A stretch of DNA of 64,000 nucleotides, from positions 124,001 through 188,000 of the forward strand of contig NZ_AULI01000007.1 in NCBI RefSeq assembly GCF_000425205.1. The letters are read 5' to 3'. Source of the stretch: Pontibacillus halophilus JSM 076056 = DSM 19796 (GTDB lineage: Bacteria > Bacillota > Bacilli > Bacillales > BH030062). Below are positions 1 to 64,000 of this stretch, in pieces; the stretch's first letter is position 1, and each line of letters opens with the position of its first letter. The translations under genes and the position numbers were made by a program. Under the pieces are notes generated by a model. That model had not been told where the DNA came from and did no database searches. It saw only the letters and a list, made by a program, of their open reading frames with translations.

Positions 1-272
1 GGCGTTAGCCATATGGACGTAAACCCCATGTCTTCAATAACATCGAGCTTATCAATAATCCCTTGGATATCTCCCCCATGATAGGCTCTTGGATCAGATA
101 AATCGACGTTGTAATCGTTACTCTGATCCCCATTTTGGAATCGGTCCACCATAATAAAATAAATTTCCTCGTCCATCCACCCGTCTTCTTCTTTTTCAGC
201 TGCGCCAACTGGCTGGGCGTAAAAAAGAAGAAACGGAATGAGTATGAGCGTATAGAACACTCTCTTCTTCAA
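1..272 (-). CDS. Secreted alpha-amylase, GH13 family (5' part only)
   Basis: Only the first 90 codons lie in the window; the gene runs off the left edge. The start is a TTG at 272-270, preceded by a strong ribosome site (GGAGGAGCGGA). It begins with a Sec signal peptide of about 24 residues (KKR, then a hydrophobic core ending near GAAEK). The mature start carries the GH13 signature IYFIMVDRFQNGD, then AYHGGD and GFTSIWLT, which is conserved region I of alpha-amylase, neopullulanase and cyclodextrinase enzymes. It lies 40 bp after malG on the same strand, so it probably cuts starch or dextrin outside the cell to feed the maltodextrin importer. The exact GH13 subfamily cannot be decided from this fragment. 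Confidence 0.85.
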   Translation of the reverse strand, partial: MKKRVFYTLILIPFLLFYAQPVGAAEKEEDGWMDEEIYFIMVDRFQNGDQSNDYNVDLSDPRAYHGGDIQGIIDKLDVIEDMGFTSIWLT

Positions 273-312
273 ATCCGCTCCTCCTTTGGAAAAACTTTCT
301 ACACCTATAAGA

Positions 313-1155
313 TTATCCTTTTGTTCCACCTGCCGTCAATCCTGATACGAAATACTTTTGGAAGGAGAGGAACAGAATTGCGATAGGAATCGCAATTAAG
401 ATACTTCCAGCAGCGAACGTTGTATACTCACTTCCATATTCACGAGCGACAAGCTCATACAAGCCAACAGCTAGCGTGTATTGCTCTTCTGTACGAAGAA
501 GCACTTTCGCTAAGATGAAATCCGTAAATGGAATGATGAACGTAAATACAGAGACAACTGCAACCATTGGTCGTGCTAGCGGCATAATAATCTGCCAGAA
601 TATTCTCAGGTGACCTGCCCCATCCATACGTGCACTTTCATCAAGCTCACGTGGAATGGAGTCGAAGTAACCTTTCATGAGCCACGTGTTCATCGGAATC
701 GCTCCGCCAATGTAGATTAAGATTAACCCCCAGTGGCTGTTCACAAGACCTGTCACATTCGCAAGCACGAAGATCGCAATAAGTGCTGCAAAGTTCGGAA
801 TCATTTGAAGAATTAAGAACACGATTAACCCATTCTTACGCCCCCAGAAGCGATAGCGTGAGAACGCATAAGCCATTAATGAAATGGTTAACACCGAACC
901 AAGCATCGTAATGATACAAATCTTTAACGTGTTCCAGTACCAAATCATGTAGCTACTTTCATTCAAGTTGAAAATCTCTCTGTAGTGCGCCCAAGTCGGA
1001 TTCTCTGGAATCAACGAGAAGTTCGATAATGTTGACCCTGGAGAGATGGAAGCTCCGAATACCCACAGGATCGGATAGAGAATGATGACCGACATGATGG
1101 CAACAACGAGATACGATAACGTTAAACGTATAATTCTTTGTCTTTTCATACTCAT
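313..1155 (-). CDS. malG: Maltodextrin ABC transporter permease MalG/MdxG
   Basis: This 280-residue inner-membrane permease has six predicted membrane segments and the cytoplasmic EAA loop (RELDESARMDGAG, about residues 169-181) that docks on the ATPase. The C terminus, ending in SGLTAGGTKG, is typical of MalG. It pairs with MalF to carry maltose and maltodextrins delivered by the MalE lipoprotein. The start lies just after the malF stop, so the two are translationally linked. No MsmX/MalK-type ATPase is in the operon; in related bacilli a shared ATPase is encoded elsewhere. Confidence 0.92.
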   Translation of the reverse strand: MSMKRQRIIRLTLSYLVVAIMSVIILYPILWVFGASISPGSTLSNFSLIPENPTWAHYREIFNLNESSYMIWYWNTLKICIITMLGSVLTISLMAYAFSRYRFWGRKNGLIVFLILQMIPNFAALIAIFVLANVTGLVNSHWGLILIYIGGAIPMNTWLMKGYFDSIPRELDESARMDGAGHLRIFWQIIMPLARPMVAVVSVFTFIIPFTDFILAKVLLRTEEQYTLAVGLYELVAREYGSEYTTFAAGSILIAIPIAILFLSFQKYFVSGLTAGGTKG

Positions 1156-1156
1156 A

Positions 1157-2440
1157 TTACATCATATCCTCTTCTTGGAATGATTTCGTTCTTCTAAACT
1201 GCCATACTGCAACAGTAATGACCATGGCAGACATGATGAGCGTAATTGCGGCTGCAATTGCATACTCTTGAGATGTCATCGTCAATTTGTAAATCCAGGA
1301 GATTAGGATATCTGTTCCACCAGCTTTCTGGCCGGATACAGAAGGGCCGCCTCCGTTGAATAAGAAGATGACGTTAAAGTTATTAAAGTTAAATGTGTAC
1401 TGTGTAATTAAGATTGGTGCAATAGAGAACATGATAAGCGGGAATGTAATGTTACGGAATTTCTGTAGTGCGGATGCTCCGTCCACTGTAGCCGCTTCAT
1501 AAAGTTCTTCTGGAATAGATTGAAGTACCCCTGTTACCATGACGAAGATAAACGGGAACCCAAGCCATGTTTGGATAAAGATAAGCGCAAGTCGTGTTGC
1601 ATTGGCATTCGTCAACCAATCGACTGGCGGAATCCCTACGGCATCTAAGATTACCGTGTTGATTGCTCCGAACGTTTCATTGAACATACCAGAGAAGATC
1701 AAGATGGAGACGAACGCTGGTACCGCCCAAGGAAGGATAAAGATTGTACGGATAATCGCTTTCCCTTTAAGGTCCTTCTGATTCACTAGGACAGCTAGAA
1801 ACACACCTAGTGCAATTTGACACGTTGTTGCGCCGAACGTCCAGACAAGTGTCCATGCAAATACATTTAAGAACGTTGAACGCCATAATTCTGTACCAAA
1901 TAACTCTGTGAAGTTTGCAGTTCCAACCCAGTCCATAAGTTTCGCTGGCCACTGATGGTACAGATCATAGTTCGTGAATGCTAACAAGAACACAAAGATA
2001 ATGGGCAATATGACGACGAATACAAGTAGGAAGAACCCTGGTGACAGAATTAAATATGGAAATCCATTATCAATTAAATTGCGATATTGCTCGCGAATTG
2101 TATTTAATCTCTGACCCATGTCGCGACGCTCACCATTTTTGTAGGCATCCCGAAAGACAATGAATACAAAAATAGCGGCGAAAAAGAGTAGTAGTATGGA
2201 AATGATTCCATAAACGAGCAGGAAGATTGAGTTATCACGTGGAACTTGTGTCCCTAGTGTAACGAGTCCCCATAAACCTTTCTCAGCAAAGAAATCCCAG
2301 AAAGAAACTAGAAACGCGATAGTCATTGTTAGGAATGCGACACCTTTAAGAATTTGACGATTGTAAAGTTGTCCAAGACCTGGAATGACTGAGAGAAACG
2401 TTGCAATCTTTCTGTGATTCGATTTATACACTTGTTCCAT
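1157..2440 (-). CDS. malF: Maltodextrin ABC transporter permease MalF/MdxF
   Basis: A permease of about 427 residues with the extra N-terminal membrane segments seen in Gram-positive MalF proteins (motif IPGLGQLYNRQILKG near the N terminus). The EAA loop (EELYEAATVDGAS) lies in the C-terminal third. I choose the ATG at 2440 because AAAGGGGA sits 8 bases upstream; an in-frame GTG at 2461 lies inside that ribosome site. It is the middle gene of malE-malF-malG and is separated from malE by a perfect GC-rich palindrome. Substrate is inferred from neighbours and family. Confidence 0.92.
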   Translation of the reverse strand: MEQVYKSNHRKIATFLSVIPGLGQLYNRQILKGVAFLTMTIAFLVSFWDFFAEKGLWGLVTLGTQVPRDNSIFLLVYGIISILLLFFAAIFVFIVFRDAYKNGERRDMGQRLNTIREQYRNLIDNGFPYLILSPGFFLLVFVVILPIIFVFLLAFTNYDLYHQWPAKLMDWVGTANFTELFGTELWRSTFLNVFAWTLVWTFGATTCQIALGVFLAVLVNQKDLKGKAIIRTIFILPWAVPAFVSILIFSGMFNETFGAINTVILDAVGIPPVDWLTNANATRLALIFIQTWLGFPFIFVMVTGVLQSIPEELYEAATVDGASALQKFRNITFPLIMFSIAPILITQYTFNFNNFNVIFLFNGGGPSVSGQKAGGTDILISWIYKLTMTSQEYAIAAAITLIMSAMVITVAVWQFRRTKSFQEEDMM

Positions 2441-2489
2441 CAAGGGTATCCCCTTTCTCACTAGCCTTAAGATGAAATAAAGGTGGGTA

Positions 2490-2507
2490 GGGTGCCAATT
2501 GGCACCC
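2490..2507 (-). promoter_or_regulatory. Intercistronic stem-loop between malE and malF
   Basis: GGGTGCCAATTGGCACCC is a perfect 18-bp palindrome in the 80-bp gap after malE, with no T-run after it on the minus strand. Such hairpins commonly protect the upstream message and let the binding protein be made in excess over the permeases. That role is inferred. Confidence 0.6.
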
Positions 2508-2519
2508 GATTACCCGATA

Positions 2520-3785
2520 TTAGTTTCCAGAGTGGTTCGCTTCAATTTGTTGGTTGATGACATTTACAGCATCGTCTAACGCTTCTTGTGCTTCAGCTTT
2601 ATCTGTTGCAGTTGTAGAAACCGCTGTTGCCATTGGCTCCCATACTTCAGCCATTTCAGGGATAGCAGGCATCGCGATACCAAACTTAGACTGTTCCATT
2701 ACAGCAGCTGCGTAAGGATTTTCACTTACCCAAGCTTCGTCTTCAATTAGTTCTTTAAGAGGTGGAATCTCAGCAGTCATTTCATAACGAGCTTTCGCAT
2801 TCTCAGCATTCGTGATGTACTCAACGAATTGCTGTGCGTATTCAGAAGTACCATTCTGAGCTGCGAAGCTTGTAACAAACCAACCTTTAACGCCCATGTA
2901 CGTTCCTTGACGTTCACCGTTCGGCAATTTAGGCATTGGAGAAACTCCGATGTTGATTCCATTTTCCTCATAATCCTTGAATGCCCATGGACCATTCTGA
3001 ACGGCTACTGCATTGCCATCATTGAACTGGCCACTCATAACATCAGACGCATTCTCACCAAGAAGGCCACTTGGGAATAGCCCTTCGTCATACCATTTGT
3101 CGATGTAGTTTAATGCTTCTACAGCGCTTTCATTGTTGAGCCCAATATCTGAAGCGTCGTCGCCTTCACCAAATACGTAAGACCCAAAGCCGTGGAATAC
3201 TCCGTGTGAGAAGTAGAAGTTATCCCAAGTAGAAAGGAATCCGTATTGGCCGTCCTCTTGAACCGCTTCTTTAGAAACTTCATACACTTCATCCATTGTT
3301 TCTGGAGCTTCAGCTAGCTTGTCCTTGTTGTAGATGAAGACTGTTGTTTCAACTGCTTTCGGCAGGCCGTACACTTTGTCTTTGTACGTCATCGCATCCA
3401 TTGAAGACTCTGTGTACAATGCTTTCGTCTCGTCATCAATATCTAGTTCTTGTAAGTATCCTTTCGTAACGGATGGGCCGATGCCATCGTGGGACATTGT
3501 GACAACGTCCGGTGCGTTACTTGTGTTGCCATCTAGTGCTAGGTTTTCTTGAATTTCTGTAATGTTGTACTCTTTATATTCAATCTCAATACCTGTGTCT
3601 TCAGTAAACTTATCAGCTGCAGCTTCAAGCGCTTTCCCCTTGTCTTGGTCCTCCCAGACGATAAGCTTTTCAGGCTTTTCATTGCTAGATCCTTCACTTG
3701 AAGCTCCTTCATCCTGCGGACCACAAGCTGCAAGAACACCTACAGCCAATGAAGAAGCAAGCATTAGCTTTGTCCATTTTTTCAT
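2520..3785 (-). CDS. malE: Maltodextrin-binding lipoprotein MalE/MdxE
   Basis: This 421-residue family-1 solute-binding protein starts at 3785 after AGGGGAGGTC. The signal peptide ends in a lipobox (VLAAC, Cys about residue 21), so the mature protein is anchored to the outer face of the membrane. The body (LIVWEDQDKGKALEAAADKF and later NGPWAFKDYE) matches maltose/maltodextrin-binding proteins. An upstream extension of the open frame is ignored because it runs through the promoter. It is the first gene of the operon and captures dextrins for MalF-MalG. Confidence 0.92.
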   Translation of the reverse strand: MKKWTKLMLASSLAVGVLAACGPQDEGASSEGSSNEKPEKLIVWEDQDKGKALEAAADKFTEDTGIEIEYKEYNITEIQENLALDGNTSNAPDVVTMSHDGIGPSVTKGYLQELDIDDETKALYTESSMDAMTYKDKVYGLPKAVETTVFIYNKDKLAEAPETMDEVYEVSKEAVQEDGQYGFLSTWDNFYFSHGVFHGFGSYVFGEGDDASDIGLNNESAVEALNYIDKWYDEGLFPSGLLGENASDVMSGQFNDGNAVAVQNGPWAFKDYEENGINIGVSPMPKLPNGERQGTYMGVKGWFVTSFAAQNGTSEYAQQFVEYITNAENAKARYEMTAEIPPLKELIEDEAWVSENPYAAAVMEQSKFGIAMPAIPEMAEVWEPMATAVSTTATDKAEAQEALDDAVNVINQQIEANHSGN

Positions 3786-3857
3786 TGTATTGACCTCCCC
3801 TATAATAGAAAAAAAAGATAGTTTGATAGAAAAAGATAACTCCCATCCCCTATTCGT

Positions 3858-3924
3858 GGAAGCGGTTGCATCTTTTACAATTTTTATTATACACCTAAGA
3901 CAATTATGTGCAAGCGTTTTCGCA
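3858..3924 (-). promoter_or_regulatory. malE promoter with two LacI/CcpA-type operators
   Basis: On the minus strand TTGCAC (3913-3908) and TATAAT (3891-3886) are 16 bp apart, a good SigA promoter for malE. A cre/MalR-like operator, TGCAAGCGTTTTCGCA (3909-3924), overlaps the -35 box. A second GGAAGCGGTTGCATC (3858-3872) lies about 15 bp downstream of the -10 box. This predicts repression by CcpA and/or a MalR-type LacI protein. Which protein binds which site cannot be told from sequence alone. Confidence 0.75.
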
Positions 3925-4104
3925 TAAATTTTTAAACTTTCACGCAACTTTTGTCGGAATTGAGTCTAAGGTAAAATGATAGATTAGGATAGTCTCGAAT
4001 AAATCCCTTCAAATCAAGGTTCTTAAAGCTTCTCCTTCACACGACAAGTGATTCGCTTGTTGCGCAAACGATTGTTTATAATTTGGATAATTTACCATTT
4101 TAAA

Positions 4105-4132
4105 CCTCCCAGTCTTCCTATAGACTAGGAGG
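4105..4132 (-). terminator. Hairpin at the end of the AraC-family gene
   Basis: CCTCCCAGTCT and AGACTAGGAGG form an 11-bp stem with one mismatch around a 6-base loop. The gene's TAG stop lies inside it. The T-run on the minus strand is weak (TTTAAAA), so termination is probable but not certain. Confidence 0.5.
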
Positions 4133-4991
4133 TAGATTGAACGAAGCGTCGATACTCCTTTGGAGTGCGCCCTTCCTTACGTTTGAACAGTCTCGAGAAG
4201 TACGCATGGTCTTGAATGCCAACTTGGGTGGACACTTCGGCAATGGTCCACTCTGTTGTTGAAAGGAGCTGCTTGGCTCTCGTTAAGCGGTATTGTGTTA
4301 GGTACTCATTCGGCGTCACACCTGTTGCTTGCTTCATGACTCGAGTTAAGTAATCTGGATGCAAGGCAAGTTCCTTCGCAATCTCACGAATCTCTAGTTG
4401 TTGATCGTAATGTTCTTCAATATAACGGATTAATTCTTCCGCTTTTAATTGTGCCGCATTTGGAATATGCAACGCAGCCTGTTGAGTCCAGATGAGAAAT
4501 TGCTGGAACGTCTGCTGTTCTTTCATCCTTTCCATTGGGTCTTTACTTTCATGCTGAAGAAGGAGTTGATCAATAAGGCGTTCAAGCTGCTGATCGGCAG
4601 GATAGCGACCATGCTTCGGCAAATGGAGAGTATAGGAAGCTGGGGTCGTGTAGGACGCTTCTTTATGGATAATCTCCCTCCATTCCGTAGCTTCCTGATT
4701 GGTCCATTCTGCCTTTGTTTCCGTATCGAAGTGAATCCAGTAAAATTCGGTTTCCTCTTCGCAGACGCGATGCCCGTAGTGTTCCACATTAGGCGTGAAG
4801 ATGATATACTCCCCAGGATATATCGAATAGCGGTTATTCCCCTCAGTAAGAAAAAGCGTGCCAGAACGAACATAAAGTAAATCAAATACGGGTAACGAAT
4901 GATGAAAATGCTTGTGATTTCTTGGGAATGTGGCCTTCCCCCCTGTAATAAATGTCGGATAGGGTGGTGCTTGAAAGCGTAATGTCTGCAT
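4125..4991 (-). CDS. AraC-family transcription regulator with N-terminal cupin domain
   Basis: A 288-residue regulator. The first half is an AraC-type cupin that would sense a sugar (HHSLPVFDLLYVRSG, YSIYPGEYIIFTP). The last 100 residues hold two helix-turn-helix motifs (LEIREIAKELALHPDYLTR and WTIAEVSTQVGIQDHAYFSR) and the closing KEGRTPKEYRR. The start at 4991 follows AAGAGGAGTGG; a longer frame from 5039 lacks a ribosome site. It lies upstream of malE on the same strand and diverges from the MATE gene. Control of the maltodextrin genes is plausible from position only. Confidence 0.85.
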   Translation of the reverse strand: MQTLRFQAPPYPTFITGGKATFPRNHKHFHHSLPVFDLLYVRSGTLFLTEGNNRYSIYPGEYIIFTPNVEHYGHRVCEEETEFYWIHFDTETKAEWTNQEATEWREIIHKEASYTTPASYTLHLPKHGRYPADQQLERLIDQLLLQHESKDPMERMKEQQTFQQFLIWTQQAALHIPNAAQLKAEELIRYIEEHYDQQLEIREIAKELALHPDYLTRVMKQATGVTPNEYLTQYRLTRAKQLLSTTEWTIAEVSTQVGIQDHAYFSRLFKRKEGRTPKEYRRFVQSTS

Positions 4992-5113
4992 AATTCCACT
5001 CCTCTTACATCGTTTTTGTTCAAATGAGTTCGTTTCCATCTATATGTATACGTATAGCTTACACCTATAATAGTTACAAAGACATATCGGATTTGTCCAA
5101 CTGGAGGGCACCT

Positions 5114-6487
5114 ATGAAGAAACAAGATGCTACTAAAATGACGTTATTCGCCTTAAGCTGGCCCATTTTCATTGAAGTGATGCTTCACATGTTAATGGGG
5201 AATGCGGATACCTTGATGCTCAGCCAATATTCAGACGATGCAGTTGCTGCAGTCGGTGTCTCGAATCAATTGCTCTCTGTCATGATTGTTATGTTTGGAT
5301 TTATTACGATGGGAGCCGGGATTTTAGTTGCGCAATATCTAGGTGCAAACAACCCCACTCGCGCTTCTACCATTGTGATGACTTCCATCAGCATTAATTT
5401 GTGGTTCTCCTTACTCTTAAGCGTTCTTGTCTATCTCTTTTCAGAGCGACTTCTGGCTTTAATGGACTTGCCTCAGGAATTAGTGGGAGAAGCGAGTCTT
5501 TACCTCTCACTTGTAGGTGGCCTCATCTTCGTTCAGGCTTTAATTATGACGATTGGTACCATTCTAAGGAGCTATGGGTATACGAAAGATTCCATGATGG
5601 TCACGATAGGGATGAACATACTTAATGTCATCGGAAACTACTTTGTCATCTTCGGTCCATTCGGATTTCCCGTACTAGGGGTTAAAGGGGTAGCCTTCGT
5701 AACAATTGGAAGTCGCTTTATCGGATTGATTGCACTCTTCCTATTACTCTATCGCCGCAGCGGAAGGTCCCTTCCATTCCGTTCATTCTTCTCCTACAAC
5801 GGGAAGGATGTGAAGGACTTGCTTCATATTGGCGTTCCCGCCGCTGGAGAACAAGTATCTTATAATGCGAGCCAAATCACCATTACTTACTTCGTTGCCC
5901 AACTCGGAACAGTCGCCATCACAACGAAAGTGTATGCGCAAAATATAATGATGTTCATTTTCTTATCAGCCGTGGCAATTGGTCAAGGCACACAAATCTT
6001 AGTTGGGCACTTGGTTGGAAGTCGTGATTTAGAGGGAGCCTATCGCCGTGGATTCAGGAGCGCAGGACTTTCTATTGCCATTACCGTTTCCATTGCAACG
6101 ATTGTCTACTTCGCTAGTGAACCGCTCCTTCATATCTTCACAAGCAATGAAGAGATCGTCCAGCTTGGACAAATCTTATTACTTATGACGATTGTGATGG
6201 AACCTGGTCGTGCAACGAATCTCGTTCTTGTCAATTCGTTACGGGCAACTGGTGATGTTCGCTTTCCAGTTGTCGTTGGTATCATCTCCATGTGGGGCGT
6301 TAGCGTCTTATTTGCTTGGTTCTTCGGGTTATACCTTAACCTTGGACTTCCTGGGATCTGGATTGGTCTTATTGCAGACGAATGGGTTCGTGGAATCGTC
6401 ATGGCCATTCGTTGGAAACGAAAGACGTGGATGAAGAAGGCGTTTGTTGAGGAAGAAGAAGCTACATCTGTCCAGTCTTCTTTATAG
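5114..6487 (+). CDS. MATE-family multidrug/cation efflux protein
   Basis: A 457-residue polytopic membrane protein with about twelve membrane segments and the internally repeated MATE layout (FALSWPIFIEVMLHMLMGNADTLM near the start). The start at 5114 follows CTGGAGGG. MATE proteins export drugs or metabolites in exchange for Na+ or H+. It is divergent from the AraC gene with about 120 bp between the starts and is a single-gene unit. The substrate cannot be predicted. Confidence 0.88.
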   Translation: MKKQDATKMTLFALSWPIFIEVMLHMLMGNADTLMLSQYSDDAVAAVGVSNQLLSVMIVMFGFITMGAGILVAQYLGANNPTRASTIVMTSISINLWFSLLLSVLVYLFSERLLALMDLPQELVGEASLYLSLVGGLIFVQALIMTIGTILRSYGYTKDSMMVTIGMNILNVIGNYFVIFGPFGFPVLGVKGVAFVTIGSRFIGLIALFLLLYRRSGRSLPFRSFFSYNGKDVKDLLHIGVPAAGEQVSYNASQITITYFVAQLGTVAITTKVYAQNIMMFIFLSAVAIGQGTQILVGHLVGSRDLEGAYRRGFRSAGLSIAITVSIATIVYFASEPLLHIFTSNEEIVQLGQILLLMTIVMEPGRATNLVLVNSLRATGDVRFPVVVGIISMWGVSVLFAWFFGLYLNLGLPGIWIGLIADEWVRGIVMAIRWKRKTWMKKAFVEEEEATSVQSSL

Positions 6488-6519
6488 AAATTCTATGTTG
6501 ACCCTATGAGAGAGAAGTA

Positions 6520-6545
6520 GGGGGAAATGGTTCACCATCTCCCCC
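6520..6545. terminator. Shared terminator between MATE and RNase H genes
   Basis: GGGGGAAATGG and CCATCTCCCCC form an 11-bp stem around TTCA between convergent genes. On the minus strand the single mismatch becomes a G-T pair. T-runs are weak on both sides. Confidence 0.5.
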
Positions 6546-6557
6546 TCTTCATCATTC

Positions 6558-7217
6558 CTAATCCATTCTAGTCGTACTTCTTACTTCTACACCTTCCAAT
6601 GCCTGAGAGGCGAGTCGGTCTGCTTCTCGATTATCTTTCCTAGTAACAAGGTCAAAGGACGGTGAAATACCTAATGAGTCAAGCTTCTGTTCAATACGAT
6701 CCGCCCACTTATTCAACGATTCTTCAAGCGTAGGCCATTCATCCAGCAACTGATTGATCACAACTTTGGAATCTCCTGTGAACGTGACGGGTAAATGATG
6801 CACACCCATTTCCTCTAATTGTTGAATAGCTAGATGCAGGGCTGCGTATTCTGCTTCATTGTTTGTCCTTAAATCTTGAGTAGCAGCATTGAAGCGAAAG
6901 CGATATGGGTATCCATTCTGTTCGTAGTAGATGACACAGCCAAGCCCTGACCGCTTACCTTTCTGATCGAATCCCCCATCGAAATAGACATGCAAATGAT
7001 GAGGTTCTGTTTCGATTTCTGTCATAAGTTTCGCAAACTCTTTCTTGTTCCAGGTGCGGTTCTGCTCGTCAATCAGAACCAAGTCTCGAGCTCGACCTGT
7101 TCTTTCAATAACATCAGCTATTTGAAGAGCGTCCTCTCCTTTAATCACATCAGATGTGAAAGGTACCATCCATTTCTTCTTTGGTGCAGTAAACAAGTAA
7201 TGAATTCGGACGTTCAT
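6558..7217 (-). CDS. RNase H-like protein (YpdQ/YpeP type)
   Basis: A 219-residue protein with an RNase H fold in its second half. The four acidic active-site positions are visible: D80 (HVYFDGG), E123 (NNEAEYAAL), D149 (TGDSKVV) and D200 (NREADRLA). That arrangement suggests it can cut the RNA strand of RNA-DNA hybrids. The first 70 residues are a separate small domain seen in bacillar reverse-transcriptase-like/RNase H proteins. The start follows GAGGTGATTAC. It is convergent with the MATE gene and stands alone. Confidence 0.8.
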   Translation of the reverse strand: MNVRIHYLFTAPKKKWMVPFTSDVIKGEDALQIADVIERTGRARDLVLIDEQNRTWNKKEFAKLMTEIETEPHHLHVYFDGGFDQKGKRSGLGCVIYYEQNGYPYRFRFNAATQDLRTNNEAEYAALHLAIQQLEEMGVHHLPVTFTGDSKVVINQLLDEWPTLEESLNKWADRIEQKLDSLGISPSFDLVTRKDNREADRLASQALEGVEVRSTTRMD

Positions 7218-7359
7218 GTAATCACCTCACATTACGCTTATCCTTTATTCTCAGTTTACCCGAATCATTCTTTTGCTAGTTATTTCTTTGCGAATATTCT
7301 AGTAACAATAATTAAAATTTAACCTTAACTTAGTTCCTCTATCTACCGATACAAGAAAA

Positions 7360-7383
7360 GACCAAATGGATTTCCATCTGGTC
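7360..7383 (-). terminator. Terminator after the acyltransferase remnant
   Basis: GACCAGATGGA and TCCATTTGGTC pair on the minus strand around AA, followed by TTTTC. It serves the acyltransferase remnant ending at 7415. Confidence 0.65.
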
Positions 7384-7414
7384 TCTCCTTTCTCAAATGA
7401 TGCGATACGAAACT

Positions 7415-8440
7415 TCAGGACACGGTTTTAGTTTCTCTATTCATCGTTTGACGGTGGTAAATGAATGTGGCCCGTTTTGGTAGCTTCCCAAATAGGATAG
7501 AACCGAACGGTGTGAATCTGTGGAAGAACCATATGATGAGATAGCAGAAGAGTAATGTTCCAACGTATCTCCCTACAATCTGCACATGGAACCAAGCATT
7601 AGCCTGAGCAGGAATAAATTCTGCAACAACTCGTAATACAATTGGATGAATCAAGTAAAAGCCAAATGAATACGAGGCAATGTTCTTAATGACGTGGAAG
7701 ACACGTGGGGAAACAACTTCACTTAGCCACTCTGCAATTCTAAATAACGCATAGCCCCCAACTAATAGATACGCCATGTCTGTCAGTCTAAATAAGAACC
7801 AATGAAGGTCTAACTGGCCTGTCCCATATATGAAATAATGTAAGAGAGTCATCGTGACACCGAGCCCAAGTCCTGCAATGGCAAGGGGAACGGTTGTGAT
7901 TTTGCGTGCCTTTTCTTTCTCACGAGTAAAGTGAACTCCGAGCCATGCCCCTAGCATGAACGGTCCCATGAATCCTAGAAAGTCCATGAATGAAGAGAAT
8001 TGGACATCATTGCTCAAATAGCCGTAGGAAACTTGAATCAATAGCCCTACCAACCAGAGATATTTCCTCAAGAAGACAATCTTCTGCGTCAAATAAAGTA
8101 GTAACGGCAAGAATAAATAAAATTGCACAATAAGATAAATAAAATGCAGGTGGTAAAACGATTCCCCGTGCAGGATACGCACTAAAGAATCCACCAAGCT
8201 CCATTCTCGGAATTGGATTACATACATGAAAGTTTCATAGAAAATTGCCCATAGTACATAAGGCAGTACAATAAAGACAACTCGCTTCTTATAGAAATCT
8301 TTCAAGAACTCCAACGTTACTGGACGAGAAATATAATTGTAAAAGAAGAATAGAAGCCGGGATCTTTATTATGATTACGGGGCTCGTACCCTCCCTATTC
8401 TCTTAGGTTCATTCTTGTTGTTAAAGGGCATCATTACTCA
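7415..8440 (-). pseudogene. Acyltransferase-3 family membrane protein, 5' end decayed
   Basis: An open frame of about 300 codons (from 8314) encodes the C-terminal eight or nine membrane segments of an acyltransferase-3 protein (peptidoglycan or polysaccharide O-acetylation type). The frame continues upstream as RLLFFFYNYISRPV and then hits a stop at 8368-8366. The family normally has about 70 more N-terminal residues ending in a SGF motif. A Gly-Phe coding pair followed by LFFFYNY appears once a one-base shift is allowed, and earlier sequence is also disrupted. No ribosome site precedes the TTG at 8314. I read this as a recent pseudogene; a very short functional form is less likely. Confidence 0.65.
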
Positions 8441-8484
8441 ATATACCAAAAAACCACCAGTAGCGCGAACGATTTACAAAAATT

Positions 8485-8518
8485 AGAACAGACCCCATAC
8501 ATTTACAGGGTCTGTTCT
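8485..8518 (-). terminator. Terminator of asnO
   Basis: AGAACAGACCC and GGGTCTGTTCT form an 11-bp stem just after the asnO stop, followed on the minus strand by TAATTTTTG. Confidence 0.8.
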
Positions 8519-8523
8519 TTCTA

Positions 8524-10371
8524 TTATTCTTCTATGTGTACATCATATGTTCTAAGCCAATAATCAATTTGCCCAATATGCGCCAACAGCTGCGGCCCTT
8601 TCATAAGCTGACCAAACCACGGTGATTCGATGGCGTTCCCTTCACTCTCTACTAACTTTCGCACTTCTTCTCGGTCAAATAACTGGAATAACGGTGCTTT
8701 ATTATCTGCTAGAATTTCGTTCAGCCATTGAACGACTCCGCTCGTATAGGCTGGATGATGAGTTTTCGGGTATGGACTTTTCTTTCGATAGAGCACATCA
8801 TGAGGCAACAGCCCCTCTAGAGCCTTTCGTAAGATTCCTTTCTCTCGGTCGCCGTATCGCTTCATCTCCCACGGTATATTCCACACATATTCAACAAGAC
8901 GATGATCACTAAATGGCACACGAACCTCAAGACTCGCCCCCATGCTCATCCTGTCTTTCCGGTCTAATAACGTCGTCATAAACCAAAGCTGGTTTAAATA
9001 GAAGAGTTCACGTCGCTGCTTCTCTTCTTGTGTATCACCTTCAAAGGCGGGCGTTTCTTGCACAGTTTCCCGGTACCTCTGCATCATATAATCTTGTAAA
9101 TCCAATTTCTCCTGCCATTGTGAGGATAGTAGACGATGGCGAACATCAGAGGAACGAATCCACGGGAATCCATCCCGTTCTAAATCTTCCTTCCGGTAGA
9201 ACCAAGGATACCCACCGAAGATCTCATCCGCACACTCTCCAGACAATCCCACCGTCACATGGTCTTTAATTTCACGGCAGAACCATAACAAAGAGGAATC
9301 GATGTCAGCCATACCAGGTAGATCCCGCATGCGGACAGCCTCTTTCAATAAACGACTGAGTGTACCATTATCCATCACACATGTATGATGGTCCGTACCA
9401 TGCTCATCAACCATCAACTTTATAAATTCTCCATCGCTGTTCGGTTGAAAGGTAGAAGACTTAAAGTATTTCTGATTGTCTTCGTAATCAATCGAAAATG
9501 TTTGTAACTGCCCTCTTCCCTGTTCAGCATAATAATTGGCTGCAATGGCGGTAATTGCGCTCGAATCTACACCTCCTGACAGAAAGGTTCCAACGGGGAC
9601 GTCAGATACGAGCTGTCGTTCAACCGCATCTTGAAACAATTCTCGAATATGAGCCGCTGTCTGCTCAACCGTGTGGGGATGCTCATGGCTGACTACATTC
9701 CAATAACGAGTCACTTTCAATCCGTTCCGGTTAAAGCGTGCAACATGCCCTGGCCTGAGCTCCTTCACTCCCTTAAAGACGCCATGACCTGGAGTTCTAG
9801 AAGGCCCTAGTGCGAGCACTTCGCTAAGTCCCTCTCGGTCAAGTACTGCCTCTACATTTGGATGAGCGAGTAACGCTTTCAGTTCAGAAGCAAAGAGAAA
9901 TCCTCCGCTATTCTCTGTGTAGAAGAGCGGCTTCACCCCAAGTCGATCTCTAGCGAGAAATAACGTTTCCTGCTCACTATCCCAGACTCCAAAAGCAAAG
10001 ATTCCATTAAAGCGATCGACACAAGCATCCCGCCATTCAATGTAACTCTTCAACAGCACTTCCGTGTCTGAGTGCGAATCAAACGTCCAGCCACGCTGCA
10101 TCAATTCCTTGCGAATATCCTCCGTGTTGTACAACTCTCCGTTGTAGCAGAGGGTATACGTATGTCCGCCACGCTTGAACGTCATAGGCTGACGTCCTCC
10201 CGCTGGGTCTACAACGATGAGTCGCTTATGCCCAAAAGCAACGTGCGTTTGAACCCATGCATTGGATTCATCGGGTCCTCGGAAATTCAACGTGCGCGCC
10301 ATCGATTTAATCGTAGCTGCTTCCTTCGTTAGATCTTTCTTATAGTCCACCCATCCCGTTATTCCGCACAT
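8524..10371 (-). CDS. asnO: Asparagine synthetase (glutamine-hydrolysing), AsnO type
   Basis: A 615-residue class II enzyme that transfers the amide of glutamine to aspartate with ATP. The start at 10371 makes Cys2 (MCGITGW) the N-terminal nucleophile of the glutaminase domain (residues 2 to about 190, with CYNGELYN). The synthetase domain has the PP-loop SGGVDSS at 265-271. Length and neighbours (yisL, then gerP and addAB nearby) match B. subtilis asnO (yisO), a sporulation-linked isozyme. The frame extends 47 codons further up but that part lies over a Fur box and promoter on the other strand. The promoter for asnO itself is not clear. Confidence 0.9.
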   Translation of the reverse strand: MCGITGWVDYKKDLTKEAATIKSMARTLNFRGPDESNAWVQTHVAFGHKRLIVVDPAGGRQPMTFKRGGHTYTLCYNGELYNTEDIRKELMQRGWTFDSHSDTEVLLKSYIEWRDACVDRFNGIFAFGVWDSEQETLFLARDRLGVKPLFYTENSGGFLFASELKALLAHPNVEAVLDREGLSEVLALGPSRTPGHGVFKGVKELRPGHVARFNRNGLKVTRYWNVVSHEHPHTVEQTAAHIRELFQDAVERQLVSDVPVGTFLSGGVDSSAITAIAANYYAEQGRGQLQTFSIDYEDNQKYFKSSTFQPNSDGEFIKLMVDEHGTDHHTCVMDNGTLSRLLKEAVRMRDLPGMADIDSSLLWFCREIKDHVTVGLSGECADEIFGGYPWFYRKEDLERDGFPWIRSSDVRHRLLSSQWQEKLDLQDYMMQRYRETVQETPAFEGDTQEEKQRRELFYLNQLWFMTTLLDRKDRMSMGASLEVRVPFSDHRLVEYVWNIPWEMKRYGDREKGILRKALEGLLPHDVLYRKKSPYPKTHHPAYTSGVVQWLNEILADNKAPLFQLFDREEVRKLVESEGNAIESPWFGQLMKGPQLLAHIGQIDYWLRTYDVHIEE

Positions 10372-10456
10372 TCCTTCCACATCCTCTCGGTTGTTTCCAT
10401 TAAGCACTTCATTCTCTATGATATGCCTAGAAAATCCAAGATGTGCAAACTTTTCA

Positions 10457-10485
10457 TTGACAATGATAATCATTCTCATTATTAT
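10457..10485 (+). promoter_or_regulatory. Plus-strand SigA promoter with Fur box in the spacer
   Basis: TTGACA (10457-10462), a 17-bp spacer and TATTAT (10480-10485) make a near-consensus promoter reading away from asnO. A Fur box at 10459-10477 (GACAATGATAATCATTCTC) matches the classical 19-bp sequence at 17 positions. Fur with iron would block this promoter directly. Confidence 0.8.
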
Positions 10486-10492
10486 AAAGGTT

Positions 10493-10583
10493 GTGAGTAT
10501 GTTGGTTGCCATCCCCCCTCATACACGATGGTAACGATATAAATAAAACCCTTGTGTCTTAAAGACACAAGGGTTATTTGTTA
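10493..10583 (+). ncRNA. Candidate Fur-regulated small RNA (FsrA-like)
   Basis: About 90 nt lie between the Fur-controlled promoter and a rho-independent terminator, with no open frame. A first hairpin pairs GTTGCCATC (10505-10513) with GATGGTAAC (10527-10535) and exposes a loop rich in C (CCCCCTCATACAC). The terminator stem follows at 10547-10575. B. subtilis FsrA, an iron-sparing small RNA under Fur, has this size and uses C-rich single strands to pair with ribosome sites. The homology is inferred from architecture; the sequence was not aligned. Confidence 0.65.
10547..10575. terminator. Bidirectional terminator between the small RNA and yisL
   Basis: AACCCTTGTGTC and GACACAAGGGTT form a 12-bp stem around TTAAA. 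The minus side reads TTTTATTT (for yisL) and the plus side ATTTGTT (for the small RNA). Confidence 0.85.
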
Positions 10584-10961
10584 ACCTAGATAGATCCCAT
10601 ATCCTAAGCGACCAAAGCCTAATACAATGGTAATGATAAATGCAATAAAGAACTGCACCCATAACGCCGTTCCCGCTTTCTTTCGTTTATGGGAGCGTGT
10701 TGTCAGGACTTCGACAATCCCAATTACCCAGATACCAGCAATGGCCTTCACAATTGATTCTCCAATCTCTGCGCCATTAGCATATTGGAAGTATGCTCCT
10801 AGTAAGCTACCACCACTGTACAAGATAAGAAGATAGTCTAATCGCATAATCATTTGTACAATCTTACCTGCCTTCTCTCTCCCAAGGCGATTAAAGAAGA
10901 TTGCCAACCCAAACAAAGCAAGCAACAAAATCCAAGATGTAATGTGTAAATGTGTTGTCAT
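10581..10961 (-). CDS. yisL: YisL family membrane protein (DUF1516)
   Basis: A 126-residue protein with four predicted membrane segments that matches the YisL/UPF0344 family (MTTHLHITSWILLLALFGLA at the start and GFGRLGYGIYLG at the end). The start at 10961 follows AAGGAGGACATATAACG, which excludes the longer frame from 11024. Function is unknown in the family. Its place next to asnO is the same as in B. subtilis. Confidence 0.8.
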   Translation of the reverse strand: MTTHLHITSWILLLALFGLAIFFNRLGREKAGKIVQMIMRLDYLLILYSGGSLLGAYFQYANGAEIGESIVKAIAGIWVIGIVEVLTTRSHKRKKAGTALWVQFFIAFIITIVLGFGRLGYGIYLG

Positions 10962-11079
10962 CGTTATATGTCCTCCTTTATGTATATACATACCAAATTT
11001 TATCTTACCAGAATTCTCATCCACAAGCGAATGCTACAACCAATTCTCGTTCCAGAAGACAAAAAATTCAAAATACTGT

Positions 11080-11085
11080 TATAAT
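11080..11085 (+). promoter_or_regulatory. rocD extended -10 promoter element
   Basis: TGTTATAAT carries the TGn extension next to a perfect -10 box, 37 bp before the rocD start. No good -35 box and no SigL -12/-24 element were seen, unlike B. subtilis rocD. Confidence 0.5.
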
Positions 11086-11121
11086 AGAAGCGCATTCACA
11101 TAATTTGATGGAGGGGATAGT

Positions 11122-12315
11122 ATGATTCAAACGAGCGATTCTATTATTCAACAGACAGAGGAATATGGGGCGAACAACTACCATCCACTTCCGATTGTAA
11201 TCTCGAAAGCAGAGGGAATCTGGGTAGAAGACCCTGAAGGCAATCGTTATTTGGATATGCTGAGTGCCTACTCAGCTGTCAACCAAGGTCATCGACATCC
11301 GAAGATTATTGATGCATTGAAACAACAGGCCGATCGTGTGACATTAACTTCACGTGCGTTCCATAATGATCAGCTTGGTCCATGGTACAAGAAGATTTGT
11401 GAACTGACGAATAAAGATATGGCTCTACCTATGAACACAGGAGCGGAAGCTGTTGAGACAGCGATTAAAGCAGTACGCCGCTGGGCTTACGACGTTAAAG
11501 GGGTGCCAGAGAACAAGGCAGAGATTATTGCGTGTACAGGCAACTTCCATGGCCGGACTATGTCAGCTGTTTCTCTCTCTTCTGAAGAAGAATACCAGAA
11601 AGGCTTTGGACCTCTTCTTCCAGGCATTACACTCATTCCATATGGCGACAAAGAAGCGCTGCGTGATGCGATTTCAGAGAACACAGCGGCCTTCCTCTTC
11701 GAACCAATCCAAGGTGAAGCAGGAATCGTCATTCCAGAAGACGGTTTCTTGAAAGAAGCGTATGACATTTGCCAAGAGAACAACGTCCTTTACGTTGCAG
11801 ATGAGATTCAATCAGGCCTTGGACGTAGTGGAAAGATGTTCGCATGTGACTGGGAGAACGTTTCTCCAGACATTCTGATACTCGGTAAAGCACTTGGTGG
11901 CGGGGTGTTTCCAATTTCTTGTATCGTTGCCAACAAAGAGATTCTTGGTGTGTTCAATCCAGGCTCACACGGGTCAACCTTTGGCGGAAATCCATTGGCA
12001 AGTGCCGTATCTCTCGCTTCCTTAGACGTGTTGCAAGAGGAACGCTTAGCCGAACGCTCCTTAGAGCTTGGAGAGTACATGAAATCTGAACTTCAAGAAA
12101 TAGACAACCCCATCATTAAAGAAGTTCGCGGACGAGGCTTGTGGATTGGTGTGGAATTGACGGAACCCGCTCGACCGTATTGTGAGAAATTGAAAGAGCA
12201 CGGACTGCTTTGTAAAGAAACCCATGACACGGTTATCCGCTTCGCCCCTCCACTAATTATTGAGAAAGAGGATCTACAGTGGGCCATTCAGAAGATTAAA
12301 GAAGTACTGAGCTAA
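11122..12315 (+). CDS. rocD: Ornithine aminotransferase
   Basis: A 397-residue class III aminotransferase that moves the delta-amino group of ornithine to 2-oxoglutarate, giving glutamate semialdehyde in arginine use or proline synthesis. K256 (LGKALGGG) would bind pyridoxal phosphate; [13 protein letters not shown] and the [11 protein letters not shown] block are the usual cofactor and substrate motifs. The start follows GATGGAGGGGATAGT. It is a single-gene unit ended by a terminator. Proline made through this enzyme could help osmotic adaptation, but no proline genes are near. Confidence 0.93.
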
Positions 12316-12346
12316 TAAACTGCTAGACTATATAAGCTACATTAAC

Positions 12347-12386
12347 AAGAAGCGCGAGCCACCGAAAGGTTTCGCGCTTCTTCAGA
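12347..12386 (+). terminator. Terminator of rocD
   Basis: AAGAAGCGCGA and TCGCGCTTCTT form an 11-bp stem around a 14-base loop. Confidence 0.75.
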
Positions 12387-12439
12387 TATAGCTCCATTCA
12401 GAATCTTACATAAGTTCAATGAACAAAGGAGGTCTTACG

Positions 12440-12718
12440 TTGAAATCTCATTCATGGATCAGTTATTTGTCTATTGTTCTCGCTGTACTCGGTCTATTGC
12501 TTTGGTTCTTGCCTGGAAAGATGATGAGTACGGAGGCTCGTGGGATCATCTTCTATGTCCAATTCATAATCGTACCCGCGTCGTTTATCTTAGCCATTGT
12601 TGCCTTCTTTAGAAAGGGAGAGAAGAAGCTTCTCCCTATCCTTAGTGTGTTATTAAACTTCGTCACGTTCATCATTTGGTTCATCTTGTATATGTTCATC
12701 ACAAGTTACACTCCATAA
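12440..12718 (+). CDS. Small membrane protein, unknown function
   Basis: A 92-residue protein with three predicted membrane segments (near residues 7-25, 40-60 and 68-88). The likely start is TTG at 12440 because AAAGGAGG lies 6-7 bases upstream; the ATG at 12419 has no ribosome site. I do not recognise a named family. It sits between rocD and a strong terminator belonging to the opposite strand, and nothing in the context suggests a role. Confidence 0.6.
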   Translation: MKSHSWISYLSIVLAVLGLLLWFLPGKMMSTEARGIIFYVQFIIVPASFILAIVAFFRKGEKKLLPILSVLLNFVTFIIWFILYMFITSYTP

Positions 12719-12731
12719 GATCAATAAGAAC

Positions 12732-12772
12732 AAAAAAAGGGAGATGCTGCGTCCTAGCTACGCAACATCTCC
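12732..12772 (-). terminator. Strong terminator ending the riboswitch transcript
   Basis: GGAGATGTTGCGT and ACGCAGCATCTCC pair with one mismatch, followed on the minus strand by seven T. No minus-strand protein gene ends near it, so it closes the transcript that carries the c-di-GMP riboswitch. Confidence 0.8.
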
Positions 12773-13047
12773 GAATATAGGTAAAGGGGAAATCAATTAA
12801 ACAACGTCCAAGTTTCAAGCTACTCTTGCCATTGTTTAAACAAACAGGATGTGTATACTTAGAAGACCGCAACCCATGCCTACTTTCGAAGGGATAAACT
12901 GATCCGAATCATGGCATCCCAATAGACGGAGTGTGGCTCTCCTTATATACAAACAGGTCAGGAAAAGTTGGTGTGCAGCTCCCAAATCAATTGGGCACCA
13001 TAATACTTAACCCTCCCTCACCGAAATGAAGGGTCTTTCTCACCCAG
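12773..13047 (-). ncRNA. Unexplained 275-nt region downstream of the riboswitch
   Basis: No minus-strand frame here exceeds about 30 codons. Local pairings are visible, for example GGTG-CCCAA with TTGGG-CACC around 12971-13000 and GATGCC with GGCAT around 12870-12920. The best short frame (TTG at about 12921, 28 codons) has AAGGAG too far upstream to be convincing. It may be a structured RNA, an expression platform whose gene was lost, or a leader for a tiny peptide. The boundaries are set by the aptamer and the terminator. Confidence 0.4.
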
Positions 13048-13135
13048 CATCTTTCGGTAACTGGCAAGCTTAGACAACGAATGTCCTTAGCCCCTATAGT
13101 TTTGCGTCCCACATTTTCACATGGTTTGCCTTTAT
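13048..13135 (-). ncRNA. Cyclic di-GMP-I (GEMM) riboswitch aptamer
   Basis: The minus strand contains the conserved GEMM elements in order: GGCAAACC (13130-13123), GTGGGACGCAAA, GGGGCTAAGG with its hairpin partner, and GTTACCGA (13061-13054), the tetraloop-receptor side. Together they match the class I c-di-GMP aptamer such as Vc2. The orientation points to lower coordinates, into a stretch with no protein gene, while the upstream neighbour on the same strand is a DUF418 gene. What it controls is therefore unclear. Confidence 0.85.
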
Positions 13136-13259
13136 CGAGATTCAAGGATGAAGTCCGTTGAATCTGATGTACTATCATCATACAATAGAGGAATATTTTT
13201 CACATCCGACAGATTAATCATTTTCACGCATATGCCAAAAGTTCTACAAAATTCGAGTA

Positions 13260-14468
13260 TTACTTTCCCTTTTCTGTATAGTTTGTCGTCATTTCTACTC
13301 TCTGTCTTGCCATTTTCGGGCGACTTCCATAGGTCAACGTCCGCCACACCCACTCAAGTGGACCGAAATGATAACGATGCACCCACCACCAACTTCCGAG
13401 TACTTGTAGCATATAAATAACAACCACAACTCCCGCGCTCATTAATGGAGTAAGCTCTCCGTACAACCCAAAACCAATGTTATAGGCAAGCCCTACCGCG
13501 AGAACAGATTGCAAAATATAATTTGTGAGTGACAACTTTCCTACGTACGTAAACCACACAAGTCCCTTCTTTGCCCTTGTCTGGTAAAGGAGAACGATAC
13601 TCGTAGCATAGAATATCGCTGATGCTGACCCACCAATTAAATCTTGAGCGTAGTATTGGAACCAGATCGGATTGCCAAATAGGAACGGCACTCCCTTGAA
13701 CGCGACAAATAGAACAAGGGTGAACCACCATATCTTCCATAACGTTCGTCGATGCTCACCTACCTCGTGGAACAACCTCTTCCTCGCAAAGAACATTCCG
13801 ATTAGAAACATTGGAACGAGAGTAAGAGCTAGGTTGACCCACTGTCCAACTGAGCCATTTCCAACAAGCCAATCATTCACGTTCTGTTGCCAAGCTGCTC
13901 CAATGCCCCCTTCTCCATACGCTGCAAAGGACTGTTCGATGCCTGATTCGCTTACAAAGGGGAGCTGACTTCGAATGAGATAGAGTCCTAGTGTGTTCAA
14001 CGCACTCATAAAGCCTAATACTAGAATAGCTGTCCAAATCAGAACCTTGTCCTTACGTTCATAGAATAAGAACAGAAGCAGCCCAAGAACCCCATAGGAC
14101 AACAAAATGTCTCCGTGCCAAATGAAGAAAGCATGGATGATTCCGAAGCCAATTAAGATTAGCTGTCTTCTTAGCAATACTTTACGGTACGCAATTCCTT
14201 TATCCGACAAACGGTCCTTCATCAGTTGAAGACCAAATCCGAACAGAAACGAAAATAACGTGTAAAAACTAGCTTGGAACAATAAATCCACTAAGTTCTG
14301 AACAGCTTCATCAGTCGTGCTATCAAAGTACGATGCTCCCCCACCGTAAAGGAAGAACGGTGCAACAATTGACGGCATGTTCACCATGAAAATTCCGAAT
14401 ATCGCAAACCCTCGGGCTGCATCTATCCATGGCAGCCTCTTTTGACTGGCCAGGGGCGTTGTCTTCAT
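13260..14468 (-). CDS. DUF418 family membrane protein
   Basis: A 402-residue protein of eight to ten membrane segments. The N terminus WIDAARGFAIFGIFMVN and the C-terminal block FGPLEWVWRTLTYG are the hallmarks of DUF418 (YeiB/YxaH-like) proteins, whose function is unknown and sometimes linked to transport. The start at 14468 is chosen because GAGGTG lies 6 bases upstream; the ATG at 14477 abuts it. Its transcript would run into the c-di-GMP riboswitch unless stopped in between, and no terminator is visible there. Confidence 0.8.
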   Translation of the reverse strand: MKTTPLASQKRLPWIDAARGFAIFGIFMVNMPSIVAPFFLYGGGASYFDSTTDEAVQNLVDLLFQASFYTLFSFLFGFGLQLMKDRLSDKGIAYRKVLLRRQLILIGFGIIHAFFIWHGDILLSYGVLGLLLFLFYERKDKVLIWTAILVLGFMSALNTLGLYLIRSQLPFVSESGIEQSFAAYGEGGIGAAWQQNVNDWLVGNGSVGQWVNLALTLVPMFLIGMFFARKRLFHEVGEHRRTLWKIWWFTLVLFVAFKGVPFLFGNPIWFQYYAQDLIGGSASAIFYATSIVLLYQTRAKKGLVWFTYVGKLSLTNYILQSVLAVGLAYNIGFGLYGELTPLMSAGVVVVIYMLQVLGSWWWVHRYHFGPLEWVWRTLTYGSRPKMARQRVEMTTNYTEKGK

Positions 14469-14518
14469 TCCATTCACCTCTTTAATTTCAGTTATGTATT
14501 CCCTACTACATTCAACTC

Positions 14519-14546
14519 ACACCTTCCCTTTTCCTCTCATAGACTA
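14519..14546 (+). promoter_or_regulatory. SigK-type promoter of the gerP operon
   Basis: AC (14519-14520), 17 bp, then CATAGACTA (14538-14546), a full match to the SigK -10 consensus CATANNNTA. gerP in B. subtilis is transcribed in the mother cell by SigK, so this fits. Confidence 0.75.
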
Positions 14547-14568
14547 GTCATAAAAAGGGGGGATGCCT

Positions 14569-14793
14569 ATGCCAGCCAAGGTCGGTGCAGTCAAAGTAAT
14601 TAACATTGGGTCTTCAAGTATCTTTAACATTGGAGATGTCTATGCGATGGCACCATACAGCACAGCTAAAACCTTTGCTGGAGGAGGCTCCTTTAACACT
14701 GGGGATGGCATCGAAATTGATCTGTCCAATTCCAGTACGAATGTGAACGATATGGACCAAGTCGACCAGCCGATTACGGTCGATGTCGAATAA
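14569..14793 (+). CDS. gerPA: Spore germination protein GerPA
   Basis: A 74-residue protein, first gene of the gerP operon, with the shared GerPA/GerPF fold motif (INIGSSSIFNIGDVYAMAPYS, then GGGSFNTGD). GerP proteins are made in the mother cell and help germinants cross the coat. The start at 14569 has GGGGGG six bases upstream; the earlier ATG at 14563 abuts it. Confidence 0.9.
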   Translation: MPAKVGAVKVINIGSSSIFNIGDVYAMAPYSTAKTFAGGGSFNTGDGIEIDLSNSSTNVNDMDQVDQPITVDVE

Positions 14794-14805
14794 AGGAGGT
14801 ATTTT

Positions 14806-15030
14806 ATGGGCTACACCATTTACCAAAATATATGCATTAACGTCCTTCGAGTTGGTTCCATAACAAACTCTTCTGTGCTTCAAGTTGGGAGTGCTGGAGT
14901 CATCCAAGCACGTTCCAGTCTTTATAATACCGGAGGATTCACGCAACCAGCCGAGGAAGCAGAAGCCATGGGCGCCACTTCTCAGCAAGGACAGGAAGAA
15001 CCTCTCGTCCCGCTGCTTACCCCACTATAA
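14806..15030 (+). CDS. gerPB: Spore germination protein GerPB
   Basis: A 74-residue protein with the GerPB pattern: INVLRVGSITNSSVLQVGSAG followed by a proline- and glutamate-rich tail ending LVPLLTPL. It follows gerPA by 12 bp with AAAGGAGG as ribosome site. It acts in coat permeability to germinants, as judged from family knowledge. The gap to gerPC (about 60 bp) is the widest in the operon. Confidence 0.9.
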   Translation: MGYTIYQNICINVLRVGSITNSSVLQVGSAGVIQARSSLYNTGGFTQPAEEAEAMGATSQQGQEEPLVPLLTPL

Positions 15031-15094
15031 GTAACCAATCCTCGCAGCGCTGCATAGTGTAAACTAGGCACCCGTCTAGAAAGGAGGAGTGAGC

Positions 15095-15709
15095 TTGTAT
15101 CCTTCCAACGGATTTCAAGACTATTTGCAGCGACTTCATGCCCTTATTGATAAGCAGACAGACCAACTGGAACAACTGTCAAGAAGAGTCAATCAATTAG
15201 AAGACAAACTTAATACACCCACACCCGCACCGCCACCTGGGACAAATATCGAGAAAATCGAATACCATTTCGACCAGCTGAAGATTGAGACGCTTGAAGG
15301 AACGTTGAACATTGGGCTCACTCCTTCTGACGGAGCAGCAGGAACCGGGATTGAACAACTTTCCATCCAAGAACAGCCGTTTCCACCGAAGGCGAACACG
15401 GCCGATATGGTAAAGCAAAACCTCGTAAACGGCTTGAATCAATATTTAACAGACCAAGGACCTCGAGAGATTCAACAGTTATCAAGAGAATTCGGCCAGC
15501 CCTTTGATCATGATTACGAACAGAAACTGTTGGATGATATCAGAAAGCAGCTGGATGCCCGAGTTCAACATTATATGGCGAAAGCAAACGTTCAGAATGG
15601 CATGCTTGGGGACGATGATCGCGATGACGTATTAAATCAAATTAAGGATGAAGTGCGCCACTCATTGCGTGAATTTATGAATCGACATTACGGCAAAGGA
15701 GCCGATTAA
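15095..15709 (+). CDS. gerPC: Spore germination protein GerPC
   Basis: A 204-residue protein, the largest of the operon. Residues 8-40 form a coiled coil (LHALIDKQTDQLEQLSRRVN). A proline-rich hinge (TPTPAPPPGTN) is followed by the conserved KIEYHFDQLKIETLEGTLNIG and a helical C-terminal half. I prefer the TTG at 15095, seven bases after AGGAGG; the GTG at 15089 is too close. GerPC may be the scaffold of the group. Confidence 0.88.
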   Translation: MYPSNGFQDYLQRLHALIDKQTDQLEQLSRRVNQLEDKLNTPTPAPPPGTNIEKIEYHFDQLKIETLEGTLNIGLTPSDGAAGTGIEQLSIQEQPFPPKANTADMVKQNLVNGLNQYLTDQGPREIQQLSREFGQPFDHDYEQKLLDDIRKQLDARVQHYMAKANVQNGMLGDDDRDDVLNQIKDEVRHSLREFMNRHYGKGAD

Positions 15710-15711
15710 CC

Positions 15712-15930
15712 ATGTGCTTTGAAGTACACAACTACGGTTTAACCGTCGGGCAAGTCCGCATACTCGGGGTATCCTCATCCTCTGTATTCTTAATTGGAGA
15801 TAATGAAGAGATGTATTTATCATCCATCTTTGATACCCCACCAGAATCTATCATTGTTGGTCAAGAACCACCTGCCTCTACACCACTCGTGCCACTTGGG
15901 CGTTCAGCCGAAGGGCAAGGATCTGATTGA
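15712..15930 (+). CDS. gerPD: Spore germination protein GerPD
   Basis: A 72-residue protein with the GerPD core VRILGVSSSSVFLIGDNE and LSSIFDTPPESIIVG. It starts 2 bp after gerPC with AAAGGAG as ribosome site and overlaps the start of gerPE by one base. It is somewhat longer than the B. subtilis protein because of the C-terminal tail. Confidence 0.9.
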   Translation: MCFEVHNYGLTVGQVRILGVSSSSVFLIGDNEEMYLSSIFDTPPESIIVGQEPPASTPLVPLGRSAEGQGSD

Positions 15931-16322
15931 TGGAGAAACGTTTATCCGAAGTGAACACGGTAAAGCTTAGTTCCCTCATTGACGGATCAATCTTCGAAAT
16001 TGGCGATGCGCATGAACTTATGCCAAAGTCACGTGTACTCGCGATTCAGAAGGAAGGCGGCGTGAAATATAGTGAACCGTACCAATTTGAGAGCTACCCT
16101 GTCTTCACCGAGCCGTTGCCAAGGCCCACAAGACGACTACAACTAGAGCAATACCATATCCACCACAATCCAATTATCCAGGTATGCGATATTGCCATCA
16201 AAGGGGTGTCCACCTCCTCCATCTTCCAAATTGGAAGCGTGGATGACATTGAAGCAGAGACCCGCGTGAAAAACACCCGAATTTTAATTGAGGATGAGGA
16301 TGATGAACAAGTTGCTCTATAG
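15930..16322 (+). CDS. gerPE: Spore germination protein GerPE
   Basis: A 130-residue protein with two copies of the GerP motif (LSSLIDGSIFEIGDAHEL near the start and ISTSSIFQIGSVDDIE-like sequence near the end). The ATG at 15930 overlaps the gerPD stop (TGATG), which indicates translational coupling. The tail is rich in acidic residues. Confidence 0.88.
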   Translation: MEKRLSEVNTVKLSSLIDGSIFEIGDAHELMPKSRVLAIQKEGGVKYSEPYQFESYPVFTEPLPRPTRRLQLEQYHIHHNPIIQVCDIAIKGVSTSSIFQIGSVDDIEAETRVKNTRILIEDEDDEQVAL

Positions 16323-16367
16323 CGCATACATTAACTAGTAGTACTTCCATTTAAGAGGGTGAATACA

Positions 16368-16583
16368 ATGCCATCCATCGTAGGCCCAATCAAGATTAAC
16401 AGTGTTGGTGGCGGGGTCATCAACTTTGGAGATTCTTTCTACATTTCTCCAAAGAGCTCGTCTAAAGCAAACGCAGGTTCCGGTTCGAACAATACAGGTG
16501 ATTTCATTAATACGAATAACGGAATCAGTACATCCAATCCATTCGATCCGGATGCGCTTGACCAACCAAACGTTTCTACGTAA
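16368..16583 (+). CDS. gerPF: Spore germination protein GerPF
   Basis: A 71-residue protein and last gene of the operon. It is a paralogue of GerPA: IKINSVGGGVINFGDSFYIS followed by SGSNNTGDF. The ATG at 16368 is preferred because AGAGG lies 8 bases upstream; an in-frame GTG at 16359 overlaps that site. A strong terminator follows immediately. Confidence 0.9.
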   Translation: MPSIVGPIKINSVGGGVINFGDSFYISPKSSSKANAGSGSNNTGDFINTNNGISTSNPFDPDALDQPNVST

Positions 16584-16590
16584 TCAATGG

Positions 16591-16617
16591 AAGCCTTGCT
16601 GACAATCAGCAAGGCTT
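16591..16617. terminator. Terminator between gerPF and yisB
   Basis: AAGCCTTGCTGA and TCAGCAAGGCTT form a perfect 12-bp stem with loop CAA, followed by TCATTATTT. It separates convergent genes and can work for both. Confidence 0.85.
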
Positions 16618-16620
16618 TCA

Positions 16621-16920
16621 TTATTTGCGTTTCTTCCGGTTCGATTTGTGAATGGTAATTTGTTTCTCGGGAGGTTGTTTCCGAATAAAGCGCAAGTATT
16701 TCTCCATATCTGGATGTTCCTCTAACCTTGGAATTGTGTGATAAAAGGCAGCCAACTCATCATTTGTAAACAAGGCATGGATTTGCTTGTGACAGGCCTG
16801 GCATAAATTCGCCGTAGGTCCTTCTACACCCCCGTTTTCCCTTGGCACGAGATGATGAACTGTCGTTCTAAGCGGAGAGCGTCCGCAAAGTTCACATCTT
16901 TCATCCTTCATCTTCAACAT
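16621..16920 (-). CDS. yisB: HNH endonuclease family protein YisB
   Basis: A 99-residue protein with the HNH motif: CELCG, then VHHLVPRENGG, then NLCQACHKQIHALF, so two CxxC pairs bind zinc and the His pair forms the nuclease site. The ATG at 16920 has GGAGG just upstream and overlaps the end of addA by 20 bp. Position next to addA matches B. subtilis yisB. Function is unknown; a link to AddAB DNA processing is suggested only by the overlap. Confidence 0.8.
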   Translation of the reverse strand: MLKMKDERCELCGRSPLRTTVHHLVPRENGGVEGPTANLCQACHKQIHALFTNDELAAFYHTIPRLEEHPDMEKYLRFIRKQPPEKQITIHKSNRKKRK

Positions 16921-19900
16921 TCGCCTCCATTTTCGTAAGCAACGATGCGTGGAAGAAATACAAATACGTCTCTTTAATTGGTTGTTTCCAAATTCGTTGC
17001 AGTGCTTCTGCATACAACTTAAGCTGTGTTCGATAGCGATCCTGCAGCTTCTTCTCCGTCGCATCTGTTACTGGAGTGTCGACTCGATCTGTCTTGTAAT
17101 CGAGGATGACCCATCCATCTTCTTCAGGAATAATCGTATCGATAACCCCTTGGATAAACACTTTCTCTTCCGTGTCATCCTTCCAATCTGCGTACACTTC
17201 ATTGGCTGGAAGAACGAGTGTAAAGGGAACCTCACGATAAAGCGTATCTGCTGCAATCATTTTTCTACCGATTTCACTCACATAGAAGGCTTCAATCGCT
17301 TCTGTTTGAACGACTTCTGATTCTTCGTACGTGAGCAATTCGTTATGAACCATCTCGCTTACCTTCTCTTCAATTTCAAACGCTGCAAGAGCGCGGTCAA
17401 AAGGCAAGTGTTGCATGACGGTATGCATTGCCGTACCTATTTCTGCACCAGTCAATTCTTTGCTCTCTTGCATAAAGCGAGGACGGTCAACGATTGGGCG
17501 CTTGACGTTCTGAATCAAGGATTGGCCACTATTCTCATCCTGCAGCTCTCGTTGTCGTTTCAACTCCGTCACAGATTGCTTGGCACGATGAGATACCGCA
17601 TCTTGATGTTCATATTGGAACGAAAGACGACGATCCACATCATCATTTAGTTCTTGTTCTTCAAGTGGCTCCCAATTACGTATGGCATATTCAAGCGCCT
17701 CGCTTTCCTCTTCTTCCACAACATCAGGATTTGTATACACACTTCCATGCACAAGGGATACTTTCCATTTCGATTCATCACGATAAATAGCGTCTGGAAC
17801 AAGCTCAACGTTCACATCTCCCCGTAAGTCCATCGCTCCCTCATGACGAATAAGAGATGGGCCTACCCAGTCAAGATAGGTCTTCGCTTCAAGTCGATAT
17901 TGAGCAGGCAATACCCAGTCTTTATGACTGACCCACTCCCGCCATTTCTCAAGGCGTTGCTCTAGCGATTTGACGTTCCCGACCATGACAAGCTTTTCCT
18001 TCGCACGAGTGAGCGCTACATACAATACACGCATCTCCTCAGCCAACAATTCCCGTTGCTTCTCACGCTTTAATGCATGATAGACAAGAGTTGGATACAT
18101 AATCCTCTTCTCAGGATCAATAAACTTACTTCCAAAGCCTAAATCCTTATGCAACAAGTACTTCTGCCTTAAGTCACTCGTATTAAACTCTTTATCCATG
18201 GCCCCGACAAGAACAGCTGGAAACTCAAGACCTTTACTCTTGTGAATGGTCATGATCCGCACAACGTCCTCTTGTTCGCCGAGTGCCCGTGCAGCTCCTA
18301 AGTCCTCTCCCCGCTCTTCAATGCGTTCAATGAAGCGCAAGAAACGGAATAAACCGCGGAAGGTCGTTGCTTCATACGTTCTGGCACGGTCATACAAGGC
18401 ACGAAGATTCGCTTGTCGCTGTCGGCCACCTGGTATCCCACCAACGAAATCATAATAGCCCGTCTCACGGTAAATTCCCCAAATGAGTTCAGATAATGAG
18501 CCTTGGCGCGCACGCTTTCGAAAGCTGTTGAGTCTCGTTAAGAAGTCGTCTACTTTCTGAATCAGTTCTTTGCTGTCCCCAACACGTCGATATTGCTTCA
18601 ACGCCTCGTAATATGTCCCCTTCTTATCCGCCAAGCGAACGCTTGTGAGCTCATCCTCATTTAATCCTACAATTGGGGAGCGAAGGACTGAGGCGAGCGG
18701 AATATCTTGTCTTGGGTTATCAACGACTTTCAGCAGACTTATCATAATTTGAATCTCAATGGCTTCGAAATAACCGGTAGATAGCTCAGCATATACTGGA
18801 ATCCCCTGTTGCTTCAACTCTTCAATAATGGTAGGCGCCCACGTCATAGAACGCATGAGAATCACGATGTCACGATATTGAATAGGGCGCATCGCTCCTG
18901 TTGCCTTATCTACGACTTGGAGGGCAGGTTGGTCACCATGTCCGAGCCACGTTTTAATCTTGTCTGCATAGGCACGCGCCTCGAGCTGCGCCTTCTCGAG
19001 GTCTTGGAAGTTCTCTCCTTCTGCATCTTGCTCTGCTTCTTCATTCGCTTCCCGGTCAATAATCAATAGCTCAGCATCTGCATCACTCGACACAAGCTCA
19101 TCGTAGATCTTATTGCTATAAATCAGTTCTGCATCTTGTTCATAGTTCATCTCTCCGACTTCTTCATCGAGAATCTGGCGGAAGATATAGTTTGTACCAT
19201 GAAGAACTTCTTTACGACTTCTAAAGTTCCGAGCGAGGTCGATGCGCTTCGCTGGATGCGTCTCTTCTTTAAATTCTTTGTACTTGTTCATAAAGAGGGT
19301 CGGTTCCGCATGACGGAAACGATAAATACTTTGCTTTACATCTCCAACCATGAACAGATTCGCTGCGTCCTCCCCATCCGTTAGTAAACGCAAGATCGTT
19401 TCTTGTACAAGATTCGTATCTTGATATTCATCCACTAATAATTCAGTGAACTGCTCCCGGTACAAATAAGCCACTTCTGACGGAATGAAGGCATCCTCTG
19501 TTGAGGAGTCACCCAACAAGATTTGAAGGCAATAATGCTCTAAGTCTGCGAAGTCGACAATCGCACGTTCTTTCTTCTTCTGTTGGAAACGTGTGCGGAA
19601 TTCTTTAACGAGCACCATGAGCTGGTCGACAACCGGGCTCAAGCGGTTCATATCTTGCAAATGAGCATCCAAAGAACGAGTAAACCAGTCTTCCTTCAAG
19701 CTATTCCAACGTTTCTTATAGCGGTCTCGTAGCTTCTTCACCCGTTCTTTCTTGTCCTCTGAACACTCAACCTTCTTCCCAGATAGCTTCTGGAAACTAC
19801 CGGATTGTTGCATATAATTCTGGAGCTCGCTCCAAGACTGATCGAGCAGCCCTAATGCCTCTGCCATCTTAAGGCGGTCGTCATCGATTGCCTCGGCATA

Positions 19901-20644
19901 GTGATAAGGTCCATCACTTTCTCTGGTGAGCTGAAGCGCTTGCTCTGTTTCTTGCATCATTGCCTCCAGCTGACCCCGGACATCACGCTTAAGGATGGGA
20001 AGCCAGGACAGTCCCTCTTCTCCTTGATCAGGTGATACTTCATACATACGCTTGACGCCTTCCATCCACGTATCTGGATTTGGATTCTGCATCGCGAAAT
20101 CATACACATCAAGCATCAGTTGCTCCACTTCCACATCACTACGGTCACTCGAGAAGCGGTCAACTACTTCAAAGAAACGATCTCGCTCCTCCCCTTCTTT
20201 CCCATACCACTCTTCAAACAAATCTTCGACTATTTCTTGGCGTAGAAGGTCCGCTTCAATCGTATCCGCAATCCGAAAGCCAGGATCTAAATCAAGCATA
20301 TAGGCATAGCTTCTCACTACATCAAGACAGAAGGAGTGAAGCGTTGAAATCGATGCGCGCTGCAACAGCGACAATTGTTTCCTAAGGTGAGTGGAATCTG
20401 GATATTGAACGAGTGCTTCCTCTAACGCTTCTGCCACACGGTTACGCATCTCCTGGGCAGCTGCATTCGTAAACGTTACAACGAGTAACGTATCAATATC
20501 TGTTGGGTTGTCTTGATTTAATAACTTCTGAATGATTCGTTCAACAAGAACGGCTGTCTTCCCTGAGCCTGCGGCAGCAGCAACGAGCATATCCGTCCCG
20601 CTCGTGTAAATGGCTTCTTCTTGTTCAGGTGTCCATTGTGGCAT
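16901..20644 (-). CDS. addA: ATP-dependent helicase/nuclease subunit AddA
   Basis: A 1247-residue subunit of the AddAB complex, the RecBCD counterpart that resects double-strand breaks up to Chi. The N terminus has UvrD-type helicase motifs (Walker A AAAAGSGKTAVL near residue 20, LLVDEYQDTN, VGDVKQSIYRFR). The C terminus carries the nuclease motif (VIDTIIPEEDGWVILDYKTD). Its ATG directly meets the addB stop, so addB-addA-yisB form one operon. Length matches the family. Confidence 0.95.
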   Translation of the reverse strand: MPQWTPEQEEAIYTSGTDMLVAAAAGSGKTAVLVERIIQKLLNQDNPTDIDTLLVVTFTNAAAQEMRNRVAEALEEALVQYPDSTHLRKQLSLLQRASISTLHSFCLDVVRSYAYMLDLDPGFRIADTIEADLLRQEIVEDLFEEWYGKEGEERDRFFEVVDRFSSDRSDVEVEQLMLDVYDFAMQNPNPDTWMEGVKRMYEVSPDQGEEGLSWLPILKRDVRGQLEAMMQETEQALQLTRESDGPYHYAEAIDDDRLKMAEALGLLDQSWSELQNYMQQSGSFQKLSGKKVECSEDKKERVKKLRDRYKKRWNSLKEDWFTRSLDAHLQDMNRLSPVVDQLMVLVKEFRTRFQQKKKERAIVDFADLEHYCLQILLGDSSTEDAFIPSEVAYLYREQFTELLVDEYQDTNLVQETILRLLTDGEDAANLFMVGDVKQSIYRFRHAEPTLFMNKYKEFKEETHPAKRIDLARNFRSRKEVLHGTNYIFRQILDEEVGEMNYEQDAELIYSNKIYDELVSSDADAELLIIDREANEEAEQDAEGENFQDLEKAQLEARAYADKIKTWLGHGDQPALQVVDKATGAMRPIQYRDIVILMRSMTWAPTIIEELKQQGIPVYAELSTGYFEAIEIQIMISLLKVVDNPRQDIPLASVLRSPIVGLNEDELTSVRLADKKGTYYEALKQYRRVGDSKELIQKVDDFLTRLNSFRKRARQGSLSELIWGIYRETGYYDFVGGIPGGRQRQANLRALYDRARTYEATTFRGLFRFLRFIERIEERGEDLGAARALGEQEDVVRIMTIHKSKGLEFPAVLVGAMDKEFNTSDLRQKYLLHKDLGFGSKFIDPEKRIMYPTLVYHALKREKQRELLAEEMRVLYVALTRAKEKLVMVGNVKSLEQRLEKWREWVSHKDWVLPAQYRLEAKTYLDWVGPSLIRHEGAMDLRGDVNVELVPDAIYRDESKWKVSLVHGSVYTNPDVVEEEESEALEYAIRNWEPLEEQELNDDVDRRLSFQYEHQDAVSHRAKQSVTELKRQRELQDENSGQSLIQNVKRPIVDRPRFMQESKELTGAEIGTAMHTVMQHLPFDRALAAFEIEEKVSEMVHNELLTYEESEVVQTEAIEAFYVSEIGRKMIAADTLYREVPFTLVLPANEVYADWKDDTEEKVFIQGVIDTIIPEEDGWVILDYKTDRVDTPVTDATEKKLQDRYRTQLKLYAEALQRIWKQPIKETYLYFFHASLLTKMEANVEDEG

Positions 20645-23600
20645 TATTCTTCCTCCTTCCGCACAATCGTTTCAATGATTTCATCATCCTTCATCGGCTT
20701 CAGCGTGCGGTAGTTGTTTTCTTCTAACGTCGGGTCAAATTGGCAGACCGATTTGAATGGACAGTGTGTGCAAGCCACTTGTTGGTCTTTCTGATAAGGA
20801 TTTAAGTTTACTTCACCTTCTGTAATGGAACGACCCGCCTGACCCATTAAGTCACGAACGTATCCTTGCAGTTCTTGAAACGCGACTTGCTCTGCGGTAT
20901 GAGAACCTTTACGGAATCCACCGGCCTTCTTGAGTCCTGCCGGGACAATTTGACTCACGCCGCTCTCAAGGTTCGTATCCATCATCTTCACAATATCCTC
21001 ATCTTCAACGAGCAAGCCTTGCATCTTAAACTTCTTGAAGATTTCCTCTTCAATATCGGCATCCTTCAACAAGGCATTCTCAGAAAGTATTGGATTGTGG
21101 ACGTGGAAGTAAAGCACACCTGCAGGAGAAGCTTCTGCACCAAGCCACGTTTCCGCTTTCGATAAGACTACATCTAAATAGGCAAGCATTTGAAGCGCAA
21201 GACCATAATAGACTTCCACAAGGTCAAGTCCCTTCGCGCTCGATTTATAGTCAATGATTCGAAGCAACAACCCCTCATCACCAAGGGCACGGTCAACACG
21301 GTCAATCCGACCCCGAAGCTGCAATTCATACCCGTTCCCTAAGTCTAAGTTTAGTGGCGGAATCTTCTCATCTGGTCCGAATCCTAACTCCAATCCTACA
21401 GGAGCAAACTGGCTTCGTTTCGCTTGTTCACTCAGCATATGTGCTGCACGAGCGACAACGCTCTGAAGCTTCTGTTGAATGTATTGATATCGATTCGAGC
21501 TGTGTAGAATTTGGTGTTGCAGAATAGGTGAAAGTTCATGTACCGCTCGTTCTGCATACTGGTCAGTATCATGCTTCGTGATGGCGTTCCAATCCTTCCC
21601 TTCCACTTGGATCCATTCGGTAATTTGCTTTAATGCCTCATGGAACAACACCCCAATATCCGGAGCATCAAGCTTATAGACCGACCGCTCTTGTAACCCT
21701 AGACCGTAACGGGCGAAATGTTGGTATGAGCAACGGTAATAGGTTTCAAGACGCGACACACTCGCTCGTACATGTTGCTGATTGTGGAGCTGCTTCGCTG
21801 TGTCTTTGCGTAAATTCTCAGGCGTATTCTCATAGAATAGGCTCAGCAAGACACGTTTCGTGTCTTCTACATTCTCATCCTTCTTCATATACCAATGAAG
21901 TACGTCCCACCAAATATCGTCCATCGGATAGCCACGTAAATACCGAGACAGCTGAGCAGATAACGTGGAACGCGTCTTCTCAGGCGTGGTAATAAACCGC
22001 TCTGTTTCCTCGTGTTCATCAGAATCCTGCAGCAGCAACTTCTCTTCGATAGATGGGAACATTTCAAGCACACGCTTCACCATTGGCGCCGGTGTCTTCG
22101 ACTTTCCTTCCTCATTACTAAGGGGGTAGCTGACCCATAAATAGTCAGCTGCCGCAGTAAAGGCGAGATAGACGTAGAAATGATCATCGAGTAGTTGTCG
22201 CTTACTGCTATCAGCAAGAGCGAGCCCGCTTTCTGATAATAACTCCCGCTCACGTTCTGAAATAACTCCTTCTGATTGAGGCTTCATCGGCCACATACCT
22301 TCATTTACACCGAGCAGGAACGCACATTTAATCCCCGTAATTCTTGAACGGTCGACATTCCCAACAATAATATGATCCATGCTAGGGGGAACATGGGCGA
22401 AGTTTAACGAATCAAATCCTGATTCCATTGTCGTTCGATAAACGTTCATAGATAATGCCTCTTCGCCAACCATTTCAACCATTTCATCCATGAGACCAAT
22501 CACTGAATCCCACACTTGCTCTTGCTCTCTGGAACGTTCGATTTCACCTTGCTCATCGAACTCATCTCTCCATTGATCAAGCTTTCTTGGAACACCGAGC
22601 TGTTCAAGCCAAGTAAATAGGACGACCGTACGCTCACGTACTGTACGTGCTTCTCGGAATTTCGTATCCAATGGTTCAAGCGCATCCACTACCTGCTGGC
22701 GTAGGCGATTCATCCGTTCTTCCTTTCGTTTCTCCTCATCTGTCTGAGAAGCCTGATCAAATCCACGGAACCGCTTAAAATGCCAACGCTGGTCTGATAA
22801 CCATCTCGATTTCGTACGGATACCGTATTCAAGCACATAGTTCTCAAGCTCATCAATCGCTTCTTGTGTGAGTGGGTGTTCATCATCCGTAGCTGGAATG
22901 AAGTCGGTCTTTAATAATCGGAATAACGCATCGTAGCGCCAGTTTCCTTCAATGACTTCTAAAGCTGACCGCAGCAATTCAATTAATGGGTGGTTGAGCA
23001 TAGTCCGTTTCTCATCGACGAACACAGGAATTCGATAATCCCGGAATACCGTCTGAATCAAGTCGTGATACACCTCAGGCTCGCGAATTAAGATGGCCAT
23101 ATCCTGATACCGATAGCCATGGTCCCGAACGAGCCCGACAATCTCCTGTGCAACCCCTTCAACTTCCGCACGCGGATTTACAGCTTGCGCCACCGTTAAA
23201 GGAACCTCTCCTTGATAAGGAGGGGCTGGCCGTGCATTAAAATAATGCTCCAAATGCTGAAGGCCCGATAAGTAGTGGAAGCGTCCAAATTCTCCGTCCA
23301 AATACTTAATCTCTGAAACGCCAATCCCTACTTCCTGACCCGTCTGCTCAATCACCTGATACGTGTGGCCAGTTTGATAGAACAAGTCTAGTTCATCAAT
23401 GTCACCATAACGAGGTCGGTCGAGCGTCAACGTAACCGACGTTCGTGTCGCCTTCTTCATTAGCGCTTGGATGACCATCAGTTCTTGTGGAGTAAAACGG
23501 TGGAAGCCGTCTAAATAAATTTCTGCGCCATCAAGGAAGCTCGCCTTCTCAAGCTGGTCGATTAACAATTGAAGCATGTCTTCATTGTCTATGTATTGTC

Positions 23601-24138
23601 CGCTCATCGCCTCTGTCATGTGCTCGTAGATATACAGCATGTCTTCAAGCTTATGTTGGAGCGTCTGTTCTCCTGGATGCTTATGCTGGAAGCGGTCCAT
23701 ATTCGTCAGTTGTTCCTGTAGTAGAGTAGGCGTGACACGGTAGCGCTTAAATTCCGTCATCATCGTCTCCAACTGCTCCATAAATCCTTGCTTCTCAATC
23801 GCCTTTTGGAACACATTCCAATCTGACTTTCGCTCTTCCGCAATTTTACGAAGCATCATCTGAACTCCTGTAGAGCTAAGCATCTTCTTCGTACCGCCAC
23901 CAACCTCCTGAAAGACACGCCAGGCGAGTCGGGAGAAGCTAAGAACTTGGGCTCTGATACTCCCTTCCACTTCCCCGTCTTTAAGAAGGGCATACTCCTG
24001 CTGGAATGTCATTTGGTCAGGAACAATGTATAGAATAGGTGGACCATCCGGGCGCGCTTTCAACTCTTCACGAATCTCATGTAGAACATGAGTACTCTTC
24101 CCAGACCCCGCACGGCCTAATAAAAATCGAATTGACAT
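20644..24138 (-). CDS. addB: ATP-dependent helicase/nuclease subunit AddB
   Basis: A 1164-residue partner of AddA. It has a Walker A motif (GRAGSGKSTH, residues 8-17), an inactivated helicase-like body that recognises Chi, and a C-terminal nuclease domain (GRIDRVD with IIDYKSS). Cysteines in CTHCPFKSVC near the C terminus, with one upstream Cys (YYRCSYQHF), hold the 4Fe-4S cluster of the nuclease. First gene of the addBA operon, divergent from an MFS gene. Confidence 0.95.
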   Translation of the reverse strand: MSIRFLLGRAGSGKSTHVLHEIREELKARPDGPPILYIVPDQMTFQQEYALLKDGEVEGSIRAQVLSFSRLAWRVFQEVGGGTKKMLSSTGVQMMLRKIAEERKSDWNVFQKAIEKQGFMEQLETMMTEFKRYRVTPTLLQEQLTNMDRFQHKHPGEQTLQHKLEDMLYIYEHMTEAMSGQYIDNEDMLQLLIDQLEKASFLDGAEIYLDGFHRFTPQELMVIQALMKKATRTSVTLTLDRPRYGDIDELDLFYQTGHTYQVIEQTGQEVGIGVSEIKYLDGEFGRFHYLSGLQHLEHYFNARPAPPYQGEVPLTVAQAVNPRAEVEGVAQEIVGLVRDHGYRYQDMAILIREPEVYHDLIQTVFRDYRIPVFVDEKRTMLNHPLIELLRSALEVIEGNWRYDALFRLLKTDFIPATDDEHPLTQEAIDELENYVLEYGIRTKSRWLSDQRWHFKRFRGFDQASQTDEEKRKEERMNRLRQQVVDALEPLDTKFREARTVRERTVVLFTWLEQLGVPRKLDQWRDEFDEQGEIERSREQEQVWDSVIGLMDEMVEMVGEEALSMNVYRTTMESGFDSLNFAHVPPSMDHIIVGNVDRSRITGIKCAFLLGVNEGMWPMKPQSEGVISERERELLSESGLALADSSKRQLLDDHFYVYLAFTAAADYLWVSYPLSNEEGKSKTPAPMVKRVLEMFPSIEEKLLLQDSDEHEETERFITTPEKTRSTLSAQLSRYLRGYPMDDIWWDVLHWYMKKDENVEDTKRVLLSLFYENTPENLRKDTAKQLHNQQHVRASVSRLETYYRCSYQHFARYGLGLQERSVYKLDAPDIGVLFHEALKQITEWIQVEGKDWNAITKHDTDQYAERAVHELSPILQHQILHSSNRYQYIQQKLQSVVARAAHMLSEQAKRSQFAPVGLELGFGPDEKIPPLNLDLGNGYELQLRGRIDRVDRALGDEGLLLRIIDYKSSAKGLDLVEVYYGLALQMLAYLDVVLSKAETWLGAEASPAGVLYFHVHNPILSENALLKDADIEEEIFKKFKMQGLLVEDEDIVKMMDTNLESGVSQIVPAGLKKAGGFRKGSHTAEQVAFQELQGYVRDLMGQAGRSITEGEVNLNPYQKDQQVACTHCPFKSVCQFDPTLEENNYRTLKPMKDDEIIETIVRKEEE

Positions 24139-24211
24139 GTCTCCCCCTACCTTTCACCAAATCTTGAATTTCGGCATACGATATGACACGTGCCCATAAG
24201 GAGGAGTCGTT

Positions 24212-25369
24212 ATGAATCGCTCACACCTTGCCGCCTGTGCCTTAATCGTGACCGGTATTTTCATTGCTAGTAATTTATATTTAATGATTCCTCACGTTGA
24301 TTATTTATCAGAAACCTACAATGTGACGAAGACGACAGCTTCACTTGCCAGTTCTTTGTTCATCTTCCCTTATGCCATCGGTCTCTTTTGTTTCGGTCTG
24401 CTTGCTGACCGTTTGCCTCACCGACTGATCCTGTTAACAGGAATTCTTGGCCTTGTCTGCCTGACCTTCGTAATCGGAACTGTAGATAACTTTGGACTAT
24501 TTCTCCTACTTCGCGTTCTACAAGGGTTACTAGCAGCCTGCTTTGCCCCTACCAGCTTTGCGTACACGTTCCTCCATTATGATGGGAAAGAGCAAGCCTT
24601 TGTGATTGCCATTATTAACACTGGATTTCTCTTCGCAGGGATCTTTGGTCAGATGTACGCGGATGCTGTATTTACGTGGTTTAATTTCAGTGCCATCTTT
24701 TACGGGTGTAGCCTTTGCTATCTTCTATGCTGGATTGGTCTTGCTTCATCCTTGGCTAAACCACGTGACGCGTCTGTTACAAAGCCAGTTCCAATCCGTT
24801 CTATTGTATCATTTTTTCGCTTTTCACCCTTACAGAAGCTGTACGTTACAGCCTTCTTTTTGCTCTTAACTGTCATTGCCTTTTACGGAAGTCTCGAGCT
24901 CTATCTTTCCACGCATCCATCCTTCCTTCCCTATTCCTTGCAAACGTTCCGTCTCATTGGATTGCTTGGGATTATTCCTTCATTCTTTGCCGGTCCACTC
25001 GTAGAGAAATGGGGGGCACGACCGTTACTTGTGAGCATGCTCCTGCTCATGTCAGTTGGCTTCCTCTTGCCGTCGATTGCCTTTCATCCATGGACATTGC
25101 TCCTTGCCTCTATTGCAATGATTGCTTCCACGTCACTCACGATTCCAATGGTCATTATGTTAATTGGCTTCTACGGAAACCGTGCTAGAGCGACCGCCAT
25201 TTCTATGTACTCCTTTATCTTACTCACCGGAGCGAGTGCAGGAAGTATCTTAGCTACCTTCATTCCTGTTCAAGGAGTGATTGGTGCAGCACTCATTGGA
25301 TTTGTATTTCTCGCCATTACCATCCAAGGGCTGAAGATTCATCAATCTCCGCTAACTATCCAATCATAA
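24212..25369 (+). CDS. MFS transporter
   Basis: A 385-residue, twelve-segment transporter of the major facilitator superfamily. The loop between segments 2 and 3 reads FGLLADRLPHR, the usual G-x-x-x-D-R signature. The start follows AAGGAGGAGTCGTT. It is close to drug-efflux MFS proteins of bacilli, but the substrate cannot be told. It is a single gene, divergent from addB. About 175 bp follow before the signal peptidase gene; they hold that gene's terminator and nothing else seen. Confidence 0.82.
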   Translation: MNRSHLAACALIVTGIFIASNLYLMIPHVDYLSETYNVTKTTASLASSLFIFPYAIGLFCFGLLADRLPHRLILLTGILGLVCLTFVIGTVDNFGLFLLLRVLQGLLAACFAPTSFAYTFLHYDGKEQAFVIAIINTGFLFAGIFGQMYADAVFTWFNFSAIFYGCSLCYLLCWIGLASSLAKPRDASVTKPVPIRSIVSFFRFSPLQKLYVTAFFLLLTVIAFYGSLELYLSTHPSFLPYSLQTFRLIGLLGIIPSFFAGPLVEKWGARPLLVSMLLLMSVGFLLPSIAFHPWTLLLASIAMIASTSLTIPMVIMLIGFYGNRARATAISMYSFILLTGASAGSILATFIPVQGVIGAALIGFVFLAITIQGLKIHQSPLTIQS

Positions 25370-25482
25370 TGCGCGTTAACAGCACCACTCCTGTTGTAGA
25401 AGTCACTTAAACTAGTCAGGTGGCGAGAGGAGATACTTGCCTCTTGCCTCTAGTTTCATGAACTCTTCCTTATGAATATCAT

Positions 25483-25520
25483 AAAAAAACGAGTACAAAA
25501 TCATTTCGATTTCATACTCG
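25483..25520 (-). terminator. Terminator of the signal peptidase gene
   Basis: CGAGTATGAAATC pairs fully with GATTTTGTACTCG (two G-T pairs) and is followed by seven T on the minus strand. Confidence 0.85.
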
Positions 25521-25545
25521 ATTCCTTATAGACGATACGTGGTCT

Positions 25546-26091
25546 TTATAAGAATGATAGCGAGACCTGGGAGATTGGCCAGTAACGAACATCCACCTTG
25601 CCGACGATGCTATCAATTGGCACAAATCCAAAGTAACGACTGTCTAAGCTTTCGGCCCGGTTATCGCCAAGAACGAACATAGAGCCATCCGGTACCGTCT
25701 TTTCTCCAGTCACTTCCGTCAACGTGAAGTCTTGCGTAAGGGCTTCTCCATTCTCTGGACGAAATGGGTCGAGATAATCCTCATTCACCGCTTGTCCATT
25801 TAAGTAGAGCGTATCTTCTCGATATTCAATCGTATCACCAGGTAACCCAATGACACGCTTCACATAATCCTCTTGCTCATTGTAATGAAAGACGACAACG
25901 TCCAAATGATTCACATCGTTCCAATCGTAGATAACCTTATTGACCATGAGTAAATTTCCATCGTAGAGCGTCGGCTCCATCGACTTCCCATCCACTACGT
26001 AACTGGCAAACAAATAGGAACGGAACAAGAGCGCAAAGACTAACGCAAATAAAACCGTCCGCATAAATCTCATCGATTTTTTCCAGGTCAT
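25546..26091 (-). CDS. lepB: Signal peptidase I
   Basis: A 181-residue type I signal peptidase of the short Gram-positive class (SipS/SipV-like). One N-terminal membrane anchor (VLFALVFALLFRSYLFASY) precedes the catalytic Ser37 (DGKSMEPTL) and Lys78 (DYVKRVIGLPGD); the GDNRAESLDSRYFG box closes the active site. The start at 26091 has GGAGGAG upstream. In B. subtilis sipV lies beside yhjE, as here. It cleaves signal peptides on the outer face of the membrane. Confidence 0.93.
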   Translation of the reverse strand: MTWKKSMRFMRTVLFALVFALLFRSYLFASYVVDGKSMEPTLYDGNLLMVNKVIYDWNDVNHLDVVVFHYNEQEDYVKRVIGLPGDTIEYREDTLYLNGQAVNEDYLDPFRPENGEALTQDFTLTEVTGEKTVPDGSMFVLGDNRAESLDSRYFGFVPIDSIVGKVDVRYWPISQVSLSFL

Positions 26092-26145
26092 GGTTTTCTC
26101 CTCCGTATGAAGTTCTACCACCATTTTACCCAGATTCGAGAGACC

Positions 26146-26793
26146 TTAATCCCTTACGTGCTCTCGCTCCTCTGTCCGAACCTTTAATCGTTGTTCAATG
26201 TATTTCCCAACAACCCAGAAGAGTAGAATGCAAATCCCTACAATAAGTGTACGTACAGGATGAGCCGTAAACTCCGTAATGCTATGTCCCACAAACGCAA
26301 TCGTGAAGATCATCACGGCTTTCCCCATAACCACCGCAAGCATAAACTGTTGCACACTCACCTTAGATAAACCTGCTACAACGTTAATGATAGCCGACGG
26401 AGAGAACGGGAAGCACATTAATAGGAACAGTGGGCCGAATCCATGACGTTCAAGCCAGGCTGTCACCTTTCGAACCCGCTTATGCTCACGAATAAATTTC
26501 ATAAATCGCCAATCGCCAACTCGCCGTATGAACAGGAATACAACAAATGCCCCCGCAGCCGCCCCAATCCACGAATAGAGAAAGCCAAAGAACAACCCAT
26601 AGGCAAGGGAGTTCCCAAGCACAAACGCAAATAGCGGCAGAAACGGAAGAAACGCTTCCAGAAACGGCAACAAGATACCAGGGATGGGACCTAACTGCGC
26701 ATATTGATCGAGCAAATCAAGAAAAAAATCATCCAATGTATCATTCTCAAACATTCTCTTCAAATCCTGAAACGTAAGATCTGTCAAGTTCAT
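26146..26793 (-). CDS. yhjE: TVP38/TMEM64 family membrane protein YhjE
   Basis: A 215-residue protein with about six membrane segments and the VTT-domain pattern (FGFLYSWIGAAAGAFVVFLF, then CFPFSPSAIINVVAG). The family (YhjE/YdjZ) is related to DedA proteins and may move phospholipids or ions; function is unproven. It sits upstream of the signal peptidase gene with a 54-bp gap, likely in one unit. Confidence 0.8.
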   Translation of the reverse strand: MNLTDLTFQDLKRMFENDTLDDFFLDLLDQYAQLGPIPGILLPFLEAFLPFLPLFAFVLGNSLAYGLFFGFLYSWIGAAAGAFVVFLFIRRVGDWRFMKFIREHKRVRKVTAWLERHGFGPLFLLMCFPFSPSAIINVVAGLSKVSVQQFMLAVVMGKAVMIFTIAFVGHSITEFTAHPVRTLIVGICILLFWVVGKYIEQRLKVRTEEREHVRD

Positions 26794-26981
26794 CGGCTCG
26801 TTCTCCTAACTAACAAACGGAATCTTCTCTCATTGTAATAGAAAGTATTCCCTTTGCCTATCCCATCCCACACGTCCTGTTGTACACCTTTCCAAAAGTT
26901 TCTGTTCTTTATTCGTTTGTATTCTCATAGTAATGGGGTATAATAGAACAAGTGTTCGTATATTGTTAGGAGGGAAATGAA

Positions 26982-27368
26982 ATGCAGTATCTAAATGAAG
27001 AGGAGCGGGAACTAGCGACTCGATACTTATTTCTTTCCATGGCCCTCGTTGTCATCCGCCAGGACATCCAAACCATCGAACAAGGTTCCTTCAAGCTAAA
27101 GGAGCCTTACGTAGAATTACTGCGTAAAATGGACCAAAAAGGAAAAGCCGAGCGTCGATACGTTAAAGAAGCCATGAACAAAAAGCAACTACATGTCATC
27201 TTGCTAAATAAAAGTGACTCGTTCACCTCATACCTCTTTACGGTTCGTGGGTATGAAGAAAAGCGCAACTACTTTAACCCTGCGATTAAGAAAAATGTGG
27301 AGAATATCTTCTATGAACTCATGCGGAAAGTGATGCAGCGGTACGATGGGTATACGAAGAGTGGGTAA
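26982..27368 (+). CDS. yhjD: YhjD-like protein, unknown function
   Basis: A 128-residue, mostly helical and basic soluble protein (MQYLNEEERELATRYLFLSM at the start). No membrane segment or catalytic motif is visible. Position beside yhjE matches B. subtilis yhjD, and length is similar, so I use that name with caution. A TATAAT box preceded by a weak -35 lies about 45 bp upstream. It is convergent with comK, whose stop directly abuts its own. Confidence 0.55.
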   Translation: MQYLNEEERELATRYLFLSMALVVIRQDIQTIEQGSFKLKEPYVELLRKMDQKGKAERRYVKEAMNKKQLHVILLNKSDSFTSYLFTVRGYEEKRNYFNPAIKKNVENIFYELMRKVMQRYDGYTKSG

Positions 27369-27884
27369 TTAGGAGAAGTGTTCTGCGACACGGTCGTGGT
27401 TTACCCGCTGGTACGCCTGCAACCGTTCGTTTAATTGGAAGCGAAACTGAGCCGTTCGCTGAATTTGGTTTAGAATCGACCCATGTGACACGGGCAATTG
27501 AATGGCTGTGCCATTTGTGAACGTAAGTAAAGTCCGTTGATCAGGCATTTTCTTTGTTGAGGAAATGTGGGAATGAGAAATCCAGGCGCAATCACTATTC
27601 TGAGGAGAAGTAGTCGGGAAGAAATACATGCCGCTCGTTGGGTCAATCACAATCGGGGCCTTGTGCGTAATGCCGCATACGTCCTTTGTTCCATCTTGTC
27701 TTCCCTTCAAGCTCGACCCAAAATATCGGCAGGAGCGATCGACCAACGTTTTCGGCGTTGCTCTTACATAATGATTTCCTTCTTCCTCGAGAACTTCAGA
27801 AGCACCGTTGACACCTTCAAGTTCAGCCGGAAGGATTGCTAGCGTGTAGGGCGACAATTCATAATTTCGAAGCATATGAACCAA
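27369..27884 (-). CDS. comK: Competence transcription factor ComK
   Basis: A 171-residue ComK homologue (B. subtilis protein is 192). Conserved blocks seen are RNYELSPYTLAILP at the start, SCRYFGSSLKGR, APIVIDPTSGMYFFPTTSP and CAWISHSHI. ComK binds paired AT boxes and switches on DNA-uptake genes and itself. The start is probably the TTG at 27884, five to six bases after AAGGTGAT; an ATG lies three codons in. The truncated C terminus relative to B. subtilis may remove part of the region used by the MecA-ClpCP degradation pathway. Confidence 0.9.
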   Translation of the reverse strand: MVHMLRNYELSPYTLAILPAELEGVNGASEVLEEEGNHYVRATPKTLVDRSCRYFGSSLKGRQDGTKDVCGITHKAPIVIDPTSGMYFFPTTSPQNSDCAWISHSHISSTKKMPDQRTLLTFTNGTAIQLPVSHGSILNQIQRTAQFRFQLNERLQAYQRVNHDRVAEHFS

Positions 27885-27983
27885 ATAAGATCACCTTTTT
27901 CCATGGAGTATAGTCTTGCTTCTTTCCATTCTTACAGAAAAGGTGTGAAAATCCCACATAAAATTCTTTCTCCATCTATAAAT

Positions 27984-28006
27984 GAACGATTTTCCAAAAA
28001 TCGTTC
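27984..28006 (-). terminator. AT-rich perfect hairpin between the small gene and comK
   Basis: GAACGATTTT and AAAATCGTTC form a perfect 10-bp inverted repeat around three bases, 10 bp after the stop of the tiny upstream gene. There is no real T-run, so it could be a weak terminator or an operator in the comK leader. Confidence 0.45.
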
Positions 28007-28015
28007 AGCTTCGCA

Positions 28016-28165
28016 TTATAGCTTTGTTATACTAGACATACCTAGCCATTCATCCTTCAAATCCTCCTGATAATCATGGCAATGAAACGAACACCCACGA
28101 TCATCCATCCCGAAATCCGGATTTAAAATGGTATTCAACTCTAATTCATAGGCGAGATTGTCCAT
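28016..28165 (-). CDS. Small Cys/His-containing protein upstream of comK
   Basis: A 49-residue frame with an excellent ribosome site (AAGGAGGGAGACGT before the ATG at 28165). It starts MDNLAYELELNTILNPDFG and contains CSFHCHDYQ, a compact Cys-x-x-His-Cys-x-His-like cluster that could bind a metal, within a very acidic protein. I do not recognise the family. It reads in the same direction as comK, 130 bp upstream, so co-transcription is possible. Confidence 0.6.
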   Translation of the reverse strand: MDNLAYELELNTILNPDFGMDDRGCSFHCHDYQEDLKDEWLGMSSITKL

Positions 28166-28241
28166 ACGTCTCCCTCCTTACACATGTTCTTCTTAGCTTA
28201 TACCAAACTGGTAAATTTACTCATACGAAAGGAGATTACTT

Positions 28242-28703
28242 ATGTGGTGGAAACGAAAGAAGAAAACAGAATCAGCGGACGTTCCATCGTGGCCCAATCG
28301 TGAAGTCAGCCTCCATGAAGTGCGCGATGCGCTCCGGGCATTTAGTGACCACTTGCCACAAGGGGTTGAAATGGGTACGGTCATTAATCACGATTTAACA
28401 CTTAACCACGAGCTACTCGCCCCCTATTTGAAAGCGGTGCCAACGAACACCTTCTACATGTCGAAAGAAACGTATGAGTTATTTGAGGAGAAGGATTACG
28501 ACCTGGCCGTTGAACTGGACCTGATTCAACAAGCGGTCGACAAATACATCATGCAAACGAAGGAACTCCCAGTCATTGAAGGCGATCCGTATCGGAAGGT
28601 GAGCTTCTACAAACTCGAAAGCCATCACCTTCTACCTGAACGCCCAAATCGAGACTACTTCATCACAGAAGAGGAACACATGGTCACATATAAGAAACGA
28701 TAA
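28242..28703 (+). CDS. Bacillar conserved protein (possibly DUF3939)
   Basis: A 153-residue soluble protein beginning MWWKRKKKTE, followed by alpha/beta sequence without catalytic motifs (LRAFSDHLPQGVEMGTVINH, FYMSKETYELFEE). The style recalls the DUF3939 family of bacilli; I am not certain. AAAGGAGATTACTT precedes the start. It is divergent from the small Cys/His gene and comK, and ends in a strong terminator. Confidence 0.55.
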   Translation: MWWKRKKKTESADVPSWPNREVSLHEVRDALRAFSDHLPQGVEMGTVINHDLTLNHELLAPYLKAVPTNTFYMSKETYELFEEKDYDLAVELDLIQQAVDKYIMQTKELPVIEGDPYRKVSFYKLESHHLLPERPNRDYFITEEEHMVTYKKR

Positions 28704-28705
28704 GC

Positions 28706-28748
28706 AAAGAACCCCAGCCCGAACGTTTAATCGGACTGGGGTTCTTTA
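28706..28748 (+). terminator. Terminator of the DUF3939-like gene
   Basis: AAAGAACCCCAG and CTGGGGTTCTTT form a long GC-rich stem that extends inward with CGA and TCG. Confidence 0.85.
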
Positions 28749-28856
28749 TGTACTGGTGGAAGACGAAGATCATTAGAACACTGCCAATGAAGGTTCCCTT
28801 CCCCTCAATCTAAGATCGTTGACGTACCTTGTAGTTGCTGATCACTGTGAACAAAT

Positions 28857-29031
28857 AAAAAAAGAGCCAATGCATGAGCATTGGCCAAAAGAGACGACTG
28901 GTTAACTTTTGAGTGAGGGAATTAATTCGGTGAACACTACTTGCTCACCTATCTAACCATTTAAGAATGCTTAGATAACGGAAGACTAAGTTAGCACCCC
29001 CAACAAGATTGGGTTGGTTACTTAAGTCTTG
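28857..29031 (-). ncRNA. Candidate structured RNA of about 175 nt
   Basis: On the minus strand GTGACG (29066-29061), 17 bp and TAAAAT (29043-29038) form a promoter. The region then folds into several hairpins: a long one over 28985-29035 with a GACT-AAGT/ACTTAGTC stem, TATCTAA with TTAGATA near 28950-28980, and GGTGA with TCACC near 28930. A terminator (GCCAATGC-ATGA-GCATTGGC plus seven T) ends it at 28857-28885. No frame with a ribosome site is present. It does not resemble 6S, SRP, RNase P or tmRNA sequences I know. Confidence 0.5.
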
Positions 29032-29103
29032 AGTCTTATTTTAATATAATCTTCTGAAAACGTCACCGAAAAGACTTTGCGGTATGACGCAACTTTTTGC
29101 GTC

Positions 29104-29434
29104 TATGTATCATATTTCCAAAAGCCTTGATATTGAGGTTTTTTTAAGGGGAAAACAGCTCTCCTAATGTATTCCTTTCATTCCTAACCACACCATATGT
29201 TATATCAATATAACATACATAGTATTCCTCATCTAACTTTTTTATCCTCTAACATAAACCTAATTACCCATTTCTATAGGAATGATTTCAATTCACATCG
29301 AAATACTAAGCTTTCTGAATTCATTATTGTTTCCAAAGTATAATGTGAATACTATTATCTATATAACTTTGCTAGAAGGCTGATCTCAGTTCTCATTTTA
29401 ATCAAACAAGTTCGGAAAAACGCAAAAAAGAGAA
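29104..29434. other. AT-rich intergenic region, no gene seen
   Basis: I see no supported frame on either strand. It holds a palindrome TATGTTATA-TCAA-TATAACATA at 29196-29217. Just to its left, GACGCAA and TTGCGTC pair at 29086-29103, upstream of the candidate RNA promoter. Both look like protein-binding sites, with no known owner. Confidence 0.5.
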
Positions 29435-29457
29435 AAGGGCCGTTGCAAGCGACCCTT
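29435..29457 (-). terminator. Terminator of lcfB
   Basis: AAGGGTCG and CGGCCCTT pair around seven bases on the minus strand, followed by TTTTCTCTTTTTT. Confidence 0.8.
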
Positions 29458-29463
29458 GTGGTA

Positions 29464-31002
29464 TTAGGCTTGATTAACGCGACTCCGCAAATTCTTCCTC
29501 AATATTTTACCGGTTGTGTTCTTCGGCAGCTCCTCTAGGTAATCTAGAGAAACAGGAACTTTGTATTTCGCCAAGTGTTCCGCACAATACTGAAGCAGTT
29601 CATCCTCGTTCGTTTCCTCAGATGTGACTACAAACGCATGAACGGCTTCTCCTGTATTCGGGTCTGGTATGCCGACCACTGCGACTTCTGTCACATTCGG
29701 ATGGGCGTACAGCACTTCTTCAACCTCCCTTGGGTACACATTGTACCCACCTACGAGGATCATATCTTTCTTTCGGTCTACTATGTAGAAGTAGCCATCT
29801 TCGTCCATACGCGCCATATCGCCTGTATAGAGCCATCCATCTTTAATTGTTACGGCAGTTTCTTCAGGGAGCTTGTAATAGCCTTCCATCACATTCGGAC
29901 CACGTACCGAAAGTTCACCAACTTCACCCACTGGAACCGTTTCTCCAAACTCGTCAACAACACGGTTCTCAACATTCCAAATACTTTGTCCAATAGATCC
30001 TGCCTTACGAGGACGGTCCGTTGGATTGAAACATGTGACAGGAGCGGCTTCAGAAAGACCATACCCTTCAGACACCACAACGTTAAACGTCTGTTCGAAT
30101 GCTTCTAACAGTGCCACTGGCATAGATGCGCCACCTGATATGCACAGGCGAATCGTTTCGAAGTCTCCCTCATTCCCATTGTTCGTTTGGATTAAATAAT
30201 TGTACATTGTCGGAACGCCAGCAAAGATGGTTGGGTTAAGTTCCCTCCCTATCCGAAACACTTCTTGAGGTGAGAATTTCGGTACGATGATGACCGTCCC
30301 CCCGTTCATTAACGGTGCATTCAATGAAACAGTTAAACAAAACACATGGAACATTGGTAAAGCGGCAATCGTACGATCCTCTTCTTGCATTTGTAAATAA
30401 TCGGCAACATCTTTCGCATTGGAGAAAATGTTGCGGTGCGTGAGCATGGCACCTTTTGGCTTTCCAGTCGTCCCAGACGTGTACAGAATGACAGCCAAGT
30501 CTTCCTTCTGAAGCTCTGGGCGCTTAAATGAGTCCTCACTGGCAGCCACAACATCTGTAAACGTTTTCATTTTACTTCGTACTTCACCTTTCACATTCAT
30601 CCCTTGTTGACCTGTTTCTCCTACGATGTAATGCATAACCCCCGTTAATGCTGCGTCCATCGCATCGAATTTCTCCATCAGTAGGTCCATCGTGATGACT
30701 GCTTTCACATCTGCGTTGTTTAGAATATACGTTAGCTCATCGGCCGTATAAATTGGGTTGACTGGTATAACCGTCAGACCTAATCGTAACGCACCGTAAA
30801 GCCCGATAATGTAATGCGGGCTATTGCCAGCCACAAGCGCAATGTGATCCCCCTTTGTAAGACCTAGCGACTCGAGTCCAGAAGCAAACTTCGTTACGGA
30901 CATGTCCAATTCCATATAGCTCGTCTCTTTATCCTGAAAGATATAAGCCGGCTTAGTTGGATGGAGCGATGCCGTTTTGGACAGCTGATCGCTAATGTTC
31001 AT
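29464..31002 (-). CDS. lcfB: Long-chain fatty-acid-CoA ligase LcfB
   Basis: A 512-residue AMP-forming acyl-CoA synthetase that activates fatty acids for beta-oxidation or lipid remodelling. The nucleotide loop LYTSGTTGKPKG lies near residue 170, YGLSEAAPVTC near 310, GWLYTGDMARMDEDGYFYI near 390, and the catalytic Lys in KNTTGKILRKNLR near the C terminus. Length and neighbours match YhfL/LcfB. A FadR box sits just upstream, so induction by long-chain acyl-CoA is expected. Confidence 0.92.
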   Translation of the reverse strand: MNISDQLSKTASLHPTKPAYIFQDKETSYMELDMSVTKFASGLESLGLTKGDHIALVAGNSPHYIIGLYGALRLGLTVIPVNPIYTADELTYILNNADVKAVITMDLLMEKFDAMDAALTGVMHYIVGETGQQGMNVKGEVRSKMKTFTDVVAASEDSFKRPELQKEDLAVILYTSGTTGKPKGAMLTHRNIFSNAKDVADYLQMQEEDRTIAALPMFHVFCLTVSLNAPLMNGGTVIIVPKFSPQEVFRIGRELNPTIFAGVPTMYNYLIQTNNGNEGDFETIRLCISGGASMPVALLEAFEQTFNVVVSEGYGLSEAAPVTCFNPTDRPRKAGSIGQSIWNVENRVVDEFGETVPVGEVGELSVRGPNVMEGYYKLPEETAVTIKDGWLYTGDMARMDEDGYFYIVDRKKDMILVGGYNVYPREVEEVLYAHPNVTEVAVVGIPDPNTGEAVHAFVVTSEETNEDELLQYCAEHLAKYKVPVSLDYLEELPKNTTGKILRKNLRSRVNQA

Positions 31003-31018
31003 CCTTCATCCTCCCTTA

Positions 31019-31036
31019 TGAATGAATAATCATTCA
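31019..31036. promoter_or_regulatory. FadR operator upstream of lcfB
   Basis: TGAATGAATAATCATTCA is an exact palindrome that fits the Bacillus FadR (YsiA) box. It lies 17 bp upstream of the lcfB start codon. In B. subtilis lcfB belongs to the FadR regulon. Confidence 0.85.
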
Positions 31037-31126
31037 CTACATAATAACGTTCATAATTATTATAAAATACAGACAATTATTGAGCAACTGTTATCCCAAT
31101 AAATCGACATTCATTGACTATACAAA

Positions 31127-31153
31127 AACAAGGATGCCGTGGGCATCCTTGTT
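31127..31153 (-). terminator. Terminator of lplJ
   Basis: AACAAGGATGCC and GGCATCCTTGTT form a perfect 12-bp stem with loop of three, then TTTTT on the minus strand. Confidence 0.9.
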
Positions 31154-31164
31154 CAATCATCTTC

Positions 31165-32172
31165 TTAATAGATAAGCTGTAAGAACTCATCTCGTGTAAT
31201 TTTACCTAGGTAGTGAGAGATATCGAGATCTGAAATGGCGTCAGCAATTGCGCTTCGATCATAGCGGGCACCAATTAGACGGTCTTCAATATCCTTCACA
31301 TCCCCAACGCCGAAGAAATCTCCGTAAATCTTAGCATTTTGGATTTCACCCTTCTTCACATCAAGACGCACATCCACCGTACCTGCATCAAAGCGATGGG
31401 AGTGCTGAATGTTTGAGGATGGAGACTTTCCGTAGTTCCATTCCCACGTTTGATAGCGTTCTTCAGACAGACGATAGACTTCCTTCCAATCGCTCTCTGA
31501 AAGCTTGTACTGTGGTACATCTTCTACAGATTCAACATCAAAGATATAGCGAAGGATCAGTTCCTTGAACTCCTGCATGGAAATCTTCTCATCTAGATAT
31601 TCAGACACGTTCGCCACACGACTGCGAATGGACTTGATTCCTTTGGAGCGGATTTTCTCCGATTTTACTTTCAATGCGGAGACAACGTTCTCAATTTCAG
31701 AGTCGAACATTAGCGTCCCATGGCTAAACATACGTCCCTTTGTAGAGAATTGCGCATTCCCGGAAATCTTACGCCCATCTTCAAGCACAATGTCGTTACG
31801 ACCTGAAAGTTCAGCTGTCACACCAAGCTTCTTCAACGCATCGGTTACGGGCTTTGTGAACTTAGCGAAGTCATGAAAGCTATTCCCATCATCCTTCGTT
31901 AGAAAGCTAAAGTTCAAGTTTCCAAGGTCGTGGTAGACAGCTCCTCCACCAGAGAGACGACGAACAACGTGAATGCCGTTGTCCTCAACATAATCTGTAT
32001 TGATCTCCTCTATCGTGTTCTGGTTCTTCCCAATAATGATGGAAGGCTCATTTATATAGAAGAGGAGATATGTATTATTATTATCAATTGGGAGATTCTT
32101 CAACACGTATTCCTCAATGGCAAGGTTAATGCGTGGATCATGAATCCCCTCATGATCGACGAATAATAGCAT
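31165..32172 (-). CDS. lplJ: Lipoate-protein ligase LplJ
   Basis: A 335-residue ligase that adenylates free lipoate and attaches it to lipoyl domains of 2-oxoacid dehydrogenases and GcvH. Visible motifs are VVRRLSGGGAVYHDLGNLNFSF (binding loop), the GRNDIVLEDGRKISGNAQ block with the catalytic Lys, and MFSHGTLMFD. The C-terminal accessory domain is present. It corresponds to YhfJ of B. subtilis and is flanked by yhfI and lcfB (yhfL) as there. Confidence 0.93.
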   Translation of the reverse strand: MLLFVDHEGIHDPRINLAIEEYVLKNLPIDNNNTYLLFYINEPSIIIGKNQNTIEEINTDYVEDNGIHVVRRLSGGGAVYHDLGNLNFSFLTKDDGNSFHDFAKFTKPVTDALKKLGVTAELSGRNDIVLEDGRKISGNAQFSTKGRMFSHGTLMFDSEIENVVSALKVKSEKIRSKGIKSIRSRVANVSEYLDEKISMQEFKELILRYIFDVESVEDVPQYKLSESDWKEVYRLSEERYQTWEWNYGKSPSSNIQHSHRFDAGTVDVRLDVKKGEIQNAKIYGDFFGVGDVKDIEDRLIGARYDRSAIADAISDLDISHYLGKITRDEFLQLIY

Positions 32173-32257
32173 CGTTTATTCCTCCTTCTTAGTACGATTC
32201 TATTTTAATCCAATAGGTGCCCCTATTCAAACTTTCTACCCAAAATAATCCTTACCA

Positions 32258-32998
32258 TTATTTACTTCTTGACATCCATTGAAGCCCTTCATACGCTACT
32301 TTAACCTCACCCGAAAACTGTTCACTTGCTTCTGTCTTCAGCTGACTCACTTCACCAAAGTGCGGCAAGTGACTAATCCATAACTCCCCAACTTGAGCTT
32401 GATTCGCAATATGACCAACCTCTTCACTTGTCATATGCCCAGGCTTTGAACCATCCATGCCTTTATAGAAATTACAGTCAGTTACAAGTAAATCGGCACC
32501 TTCTGAGAATGGGATGAAACTGTCCTTGTAGCTCGAGTCTGCTGTAAATACAATCACTGATTCTCCATCTGTGATCCGTGTGGCGTAACAAGGAACGGGG
32601 TGGTTTGTCTTCATAAACGTCACAGTGAATGGACCAACCCTAAGCTCGCTTGAAGGATCATATGAGATCCCCTCTGTATAGTCGTGCGTTAAGCTATCGA
32701 AGCCTGCCTCATCTTCTTGGTGCCCATATATAGGCAGCACCTTCTCTGTTCCTCCTATGGCGTTTTGTACCTTGTGTGCATACTGGAGCGGACCAATATC
32801 GGCTACATGGTCGAAGTGGTAATGGGTAATGAGAACCGCATCGAGATCCATGATGGATTTACGCTCCTGTAACCGGGACAGCGCTCCACTCCCGCAATCA
32901 ATCATGAGTGTAAATCCATCCTTCTCTACTAAATAACTTGACGTCGCTTCCCCTGCACCAGGATAGCCACCCCAGAATCCGTTTACTGTAAATTTCAT
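32258..32998 (-). CDS. yhfI: MBL-fold metallo-hydrolase YhfI
   Basis: A 246-residue metallo-beta-lactamase-fold protein of the RNase Z/YhfI branch. The metal site HYHFDH is at residues 59-64 (THYHFDHVADIG), with a later Asp (FTADSSY) and His (ISHLPHFGE). The start at 32998 follows AAAGGGTGAG. Its substrate is unknown; phosphodiesterase activity is typical of the fold. It is divergent from yhfH. Confidence 0.82.
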   Translation of the reverse strand: MKFTVNGFWGGYPGAGEATSSYLVEKDGFTLMIDCGSGALSRLQERKSIMDLDAVLITHYHFDHVADIGPLQYAHKVQNAIGGTEKVLPIYGHQEDEAGFDSLTHDYTEGISYDPSSELRVGPFTVTFMKTNHPVPCYATRITDGESVIVFTADSSYKDSFIPFSEGADLLVTDCNFYKGMDGSKPGHMTSEEVGHIANQAQVGELWISHLPHFGEVSQLKTEASEQFSGEVKVAYEGLQWMSRSK

Positions 32999-33063
32999 CT
33001 CACTCACCCTTTCAAAAAAAGTACAAGTTGTTATAAAACAAACTGTTGCTTTTATCGTCCTGT

Positions 33064-33069
33064 TATAAT
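33064..33069 (+). promoter_or_regulatory. yhfH extended -10 promoter element
   Basis: TGTTATAAT, a TGn-extended perfect -10 box, lies 46 bp upstream of the yhfH start. No clear -35 box is seen. Confidence 0.5.
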
Positions 33070-33114
33070 ACAATGATACCATAATCAACCAATCAAACAT
33101 TTGGAGGGATTCAC

Positions 33115-33246
33115 ATGTTGCAAAGCGCACTCGAATTTTTCAAAAGTCTTCCGAAGAAGAAATGTTCCGATTGTGGCACAGACATTAATGAACAAGCGGA
33201 TTGCTACTCCAACCTCTGCGAAAAATGTAATCATCCAGCACGCTAA
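33115..33246 (+). CDS. yhfH: YhfH family zinc-ribbon small protein
   Basis: A 43-residue protein with two Cys pairs (KKKCSDCGTDIN and NLCEKCNH) that would form a zinc ribbon. The ribosome site TTGGAGGGATTCAC precedes the ATG. Sequence and position beside yhfI match YhfH of B. subtilis, whose function is unknown. Confidence 0.75.
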   Translation: MLQSALEFFKSLPKKKCSDCGTDINEQADCYSNLCEKCNHPAR

Positions 33247-33305
33247 CACCCACAGAAACCACTTCAATAAACCTCACACAACAGAAATAAGAACTCCAAA
33301 CGTTC

Positions 33306-33340
33306 ACATCCCCACCATTACATGCTGGGGATGTATTTAT
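33306..33340 (+). terminator. Terminator of yhfH
   Basis: ACATCCCCA and TGGGGATGT pair around 11 bases, followed by ATTTATGT. Confidence 0.65.
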
Positions 33341-33369
33341 GTACAGACGGCCATCTGTATTACAACAGA

Positions 33370-33804
33370 TCACTCATCGTCTGTCTCTTGAAGAAGCTGC
33401 TGGTCAATGGCAGTCGTATCTGCATGACCACCGAACCAATCACTCAACTTCTCTTTCGCCTTTTCCTTCGTCTCCTCGTCGATATACATAGCAACTTGAA
33501 TCAATGCCGCACCGATCACGGTTAGATCATCTGTATACCCTACACCAGCAGCCACATCTGGGATTAAATCAAGGGGAAGAATAAAGTACCCGAGCGCACC
33601 GATAATTGTAGCTTTCGTTTTCTTTGGTACTTCTGGTTTTTGTAGGGTGTAGTAAAGCAAGAGGACGCTGTACACGACAGAGCCGCCCGCTTTCTTGCCA
33701 TACCTTCGTACTTTGCCCCAGAATTTCTCAGAAGAGTAGAATCTCTTTCCCTTCTCCAGTTTCTCTTGAAGCTGCCCCTCATCCATTCCCTTATCATTCC
33801 GCAT
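33370..33804 (-). CDS. YkvA/DUF1232 family membrane protein
   Basis: A 144-residue protein with the DUF1232 core (IIGALGYFILPLDLIPDVAAGVGYTDDLTVIGAAL), which forms a short membrane hairpin. The rest is charged and helical. ATG at 33804 is chosen because AGGAGG lies about ten bases upstream and the in-frame GTG at 33813 abuts it. Function is unknown. It is convergent with yhfH. Confidence 0.78.
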   Translation of the reverse strand: MRNDKGMDEGQLQEKLEKGKRFYSSEKFWGKVRRYGKKAGGSVVYSVLLLYYTLQKPEVPKKTKATIIGALGYFILPLDLIPDVAAGVGYTDDLTVIGAALIQVAMYIDEETKEKAKEKLSDWFGGHADTTAIDQQLLQETDDE

Positions 33805-33880
33805 AAACGTCACACCTCCTGTACCTTAGGCTTCCCCTCCTCAATTTAAACAAAACAAGGAAAGCGGTCGTTCAACGCAT

Positions 33881-33911
33881 AAAAAAAGCCCCACCTTGGT
33901 TGGTGAGACTT
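33881..33911 (-). terminator. Terminator of the LacI-family gene
   Basis: AAGTCTCACC pairs with GGTGGGGCTT (two G-T pairs) around CAACCAA-type loop, then seven T on the minus strand. Confidence 0.8.
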
Positions 33912-34923
33912 AAGAAATCATTGTGACGCGCTGCTGTGTCGAATCCCGGACGAGCAGTTGGTGCCTGAACACGATCTCTTGCCTAAATAAGACAGATGGA
34001 TGCTCAATATAGTGGACAAGTGTCTCTACGCAATGCTCTCCCATCTCCGTGACAGGTTGTTCGACTGTTGTGATGGATGGACTCATAAGCAGCGATATCG
34101 CCTGATTATCAAATCCCACAACAGCAAGATCATCTGGTACACGCAAGCCTAACTGCTTCGCTTCATGAATCATTCCAGCAGCCACTTCATCTGACCCCGT
34201 GAACACTCCATCTACATTTGGATGGTGCTGGACAAGCGAGTGCAGCACGTCCCGACCGTGATCAATGGTATAAGCTCCTTCCATCTTCTCATCCAATACA
34301 GGCGATAACCCCGATTGGTTAAGCGCTTTCAAAAAACCTTTTTGTCGATTTTGAGCCACTATGCTATCATTTCCCCCGCTTAAGTACGCCAAGTGACGAC
34401 ATCCTTGCTGAATTAAATGACGCGTTGCCTCATAGGCTGCCTGCTCATGGTCGACATAGACAACGGGCAAATTGGCACCGCGCACATTCTCGTTACAAAG
34501 AACAATAGGACCATACGTTAAGTAAGGTTTAATCTTAGACCACTCGTTTCGAACGGCAGTCATAATGACCCCGTCCACTTGCTTCGTGCGTAGCAACTCC
34601 AAATAATCCAATTCTTTCTTCTCATCCTCATGTGTTTGACAGATAATTACGCGGTACCCCCACGCAGACGCCTTAATTTCCATCGCTTCAATCAGGTGTG
34701 AAAAGAAAGGATTGGTTATGTTCGGTAGTAGTATCGCAATGGTTTCCGTCTTTTGATTTCGCAATCGACGAGCTGAAGAGTTCGGCACGTACCCCAGTAG
34801 ATCCATAGCTTCCTTCACTCGTTGTCGTTTCTCCTCGGCTACGTACGGCTGATCATTAATCACACGTGAAACCGTCGTACGAGAAAGCCCAGCCTGCTTA
34901 GCCACATCCTCAATGGTCGGCAT
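33910..34923 (-). CDS. LacI-family transcription repressor
   Basis: A 337-residue regulator. The N-terminal helix-turn-helix and hinge are typical (IEDVAKQAGLSRTTVSRVIN, then GYVPNSSARRLR). The periplasmic-binding-protein-like core follows (IAILLPNITNPFFSHLIEAM; AVVGFDNQAISLLMSPSITTV). The ATG at 34923 has AAGGGGGATGTAGC upstream. No sugar operon is adjacent, so the target is unknown. It could in principle act on the malE operators at 3.9 kb, but that is only a suggestion. Confidence 0.87.
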   Translation of the reverse strand: MPTIEDVAKQAGLSRTTVSRVINDQPYVAEEKRQRVKEAMDLLGYVPNSSARRLRNQKTETIAILLPNITNPFFSHLIEAMEIKASAWGYRVIICQTHEDEKKELDYLELLRTKQVDGVIMTAVRNEWSKIKPYLTYGPIVLCNENVRGANLPVVYVDHEQAAYEATRHLIQQGCRHLAYLSGGNDSIVAQNRQKGFLKALNQSGLSPVLDEKMEGAYTIDHGRDVLHSLVQHHPNVDGVFTGSDEVAAGMIHEAKQLGLRVPDDLAVVGFDNQAISLLMSPSITTVEQPVTEMGEHCVETLVHYIEHPSVLFRQEIVFRHQLLVRDSTQQRVTMIS

Positions 34924-35221
34924 GCTACATCCCCCTTGTTGTAACTTCCGTTTTGAAATCGTTTTCATAGATTCAGTTTACTAGGTTATCAAGAGACTTT
35001 CAACCACTTTCTGGATTTTTTATACAATAGTCTGTCATTTATTAACCTTTTTGTTTTCCAGGTAACCATCCTAACGTTTAATTGTAGAGAAAGAACGGGA
35101 TGAAGAGTGCGACTAAGACTCCGTTGTCTTAAGACAATCATACTCAGTGTCTTTCCATACGACCATTCCACCCGAAACTCAGTATTCCAAAAGAATTAAT
35201 AACTTCACTCAGGTTTCTATT

Positions 35222-35911
35222 CTATTTATTACGTCTTTTTTCACTTGAAAAGCCACTTACCTTTATCAACGTTTTGGGTATATCCATATCATTTAAGAGG
35301 TAATCTGATTTTGTCTTAATCCCTTTGAGATTTATGAATTGCCCGTCCTGGTCCGAGAAACTGCGACCAGTTCTACACCAGAATGCAAAATGCTCACAAT
35401 TGTTTAATAAGAGATGGTAGTCTTTTTTTCCAAGCTCGGACTTGGCTCTCCATACTGCCTCTTCAGGTGTATAGAGATTCCCGAACTTTAGACTTTTCTC
35501 CACATTTGCAACAAAGAAATATTCTTCGCCTTTAAGGAAATCGTCCATCGTGGTTTGGATAATCGTATTGTTCTTAATATCACTCGGACTTGAGAAGTGG
35601 ATGACCTCCCGCATTCCAATATAAACACCGTAATGAATAATATGTCCTATGTACCGTCTGACACCGAGTATTTGCCCTGGTCTTAGGTATTCCATTCCCG
35701 CTGTTTGCGCAATATTGGAGAGCTTATATGGACGCCTGATTCCGTTTGGTTTTGTCTCAAATATGTATTCCATTTTATCAATTTCGGTGTGCACTTTATT
35801 TTTTATGGCGTCAGCCATTAGGTCCGCCCCGCTCCCTAAGACGATACGCAATTCTGTTAGTGGATTAGTATTTGCTTTATTGAAACCCTTCCTACCCCCA
35901 AAAACCCCCAT
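35222..35911 (-). CDS. LRAT-domain (permuted papain-fold) protein
   Basis: A 229-residue soluble protein. The central part matches the lecithin-retinol acyltransferase domain: RPGQILGVRRYIGHIIHYGVY with the His, HFSSPSD, and NNCEHFAFWCRTG with the nucleophile Cys. The family transfers acyl groups or cuts amides with a Cys-His pair. The N-terminal 75 residues and basic tail are not recognised. It has AGGTGGGGAG as ribosome site and its own promoter (TATAAT about 30 bp upstream). It is not part of the conserved B. subtilis gene order, so it is probably accessory. Confidence 0.7.
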   Translation of the reverse strand: MGVFGGRKGFNKANTNPLTELRIVLGSGADLMADAIKNKVHTEIDKMEYIFETKPNGIRRPYKLSNIAQTAGMEYLRPGQILGVRRYIGHIIHYGVYIGMREVIHFSSPSDIKNNTIIQTTMDDFLKGEEYFFVANVEKSLKFGNLYTPEEAVWRAKSELGKKDYHLLLNNCEHFAFWCRTGRSFSDQDGQFINLKGIKTKSDYLLNDMDIPKTLIKVSGFSSEKRRNK

Positions 35912-36181
35912 CTCCCCACCTACTTTTCCTTTAATTGTTTAATTATAGCAAAACCCTCATTACACAGGTAACCTTAATGACTGATACATGTCGGTGTATC
36001 ATAAATAAAGTTAAATCTATAATATCTGCATTATTGCGTGTATGGATGAGAGCATTAGGTCACAAGCATGCCCACACCATCGTTGTCCTCATTGCGTGCA
36101 TCATGATGAACCTTCTCACACAATAATAGAGAATCTTTCACCCATTTACTTTCGTTCGTAGTGGACCAATCGACAGAAATG
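35912..36181. other. Intergenic region with an operator-like inverted repeat
   Basis: No gene is supported. TGATACA-TGTCGG-TGTATCA at 35982-36001 is a 7-6-7 inverted repeat about 80 bp upstream of the LRAT gene and could bind a regulator. Confidence 0.45.
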
Positions 36182-36220
36182 AAAAAAGACCAAGTTCAGG
36201 TCATACGTGAACTTGGTCTT
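36182..36220 (-). terminator. Terminator of the hemEHY operon
   Basis: AAGACCAAGTTCA and TGAACTTGGTCTT form a perfect 13-bp stem, then TTTTTT on the minus strand, directly after hemY. Confidence 0.9.
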
Positions 36221-36232
36221 CTCTATGTTCTA

Positions 36233-37630
36233 CTATTGTTGAAGATACGCCAATACCGATTGTACAGCAGCTTCTCCTTGGTCGATGCAATCTGGGACTC
36301 CGAGGCCATCAAAGGAAGCACCAGCTAGATACACGCCCGGCAACTGCGATCGCATTTCTTCTCGAATCGTTTCCATTCTCTCACGGTGGCCTACTGTATA
36401 TTGGGCTCTTGATTCCTTCCAACGTGTAATAAGGGAGAATTCTGGCTCTCCTTCAATGTTCATCACCTTGTTCAGATCATTGAGAACGACGCGTTGGATT
36501 TCTTCATCTGATGCGTTTACAATCTCTTGATCAGAAGGTTTCCCAACGTATACGCGTAATAGAGCCTTCCCGTCAGGTGTTGTGTGAGGCCATTTCTTGT
36601 GGGTCCACGTACACGCTGTAATTCGGTAGTCTTCATTTCTCGATACAACGAAACCAGTTCCATCAATGTCTTCCTTGATGGCGGACTGGTCAAATGCCAT
36701 CGCTACGTTCGCAACAGATGTTGCGGGCATCTCTTTGAACGGGGACAGGAAGTCATACTGGGATAGCATCCGTTCCGTTTCTTTATGCGGCGTTGTAACG
36801 ACAACACTATCCGCTTTAAGAACGGTTCCGTCCGTCAATAGAAGATGGTACCCTGCTTCTTTACGTTGTATGTGGTCTACACCCGTCTCGAAGCGTACCG
36901 TTCCCTCATCAAGCCGTTCCTCGATTGCGTTCACGAGTGAACTCATTCCACCTGTCAACGTACGGAAGACGCTTGGCTTTTTCTTTTGTTTCGGTTGTTT
37001 AGGAACCATCGTCTTCAAGCCTTTAATTAAACTGCCATGTTCCTGCTCTAGTTGATAGAAGTTCGGGAACGTTGACATGAGACTAAGCTGGTCAATATCT
37101 CCAGAGTAAATACCTGAAAGGAGCGGTTCAATTAAGTTCTCTACCACTTCATCTCCTAGTCTCTTTCTGAAGAATAAGCCAAGAGATTGGTCACCAGTTT
37201 CCTTACCACGTGGTTTCACGAAATCCATTCCAGCCCGCAACTTCCCTTTCATACTAAAGAGGCCAGAAAACAGAAACGGTCGTACCTGAACTGGAATCCC
37301 CATGTAAGAGCCTCTTGGCATCTTATTAAGCTTTCCATTTGCGAGAATGTAAGATTGCCCAGTGGCATTGCCGACAACCGTGTCGGATAATCCGACTTCT
37401 TCAATGAGTCGGAATGAACTTGGCTTTCTTGCAATCAAAGAATCTGGTCCGCGCTCGATTGTGAAACCGTCTCGCTCTTCCGTTTTAAGAAAGCCACCGA
37501 GTTCCTTGCTTGATTCTAACAATTGAATGCGGTACGGAAGCTGTTGCTCTTTTATGTATTTTTGAAGGTAATAGGCAGTGGCAAGCCCTGTTATGCCACC
37601 GCCAACAATTGCGATTGTGCGTTCAGTCAT
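36233..37630 (-). CDS. hemY: Coproporphyrinogen III oxidase HemY (CgoX)
   Basis: A 465-residue FAD enzyme that oxidises coproporphyrinogen III to coproporphyrin III in the Gram-positive haem route. The dinucleotide motif VGGGITGLATAYYL is at residues 9-22; GGFLKTEERDGFTIERGPDS follows, and the C terminus has YLAGASFDGLGVPDCIDQG. It follows hemH by 2 bp and is last in hemE-hemH-hemY. Confidence 0.93.
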   Translation of the reverse strand: MTERTIAIVGGGITGLATAYYLQKYIKEQQLPYRIQLLESSKELGGFLKTEERDGFTIERGPDSLIARKPSSFRLIEEVGLSDTVVGNATGQSYILANGKLNKMPRGSYMGIPVQVRPFLFSGLFSMKGKLRAGMDFVKPRGKETGDQSLGLFFRKRLGDEVVENLIEPLLSGIYSGDIDQLSLMSTFPNFYQLEQEHGSLIKGLKTMVPKQPKQKKKPSVFRTLTGGMSSLVNAIEERLDEGTVRFETGVDHIQRKEAGYHLLLTDGTVLKADSVVVTTPHKETERMLSQYDFLSPFKEMPATSVANVAMAFDQSAIKEDIDGTGFVVSRNEDYRITACTWTHKKWPHTTPDGKALLRVYVGKPSDQEIVNASDEEIQRVVLNDLNKVMNIEGEPEFSLITRWKESRAQYTVGHRERMETIREEMRSQLPGVYLAGASFDGLGVPDCIDQGEAAVQSVLAYLQQ

Positions 37631-37632
37631 CG

Positions 37633-38571
37633 TTATCCCCTGCTTTTTGCTTGATTGAGTACGACTTTCGCCAATGTTTCGATAAATAACGGATGCGTGT
37701 TCGGCATCTCTGGACGATAATAGCTTGCGCCTAGTTCGTCACAGACAACCTTACATTCGTAGTCATTGTCATAAAGAACCTCTAAGTGATCGGATACAAA
37801 ACCTACTGGAGCATAGACGAACGTACGATAGCCCTTCTCGTTGTATAGGTCACGTGTTAAATCTTGCACATCTGGCCCAATCCAAGGGTCTGGTGTATTC
37901 CCTTCACTTTGCCAACCGATGGCATAATTTTGTATTTGCAGTTGGTCGGCAATTAAGTCTGCTGTTGTCTTCAGCTGTTCAGGGTAAGGGTCGCCATTTT
38001 GAATAATCTTCTCTGGAAGACTGTGAGCAGAAACGACCAATACTGCCTTCTCATATTCTTCTTTCGACATCTTCTCATACTCTTTACGAATATGTTCTGT
38101 CCAGTACTGGATAAAGCCTGGCTCATCATACCAGCTCTCAACGGATGTAATCGTCGTTACCCCATATTTCTCTGCCTCTTCTTTCGCACGACCGTTGTAC
38201 GATTTCACACTAAAGGTAGAATAATGAGGAGCTAATACGATTGAGACCGCTTCTTCAACGCCATCTTCAGCCATTTGCTTCACGGCATCTTCAATAAATG
38301 GATCAATGTGTTTAAGACCTAAGTATAATTTGAATTCGTATTCATCCTGGTCCGCATTTAGACGGTCACGTAAGGCTTCTGCCTGCTCTTGAGTAATTCG
38401 AGCTAGGGGAGAGATGCCTCCAATTGCGTCATAACGCTCTCGCAACTCATCTAATGCTTCCTGAGAAGGCTGTCTTCCCCGACGAATATGTGTGTAAAAA
38501 CGCTCCAAATCTTCCTCTTTGTATGGTGTACCATATGCCATAACAAGCAATCCCATTGTTTTCTTTGCCAT
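37633..38571 (-). CDS. hemH: Coproporphyrin ferrochelatase HemH (CpfC)
   Basis: A 312-residue enzyme that inserts iron into coproporphyrin III. The invariant His183 ([10 protein letters not shown]) is in place, and the C-terminal [13 protein letters not shown] block supplies the conserved Glu. The ATG at 38571 follows AGAGG by 8 bases; a GTG three codons upstream overlaps the ribosome site. It is the middle gene of the operon. Confidence 0.95.
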
Positions 38572-38610
38572 GTTATCCACCTCTACTTCAAAGTTTAGTA
38601 TCGACTAGTG

Positions 38611-39648
38611 CTAGGATCTCTTCGAATACGTATGAACCAGTTCTGTTACTTTTCTTAACGTCTCTGGTTTGATTTCAGGTACCACTCCGTGACCTAAGTT
38701 AAACACGTAGTTCGGCTGTTCCATACCTTGGTCAAGAATCGCTTTGACACGAGATTCAATCGTATCCCAATCCGATAATAGAATGGCAGGGTCTAGGTTC
38801 CCTTGTAGTGCTTTCTTTATTCCCATGCCGCGAGCATCGCGAATCGTCGTACGCCAATCCAGTCCAACTACATCAAGCGGCAGCTCACTCCACTCTTTCG
38901 TTAAGTGGCCAGCACCCACACCAAACATGATAAGCGGAACCCCTTCTGGACGAAGCGCTTCGAAGATACGTTCCATCGTCGGTTTAATATAGAAACGATA
39001 GTCTTCTACATTTAGATTACCAACCCAAGAGTCAAATACTTGAATCACCTTCGCCCCAGCCGCAATTTGAGACTTCACGTAACGAATCGCCATATTTGCA
39101 AGCTTATCCATCAACATGAACCAAGCTTCCGGTTCACTATACATCATCGCCTTCGTCTTGTTGTAATTCTTTGAAGGTCCTCCTTCAATCATATAGCTCG
39201 CCAAAGTAAACGGCGCACCTGTGAAACCAATTAGAGGCACATTCAGTTGCTCTTGTGTTAACAATTTAATCGTATCCAATACGTAAGGCACATCCGCCTC
39301 TGGGTCAATCTCACCCAACTTCTCCACATCGTGCTTAGATCGAATTGGGTTATGGATAACCGGCCCAACCCCTTTTCTAATCTCTACATCGACCCCAAGC
39401 GCAGGTAATGGAGACATAATATCCTTATACAAGACAGCCGCATCCACATCATATTGCTCAACAGGCAACCGCGTCACATACGCACACAGCTCCGGCTGAT
39501 GCGTAATCTCAAATAAGGAATACTTTTCCTTTAACTTCCGATACTCAGGTTGAGACCGACCAGCCTGCCGCATAAACCAAACAGGAACATGACCCGCCTC
39601 CTCCCCTCGAATCGCTTTAAGCATTGTGTCATTAAATGGAGTTGTCAT
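38611..39648 (-). CDS. hemE: Uroporphyrinogen decarboxylase HemE
   Basis: A 345-residue enzyme that removes four carboxyls from uroporphyrinogen III to give coproporphyrinogen III. It has the family signatures [16 protein letters not shown] near residue 21 and [17 protein letters not shown] near residue 140. First gene of the hemE-hemH-hemY operon; upstream lies the palindromic repeat cluster. Confidence 0.95.
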
Positions 39649-39762
39649 AACGTCTCACCTTTCAATTCGTTCCAATATGTACTCTTCCACCAATATAACG
39701 ATTTCTATACCACATGTATAGTCAGAAAGGACGAAAGTCAATAAATTGTTGGAATTACCCCC

Positions 39763-39882
39763 GAAAAGCGGAAGGGGGCGGTTAGGTACGGAAGGCATAA
39801 GCGAAGCAACGCAGTGAAGTGCCCTTCCTTCACGGAGTTGAATCGCTTATGTCCGTAGTACCTGCCCCCTGCAGCTAGACAC
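39763..39882. repeat. Palindromic repeat unit, copy 1
   Basis: A 120-bp unit from GAAAAGCGGAAGGGGGCGG to CTGCAGCTAGACAC. The arms pair (GGGGGC with GCCCCC; GGCATAAGCGA with TCGCTTATGTC) and an inner hairpin pairs GTGAAG with CTTCAC. No transposase is nearby. Confidence 0.8.
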
Positions 39883-39884
39883 CA

Positions 39885-39997
39885 CGAAAAGCAGAAGCGG
39901 CTTGGTCAGGCATAAGACAAGCAATGCAGTGGGGTGCCTTTTCCCCACGGAATTGATTGTCTTATGTCCGTAGTGGCTGCGGACCGAAGCTAGACAC
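39885..39997. repeat. Palindromic repeat unit, copy 2
   Basis: A second unit with the same layout but different paired bases: AGGCATAAGACA with TGTCTTATGTCC, and GTGGGG with CCCCAC in the inner hairpin. The changes keep the pairing seen in copy 1. Confidence 0.8.
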
Positions 39998-40117
39998 GAA
40001 AAGCGCAAGGGGGCGGTTAGACCCGTCAGGCATAAGCAAGGCTGCGCAGTGAAGTGCCCTTCCTTCACGGAGTTGAATCGCTTATGTCCGTAGTACCTGC
40101 CCCCTGCAGCTGGACAC
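39998..40117. repeat. Palindromic repeat unit, copy 3
   Basis: Nearly identical to copy 1 over its right half, from GTGAAGTGCCCTTCC to CCTGCCCCCTGCAGCT. The left arm has small changes that weaken one stem. Confidence 0.8.
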
Positions 40118-40120
40118 CCT

Positions 40121-40168
40121 GAAAAGCGGAGGAGGCCCGCTAGACCACTGCGCACCGAAGCTAGACAC
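40121..40168. repeat. Palindromic repeat unit, deleted copy 4
   Basis: Begins GAAAAGCGGAGGAGGCCCGCTAG and ends ACCGAAGCTAGACAC, so only the two outer ends remain; the middle 70 bp are missing. Confidence 0.65.
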
Positions 40169-40351
40169 AAAAGCTACCACCCTTTCCGAAGATGTGAGAA
40201 TCTACACAAGAACGTTCGTTCACTATCCTATCCCACAGGCGAACCTGGATTAGCTATCACCCAAACATCAATCTAATTGAATGATTAGTAATTCTAATGA
40301 TAGCTGAGCAGACAAAACCTACACAACAAACGAATAGGCAGTACACACAAC

Positions 40352-40382
40352 AAGGGCTAGCAAATCAATATTGCTAGCCCTT
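40352..40382. terminator. Hairpin at the end of the small membrane gene
   Basis: AAGGGCTAGCAA and TTGCTAGCCCTT form a perfect 12-bp stem. The better T-run (ATTGTTTTT) is on the plus strand. The stop of the minus-strand gene lies inside it. Confidence 0.65.
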
Positions 40383-40550
40383 ATTGTTTTTAACTTTATG
40401 ATGGACCATAGAACTCGCTATAACTACTACCACGAAACCAAGAAATACTAGATCGTATTCAAGAAATTCAACTACACGGTTCGCCACAACCATTAGGATA
40501 AGCATTAAAATCACTAATATTTTCAGGAGTATATCTGAAACTCTTAACAT
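40374..40550 (-). CDS. Small membrane protein, unknown function
   Basis: A 58-residue protein with two hydrophobic segments (LLKILVILMLILMVVA and DLVFLGFVVVVIASSM) and a basic tail. The ATG at 40550 follows GGGGGG; the longer frame from 40661 would run through a perfect 17-bp hairpin and is unlikely. TATAAT lies just upstream. No family is recognised. Confidence 0.5.
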   Translation of the reverse strand: MLRVSDILLKILVILMLILMVVANRVVEFLEYDLVFLGFVVVVIASSMVHHKVKNNKG

Positions 40551-40584
40551 TAAAGTAATCCCCCCTATTATAAGAATAGTAATG

Positions 40585-40625
40585 CAGATACCCCACAGTG
40601 AGTACGAATCACTGTGGGGTATCTG
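40585..40625. promoter_or_regulatory. Perfect 17-bp hairpin without T-run
   Basis: CAGATACCCCACAGTGA and TCACTGTGGGGTATCTG pair fully around seven bases. Neither side has a T-run. It lies upstream of the small membrane gene and 160 bp after pbpF, so it may be a distal mRNA 3' end, an attenuator or a protein-binding site. Confidence 0.6.
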
Positions 40626-40785
40626 ATATGCCCGTAAATTCGGGTCGACTGTAGTAAACAACTATTAAATCTGATCTGCGACTATCGCTATAAACATACG
40701 TTATTTCTCTTTACAACGGGCATCCATACATTCATGGTAGCCTTCTTGTACCTTTTCAGGATAACTCTAGGCTTTCCCTAATCAG

Positions 40786-42975
40786 TTAATTACGTAGCGA
40801 GAATCGAACGTCTACTATATTTGATGGTTGGCCTTCCAACTCAGTAAGACGGTCATACGGAACAACGTAGTATCGAGCTTCGCTAAAGACAGGTACACGG
40901 TCTAGCGTATATACTCCTTGCCCTGTGACGGCATCGACCAGTTCATCGTCTTTCCCGTCTTGTTCTTTATAGATTCGATACTCTACCCGCTCGTCACTTG
41001 ATGGGGACCACGTAAGTCGTGCAGATAAGAACGAGAACGCTCCAAATCTAACTTCACTGCGCACATCGTCTAGCACTGGGAGGTTGATTGGTGGCTCTAG
41101 GTCCTGTACGCCATCTGGTTTCGTGAAGGCAGTGGTGAGGTCAGTTTGCTTGTCGTATTCGGTTAAGAAATCCTTCATAAACGTTGTAGGGTACGAACTG
41201 CCTCGAGTTAAATAATCTTCGTTGGTTGTTCGATCATATCCCATCCATACGGATCCAACGTAGGAAGGGGTATAGCCAACGAACCATGCATCCTTTGTAG
41301 CTCCCTCCACGTTAGGGTGCTGGGTTGAGCCTGTTTTACCTGCTAACGCTTTCTCATAGGTTCCGGCTGATGCCGTCCCTTCTGCTACGACATTTTCGAG
41401 CATCCGAGTCATGTTCCAAGCTGTCTGCGACGTAAACACTTCCTGCTGCTCCTCGTCAAACACCTCAACCAACTCACCATTCTGGTCATAGATTTCTACG
41501 ATGGTATGGGGTTCAATCATCTTACCCCCATGATTGAACGTACGATAGGAACGAACAAGATCAACCGGTGTTACACCATTTTCCAAACCTCCAAGTCCAA
41601 TGGCCAAGCCTTGGTCTCCTACATCAATTCCGAGCTTACTAAGATAGTCCTTTGAGTAGGATAGCCCCATCTCATTCAACAACCAAATGGTTGAAGCATT
41701 CTTTGAAAGTTGCAGGGATTTGTATAAGGAAATTTGTCCTGCATATCGGCCGTCATAGTTGGTTGGTGTGTACGAGTTATACGTCGCTTTCTCATCGGTC
41801 AAGAGACTATATGGCTCGTATTCTTCTTGTTCCAGTGCAGGCCCATAAACGGCCAAGGGCTTCATTGTAGACCCTGGCTGACGCTTTACGTTCACGCGGT
41901 TAAGGTCACCACGCTCATAGTTTCGACCGCCATGAGCTGCTACAATTTCTCCGGATTGGTCGTCCATTAGAAGAAATGATCCTTGGACACGCTCGCTTGT
42001 GCCAGGGAAGTAATCCCCATTCTTCATCATGTCGTAGGAAAGCCTTTGAGCAGCCTCATCTACTCCGACAACAATTCGATACCCGCCTTGCAGCAGTTCT
42101 TCCTCGCTCAATTGATACGTATCACTCGCTTCTTTCACAACAAGGTCTACATAGCTATCAAGCCAAGGACGTTCTGACTGGGATACGTGCTCTGTATTTA
42201 GGTCGCTCCGTGAATACTTTACAACCTGTTCAGCAGAGAGCATCCCCTCATCATGCATTCGGTTTAACACGATGTTTCTTCGGTCTTTGGCACGCTCTGG
42301 ATGATCGAGAGGGTCATAATAGTTTGGTCCCTTCGGCATTGCAGCAAGTAGCGCGCCTTGAGAAATCGACACCTCACTTATGGATTCGTTGAAATAATAA
42401 CGAGAGGCTGCTTCAATGCCATACACGCCGTTTCCGAAATAAATGGTATTTAGATAATATTGCATGATTTCATCTTTCGAAAGAGTCTTGTCGACATATA
42501 ATGCAGCCATGACTTCCTTGAACTTACGCGTCCACGTCTTGTCATTCGTTAAGAAGAGGTTCTTTACTAATTGTTGGGTAATCGTACTACCGCCCTCCGC
42601 TTTCTCCATGGCAATAATGTCCTTGATTAAAGCTCGACTCGTGGAAGTCAAATCCACCCCACTATGCTTATAGAAGTCTCCATCTTCTACCGCGATGAAA
42701 GCTTGTTGCACGTGTTCAGGTATTTCATTTAGCTCCACAATTGTCCGATTCTCTTGATACATCTTCGTCAGCGTTTCCCCGTCTTTAGTTTCAATGGTGG
42801 AAGCTGTATCTAATACGAATTTCCGCTCATCGACAATCATCTTGCCGCCTAGCAGTAACAGATTATAACCAATTATGAGAAGTAGCAGAAAGGATGCGAT
42901 TCCAATATATATCCATTTTGCCTGCTTGGATTTCATCCAGTCTGGCAAACGTTCAATCCATGATTTCCAATTCAT
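40786..42975 (-). CDS. pbpF: Penicillin-binding protein 1A/2c (PbpF)
   Basis: A 729-residue bifunctional peptidoglycan synthase anchored by one membrane segment (residues 22-42). The glycosyltransferase domain has Glu97 (AVEDGDFYKHSG) and GGSTITQQLVKNL (128-140). The transpeptidase has Ser369 in STMK, SKN at 424-426 and LAGKTGST further on. A fibronectin-like C-terminal domain is likely (PPINLPVLDD to end). In B. subtilis pbpF lies beside hemE and hmoB as here and contributes to spore wall synthesis. Confidence 0.93.
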   Translation of the reverse strand: MNWKSWIERLPDWMKSKQAKWIYIGIASFLLLLIIGYNLLLLGGKMIVDERKFVLDTASTIETKDGETLTKMYQENRTIVELNEIPEHVQQAFIAVEDGDFYKHSGVDLTSTSRALIKDIIAMEKAEGGSTITQQLVKNLFLTNDKTWTRKFKEVMAALYVDKTLSKDEIMQYYLNTIYFGNGVYGIEAASRYYFNESISEVSISQGALLAAMPKGPNYYDPLDHPERAKDRRNIVLNRMHDEGMLSAEQVVKYSRSDLNTEHVSQSERPWLDSYVDLVVKEASDTYQLSEEELLQGGYRIVVGVDEAAQRLSYDMMKNGDYFPGTSERVQGSFLLMDDQSGEIVAAHGGRNYERGDLNRVNVKRQPGSTMKPLAVYGPALEQEEYEPYSLLTDEKATYNSYTPTNYDGRYAGQISLYKSLQLSKNASTIWLLNEMGLSYSKDYLSKLGIDVGDQGLAIGLGGLENGVTPVDLVRSYRTFNHGGKMIEPHTIVEIYDQNGELVEVFDEEQQEVFTSQTAWNMTRMLENVVAEGTASAGTYEKALAGKTGSTQHPNVEGATKDAWFVGYTPSYVGSVWMGYDRTTNEDYLTRGSSYPTTFMKDFLTEYDKQTDLTTAFTKPDGVQDLEPPINLPVLDDVRSEVRFGAFSFLSARLTWSPSSDERVEYRIYKEQDGKDDELVDAVTGQGVYTLDRVPVFSEARYYVVPYDRLTELEGQPSNIVDVRFSLRN

Positions 42976-43087
42976 TTCTAGTTCACCTCTATGAAGTTGT
43001 GCTAAATGATCGTATTCAAACTACCTTCTAGCTTGCTTTTTCCAATTCTAGCTTGCTACACTTACGTTACAGAAAGGAGTCGTTACG

Positions 43088-43588
43088 ATGAATGTTTATA
43101 TGACGAAAGGGACTACCGATTACTTGAGTAAGCTTCAAGCGAACGCTTCTGAATCCATTTGGCTCATGCAGAATGAAGACGGAGCACTTGCCTACTACGA
43201 AGGGGACAACAACCCATTCCAGGAGCCACTTACATACGAAGTGGTCGACCATGTGAATGAGCTCAAACAAGAAGGGTACGTTGTGTTAAACAACATCCCA
43301 GTCACAGATGAAGGTCGTCCAATCTTTGAAGACCGGTTTAAGAATCGTGCTGGCGCCATTGAAGACACACCTGGCTTCCAGGCAATCCGAATTCTTCGTC
43401 CAACTGGTGGGGACCAAACGTATGTCGTCTTTACTCAATGGAAAGATGAGTTGAGCTTTCTTGATTGGAAAGAATCCCAGGCCTTCCAGAAGGCACATCG
43501 CAACAACGGACCACAAAGCAAGGAAAAGCCTTCTTACATTGCAGGTCCTTCCTACCTTACAAAGTATCATATGAGTTCAACACAATAA
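43088..43588 (+). CDS. hmoB: Haem-degrading monooxygenase HmoB
   Basis: A 166-residue ABM-fold protein with the N-terminal extension found in HmoB (YhgC). The C-terminal domain (NRAGAIEDTPGFQAIRILRP, then YVVFTQWKDELSFLDWKESQAF) matches the haem-binding dimeric fold. It cleaves haem to release iron. The start follows AGAAAGGAGTCG. It diverges from pbpF and ends in a perfect terminator. Two direct repeats lie upstream. Confidence 0.88.
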   Translation: MNVYMTKGTTDYLSKLQANASESIWLMQNEDGALAYYEGDNNPFQEPLTYEVVDHVNELKQEGYVVLNNIPVTDEGRPIFEDRFKNRAGAIEDTPGFQAIRILRPTGGDQTYVVFTQWKDELSFLDWKESQAFQKAHRNNGPQSKEKPSYIAGPSYLTKYHMSSTQ

Positions 43589-43619
43589 AAAGTCGGACAG
43601 GAATAACCTGTCCGACTTT
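43589..43619 (+). terminator. Terminator of hmoB
   Basis: AAAGTCGGACAGG and CCTGTCCGACTTT form a perfect 13-bp stem around AATAA, followed by ATTATA. Confidence 0.85.
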
Positions 43620-43637
43620 ATTATACGAATAAGACCC

Positions 43638-44117
43638 CTATTTTGTTTCATCCAATACATACTCGTTAAAGAATGCCTCGAAATTCTCCTCTGGCTGAGA
43701 CCCAACAATACGCTTTACTTCTTCCCCATCTTCATAATGAACAAGTGTTGGCGTACTTTCAATCCCATACTCACCCCACGCATTTTCAAATTCAAGCAAG
43801 TTTAGCTTCTTCATATCCACACCCATATCTTCTGCTAAAGGTGCAAGGATTGGTGTTGTGTTCTGGCAGTGGATGCATGTTGGGCTATAGAAGTATACAG
43901 TCAAGTCTTCCCCATTGTTAATCTTTTCATTTAATTCACGCGGCAAGATTTGATTGTCGTAATTCTCATCATCTAATTGATCGACCGTTTCTGGGTGAAG
44001 GTTATCTTTCTCATAAGGATTTCCTTCAGACGCCTGACGATTCTGTAGTTGAACGACTGTAATTAATGTCCCTAGAAGAAGGACAATAACGGCTCCAATG
44101 ATAATCATTTTCTTCAT
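43638..44117 (-). CDS. Membrane-anchored thioredoxin-like protein (BdbA/D-type)
   Basis: A 159-residue protein with an N-terminal membrane anchor (residues 4-23) and a thioredoxin domain outside the cell. The active site is CIHC (YSPTCIHCQNTTP) and the cis-Pro loop is STPTLV. It starts one base after the bdbC stop, so the two are coupled. It would oxidise or isomerise disulfides and be re-oxidised by BdbC. Whether it counts as BdbA or BdbD cannot be settled here. Confidence 0.82.
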   Translation of the reverse strand: MKKMIIIGAVIVLLLGTLITVVQLQNRQASEGNPYEKDNLHPETVDQLDDENYDNQILPRELNEKINNGEDLTVYFYSPTCIHCQNTTPILAPLAEDMGVDMKKLNLLEFENAWGEYGIESTPTLVHYEDGEEVKRIVGSQPEENFEAFFNEYVLDETK

Positions 44118-44118
44118 A

Positions 44119-44541
44119 TTAAGAACTCTCCTTTATTGTACGAAGTAATACAAGGTGTGTAAGGAAGATTACCGTAAAGGCAAGTAATGACAGGAATGGA
44201 ATCGTAATAAAGCCACCGTAATTGATAAATTGAGTGGTACATGGAATAATTCCACATGCCCCGCCTGTTTCTTGTAAAGCCGGAAGCTTCTGCACACCGT
44301 AATGATAGACCGCAACTAAAATTCCTATTCCACTCATGAACAACCCTGAATATGCGATGCGGGCATCTTTCTTGGCGACGGCAAGGCCGTAGATGACCAC
44401 GAGTGGATACATGAGTACCCGTTGGAACCAGCAAAGTTCACACGGTACAAATTTCATAATTTCAGAGAAAAATAAACTCCCAAGCGTTGCAATAAGGGCT
44501 TGCCCCCAAGCAACCAATAATAGATTCTCTATCCTCTTCAT
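44119..44541 (-). CDS. bdbC: Disulfide oxidoreductase BdbC (DsbB family)
   Basis: A 140-residue protein with four membrane segments. Two redox Cys pairs are visible: CELC (FVPCELCWFQR, near residue 34) and CGIIPC (near residue 95). It passes electrons from the thiol oxidase partner to quinone. It heads a two-gene unit with the thioredoxin-like gene. BdbC is needed for competence pseudopilin folding in B. subtilis, which fits the presence of comK. Confidence 0.92.
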   Translation of the reverse strand: MKRIENLLLVAWGQALIATLGSLFFSEIMKFVPCELCWFQRVLMYPLVVIYGLAVAKKDARIAYSGLFMSGIGILVAVYHYGVQKLPALQETGGACGIIPCTTQFINYGGFITIPFLSLLAFTVIFLTHLVLLRTIKESS

Positions 44542-44585
44542 CCGGACACCCCCAACCTATCCTTCAGTATAAAGGAAATCCCGAG

Positions 44586-44938
44586 CTATGTGTGTGTCGA
44601 TTTATCAAATGGTGTCATGATGGTTCGTTGAGTTACAACTATGTAGAGATTCACCCATCCCACAAGAAAGAGGTAGCCATAAGCGAAACCAGCGAATACA
44701 TCAGATACATAGTGAGCTTGCAAGAAATATCGGCTACCGCCTAAGAGCACACTCCAACTAATTGTAGCTAAGACGAGTAGTCTTCGTTTAGAGGCAATGG
44801 AATACAATGAACCAATCACTAAGTGACATCTCACTACAATTCGCTTCCGATGTTAATCTAACCACAATGAGTCACGCAATTAGAACAAGCGTCCGATCCT
44901 CGGGACTATTTGTTTTCTTTCCACTTCAAACCGTTCAT
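44586..44938 (-). pseudogene. PAP2-family phosphatase remnant
   Basis: The C-terminal part keeps the third PAP2 motif (SRYFLQAHYVSDVFAG) and two membrane segments. Upstream, the SGH motif is altered to RCH and the frame is broken. A start with a good ribosome site (ATG at 44938 after GGGAGGAG) opens a frame that stops after ten codons. The span is far shorter than a normal PAP2 gene of 500-600 bp, so internal deletions are likely. Confidence 0.6.
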
Positions 44939-44982
44939 GACATTCTCCTCCCGAATAAAGTGTATCCTAATCCCCTTATGAT

Positions 44983-45007
44983 GTTTAGAAAAAGTTTCGC
45001 AGGGTAT
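44983..45007 (+). promoter_or_regulatory. SigB-type promoter of the ferritin-like gene
   Basis: GTTTAG (44983-44988), 13 bp, GGGTAT (45002-45007) match the general-stress SigB consensus GTTTAA-N12-14-GGGTAT with one mismatch. The gene starts 39 bp downstream. Confidence 0.75.
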
Positions 45008-45045
45008 CGTATAGATGTGAAATTTTTTGTTAGGGGTGAATACTG

Positions 45046-45480
45046 ATGGATCAAAAAGTAGAACAGTTAATTGAAGGACTCAACACAGACCTTGCACACG
45101 AATACGCAGCAAGCATCATGTACACGTATTACGCAGCTACTGTACAAGGACTTTACTATCAAGTATTAAAACCATTCTTTGAAGGTGAAATTGGCGACGA
45201 ACAAGGACATGCCCTTTACCTTTCTGAGAAGATTAAAACGCTAGGCGGCACTCCTACAACAACACCTGCAGAGGTTAAACAGCTTACAGATGTGAAGGAT
45301 ATGCTTGAAGAAGCACGCCGCAACGAATACGACACAATCAAACGTTATGAAGAACGTCGCTCTCAAGCTGAAGAACTTGGTTATACAGAGCTTGTCGTTA
45401 AACTTGATGACATGATTGCAGATGAAACGCACCATATGGAAGAGATGGACCGTCTACTAGCGGACCCTCGTCTACAATAA
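45046..45480 (+). CDS. Ferritin-like (bacterioferritin/Dps-type) protein
   Basis: A 144-residue four-helix-bundle protein. Iron ligands are suggested by HEYAASIMYTYYAA, GEIGDEQGHALYLSEK and ADETHHMEEMDRL, which carry the Glu and Glu-x-x-His pattern of ferritins. It may store iron or protect DNA under stress. The start follows GGGGTGAATACTG. A SigB promoter is upstream and a strong terminator downstream, so it is a single-gene stress unit. Confidence 0.8.
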   Translation: MDQKVEQLIEGLNTDLAHEYAASIMYTYYAATVQGLYYQVLKPFFEGEIGDEQGHALYLSEKIKTLGGTPTTTPAEVKQLTDVKDMLEEARRNEYDTIKRYEERRSQAEELGYTELVVKLDDMIADETHHMEEMDRLLADPRLQ

Positions 45481-45487
45481 AGTGAAG

Positions 45488-45520
45488 AAAGCCCCTCATT
45501 CAGAATGAGGGGCTTTTTTT
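45488..45520 (+). terminator. Terminator of the ferritin-like gene
   Basis: AAAGCCCCTCATT and AATGAGGGGCTTT pair around CAG, then TTTT. Confidence 0.9.
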
Positions 45521-45522
45521 AC

Positions 45523-45551
45523 TGGGACAGGGGGACAGGTTTCTTGTCCCA
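45523..45551. repeat. REP-like palindrome with GGGACAGG
   Basis: TGGGACAGGGGGACAGGTTT followed by CTTGTCCCA: outer arms TGGGACA and TGTCCCA pair, with an internal GGGACAGG repeat. The sequence style recalls short palindromes tied to Y1-type REP transposases; no such gene is in the window. Confidence 0.5.
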
Positions 45552-45607
45552 CATTCGAAACCTTGCGCCATAAATGCTATACTTTTCCAAAAAGGGAGGG
45601 ATCGTGT

Positions 45608-46780
45608 ATGTTGCAACAAATCTTCAAAGATGTGGACTCGTTATACGAAGAAATGGTAGAGATACGTCGGTACTTGCACCAGCACCCTGAAGTTTCATTC
45701 CATGAGGAGAAGACGGCTCAGTACATAACTGACTATTATGACCGGCTCGGCCTACCTTACCGAAGTCAAGTTGGAGGGAATGGAGTGATCGCCACATTGA
45801 AAGGTGGCAAACCCGGCAAGACGGTCGCGCTTCGAGCCGATTTCGACGCGTTGCCTATTCAAGATGAGAAGGAGGTACCGTATAAATCAACGGTACCAGG
45901 TGTGATGCACGCATGTGGCCACGACGGGCACACCGCGTCCTTACTCTGTCTCGCCAAAGCGCTCGTCCCGTATCAAGACGAACTTCCTGGTACCATCCTC
46001 TTTCTTCATCAGCATGCAGAAGAATATGCTCCTGGTGGTGCCAAGCCAATGATTGAAGATGGTGCGTTAGAAGGAGTGGACGCGGTATTTGGTACTCACT
46101 TATGGTCCAACACACCTGTAGGCGCCATCGAGACAGCTCCGACGAAATTCTTCGCAGGAGCAGACCGGTTCGAGATTACAATCCAAGGAGTTGGCGGACA
46201 CGGTGCCCAACCCCATCAAACTAAAGATGCGCTCGTCATTGGCTCCCAGCTCGTCACTTCGCTCCAACAAATTGTCAGCCGGAAAGTTGACCCACTAGAG
46301 GAAGCCGTCTTAACGGTAGGGACGTTCCAAGCGGGTACGACGTTCAATGTCATCGCAGACTCTGCTAGCCTAACAGGTACGGTTCGTACATTTAATGAGC
46401 AGACACAAGATTTAATCATTGTAGAAATGGAGAAGCAAATCAAAGGGATTTGCGCGATGAATGACTGCACGTATACGTTCGACTACTTGAAGGGCTATCC
46501 ACCTGTCGTCAATCATGAGAAAGAAGCAGCTCTCGTTATTGAATCTGCAGCTGAAACGCCTGGTGTAGAGGAGGCACGTTACGTATCCCCTGTCATGACA
46601 GGAGAAGATTTCTCTTACTACTTACTGGAACGCCCTGGAGCCTTCTATTTCACGGGTGCACAGAAGGAAGGTCATGCCTATCCTCACCACCACCCGAAAT
46701 TCGACTTGGATGAGCGCGCTTTGCCAATTAGCGCGAAAACGCTATTCCACGCATACATGCGTTACCAGGAAGAGAACTAA
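45608..46780 (+). CDS. yhaA: M20 family amidohydrolase YhaA
   Basis: A 390-residue metal-dependent amidohydrolase. Motifs are ALRADFDALPIQ, MHACGHDGHTASLL (metal His), HQHAEEYAPGG and the C-terminal YPHHHPKFDLDE. Likely substrates are N-acyl or N-acetyl amino acids. The ATG at 45608 follows AAAGGGAGGG. It corresponds to B. subtilis yhaA, which also neighbours ecsC. Its end overlaps the convergent ecsC by 4 bp. Confidence 0.88.
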   Translation: MLQQIFKDVDSLYEEMVEIRRYLHQHPEVSFHEEKTAQYITDYYDRLGLPYRSQVGGNGVIATLKGGKPGKTVALRADFDALPIQDEKEVPYKSTVPGVMHACGHDGHTASLLCLAKALVPYQDELPGTILFLHQHAEEYAPGGAKPMIEDGALEGVDAVFGTHLWSNTPVGAIETAPTKFFAGADRFEITIQGVGGHGAQPHQTKDALVIGSQLVTSLQQIVSRKVDPLEEAVLTVGTFQAGTTFNVIADSASLTGTVRTFNEQTQDLIIVEMEKQIKGICAMNDCTYTFDYLKGYPPVVNHEKEAALVIESAAETPGVEEARYVSPVMTGEDFSYYLLERPGAFYFTGAQKEGHAYPHHHPKFDLDERALPISAKTLFHAYMRYQEEN

Positions 46781-47472
46781 GTCAATAAGCGGAGGCGGTA
46801 TCCGGTCATCGCCGCTTCCGCTAATGTATCCATAAGACGTGGGTTCACAACAGCACCAACAATTGCGCCAAACCCCGGTAAGAATTGCAGAAGCTTTGCC
46901 AGGTCTAGGGAATCACGGTACTGTTGCTGTAGTTGCCTCCAATCCACATCAATCGATTCCTCCTCATTCCAATTCTTGAGTAGATAGTAGACCTCGCGTT
47001 GCTTTTCCCTCTCCGAGAAAGCCATCATAAAGATGTGCAAGAGAAACATTCGTTCCTCTTTCCGATGAACGTCAAATCCATATATCTGTGCAACATCAAA
47101 AAGAAACTTCATCTTAATACCTAACAGTAGTGGGAAATCCGTCATTCCAATGACAAGACCACCTGCCCCCGAACCAGCTCCCTGAATCATAGCCGTTCGT
47201 TTATACGTTTTGAGTCTCTCCTCCACAAGTGCTTCTTTCTCTTGAAACGTACGCTCCGGGTCTAATTCAATCCGATACACGTATCTGGATGAAGTTAGCG
47301 AAAGTTCCATCATGTTTCGGATACTATCTGTTACGACTCGATGAATTCGGTCTGGAATTCGTTTCGTCACCCTGTTCTGCCATTGCTTTGATGTACGTTG
47401 AAACCTTGATGCCCGCTTGTCTAATCGCTTCCCATAGGCCAATGCTTCTTGTCTTGCTTGAGCCTCTTCCAT
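46777..47472 (-). CDS. ecsC: EcsC protein
   Basis: A 231-residue EcsC-family protein. The central hydrophobic part (GAGSGAGGLVIGMTDFPLLLGIKMKFLFDVA) is typical, as is LLQFLPGFGAIVGAVVNPRLM near the C terminus. Role is not known; in B. subtilis it is encoded with the EcsAB exporter. Here a clear terminator separates it from ecsB, so it may be transcribed on its own. Confidence 0.88.
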   Translation of the reverse strand: MEEAQARQEALAYGKRLDKRASRFQRTSKQWQNRVTKRIPDRIHRVVTDSIRNMMELSLTSSRYVYRIELDPERTFQEKEALVEERLKTYKRTAMIQGAGSGAGGLVIGMTDFPLLLGIKMKFLFDVAQIYGFDVHRKEERMFLLHIFMMAFSEREKQREVYYLLKNWNEEESIDVDWRQLQQQYRDSLDLAKLLQFLPGFGAIVGAVVNPRLMDTLAEAAMTGYRLRLLT

Positions 47473-47534
47473 CCATTTCTCTCCTTTATACGTAAACCAG
47501 TTCGTGCATTTACTTCATTCTACGATGTATAGTA

Positions 47535-47565
47535 CAAAAAGCCCTCTCCACACTGGAAAGGGCTT
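47535..47565 (-). terminator. Terminator between ecsB and ecsC
   Basis: AAGCCCTTTCC and GGAGAGGGCTT pair with one G-T around five bases, followed by TTTTTG on the minus strand. Confidence 0.8.
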
Positions 47566-47570
47566 CTCTA

Positions 47571-48782
47571 TCATGCGATTCTTCTTGGTAAATAAAGATA
47601 CACGAGCACATAGCTAATCACAGCTCCTGCTATCCATACAATCGGAATACCAACCCAGTGGAATCCAACAAGGAAAGCTAGGCTTAGCAAGAATGTCTTC
47701 ACAAGAAGGAGCTGGAATAACCAGCGCTTTATTGCTGCTTTCTTCTGTTCCTTTGTGATTGGATACAACGATGACCACTCTAAATGCTCATGGTGTGACC
47801 AGAGCGGCACCATTTGGAATCCACTTAAATAGAGGAAGATAAGGGCAAATACAATTTTCGCCCACACGTTTGGCGCCCACGCTACAAGCGCCACTCCAAT
47901 GAACAGGAGTCTCATGTACAGTCCTAAATAATCACTTCTAGCGAATGTAATCCGGAATAAATAGTCATACGTCGCAGATTGTTTAAACGAAACGCCTCGT
48001 TTAACAATCGGCGTAATCCATGCCCGCTTTTTCACAGGCTGCTTCAAGTGCGGTACATCGGTAAATAAATTCGCAAATCGGTAGAACGACTGCATCCGTG
48101 CCTGCTCTTTCTCAATCAGCACATCCCAAGCGACGCCTTTATTTTGTTTCGCCTGAACATAGGCATACATCATAAAGGCAAACAACAAGATCGTCGTAAT
48201 GGCTGCGAACACCCACTGATTGCTTAGGATAAAGAACAAGGAGGACGTGGTCAGCACGTAGCGAATTCCACGGTCAACCCACTCGCCGTATAAATTACGA
48301 CTGTTCAGTTCCCACCAATGTGATAGTAAATTCCACGCTTTGAAGATAAGAAGCGCACTAATAAACCCAATGAACATTTCGCGCGGGCGGTCAGGATAAA
48401 GCGCGAAATGGAGTGGAGCGAATAACGCTGTCACTAAGATAACGGGGTAAATCGTAGCGGCATAGGTGTATAGCAACCCATTCCTAAAAAAAGTCCCTAA
48501 TCGGTGTTCTGTCGGCAATAGAAAGACAAGATCCGCTTCCTTTAGCATCGTGCGTAACGGAGTGAACGTCACAAAGATTCCAATGACAACTGCCATAAGA
48601 ATCGTGCCTGGGAAATTCTCAGGAATGTCCTGTAGCCATTGCCCATAAAAGTACGTAAACAGGACAAAGAAGAAAAAGAGGGCAAATACAAGGTGGTCAT
48701 TTAGCATGAGCCTCAAATATCTACCCGTCTCCCTCATATGAGCGGATAGTCTTGTTCTCCACAGCTCTTTCGGATCAATCAT
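47571..48782 (-). CDS. ecsB: ABC transporter permease EcsB
   Basis: A 403-residue integral membrane protein with about ten membrane segments and the EcsB pattern (KEADLVFLLPTEHRLGTFF near residue 80). With EcsA it forms an ABC exporter that affects secretion, competence and intramembrane proteolysis in B. subtilis. The ATG at 48782 overlaps the ecsA stop and has AAAGGAAG upstream, so the two are coupled. Confidence 0.9.
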   Translation of the reverse strand: MIDPKELWRTRLSAHMRETGRYLRLMLNDHLVFALFFFFVLFTYFYGQWLQDIPENFPGTILMAVVIGIFVTFTPLRTMLKEADLVFLLPTEHRLGTFFRNGLLYTYAATIYPVILVTALFAPLHFALYPDRPREMFIGFISALLIFKAWNLLSHWWELNSRNLYGEWVDRGIRYVLTTSSLFFILSNQWVFAAITTILLFAFMMYAYVQAKQNKGVAWDVLIEKEQARMQSFYRFANLFTDVPHLKQPVKKRAWITPIVKRGVSFKQSATYDYLFRITFARSDYLGLYMRLLFIGVALVAWAPNVWAKIVFALIFLYLSGFQMVPLWSHHEHLEWSSLYPITKEQKKAAIKRWLFQLLLVKTFLLSLAFLVGFHWVGIPIVWIAGAVISYVLVYLYLPRRIA

Positions 48783-49518
48783 GGTCATCTTCCTTTGTAA
48801 GCTGCACATAGATGTCATCAAGAGTTGCATCCGGCATGTTGAATTCCAGACGTAGCTCTTCAAGCGTCCCCTTGGCTCTTACCTCACCATCATGCAAGAT
48901 GACAAGTCGGTCACAATAACGTTCCGCCGTTGCTAAGATATGCGTGGACATGAGGATTCCCGCTCCATTTTCTTTCATTTCATTCATGAGCTGAAGGTAA
49001 GACTGAATTCCGAGCGGGTCTAACCCTACAAATGGTTCGTCTACAATATATAGGGATGGTTCAACAAGGAAGGCACACATAATCATGACCTTCTGACGCA
49101 TCCCTTTAGAGAAATGAACCGGGAAGAAATTCAACTTCTTCTCTAAACGAAACTCCTTCAATAAAGGCTTGAGGCGTTGCTGGAATACGTCTTCACTTAA
49201 TCCATAAGCCATCGCTGTTAATCGTAAATGTTCATGGAGTGTTAATTCATCATAGAGAACAGGCATCTCAGGAATATAGCCAAGTTCACTCCGGTAACCC
49301 TCTGGATTTTCTTGAAAGGTCTTCCCATTTATAGAGACAGAGCCTTTCTTCGCTTGCATTAAGCCGATGATATGCTTGATGGTTGTACTCTTACCAGCAC
49401 CGTTTAAACCAATCAATCCAACAATCTCACCGCGCTTCACGTCAAATGAAACACCATGAAGCACGTTCTTGTTCGTATAGCCACCAACCAGGCTATCTAT
49501 ATGTAATAGTGATTCCAT
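48775..49518 (-). CDS. ecsA: ABC transporter ATP-binding protein EcsA
   Basis: A 248-residue ATPase. Walker A is GLNGAGKST, the signature loop is HFSKGMRQK (a variant of LSGGQ usual for EcsA), Walker B is SLYIVDEPFVGLDP, and the switch His follows in MSTHILATAE. The start at 49518 has GAGAGGGAGA upstream. First gene of the ecs unit. Confidence 0.93.
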   Translation of the reverse strand: MESLLHIDSLVGGYTNKNVLHGVSFDVKRGEIVGLIGLNGAGKSTTIKHIIGLMQAKKGSVSINGKTFQENPEGYRSELGYIPEMPVLYDELTLHEHLRLTAMAYGLSEDVFQQRLKPLLKEFRLEKKLNFFPVHFSKGMRQKVMIMCAFLVEPSLYIVDEPFVGLDPLGIQSYLQLMNEMKENGAGILMSTHILATAERYCDRLVILHDGEVRAKGTLEELRLEFNMPDATLDDIYVQLTKEDDHD

Positions 49519-49910
49519 ATGTCTCCCTCTCTCTCGCTTCATTACTACAGATTTTATCATCCCCCACCCGCTTTTACCAAAAAAGATGAAAAAAGAATGC
49601 ATATAAAGAACGCTACCGAGCCATAATACTAGTGAAGGCAACAAGGAGCGGGTCGACAGCCACTGTTTCTTGTTTAGACTTAAGCTATTTGCTTAAATTC
49701 GAAATGAGGTGTCAGTGAAAGACTTAATAGCGAATCTTGACCAAACTGGTTAAGTACTTCACACATTCATGACAAATGAGGTGTTGACGGCAGGCATATT
49801 AGGGATTTCCGATCACGATTTGAATGAGTAACTCCTACGTGTGCTCATTCTCTAGGTGGACCCCCACCCGTGTGGAAGCGATTCGGTTCTCCGCCCTTGT
49901 TGTCCTTCAC
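49519..49910 (+). other. Gene-free region before a lone plus-strand terminator
   Basis: No frame with a ribosome site is visible on either strand. A weak promoter (TTGTTT, 17 bp, TTAAAT) lies near 49665-49700. Two copies of AAATGAGGTGT are present about 75 bp apart. Because the region leads to a strong terminator, a short RNA is possible. Confidence 0.3.
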
Positions 49911-49946
49911 AGAACAGAGCGTCTTTGGCGCTCTGTTCTTTTTTTG
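49911..49946 (+). terminator. Orphan plus-strand terminator before hit
   Basis: AGAACAGAGCG and CGCTCTGTTCT form a perfect 11-bp stem with a seven-base loop, then TTTTTT. No plus-strand gene precedes it since yhaA at 46.8 kb. Confidence 0.8.
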
Positions 49947-50024
49947 TGTGGTGGGGTTGAAGTGGTTTCCTACTCGTAAGTTTGATACGATAGCGGTAAC
50001 GAAACGGAAAGAGGAGGAGTAGAA

Positions 50025-50459
50025 ATGAGCCAAGACTGCATTTTCTGTAAGATTATTGACGGAGAAATTCCATCCGCACGTGTATACGAGGATGAAGACG
50101 TGTACGCATTTCTAGATATTAGCCAAGTAACAAAGGGACACACGCTTGTCATTCCGAAGAAACACACAAAGAACATTTATGAAACGGACGCTCACATCGC
50201 TGAGAAAGTGTTCTCGCGCGTACCGAAGATTGCTAATGCCATGAAAGAAGCCTTCCAACCAGCAGGAATTAATATTCTAAATAACAATGAAGAGGCAGCA
50301 GGTCAATCCGTCTTCCACCTACATATCCATTTAATTCCACGCTACGGCGAAGAAGATGGATTTGTTCCAAAGTGGGAAACGCATAGTGACGCCTATTCAA
50401 ACGACCAACTACAAGACATTGCACGCTCCATCTCGAACGCCATCTACACGGAGCAGTAA
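50025..50459 (+). CDS. hit: HIT-family hydrolase Hit
   Basis: A 144-residue histidine-triad protein of the HinT class. The triad is HLHIHLIP near residue 100, with the N-terminal CIFCKIIDGEIPS that binds zinc. It hydrolyses AMP-amidates. The start follows AGAGGAGGAG. Location beside the divergent ecs genes matches B. subtilis. Confidence 0.92.
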   Translation: MSQDCIFCKIIDGEIPSARVYEDEDVYAFLDISQVTKGHTLVIPKKHTKNIYETDAHIAEKVFSRVPKIANAMKEAFQPAGINILNNNEEAAGQSVFHLHIHLIPRYGEEDGFVPKWETHSDAYSNDQLQDIARSISNAIYTEQ

Positions 50460-50470
50460 GCACAATTAAA

Positions 50471-50498
50471 TTTACTTTTAGGTATAGTTTGTTATAAT
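50471..50498 (+). promoter_or_regulatory. trpP promoter
   Basis: TTTACT (50471-50476), 16 bp, TATAAT (50493-50498), with a TGn extension before the -10 box. It lies about 50 bp upstream of the triplet-repeat leader. Confidence 0.6.
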
Positions 50499-50548
50499 GA
50501 GATTATCTTTCGCAGCTGGTCAAGAGGACACAGCTGGAAGGTGCTCTT

Positions 50549-50576
50549 TAGAAGAGTTCAGAATAGATGAGGAGAG
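50549..50576 (+). promoter_or_regulatory. TRAP-binding triplet repeats over the trpP ribosome site
   Basis: Six triplets, TAG, GAG, CAG, TAG, GAG, GAG, are each separated by exactly two bases from 50549 to 50576, and the last two include the ribosome site. B. subtilis TRAP (MtrB) with tryptophan binds such arrays and blocks trpP translation. Confidence 0.8.
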
Positions 50577-50580
50577 ATGA

Positions 50581-51111
50581 ATGATGAAATTAGACACACG
50601 AGTATTGATTATGCTGTCATTGTTAGTTGGGATTGGGGCCGTATTGCACATTGTTTCACCACCTGCGTTGTTCGGAATGAAGCTTGACATGTTGCTTGTC
50701 ATGATGTTTATAGGTATCCTGCTATTCCCGCAGCTACCTTACGTCATGCTCCTGTCACTTGTTACAGGTGCCATTGCTGCCATTACAACAACATTCCCAG
50801 GTGGACAACTCGCCAATATTATTGACAAGCCTCTTACTGCCCTTGTTGTATTTGCCTTGCTTAAAGCAACTCAAAAAGTAGCCAACAAGAAAGTATTGGC
50901 TTCTGTCCTTACGTTTATTGGCACAGTCATTAGCGGATCGATCTTCTTGTTCATTGGACTAATTGTCCTTGGAGCAGAAGGTGGATTCCTAGCACTATTC
51001 ACAGCCATTGTACTTCCAACAGCAGTTATTAATACAGTACTCATGACGATTATATATCCAATTGTACAACAAATTTTCAGTCGCACGAGTCTTTCCCAGA
51101 AAGCAGCATAA
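50581..51111 (+). CDS. trpP: Tryptophan transporter TrpP (YhaG)
   Basis: A 176-residue protein with about five membrane segments matching the TrpP family (HIVSPPALFGMKLDMLLVMM, later TTFPGGQLANIIDKPLTAL). It is thought to import tryptophan. The ATG at 50581 is used because GGAG ends 6 bases upstream; a second ATG follows directly. The leader carries TRAP sites, so translation should fall when tryptophan is plentiful. Confidence 0.9.
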   Translation: MMKLDTRVLIMLSLLVGIGAVLHIVSPPALFGMKLDMLLVMMFIGILLFPQLPYVMLLSLVTGAIAAITTTFPGGQLANIIDKPLTALVVFALLKATQKVANKKVLASVLTFIGTVISGSIFLFIGLIVLGAEGGFLALFTAIVLPTAVINTVLMTIIYPIVQQIFSRTSLSQKAA

Positions 51112-51117
51112 TGCTTG

Positions 51118-51146
51118 AGCCCTCCTATAAATAGGAGGGCTTTTTT
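51118..51146 (+). terminator. Terminator of trpP
   Basis: AGCCCTCCTAT and ATAGGAGGGCT pair around AA, then TTTTTA. Confidence 0.85.
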
Positions 51147-51252
51147 ATTGCTCTCACAATCCGGATATCACTCCTCCTCCATTCGCTCCACGTAGATAGG
51201 AAGACATACGTCAACTCTCCTTTCTTTCGTTCAAGTTTGACTCATATCTTCC

Positions 51253-51372
51253 TCAATCCATATGTCCTTCAATAAATAGTGGATGAGCGAATCCTTCAAG
51301 GTAATCCTTCTGCATAGCGAATTGAGCCTCTCCCACCCCATAAAACGGTGTAAGAAGATAATCATTCTTCAC
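51253..51372 (-). CDS. Possible 39-residue peptide
   Basis: A GTG start at 51372 is preceded by GGGGGAG seven bases away. The peptide begins MKNDYLLTPFYGVGEAQFAM and has an amphipathic, acidic character with no membrane segment. It lies in the 500-bp gap between trpP and yhaH, where nothing else is seen. No family is recognised and no terminator follows, so this is tentative. Confidence 0.35.
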   Translation of the reverse strand: MKNDYLLTPFYGVGEAQFAMQKDYLEGFAHPLFIEGHMD

Positions 51373-51617
51373 CCGTAATCTCCCCCATATAATAGAAGTA
51401 AACGTTCAAGACGCCACCCATTTCCTTAATCACTTTCCAATTGGAAAACATATACAAACAACAGATCACACCTCTCATGTATCCCAAACCATTATTCATG
51501 GAAACGTACTAGTAGACATACGTAAACAATTTCTAACGAGCTTGCTCTTTTTTCTGTTTACATCTAAACAGTTGTTGGGAAAATCGATATAATAAGAGGT
51601 AGAAAGGAGTGGTTCAC

Positions 51618-51992
51618 ATGGGCAAAGGCAAATCAATTATGATTGGATTCCTCGTCGGTGGTGTAGTAAGCGCGACCGCAACCTTACTTAGCACCCCTTC
51701 TTCTGGTACAGAACTGCGGCAAGAGGCGAAAAACAAAGGTGAAAGTATGAAACATACATGGGAGCAGCTCATTACGGAAGGAAAGCAGCTATCAGAACAG
51801 ATTACAGCTACTTCTAAAGAAGGAGCTGCCATGTTAAAAGACTTATCTCAAGAGCTTCGTCAATCCTTGGAGACGTGGAAACAAACCGTAGAGCCACACC
51901 AACGTAAAATCCAAAAGCATTTACAAGATATTGAAACCAGCTTAAAAGACCTTGAACAGAAAGTAAGAGAAGACGAACAAACGACTACGTAA
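51618..51992 (+). CDS. yhaH: YtxH-domain protein YhaH
   Basis: A 124-residue protein. The N terminus has a glycine-rich membrane segment (SIMIGFLVGGVVSATATLLSTP) typical of YtxH proteins, and the rest is a long charged coiled-coil-like helix. The ATG at 51618 has AGAAAGGAG upstream; the GTG at 51609 abuts it. B. subtilis yhaH also follows trpP and affects sporulation; the function is otherwise unknown. Confidence 0.82.
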   Translation: MGKGKSIMIGFLVGGVVSATATLLSTPSSGTELRQEAKNKGESMKHTWEQLITEGKQLSEQITATSKEGAAMLKDLSQELRQSLETWKQTVEPHQRKIQKHLQDIETSLKDLEQKVREDEQTTT

Positions 51993-51998
51993 TTATGA

Positions 51999-52034
51999 AG
52001 AACCCATGCTCCTGACAACGAGCATGGGTTCTTT
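51999..52034 (+). terminator. Terminator of yhaH
   Basis: AAGAACCCATGCTC and GAGCATGGGTTCTT form a perfect 14-bp stem around eight bases, followed by TCTATTTATT. Confidence 0.85.
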
Positions 52035-52251
52035 CTATTTATTCAGCTGTTACTCATACAATTTCTCCAGATTGTTGATTTACTTCCCCGCGAGAATGAA
52101 CAAAGGTAGCAACACGTAGAGCAGGATTAAAAACATACTTAAATCGGTCCCCTATTAGTCAACATTTACAACACTCCGCTTATTAACATTTTTATGTTTT
52201 TGTTCGATTTCATAACACAACCTTAGACGAACTCTACCTTCCTTTATGAAA

Positions 52252-52282
52252 AAATCCTCCCCACCAAAAGGCGAGGAGGATG
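52252..52282 (-). terminator. Terminator of the opuA operon
   Basis: ATCCTCC and GGAGGAT with inner pairs form the stem; on the minus strand TTTTTTC follows, directly after opuAC. Confidence 0.75.
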
Positions 52283-52292
52283 TAACCGTTCT

Positions 52293-53201
52293 TTATTCAG
52301 ATTTCAAATCTTCAATAGAAGAAATGTCCATGTAAGATGGAACTACAAGTCCGATCTTAGCACCTTCAAGGTTGGCACCTAAGTCAGCCAAGCTTTCTTT
52401 ATGCTCTTCGTACAGGTCACCGTGTGTTCCTGGCAACCAAGCACCTACCATTGCATCTGCTTGACCTGAGGAAACGGCTTCCCATTGTCCCGCGTTATCA
52501 AGTGCTGTAATTTCTACTTCAAAGCCTTGCTGGGTTAGAACCTCTTTAATGACGTTCGTTGAGGCAATTTCTGAATCCCAGTTCACGTAAACAAGTTCAA
52601 TACTCTTGCCGTCTACTTCTTCTGCTCCTTCAGTCCATTTAGCTACTTCTTCTTCATTATCTGAAACCCAATTCTTCGCTGCTTCTTCAATTTCTGTACC
52701 TTCTTGACGTTCAAGCATAACAGCTTCCATGTCTTCTGTTGTCCAAGCAAATTGGTCTAGGATTGTGTATGCATTTGGCATGTCTTCTTCTAATCCTTGA
52801 CGTGCCATCGTTTTAATTTGTTCTTCAGCTCCGAATACTTTCTCTGGGTCTTCTAAGTATTCAAGCTCGTACTTCGAGAATTTCCAGTGTGGGGACCACC
52901 CTGTAACAATAATTGGTTCTTCATCTTTGTAGGCATTCTCTAATTCTTGTGTCATGGCACCACTTGAAGATGTAGCAACTTCCCATTCAGATAAATCGTA
53001 GCCATCCGCACTAACGGCCTTCTCCGCTGCCTTTACGACCCCAGCTCCGGCTTCGATTGCTGTAATTTCATAGTCTAGTTGTTCACCAATACTCTCAGAA
53101 CCTCCATCAGAAGAAGCATCATCTGATCCACATCCTGCTGCGATTAACGTAAGTGACAATCCTGCTGCCATACCGATCTGTTTCAAGTTTCCTTTAAACA
53201 T
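52293..53201 (-). CDS. opuAC: Glycine betaine-binding lipoprotein OpuAC
   Basis: A 302-residue solute-binding protein. The signal peptide ends in the lipobox IAAGC (Cys about residue 24). Trp-rich motifs that cage betaine are present (VTGWSPHWKFSKYELEYLEDP), and VNWDSEIASTNVIKEVL begins the second lobe. It feeds OpuAB/OpuAA with glycine betaine or proline betaine for osmoprotection. Last gene of opuAA-AB-AC, separated from opuAB by 67 bp. Confidence 0.92.
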   Translation of the reverse strand: MFKGNLKQIGMAAGLSLTLIAAGCGSDDASSDGGSESIGEQLDYEITAIEAGAGVVKAAEKAVSADGYDLSEWEVATSSSGAMTQELENAYKDEEPIIVTGWSPHWKFSKYELEYLEDPEKVFGAEEQIKTMARQGLEEDMPNAYTILDQFAWTTEDMEAVMLERQEGTEIEEAAKNWVSDNEEEVAKWTEGAEEVDGKSIELVYVNWDSEIASTNVIKEVLTQQGFEVEITALDNAGQWEAVSSGQADAMVGAWLPGTHGDLYEEHKESLADLGANLEGAKIGLVVPSYMDISSIEDLKSE

Positions 53202-53268
53202 ATCTACTAATCTCCCCTTATTACATAGTTTTGTTCTATATAGTCTCCTCATCCTCGATGTGGAGGTA

Positions 53269-54111
53269 CTATTGCGTTTTCTGTGAACTAATGCTTTGTG
53301 TGAAACGGTCAATAATGATTGCTAGGATTACAATACCAAGTCCAGCAACAAAGCCTGTTCCAACTTCCGCCCTCTGCAGTCCCGTGATTACTGTCTGACC
53401 GAGTCCTTTCGCTCCAATCATGGAGGCAATAACAACCATTGAAAGGGCTAGCATGACAGTCTGGTTAATTCCTGCCATAATCGTCGCTCGCGCCATCGGT
53501 AGCTGCACTTTAAAGAGTTTCTGTGTACCAGTTGTTCCGAATGAATCAGATGCTTCAATTAATTCTTTAGAAACTTGGCGAATTCCTAAGTTTGTAAATC
53601 GAACCGTTGGTGGTGTGGCAAAGACAACCGAGGAGAATACGCCTGGAACCATACCGATACTAAAGAAAGCAACGGCAGGGATTAAGTATACGAAAGCAGG
53701 CATCGTCTGCATAAAGTCAAGAACTGGCGTTAGAATCCGTTCAGCCACTTTATTCTTCGCCATCAGTATTCCAAATGGAACACCGATGATGACACTAATC
53801 AAGCTCGCAAAGATGACGAGCGTGAACGTATTCATTAAATCAGACCAAAGTTCCTGATTATAGATGAACCATAACCCAATTACTGAGAAAGCGGTAAGAC
53901 CCACGTTCTTCGAGATGACAAACGCAATAACTCCGACAATTAGAATGAATAGCCATGGCGGAATCCCCATCAACCAATCTTCTGCAAATATCTCAATAAA
54001 GTCGCCAAAATCTTCACGTAAGGGTTCAAATAACCATGAGAACGTTTCCTGAACCCAATCAGTTGCACTAGAAATCCAATCAGCTAATGGAATTTTCGGC
54101 ATAAAGTTCAT
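53269..54111 (-). CDS. opuAB: Glycine betaine ABC permease OpuAB
   Basis: A 280-residue permease with six to eight membrane segments, starting at [19 protein letters not shown]. The cytoplasmic coupling loop ([21 protein letters not shown]) and [24 protein letters not shown] match OpuAB/ProW. The ATG at 54111 is preceded by GAGGAGG and overlaps the end of opuAA by 32 bp. Confidence 0.93.
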
Positions 54112-55300
54112 TGTTGAAGACCTCCTCATTTCCCGCAAGAGCAGCAATTACAGCTCCACGAACGATAATTCCACGTAGTTTCCCATCTTCTACAACAGCC
54201 ACTGGTACTTGCGAGTCATGGATGATATCGAATATATCATTCAATGAGGTATCCATACTTACAGTTGGAACGTCCGTCTGTAGAATTTGAGAAAGGTTGT
54301 TCTCATTTTGTTTCTTCGCCATGGATGCTTGATCGGCTGTAACGTATCCTTTCAGATTACGTTGACGGTCGATGACATAAATACTTGATATGCCTTCCTC
54401 ACGCATGCGCTCTAGGGCAACGTTCGGTCCATGTTTATCAATATTAAGCGTCTCTGGGCGCTTCATAATCTGTTGAGCTGTTAACACTTTCGAACGGTCA
54501 ACATCTTCAACGAACTTCTCTACATAATCGTTAGCTGGATTCACAAGAATTTCTTCTGGCGTGCCTACTTGCACAATTGAACCATCTTTCATTAGTGCGA
54601 TGCGGTCGCCAATTCGTAGCGCCTCATCTAAATCGTGGGTAATGAAGATAATGGTCTTCTGCATTCTTTCCTGTAAATCAAGCAATTCATCTTGCATTTC
54701 CTTACGAATCAAAGGGTCAAGTGCGGAGAACGCTTCATCCATAAGCAGAACTTCAGGGTCATTCGCAAGCGCACGCGCAAGTCCGACACGTTGCTGCATT
54801 CCACCTGATAACTGTCCTGGATTTTGCTTTACGTAATCGCCTAATCCTACTAAATCGAGTGATTCTCTCGCCTTTTTCTTTCGCTCTTCTTTGTCCATTC
54901 CTTGTACCTCAAGGCCAAACTCAGCGTTTGATTGAATGGTACGGTGAGGGAATAGCGCAAACTTCTGGAAGACCATACTCATTTTCTCACGTCGGATACG
55001 ACGAAGGTCTTTTTTATTCATTTTTGCGAGGTTCTCCCCGTCTATGTACACGTTTCCTTCTGTTGGCTCGATGAGACGGTTTAATAAACGAACGAGTGTA
55101 GATTTACCACTACCGGATAATCCCATAATGACAAATATTTCGCCTGATTCTACTTCGAATGTTGCTCGGTTAACTCCGACAGTATTCCCTGTCTGTTGAA
55201 GAATTTCATCCTTTTTAAGTCCTTGATCTAATAAAGGTTGAACTTGTTTCGGGTTCTTACCGAATATTTTTGATAAGTTTTCAACTTCAATGATCGGCAC
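54080..55300 (-). CDS. opuAA: Glycine betaine ABC ATPase OpuAA
   Basis: An ATPase of about 406 residues. Walker A is GLSGSGKST, the signature LSGGMQQR and Walker [14 protein letters not shown]. The C-terminal 130 residues form two CBS domains that sense ionic strength in OpuA. The GTG at 55300 is preferred (AGAGGTG six bases upstream); the GTG at 55309 abuts it. First gene of the operon, divergent from a GbsR-type regulator. Confidence 0.93.
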
Positions 55301-55444
55301 TTTCTTCACCTCTCCATCTTTTCGACTGCGACTTATGAATCATCTATTGAAAGCACGTCGCTTTGTTATCGCCTTTTACACTATATTACGAACTTTACAA
55401 ATTACACAAACTTTAAATACATTCATTTTCGTTTATATAAAACG

Positions 55445-55460
55445 TACAGTTTATACTGTA
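55445..55460. promoter_or_regulatory. Inverted repeat between opuA and its regulator
   Basis: TACAGT-TTAT-ACTGTA is a 6-4-6 inverted repeat in the 290-bp divergent region, about 145 bp before opuAA and 128 bp before the regulator gene. It is a good candidate operator for the GbsR-type protein. Confidence 0.55.
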
Positions 55461-55587
55461 TATCCTCAATACATTAAATACTCTTTTTTACTTCCATTTG
55501 CTTTTAAATGCTTATCTATTTCATATTTTCAAAAAATTACGTATTCATGTATGGTTAATAATAGAATGGAAAAAGGAGGTTCCTTCC

Positions 55588-56082
55588 ATGGAAAAAGTGG
55601 AATCGACTGAACTTTTACAAAACGCACAAGCCCAAACGATCATGGAATTTTCTAAAACGCTTGAGATGTTCGGGCTTACACCAGCCGAAGCAAGACTATT
55701 CGTCAGTCTATACATTGAAGGGAAACCGATGACATTAGATGAGATGAGCGAAGCATTAGGAAAGAGTAAGACATCAATGAGTACAGGGATACGAAGCCTG
55801 CTTGATTTGAATCTCGTTGAACGAGTGTGGAAAAAAGGAGTTCGGAAAGATTTATACCAAGCCAATGAATCGTTATTTAAACGATTCATGTCGACATACA
55901 TTAGTCGTTGGACAGAGGCTTGCAATCGGCAAATGAAGTCTGTTCAGACCATTCAGGAACAAGTGGAAGATCATGCTACCGACAACGACAAAGAGCTAAA
56001 TCATTTGAGAAGACGACTTAAAGACATACTTGAGTTCCATCAATTAATTGAGAACGCTTTCGAAGATTTATATCCGGAATAA
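55588..56082 (+). CDS. GbsR/OpcR-type regulator of osmoprotectant uptake
   Basis: A 164-residue winged-helix regulator of the GbsR family. The DNA-binding part reads LTPAEARLFVSLYIEGKPMTLDEM, then GKSKTSMSTGIRSLLDLNLVERVWKKGVRKDLY. The C-terminal half is helical. The start at 55588 has AAAAAGGAGG upstream. It is divergent from opuA, which in related species places it as the opuA repressor (OpuAR/OpcR). Ligand, choline or betaine, is not shown by the sequence. Confidence 0.82.
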   Translation: MEKVESTELLQNAQAQTIMEFSKTLEMFGLTPAEARLFVSLYIEGKPMTLDEMSEALGKSKTSMSTGIRSLLDLNLVERVWKKGVRKDLYQANESLFKRFMSTYISRWTEACNRQMKSVQTIQEQVEDHATDNDKELNHLRRRLKDILEFHQLIENAFEDLYPE

Positions 56083-56101
56083 CGTTTTAGAAGTACATAA
56101 G

Positions 56102-56127
56102 AAGTCTCGGTGCAGCCGAGGCTTTTT
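56102..56127 (+). terminator. Terminator of the opuA regulator gene
   Basis: AAGTCTCGG and CCGAGGCTT pair with one G-T around TGCAG, then TTT. Confidence 0.8.
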
Positions 56128-56311
56128 CTATGCTTAAATCATTTCTTCCTATAACGTTTTCCTCTCATTTACGACTTGCTGTCGTAGTTATTTACCTTAA
56201 AAACCAAAAAAAATTCGAAATCCAACATATTCGAACTTTATAGAAAGATTATTTCTTGTCATAATTAAGGGAGGTCTAACTTACTGCTTGTTGAGGAAAA
56301 GAGGCGATAAA

Positions 56312-56893
56312 ATGAAGAATGAATACTCCATGAAAGAAGCCATCATGTTTAGTCATAAAATGGCACAGCTAAGCAAAGCCTTATGGAAATCCATCGAAAA
56401 AGATTGGCAGAAGTGGATTAAGCCCTTTGATCTCAATATTAATGAACACCACATATTATGGATTTCTTACCATTTAAATGGCGCAAGTGTTTCTGAAGTA
56501 TCAAAGTTTGGCGTGATGCACGTGTCAACAGCCTTTAACTTCTCGAAGAAGCTTGAAGAACGTGGTTTATTAACGTTCTCGAAACGAGAGAATGATAAAC
56601 GAAATACGTATATTCAACTTACAAAGGAAGGCGAAGAGTTGTTGCTTGAAACGATGAAATCGTACAAGCCTGAGAGTAATTCGTTACTTGAAGGCTCGAT
56701 GCCGTTGAAAGAAATGTATGGTAAGTTCCCTGAATTCCAGGACCTGTCAGCAGTTGTTCGGAAGATGTATGGGGATGATTATATGGAGATATTCGAGCGT
56801 ACGATGTCGAGCATCGAATATGAGTACCTAGATGAGGACGAATTAACACAAAAGACCCAAGAATCTAATTCAGACGAAACAACGTCAGAATAG
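56312..56893 (+). CDS. scoC: Transition-state regulator ScoC (Hpr)
   Basis: A 193-residue MarR-family regulator. It starts [20 protein letters not shown] and has the w[25 protein letters not shown] and [18 protein letters not shown]. The acidic tail is typical. ScoC represses exoprotease and sporulation genes in the transition phase. The ATG at 56312 follows AAAGAGGCG. It overlaps the convergent yhaI by 9 bp. Confidence 0.92.
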
Positions 56894-57244
56894 TTTCTGG
56901 GCCTTTATGTGCTTGAATGTCTTCATTAAGTCAACATACATCTGTTGAGAAATAAGGGCATCCATAACTTCATCAGGATGAAGTTTCACATTCAACATTC
57001 CTGCAAAGTGTATCAGGAGCTTCGTAAAATCCATCATACCATCGTGCTTTAGATTGACTAATTCAGCATTTAATCGTTCCAGTAATCTTAGCAGCTCCTG
57101 GTACTCTTCTTCATTTAAACCATTCTGAATAATCATTCTGGTAAATGGATACTGTTCAAACTGTTCCATTGAAACAAGTAATCTTATGTAGAAATCCAAC
57201 TGTTCGACTTCTTTACCCTTCTGTTCCCCATCTGCCACCAACAA
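56885..57244 (-). CDS. yhaI: YhaI family protein (DUF1878)
   Basis: A soluble helical protein of about 119 residues. It resembles B. subtilis YhaI ([21 protein letters not shown], then [21 protein letters not shown]). I choose the TTG at 57244, six bases after GAGGAG; a longer frame to 57307 would add an unsupported N terminus. Function is unknown. Position beside scoC matches B. subtilis. Confidence 0.75.
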
Positions 57245-57467
57245 ATTTCTCTCCTCTTTAATAACCTTCCAAGGCGCCACAATAGGCTTTCTCAGCCCCT
57301 TAACCATGTAAGCGAAAATGCTTTTTATTTTTTTACATTCAGCCTATTGAATTCTTCCGTAAAACATCGTATTATTCCATAGGAGTTACGCAAACGGAAG
57401 ACCGATTCTGCTATCTTCATTCTACTATATTTTACAACTAAATGTCACAGTAAAGGGGGCCGTGGGT

Positions 57468-58022
57468 ATGAACCTAAACTGCTGGAAAACGGTTAACATC
57501 AACAAAGATTTTGGTTCTGATCGAATCTTTATGGTTTCATTCTTACTCGGAACATTTTCCTTTATGTTCTTGTATGTTCCATTCTCAATGATTCATCACC
57601 AGCCTGCGCTTGAGGATCATGGTCTCTTACCATTGGCACTGGCTTTGTTCCTGCTGCCTAGCATCCACAAGCTCACACACATCCTTCCGCTCGTACTTCT
57701 GAACAAGCGCGTTCGAGTACAATGGAAATTTAAACGAGGGTTCTTACCCACGTTTCGTTATAGAGCTAACAGTGCCTTATCTAAGAAGACTTCTATTCTT
57801 ATGGCTCTAGCTCCTACCTTACTGTTAACCATACCAGGCCTAATTGCCTGCTATGTATTTCCAAATTATTTTGCCTATATTTTGTTGTTTACGTGCATAA
57901 ACATTGGGCTATCGTTCTTCGATTTTCTATGTGTCCGTCATTTTCTCCGCGCTCCGAGAAAGTGCATCATTGAAAACGCAAAAGATGGGTATGACATTTT
58001 GATTCAGAATACAGAGGTCTAA
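57468..58022 (+). CDS. DUF3267 membrane protein with altered zincin motif
   Basis: A 184-residue protein with four membrane segments. The DUF3267 family normally carries HExxH in its second segment; here the aligned site reads HKLTH (SIHKLTHILPLVL), with Lys in place of the catalytic Glu. Protease activity is therefore doubtful. The ATG at 57468 follows AAAGGGGG by 8 bases. Downstream are two small genes. Confidence 0.7.
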   Translation: MNLNCWKTVNINKDFGSDRIFMVSFLLGTFSFMFLYVPFSMIHHQPALEDHGLLPLALALFLLPSIHKLTHILPLVLLNKRVRVQWKFKRGFLPTFRYRANSALSKKTSILMALAPTLLLTIPGLIACYVFPNYFAYILLFTCINIGLSFFDFLCVRHFLRAPRKCIIENAKDGYDILIQNTEV

Positions 58023-58143
58023 CACGTATATTGGGTATGTCACATCGTTGGCATACCCTATTTAATTCCCGCCACTTTTTTCTGTTCAAGTCTTACATTT
58101 TTTGATACAGTAATTGCATAGGTGCAAAAGGAGGTTCACGATT

Positions 58144-58323
58144 TTGACTATATTCTTTGTACCATTTGCGCTAATTGTGTTATTCGTGTTTAATTCTTTA
58201 ACTCATTCATTGTGTATAAAGACGGAAATGGCGAACGAAAAGCAACCAAAAGTGTTTCGAACCATTAATATTCTCATAACCATATTACTCATTTCATCTT
58301 ATGTAGAGAATTTATACGCATAA
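58144..58323 (+). CDS. Small two-segment membrane protein
   Basis: A 59-residue frame starting at TTG 58144, nine bases after AAAGGAGG. It has an N-terminal membrane segment (IFFVPFALIVLFVFNSL), a short charged middle (TEMANEKQPKVFRT) and a second segment. A perfect terminator follows at once, which supports it as a real gene. Function unknown. Confidence 0.55.
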   Translation: MTIFFVPFALIVLFVFNSLTHSLCIKTEMANEKQPKVFRTINILITILLISSYVENLYA

Positions 58324-58354
58324 AAAAGGAAGCAGGCGAACTGCTTCCTTTTTT
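58322..58354 (+). terminator. Terminator of the 59-residue gene
   Basis: AAAAAAGGAAGCAG and CTGCTTCCTTTTTT form a perfect 14-bp stem around GCGAA. Confidence 0.9.
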
Positions 58355-58397
58355 ATTTTGCAGGCAGACTTACAAGAAGTCCACCTTCTGAAAGCTC

Positions 58398-58487
58398 CTA
58401 GCTCAAGTATGCAGCACCAACAATGATCAACAAGATGAACAATACTACGATTAACGCAAATCCTCCACCGTATCCGTATCCACTCAT
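58398..58487 (-). CDS. YjcZ-family sporulation peptide
   Basis: A 29-residue peptide with the YjcZ pattern: [20 protein letters not shown], then [11 protein letters not shown] Gly-Tyr-rich start and one hydrophobic helix characterise these spore-coat-associated peptides. GGAGGTGTTCTAC precedes the ATG. It is divergent from prsA. Confidence 0.85.
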
Positions 58488-58691
58488 GTAGAACACCTCC
58501 TTTGCTAGCGCTACGTTATCGTATGCAAAGAAGACCTTGCCCGAATAGGCGGTTGTCTATTTTTTGAAAAGTTTTACGATGGCCCCTACAGTCCTATTGT
58601 TTTCTGACAAAGTATGTTATATTATTGCAAGGGTCGGGTCACCCTAGTAGCACAACCGATTACATACAACAGATTAGGAGTGTCTTAACAG

Positions 58692-59651
58692 ATGAAGAAG
58701 ATGACATTAGCAACTGGACTAGCAGTTGGAATTCTTTCATTATCTGCTTGTACACAGGCAGATTCGTCTGAAACCGTTGCTGAAACGAAGAACGGAAATG
58801 TAACAGAGGAGCAATTCTACGAAGAACTTAAGAATCAGCCAAATGCGAAACAAGTACTTCAACAGATGATCATTACTGAAGTTCTTAACGATAAGTATGA
58901 AGTATCTGAAGAAGAGATTGACAAAGAAGTTCAATCCATTAAAGACCAATATGGTGAAGAACAGTTCGACCAAGTTCTTCAACAGAACGGCCTTCAATCT
59001 GAAGATGACTTACGCGACGCATTAAAGACAAGCCTTCTTCAAGAGAAAGCTGCCACTGAAGGCGTAGAAGTGTCTGATGAAGACATTCAACAACGCTATG
59101 ACCGTATGTCTACAGAAATTGAAGCAAGCCACATCCTAGTTGAAGATGAAGAAACAGCGAAAGAAGTGAAGCAGAAAGTAGATGAAGGCGACAAGAGCTT
59201 TGCTGAACTAGCAGAGGAATACTCTACTGGCCCAACTTCTACTGAAGGCGGTTCTTTAGGCTTCTTCAGTGCTGGTGAAATGGACCCTGCCTTTGAAGAT
59301 GCTGCTTATAACCTTGAGAAAGGTGAAGTAAGCGAACCTGTACAATCTTCATTCGGCTGGCATGTCATTAAAGTGACGGACAAACGTGAGAAAGAAGACG
59401 TTGAACCACTAGAAGACATGAAAGACCAAATCGAACGTGAGCTGAAGACCCAGAACGTGGACCAAGCCGCCGTTCAAGAGAAAATGAACAAATTGCTTAA
59501 AGATGCAGAGATTGACATCAAAGTGGACGGGTATGAAGACCTTCAAGAATCCTTCGACCAATCGAATGAATCCTCTGACTCTGAAGAGTCTGGTGAATCA
59601 ACAGAAGAAGGTTCCTCTGAAGAATCCACAGATGAATCATCTGAAGAATAA
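58692..59651 (+). CDS. prsA: Foldase lipoprotein PrsA
   Basis: A 319-residue extracytoplasmic peptidyl-prolyl isomerase. The lipobox LSLSAC puts the lipid on Cys20. The parvulin domain spans about residues 144-235 (EASHILVEDEETAKEV, GGSLGFFSAGEMDPAFE, SSFGWHVIKVTDKRE). The last 40 residues are a Ser/Glu-rich tail, longer and more acidic than in B. subtilis, which may reflect a salty environment. It folds secreted proteins; a likely promoter is TTGTTT, 17 bp, TATTAT near 58600-58630. Confidence 0.95.
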   Translation: MKKMTLATGLAVGILSLSACTQADSSETVAETKNGNVTEEQFYEELKNQPNAKQVLQQMIITEVLNDKYEVSEEEIDKEVQSIKDQYGEEQFDQVLQQNGLQSEDDLRDALKTSLLQEKAATEGVEVSDEDIQQRYDRMSTEIEASHILVEDEETAKEVKQKVDEGDKSFAELAEEYSTGPTSTEGGSLGFFSAGEMDPAFEDAAYNLEKGEVSEPVQSSFGWHVIKVTDKREKEDVEPLEDMKDQIERELKTQNVDQAAVQEKMNKLLKDAEIDIKVDGYEDLQESFDQSNESSDSEESGESTEEGSSEESTDESSEE

Positions 59652-59655
59652 AGAC

Positions 59656-59687
59656 AAAGAGCCAAGCGGAATTCCGCTTGGCTCTTT
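59656..59687. terminator. Terminator between prsA and yhaL
   Basis: AAAGAGCCAAGCGG and CCGCTTGGCTCTTT form a perfect 14-bp stem around AATT, with T-rich flank on the plus side. It lies between convergent genes. Confidence 0.9.
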
Positions 59688-59689
59688 AT

Positions 59690-59884
59690 TTACGTTCCGG
59701 ATACGCGCTGTTGCTCTCGCTTCTCTTTCTCTTCTTGAATCCGATCCATATACTTTTGACCTTCCTGCTCAATATACCTCTGATTTAACTGATACTCATC
59801 ACGGTTGGCTCGAAACGCCATATACCCACTGAATAGTGTAAATGCAATAACGAGTAACACCCACCACGGGATTTGTGCGATCAT
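59690..59884 (-). CDS. yhaL: Sporulation protein YhaL
   Basis: A 64-residue protein with one membrane segment (IPWWVLLVIAFTLFSGYMAF) and a charged helical tail. The ATG at 59884 follows GAGGGGGAG. It matches YhaL of B. subtilis, a small sporulation membrane protein located between prsA and yhaM. An MFS gene is inserted between yhaL and yhaM here. Confidence 0.8.
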   Translation of the reverse strand: MIAQIPWWVLLVIAFTLFSGYMAFRANRDEYQLNQRYIEQEGQKYMDRIQEEKEKREQQRVSGT

Positions 59885-59937
59885 ACTTGCTCCCCCTCGT
59901 CCTATTTCTAGTACAAGGTATGCTAGAACACATGCAA

Positions 59938-61203
59938 TTATGCTTTCACTCCCTGCTCCTGTTCCAAACGGTAGAACATCCAGTAGAACACACACGCACT
60001 CAAAACGGATAACCCACCAAGAATAGAAAAGACGGTTGAGTAGGTAAAGGTATCCGTCAATACAAGGCTTACCGGCGCTAAGAGTCTGCCTAAGGTGAAG
60101 CGTAAGCTAGAAGCAGAGAAATATTGCCCGCGTTTGTCCTCAGGAGCTACGCGGGACACAAAGCTCTCCTGGATGCCCACCATCATTAATTCAGCGAACG
60201 TGAACACGCCCATGACCAACATGAATACAAGAACACTCTCTGTCATCCCATAAGCGGTCATCGCCACAGCATAAAGCAAGCTCGACCCAATAAACACCCA
60301 TTTCTCTTTGAAACGTGTCATCACTTTCGTTACATAGACAGTAAACAATGCGACAAGTAAACCATTCTCCGCTAAGACAAGCGAGAAGGCTTCTGGACCA
60401 GATACGGTAAGTGTCCAATCTCCAACTGCAAGCAACGTCTGTTCCTCTACGACTTCACTCGTGTAAACCGCAAGTAAAACGTTTAGCTGAAGAAACGCTT
60501 GAGAAACAAGAACGCCACCAACGATAAACAACAGAAACGTCCGGTCACGCGCAATGACACCATAGTCGGATAGTTCTTGCCCAATAGCCTTATACCATGG
60601 AACTTTCGTTTCACGACGCTTCTTCAAGACGGGGGCGGTTTCTTCCAATTTCACTTGCAACAGAACCGCCAGTGAAATGGTAATAAACACCCCTGTCAAC
60701 AAGGTTGCGAATCGATACTGATAGAAGACGATACTTCCAATCAACGGCCCTGCCACTACCGCAATATTTAGGGCTGTATAGAATACAGCAAACACATCGG
60801 CACGGTCACTCTTAGGCACGACGTCCGCAACCATAGCTCGTGAAGCCGGCCAGTAAAGAGACTGAGCAACCCCAAGGAAGCCAAAGGCGAGATACGTCAT
60901 AACGGGCGAGTATAAGAAAGGCGAATTGGCAGTGGCGAATAGCATAAATGCAAGGCACTCCCCCAACACGGCGAGCACCATCATACGCTTTCGTCCGAAT
61001 CGATCTGCACAGTAGCCTCCGATTAAATTAGCAAGAACAACAAATGATTGGGACACAATGAGAAGAAGACCTGCTGTACGGTCTCCAAATGCCCCTTTGA
61101 AATAAATCGTCATAAACGGAAAAAAAGACCAGAATAGAAAATTCATCATCCCTTCTCCTAGAAGGCGAATTTTCAAATTCTGGTCCCAGTCACGCAGCCT
61201 CAT
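59938..61203 (-). CDS. MFS transporter
   Basis: A 421-residue, twelve-segment transporter of the multidrug-resistance MFS type. The segment 2-3 loop is GGYCADRFGRKRMM, the classic G-x-x-x-DR-x-GRR signature. A loop between segments 5 and 7 is unusually long (VEEQTLLAVGDWTLTVSGPE). It lies between yhaM and yhaL on the same strand, an insertion compared with B. subtilis. Substrate unknown. Confidence 0.85.
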   Translation of the reverse strand: MRLRDWDQNLKIRLLGEGMMNFLFWSFFPFMTIYFKGAFGDRTAGLLLIVSQSFVVLANLIGGYCADRFGRKRMMVLAVLGECLAFMLFATANSPFLYSPVMTYLAFGFLGVAQSLYWPASRAMVADVVPKSDRADVFAVFYTALNIAVVAGPLIGSIVFYQYRFATLLTGVFITISLAVLLQVKLEETAPVLKKRRETKVPWYKAIGQELSDYGVIARDRTFLLFIVGGVLVSQAFLQLNVLLAVYTSEVVEEQTLLAVGDWTLTVSGPEAFSLVLAENGLLVALFTVYVTKVMTRFKEKWVFIGSSLLYAVAMTAYGMTESVLVFMLVMGVFTFAELMMVGIQESFVSRVAPEDKRGQYFSASSLRFTLGRLLAPVSLVLTDTFTYSTVFSILGGLSVLSACVFYWMFYRLEQEQGVKA

Positions 61204-61227
61204 TCCAACCCCTTCTCTCTACCTCTT

Positions 61228-62178
61228 CTAAGACGGTTCCGTGAACAACGGCTTGTAGAAACGGCGATTGTCCATCGCAAACATTCTGTCTGTAAATTCT
61301 CCAGGTTGTACTTTCTCTAAGGCGCGGTTTAACATGTTCATCTTTGCATCAATGTTATCAATCTGGTGAAGAATCTCTGCTTCACGGATAAGGGGCGGCT
61401 TCGGACTTCCCCATTCTCCCTTGCCATGATGGCTTAAGATCATGTGTTGAAGCATCGTCACTTCTTCTCCTTCAATCCCAAGTTCCTTCGCCACAGCTCC
61501 AATTTCATCCATCATCATCGGAATATGGCCTAATAGCTGACCCTCAAGCGTATAGGACGGTGTCGCCGGCCCTGACAATTCCCGTAGCTTCCCAAGGTCA
61601 TGGAGAATAACTCCAGCGTAAAGTAAGTCTTTGTTAAGGTCTGGATACAAATCAACCAGTGATTTCGCAAGGTTCAACATGGAGACTACATGATGAGCCA
61701 ATCCAGACACATACTCGTGGTGATTCTTCACTGCAGCTGGATAGGTTAGTAAACCTTCTTGGTAGTTGCTAACGAAATGTCGTGTAATGCGTTGTAAGTT
61801 AGGATTACTCATCTCAAAGATACGTTCTGTAATCGACTCCATGAGGTCTTCCCGACTAACAGGTGCTTTCTCTAGAAAGTCATCTAGCTTCACCCCATCT
61901 GTAGGCTGAGCCAAACGAGCATTAAAGATTTTCAACTGGGGCTTGTTGCGGAATTGTGTAATCTCACCGTGGAATTTCACAATTTGGTCTGGGAGGTATG
62001 TGGCTTCATCTTCTTTCGTAGCGTCCCACAGCTTCGCTTCAATCTCACCTGATTGGTCTTTTACTATAAGTGTTAAGAAAGGCTTGCCATTACTAGCAGT
62101 TCCTTTCGTAGCTGATTTAATTAGCAGGAACCCATCAAATGAGTCTCCTACAGCATATTGGCTGATTCCTGGATTCAT
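61228..62178 (-). CDS. yhaM: 3'-5' exoribonuclease YhaM
   Basis: A 316-residue exonuclease with an N-terminal OB fold ([22 protein letters not shown]) and an HD domain ([21 protein letters not shown] with His193-Asp194, then [10 protein letters not shown]). It degrades RNA and single-stranded DNA from the 3' end, with a role in mRNA turnover. The MFS gene follows 24 bp later on the same strand. Confidence 0.93.
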
Positions 62179-62210
62179 CCCATAACCCTCCCCATAATTA
62201 AGTACAAAAA

Positions 62211-62234
62211 GAAGAGCGTGTCAATTCACGCTCT
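62211..62234 (-). terminator. Terminator of the second GbsR-type gene
   Basis: AGAGCGTG and CACGCTCT pair around six bases; CTTCTTTTTG follows on the minus strand. Confidence 0.75.
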
Positions 62235-62238
62235 ACCA

Positions 62239-62802
62239 TTAGTCGTCCTCAGGAAATTCTTCCTTCGGTACGTATTTAAATATCTCGCCTGATTCCACTA
62301 CTCGGATAAAGCGCATGAGCCAACGGTAATAGCTTTTCGCATATTCTAGACGGTCGATATCAGACTGGATCTTCTCACGAAGGTCTTCGTCTTCCGTCTT
62401 CTTGTAAATCAGTTGCAGTTCAGCAATTGTTTCATCGGCTTCTTCCATGTTTGTTTCTGTATAGTGGCGCCATCTGTTTCCAAAGAGTGACGTGAATGAC
62501 TTGTACCAATCTTCTTCAGATTTATACAGATCCTTACGTACACCTTTCTTAAACGATGGTTCGACCATCTTCATCTCACTCAAAGTACGAACACCAGTAG
62601 ACATGCTCGTTTTACTCATTTCGAGGGCATCGCGCATATTATCTAGTGTCATCGGTTCGTCTGAGAAGTAGAGCGTTCCATATAGACGACCTACAGATGA
62701 GGTAATCCCATAAACACCCATATTCTTCGCAATCACCTGAATAAACTTTTCAATGGTTTCTTCGTACTTTGTCCATTCTTGATTTTTATTTATATCTGGC
62801 AA
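62239..62802 (-). CDS. GbsR-family transcription regulator
   Basis: A 187-residue regulator closer in length to B. subtilis GbsR than the one at 55.6 kb. The wHTH reads GITSSVGRLYGTLYFSDEP and EMSKTSMSTGVRTLSEMKMVEPSFKKGVRKDLY. TTG at 62802 is used because GGAGGG lies seven bases upstream. No betaine synthesis genes are adjacent, so its targets are elsewhere or just upstream. Possible half-sites CTGTAT/ATACAG lie 125-200 bp before the gene. Confidence 0.8.
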   Translation of the reverse strand: MPDINKNQEWTKYEETIEKFIQVIAKNMGVYGITSSVGRLYGTLYFSDEPMTLDNMRDALEMSKTSMSTGVRTLSEMKMVEPSFKKGVRKDLYKSEEDWYKSFTSLFGNRWRHYTETNMEEADETIAELQLIYKKTEDEDLREKIQSDIDRLEYAKSYYRWLMRFIRVVESGEIFKYVPKEEFPEDD

Positions 62803-63112
62803 TGGACGACCCTCCACTTGCATTATTCGGCATGTACCTAACGTATTTTATCACTATTATTCCAAATGTGCGAGGTCATGACAAATAAAAATTAAAATTT
62901 AATCAGTTTTTTTCGTAAGGTCTACACGTTCTGTATGCATAATAGCGTCACGGCGGTTATTCTAGTAGTTTAGACCTTTCCTCACAACCTTATACAGAAT
63001 GTTCGTGATTCTTCTACTTCTTTTCCCTTCTCACATGAATCTTGAAACCTTTTCACATGAATTCATACATAGGGCCTAGCAGAGCGGACATGCTAGTACT
63101 GAGGTGATTAGG

Positions 63113-63265
63113 ATGCCAAAGCAAAAGAAAAACCCTTCCCAACGCGGTAAGAGCGCCGCTAGTGTGAAAGGCCCTACAAACGGACCTGTCGATAAGTTCC
63201 GTGATGAACCAGAGAACCAAACCAATAATATGCAGTATAAAAAACATAACACAGCTGGAGAGTAA
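63113..63265 (+). CDS. Small hydrophilic protein, possibly spore-associated
   Basis: A 50-residue basic, Asn/Gln/Lys-rich peptide (PKQKKNPSQRGKSAASVKGP at its start, KKHNTAGE at its end) with the ribosome site GAGGTGATTAG. The composition resembles minor small acid-soluble spore proteins of bacilli, but I cannot assign a family. The stop lies inside the downstream terminator. Confidence 0.6.
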   Translation: MPKQKKNPSQRGKSAASVKGPTNGPVDKFRDEPENQTNNMQYKKHNTAGE

Positions 63266-63276
63266 TCTCCGCTGTG
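63247..63276. terminator. Terminator between the small gene and the ABC permease
   Basis: AACACAGC-T-GGAGA and TCTCC-GCTGTGTT pair around GTAA. The minus strand continues ATGTTTTTT, so it mainly serves the permease gene. Confidence 0.85.
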
Positions 63277-63284
63277 TTATGTTG

Positions 63285-64000
63285 TTAGTTAGATGTGTTT
63301 CGTTCTTTTTTCGAAAGTGTGATGGCCTGACGGATATCTTTGAATAGAGAAGTACGATTGTACATCAGAACTCCTCCTCGGTAAATACGAGCTCCAAAGT
63401 ATCCGAGGGCAACGATACTTGCAATTAATAGCACAATACTAATGAGAATTTGCCACATTGGTGGTGAAACCATTCCGATCCGAAGCAGCATGAGTAACGG
63501 CGTAAAGAAAGGAATGAAAGAACAGATTTCAATATATTTCGCCTCTGGGTTCGCAAATCCAGTCATCGTTAGCATAAATGCAGCAATAATCAAAAGCATC
63601 AATGGCGTAATGATTTGGTTCACTTCTTCTGTCTTACTAACAAGAGACCCTAGCATGGCTGCTAACGTTGAATAAAGAAGGTAGCCTAGAATAAAGAAAA
63701 GGACTCCGTATAAGACTAGTGTCGTCTCCATCCCATCCATCGTTATAAATTCGCCTACCGCTGTAGCTTCAATTCCACCGTTCGCTTGGATTGAGATAAA
63801 TGCAACAACCGCGATGAGCAAGAGCTGCACGATTCCCAATAAGCAAATACCGAGGATCTTACCAAACATTTGCTTTACAGGAGAAACACTCGAGATTAGG
63901 ATTTCCATGACACGTGATGATTTCTCTGTCGCAACCTCAGTCGCAATCATCGTTCCATACATAATCATCGTAATATAAAGCAAGAGGACAATGACATACA
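63285..64000 (-). CDS. yhaP: ABC-2 exporter permease, YhaP/NatB type (3' part)
   Basis: The C-terminal part, about 238 codons, open to the right edge. It has the ABC-2 membrane domain: TEKSSRVMEILISSVSPVKQMFGKI after the first visible segment, then five to six segments, and the NPEAKYIEICSFIPFFTPLLML block. It resembles YhaP of B. subtilis, a NatB-like sodium or drug exporter permease. The ATPase gene (yhaQ) would lie beyond the edge. Confidence 0.82.
   Translation of the reverse strand, partial: YVIVLLLYITMIMYGTMIATEVATEKSSRVMEILISSVSPVKQMFGKILGICLLGIVQLLLIAVVAFISIQANGGIEATAVGEFITMDGMETTLVLYGVLFFILGYLLYSTLAAMLGSLVSKTEEVNQIITPLMLLIIAAFMLTMTGFANPEAKYIEICSFIPFFTPLLMLLRIGMVSPPMWQILISIVLLIASIVALGYFGARIYRGGVLMYNRTSLFKDIRQAITLSKKERNTSN

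Follow-up and report, generated by a model that had tools for sequence, protein, structure and literature searches.

In the 64-kb stretch of DNA analysed here (the window), the gap between two minus-strand genes holds a plus-strand promoter followed by a predicted small RNA of about 90 nt (10492-10583, +), a placement that rests on the promoter, the fold and the conserved arrangement. Upstream of the RNA and divergent from it lies an asparagine synthase gene (8524-10374, −; TIGR01536), which we take to be asnO from its position. We place its true start (MCGITGW) at ~10374, and the 662-aa open reading frame at 8524-10512 overlaps the small RNA only through an over-long start. The convergent neighbour downstream is yisL (10581-10997, −), assigned by a family match to DUF1516; its protein found no match in the wider contig database. 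A motif CACATCTT...GGCATATCAT at 10418-10447 (−), separate from the Fur box described below, is the probable asnO promoter, and a similar motif, as judged by eye, precedes asnO in relatives too. It resembles sigma-E sites.

The plus-strand promoter is of the sigma-A type (TTGACA-17-TATTAT, 10457-10485), agrees with 11 of the 12 consensus bases and shares its 17-bp spacing with five relatives. It is the best of six promoter-like sites between 9500 and 11500, a number that is not unusual (shuffle mean 3.7, s.d. 2.3). Its spacer contains a putative Fur box (10459-10478, +) in two forms. At 10459-10477, GACAATGATAATCATTCTC matches 17 of the 19 positions of GATAATGATAATCATTATC, the consensus used for scoring, and is the top site of the window, the runner-up scoring 15; among 40 first-order Markov sequences of equal length, the best score was 16 once and 13-15 otherwise. 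In the 7-1-7 form, TGATAATCATTCTCA at 10464-10478 matches 13 of 14 positions, against a best of 12 in the Markov sequences. An overlapping second register at 10465 scores 15/19, and there is otherwise one Fur site at the locus. A first-pass annotation of this DNA had described a promoter with a 17/19 Fur box inside its spacer, and both are confirmed. A further Fur-like site (15/19, at 44094), which was set aside, sits at the start of a thioredoxin-like open reading frame.

The predicted transcript has a minimum free energy of −34.6 kcal/mol (z = −5.75), and none of 200 shuffles was as low. It is predicted to form a hairpin (10498-10541, +) with a C-run in its loop (10514-10526, CCCCCTCATACAC; mean unpaired probability of the run 0.83), followed by a predicted terminator hairpin of 13 pairs (10547-10575, both strands), so that the succession of C-loop hairpin and terminator claimed in the first-pass annotation is borne out by the fold and the stem. 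The terminator hairpin is probably common to the small RNA and to minus-strand yisL, and its plus-strand tail (ATTTGTT) is a weak T-tract. The region has three terminator-like sites, where shuffles gave 1.5. The window has six C6 runs, so they are not rare, and one of the six falls in the transcript. The transcript had also been described as about 90 nt without a frame; the length holds, but an 11-codon frame (MLVAIPPHTRW, ATG 10499 to TAA 10534) fits inside.

Recurrence within the family and beyond

The comparison set consisted of nine family genomes (G000-G008), which include the window genome (G000), placed in a separate genus of the family, Pontibacillus litoralis (G002), P. marinus (G003) and P. 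yanchengensis (G007). Six of the nine (G000, G002, G003, G005, G007 and G008) carry a like arrangement in the asnO-yisL gap: TTGAMA and TATNAT separated by exactly 17 bp, the spacer being Fur-like, then 6-10 consecutive C and a terminator. At the Fur box, the window and G002 match 17 of 19 positions, G007 and G008 match 15, and G003 and G005 match 14; the scores of these last four lie in the range that the top site of a 64-kb random sequence attains. Alignment of the six RNAs is poor except at the promoter and the C-run, the rest of the RNA being poorly conserved, and for this reason we built no covariance model and make no claim of covariation. A search for DNA similarity to the whole element within the family matched only the element itself, its own palindromic terminator and three promoter-only stretches at other loci of G002 and G007, which we rejected as RNA homologues.

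The first-pass annotation had stated that its proposal would fail if close relatives had lost the C-rich loop. What the relatives keep is the C-run, with a predicted mean unpaired probability of 0.83-1.00 across all nine family RNAs; the loop itself is not kept, the run being predicted single-stranded and outside any hairpin loop in the five relatives with the asnO-yisL arrangement.

In the other three genomes (G001, G004 and G006), repeats or other sequence occupy the asnO-yisL gap, where Fur matches reach at most 11/19 and C5 runs are absent. These genomes carry a second type of Fur-box/C-run RNA gene on the contig that has yisL, at a distance of 34-36 kb from it. It consists of a TTGACG-17-TATACT promoter, then a Fur box that matches 17/19 (or, scored as 7-1-7, 14/14), a hairpin CCGTTA-CCCCCC-TAACGG and a terminator, and it adjoins a BacA/UppP-type gene, whose family was checked for G001 only. 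With both loci counted, a Fur-box/C-run RNA gene is present in 9/9 family genomes. In two genomes where the RNA is absent from the asnO-yisL gap (L016 and L017), long CTTGAG-containing repeat arrays take up the gap.

Two sequence patterns were scanned across the order, both derived from the sequences themselves, so that more diverged relatives are missed. The strict pattern of promoter and C5 run matched 6 of 397 genomes, exactly the six with the asnO-yisL arrangement, at one place per genome (by overlapping matches in two), and its reversed form matched none of the 397. A looser CCCC pattern matched 11 of 199 genomes, and its reversed form again none. These 11 are five of the family's seven sampled genomes, three genomes of one genus, which we take to be Bacillus, at fsrA (two confirmed by the FsrA model RF02273, the third by sequence and neighbours), and, at a different locus, three genomes from a third family. 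A first relaxed pattern was rejected as too loose: it found two of the six, two chance-looking places (L025 and L026) and 12 reversed matches.

A scan of the wider contig database, to which the reversed controls above do not apply, yielded 11 stretches, three from Pontibacillus, three from Shouchella and one each from Metabacillus mangrovi, Bacillus sp. FJAT-47783 (the same stretch as G081), Bacillus sp. SA1-12, Bacillus sp. SJS and a Pseudogracilibacillus MAG. All have the promoter, the C-run and a terminator-like hairpin, the last seen by eye in L058 and L066, where the computed fold ended short of it. The neighbours of the RNA differ between the groups of stretches, save for M. mangrovi (L058 near 4811, −) and Bacillus sp. 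SJS (L066 near 5940, +), in both of which the RNA adjoins a Mn-catalase gene. As this gene is 77% identical to one that adjoins fsrA in L035, the RNA locus of this group may be the fsrA locus. It is suggestive that a manganese enzyme should neighbour an iron-sparing RNA.

Among the loci from the order and database scans are short predicted RNAs behind Fur-type promoters. Those of Shouchella (L061 at 2488, −; L062 at 7655, −; L063 at 6716, +) contain UCCCCCUUAUCCC and a terminator. Another family has an RNA with two C-runs, CCCC(C)GCTCCCC (L039 and L040 at ~1567, L041 at ~1569, L057 at ~2752, all −; L040 and L057 are one stretch), with a metallo-hydrolase-like gene beside it in L039, L041 and L057 and a glutaredoxin-like gene between the two in L039 and L057. 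The C-run RNA of SA1-12 (L065 near 2917, −) lies near a flavodoxin-like fragment, as judged by eye, and that of the Pseudogracilibacillus MAG (L067 near 195, −) adjoins a PF03992 monooxygenase gene, whose product resembles HmoA.

Predicted pairing with sdhC and aconitase

The first-pass annotation had proposed that the C-rich run pairs with ribosome sites, and complementarity to the sites of sdhC and aconitase is indeed predicted in all nine family genomes. The sdhC site reads GAGGGGGGTAA and has the Shine-Dalgarno (SD) sequence GAGGGGGGUAA, both in 9/9. In the window RNA, an anti-SD element CCCCCCUCA (10513-10521, +) complements UGAGGGGGG of sdhC over 9 bp, and the adjacent anti-start element GUUGGUUGCCAU (10501-10512, +) complements AUGGCAACCAAU of sdhC with 11 Watson-Crick pairs and one G-U pair; on the sdhC mRNA the two helices lie 12 nt apart. 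The pattern GGGGGGTAAN{2,10}ATG occurs at a single place in the window genome, which is sdhC, and sdhC is among its places in all nine genomes. Family-wide, GGGGGGTAA..ATG had 17 occurrences and its reversed form 16 (1 and 2, respectively, in the window genome). The G-run-ATG motif shows no enrichment as such, and what carries weight is solely that it recurs at sdhC; three of its other occurrences are the reverse complement of second-type RNA genes. In G005, a cytochrome-oxidase subunit I gene (PF00115, L119) has GGGGGGTAA before its ATG and is a possible further heme-enzyme target in that genome.

Target prediction had been suggested as a check on this pairing. The window RNA segment pairs with its own sdhC at a predicted −38.1 kcal/mol, an energy that ignores accessibility, and none of 3,473 other ATG-centred regions was as good; these regions, drawn from the window (10380-10640 omitted) and eight loci of the same genome, are mostly non-gene ATGs and include the aconitase locus, which was chosen by the analyst. 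When C6 was kept and its flanks were shuffled, 1 of 2000 sequences was as strong against sdhC as the window RNA. For the 5′ part against sdhC +1 to +24, the shuffles as low numbered 1/1000 for the window, 6/1000 for G005, 8/1000 for G007 and 11/1000 for G008, and in five of the nine genomes (G001, G002, G003, G004 and G006) the anti-start element is not significant against shuffles. By the energy of the start part alone, 3 of the 3,473 regions equal sdhC, and none equals it in its Watson-Crick run. With G-U pairs counted, 16 of 2,546 window ATGs reach a helix of at least 12, as sdhC does, and one of these, with a helix of 21, is presumably the small RNA locus itself. When 56 window genes that have a plausible ribosome site served as background, sdhC ranked first or second for all nine RNAs. 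The idea that each RNA fits its own sdhC best was rejected, as own pairs were not generally stronger than cross-species pairs.

The aconitase SD region contains AGGGGGUA in all nine genomes, the site reading AGGGGGTAAA in eight and AGGGGGTATA in the window genome. This pairing is less specific: aconitase is the 9th best of the 3,473 regions for the window RNA, and 1 to 9 of the 56 background window genes pair as well or better. At eight leuC/aconitase-like loci, no G-run site was present among up to four starts shown for each. With GAGGGGG preceding ATG at 103 places, against 61 for the reversed pattern, the genome has many G-rich ribosome sites, so targets beyond sdhC and aconitase are likely.

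Relation to known iron-sparing RNAs and the proposed role

The likeness to FsrA that the first-pass annotation had seen holds for the layout and fails in the model search and the location. RF02273, whose gathering cut-off is 80 bits and which scored a B. subtilis control above it, has no match in the window, none on 10300-10700 at E up to 10 and none in the eight relative loci at E up to 5. In the window genome it matched 12 places at E up to 10, and the best of them (24.5 bits) is a terminator elsewhere. Of the matches in this genome and the order, L001, L037 and L038 were rejected as terminators that lack the Fur-promoter/C-run arrangement. By Rfam score and by locus, the window RNA is not FsrA. 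Among 120 genomes of the order, RF02273 matches four at E up to 0.001 and passes the cut-off in two, both of one genus, which would leave most of the order without a known iron-sparing RNA.

Judged by sequence, the window promoter is like those of fsrA in L035, L036 and L046, which have the form TTGACA-17-TATCAT with a Fur box in the spacer (17-18/19), and the transcripts are of similar size (~84-90 nt). In L046, fsrA lies between genes that we take to be of the ykuI and ykuJ types, and in L035 likewise, with the Mn-catalase gene between fsrA and ykuJ. The window RNA, in contrast, lies between asnO and yisL, has one long C-run where FsrA has two CCCC, and, in the window species, carries a 5′ arm that complements the sdhC start region. 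FsrA acts together with the chaperones FbpA, FbpB and FbpC. According to excerpts of PMC12871923, a single-stranded pairing region lies between two helices in FsrA, and homologues are present in Bacilli, Staphylococci and Listeria; a C-rich unpaired stretch between a 5′ helix and the terminator is predicted for the window RNA as well. Aconitase (citB) and sdhCAB are among the FsrA targets listed in an excerpt of PMC11257911, which in the window RNA correspond to predicted complementarity to the aconitase and sdhC sites.

The window RNA also resembles IsrR of Staphylococcus, a Fur-controlled RNA described in excerpts of PMC9410917 and PMC11257911, whose C-rich single strands pair with the ribosome sites of iron enzymes and two of whose C-rich regions lie in hairpin loops. 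IsrR, however, has three C-rich regions and two Fur boxes, against one C6 run and one Fur site here, and was searched as a 174-nt sequence in that work. The second-type locus of the three relatives is nearer to the IsrR layout, in that the Fur box lies immediately downstream of the promoter and a hairpin loop holds the CCCCCC. IsrR, FsrA and others share targets and yet are not orthologues, as stated in the excerpt of PMC9410917. A Fur box over the promoter of a short terminator-ended transcript is also the class found by SIPHT, whose predicted small RNAs, Bacillus sp. candidates included, have Fur boxes overlapping their promoters (PMC2527527, in excerpt). The literature searched, with most subscription papers outside its coverage, gave no description of a small RNA locus between asnO and yisL, and the site, which the first-pass annotation had called new, is distinct from the fsrA neighbourhood. 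What is new here is the site; the RNA is probably a functional member of the known Fur-repressed, iron-sparing kind.

Other explanations of the locus were weighed. The Fur box might serve divergent asnO or yisL, with the plus-strand transcript a by-product, and its distance of ~85-100 bp from the asnO start would suit this. In all six genomes, however, the Fur-like spacer belongs to a promoter pointing away from asnO; a separate asnO promoter-like motif is present in relatives, including G004 and G006, whose gap has a Fur score of at most 11/19; and yisL is convergent with the small RNA. We therefore consider this very unlikely. It is more improbable still that the transcript is an mRNA for the tiny peptide MLVAIPPHTRW or a dual-function RNA: the frame is open but has no clear Shine-Dalgarno sequence, and the RNAs of the five relatives at asnO-yisL, read by eye, retain the C-run and have no counterpart of the frame. 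A chance meeting of an AT-rich promoter, a palindrome and a C-run would be helped by the frequency of C6 runs and the middling Fur boxes of four relatives, but is scarcely credible given the recurrence at asnO-yisL in six genomes despite otherwise diverged sequence and the absence of reversed-control matches in both genome scans.

A different question is posed by origin, as the RNA could be a true FsrA orthologue that was relocated and diverged past recognition, and not a separately born analogue; its working would be the same. The shared promoter geometry, C-rich single strand, terminator and predicted targets, the 5′ helix that some members have, the GCTAC that both the G002 RNA and FsrA carry close to the 5′ end, and the Mn-catalase neighbour of the M. 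mangrovi and SJS RNAs speak for such descent. The lack of any RF02273 match at the permissive thresholds given above, the differing neighbours and the occurrence of two unlike loci within one family speak against it, and we regard it as the less favoured account, unlikely though far from negligible.

Considering (i) the arrangement in six of the nine family genomes, (ii) the analogous gene in the other three, and (iii) the complementarity of the C-run, the reading of the first-pass annotation as an iron-sparing small RNA is supported at the sequence level. Sequence features, conservation and complementarity together make it highly probable that the window locus encodes a Fur-repressed, trans-acting RNA of ~90 nt that lowers the translation of sdhC and aconitase in iron starvation; this is tempered slightly by the lower Fur scores in four relatives, by the number of reversed-pattern matches and by the Mn-catalase gene that neighbours both fsrA and two of the C-run RNAs. 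In the presence of iron, Fur would bind the spacer box and block the promoter. In iron starvation, Fur would be released and the RNA would be transcribed, and its exposed C-run would nucleate on the G-rich SD sequences of sdhC (GAGGGGGGUAA) and aconitase (GAGGGGGUA). In the window species, the hairpin would then open and its 5′ arm would pair with the sdhC start codon and the next codons. With ribosome binding blocked, less succinate dehydrogenase and aconitase, both iron-rich enzymes, would be made.

A broader reading, to which we give slightly less than even weight, is that Bacillus-like bacteria have unlisted Fur-controlled C-run RNAs at various loci, swapped within a family and constrained by the G-rich site of sdhC (and aconitase). 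It is weakened by the fsrA neighbour that one group shares, by the weaker Fur boxes of the four relatives and by the number of reversed-pattern matches. If true, the conserved element would be the target site rather than the RNA gene, such RNAs would have been born or moved repeatedly, and the RNA of the window species would have gained a second segment that fits its own sdhC start codon. Judging from the locus and its counterparts, the function may often exist unrecognised and at changing positions. This touches on the question of how small RNAs of equal function originate or relocate, and it offers target pairings that can be tested.

Elsewhere in the window, the sole Rfam hit at the gathering threshold is a c-di-GMP-I riboswitch at 13053-13140 (−, 79.2 bits), and the protein encoded at 43088-43588 (+) resembles the heme monooxygenase HmoB.
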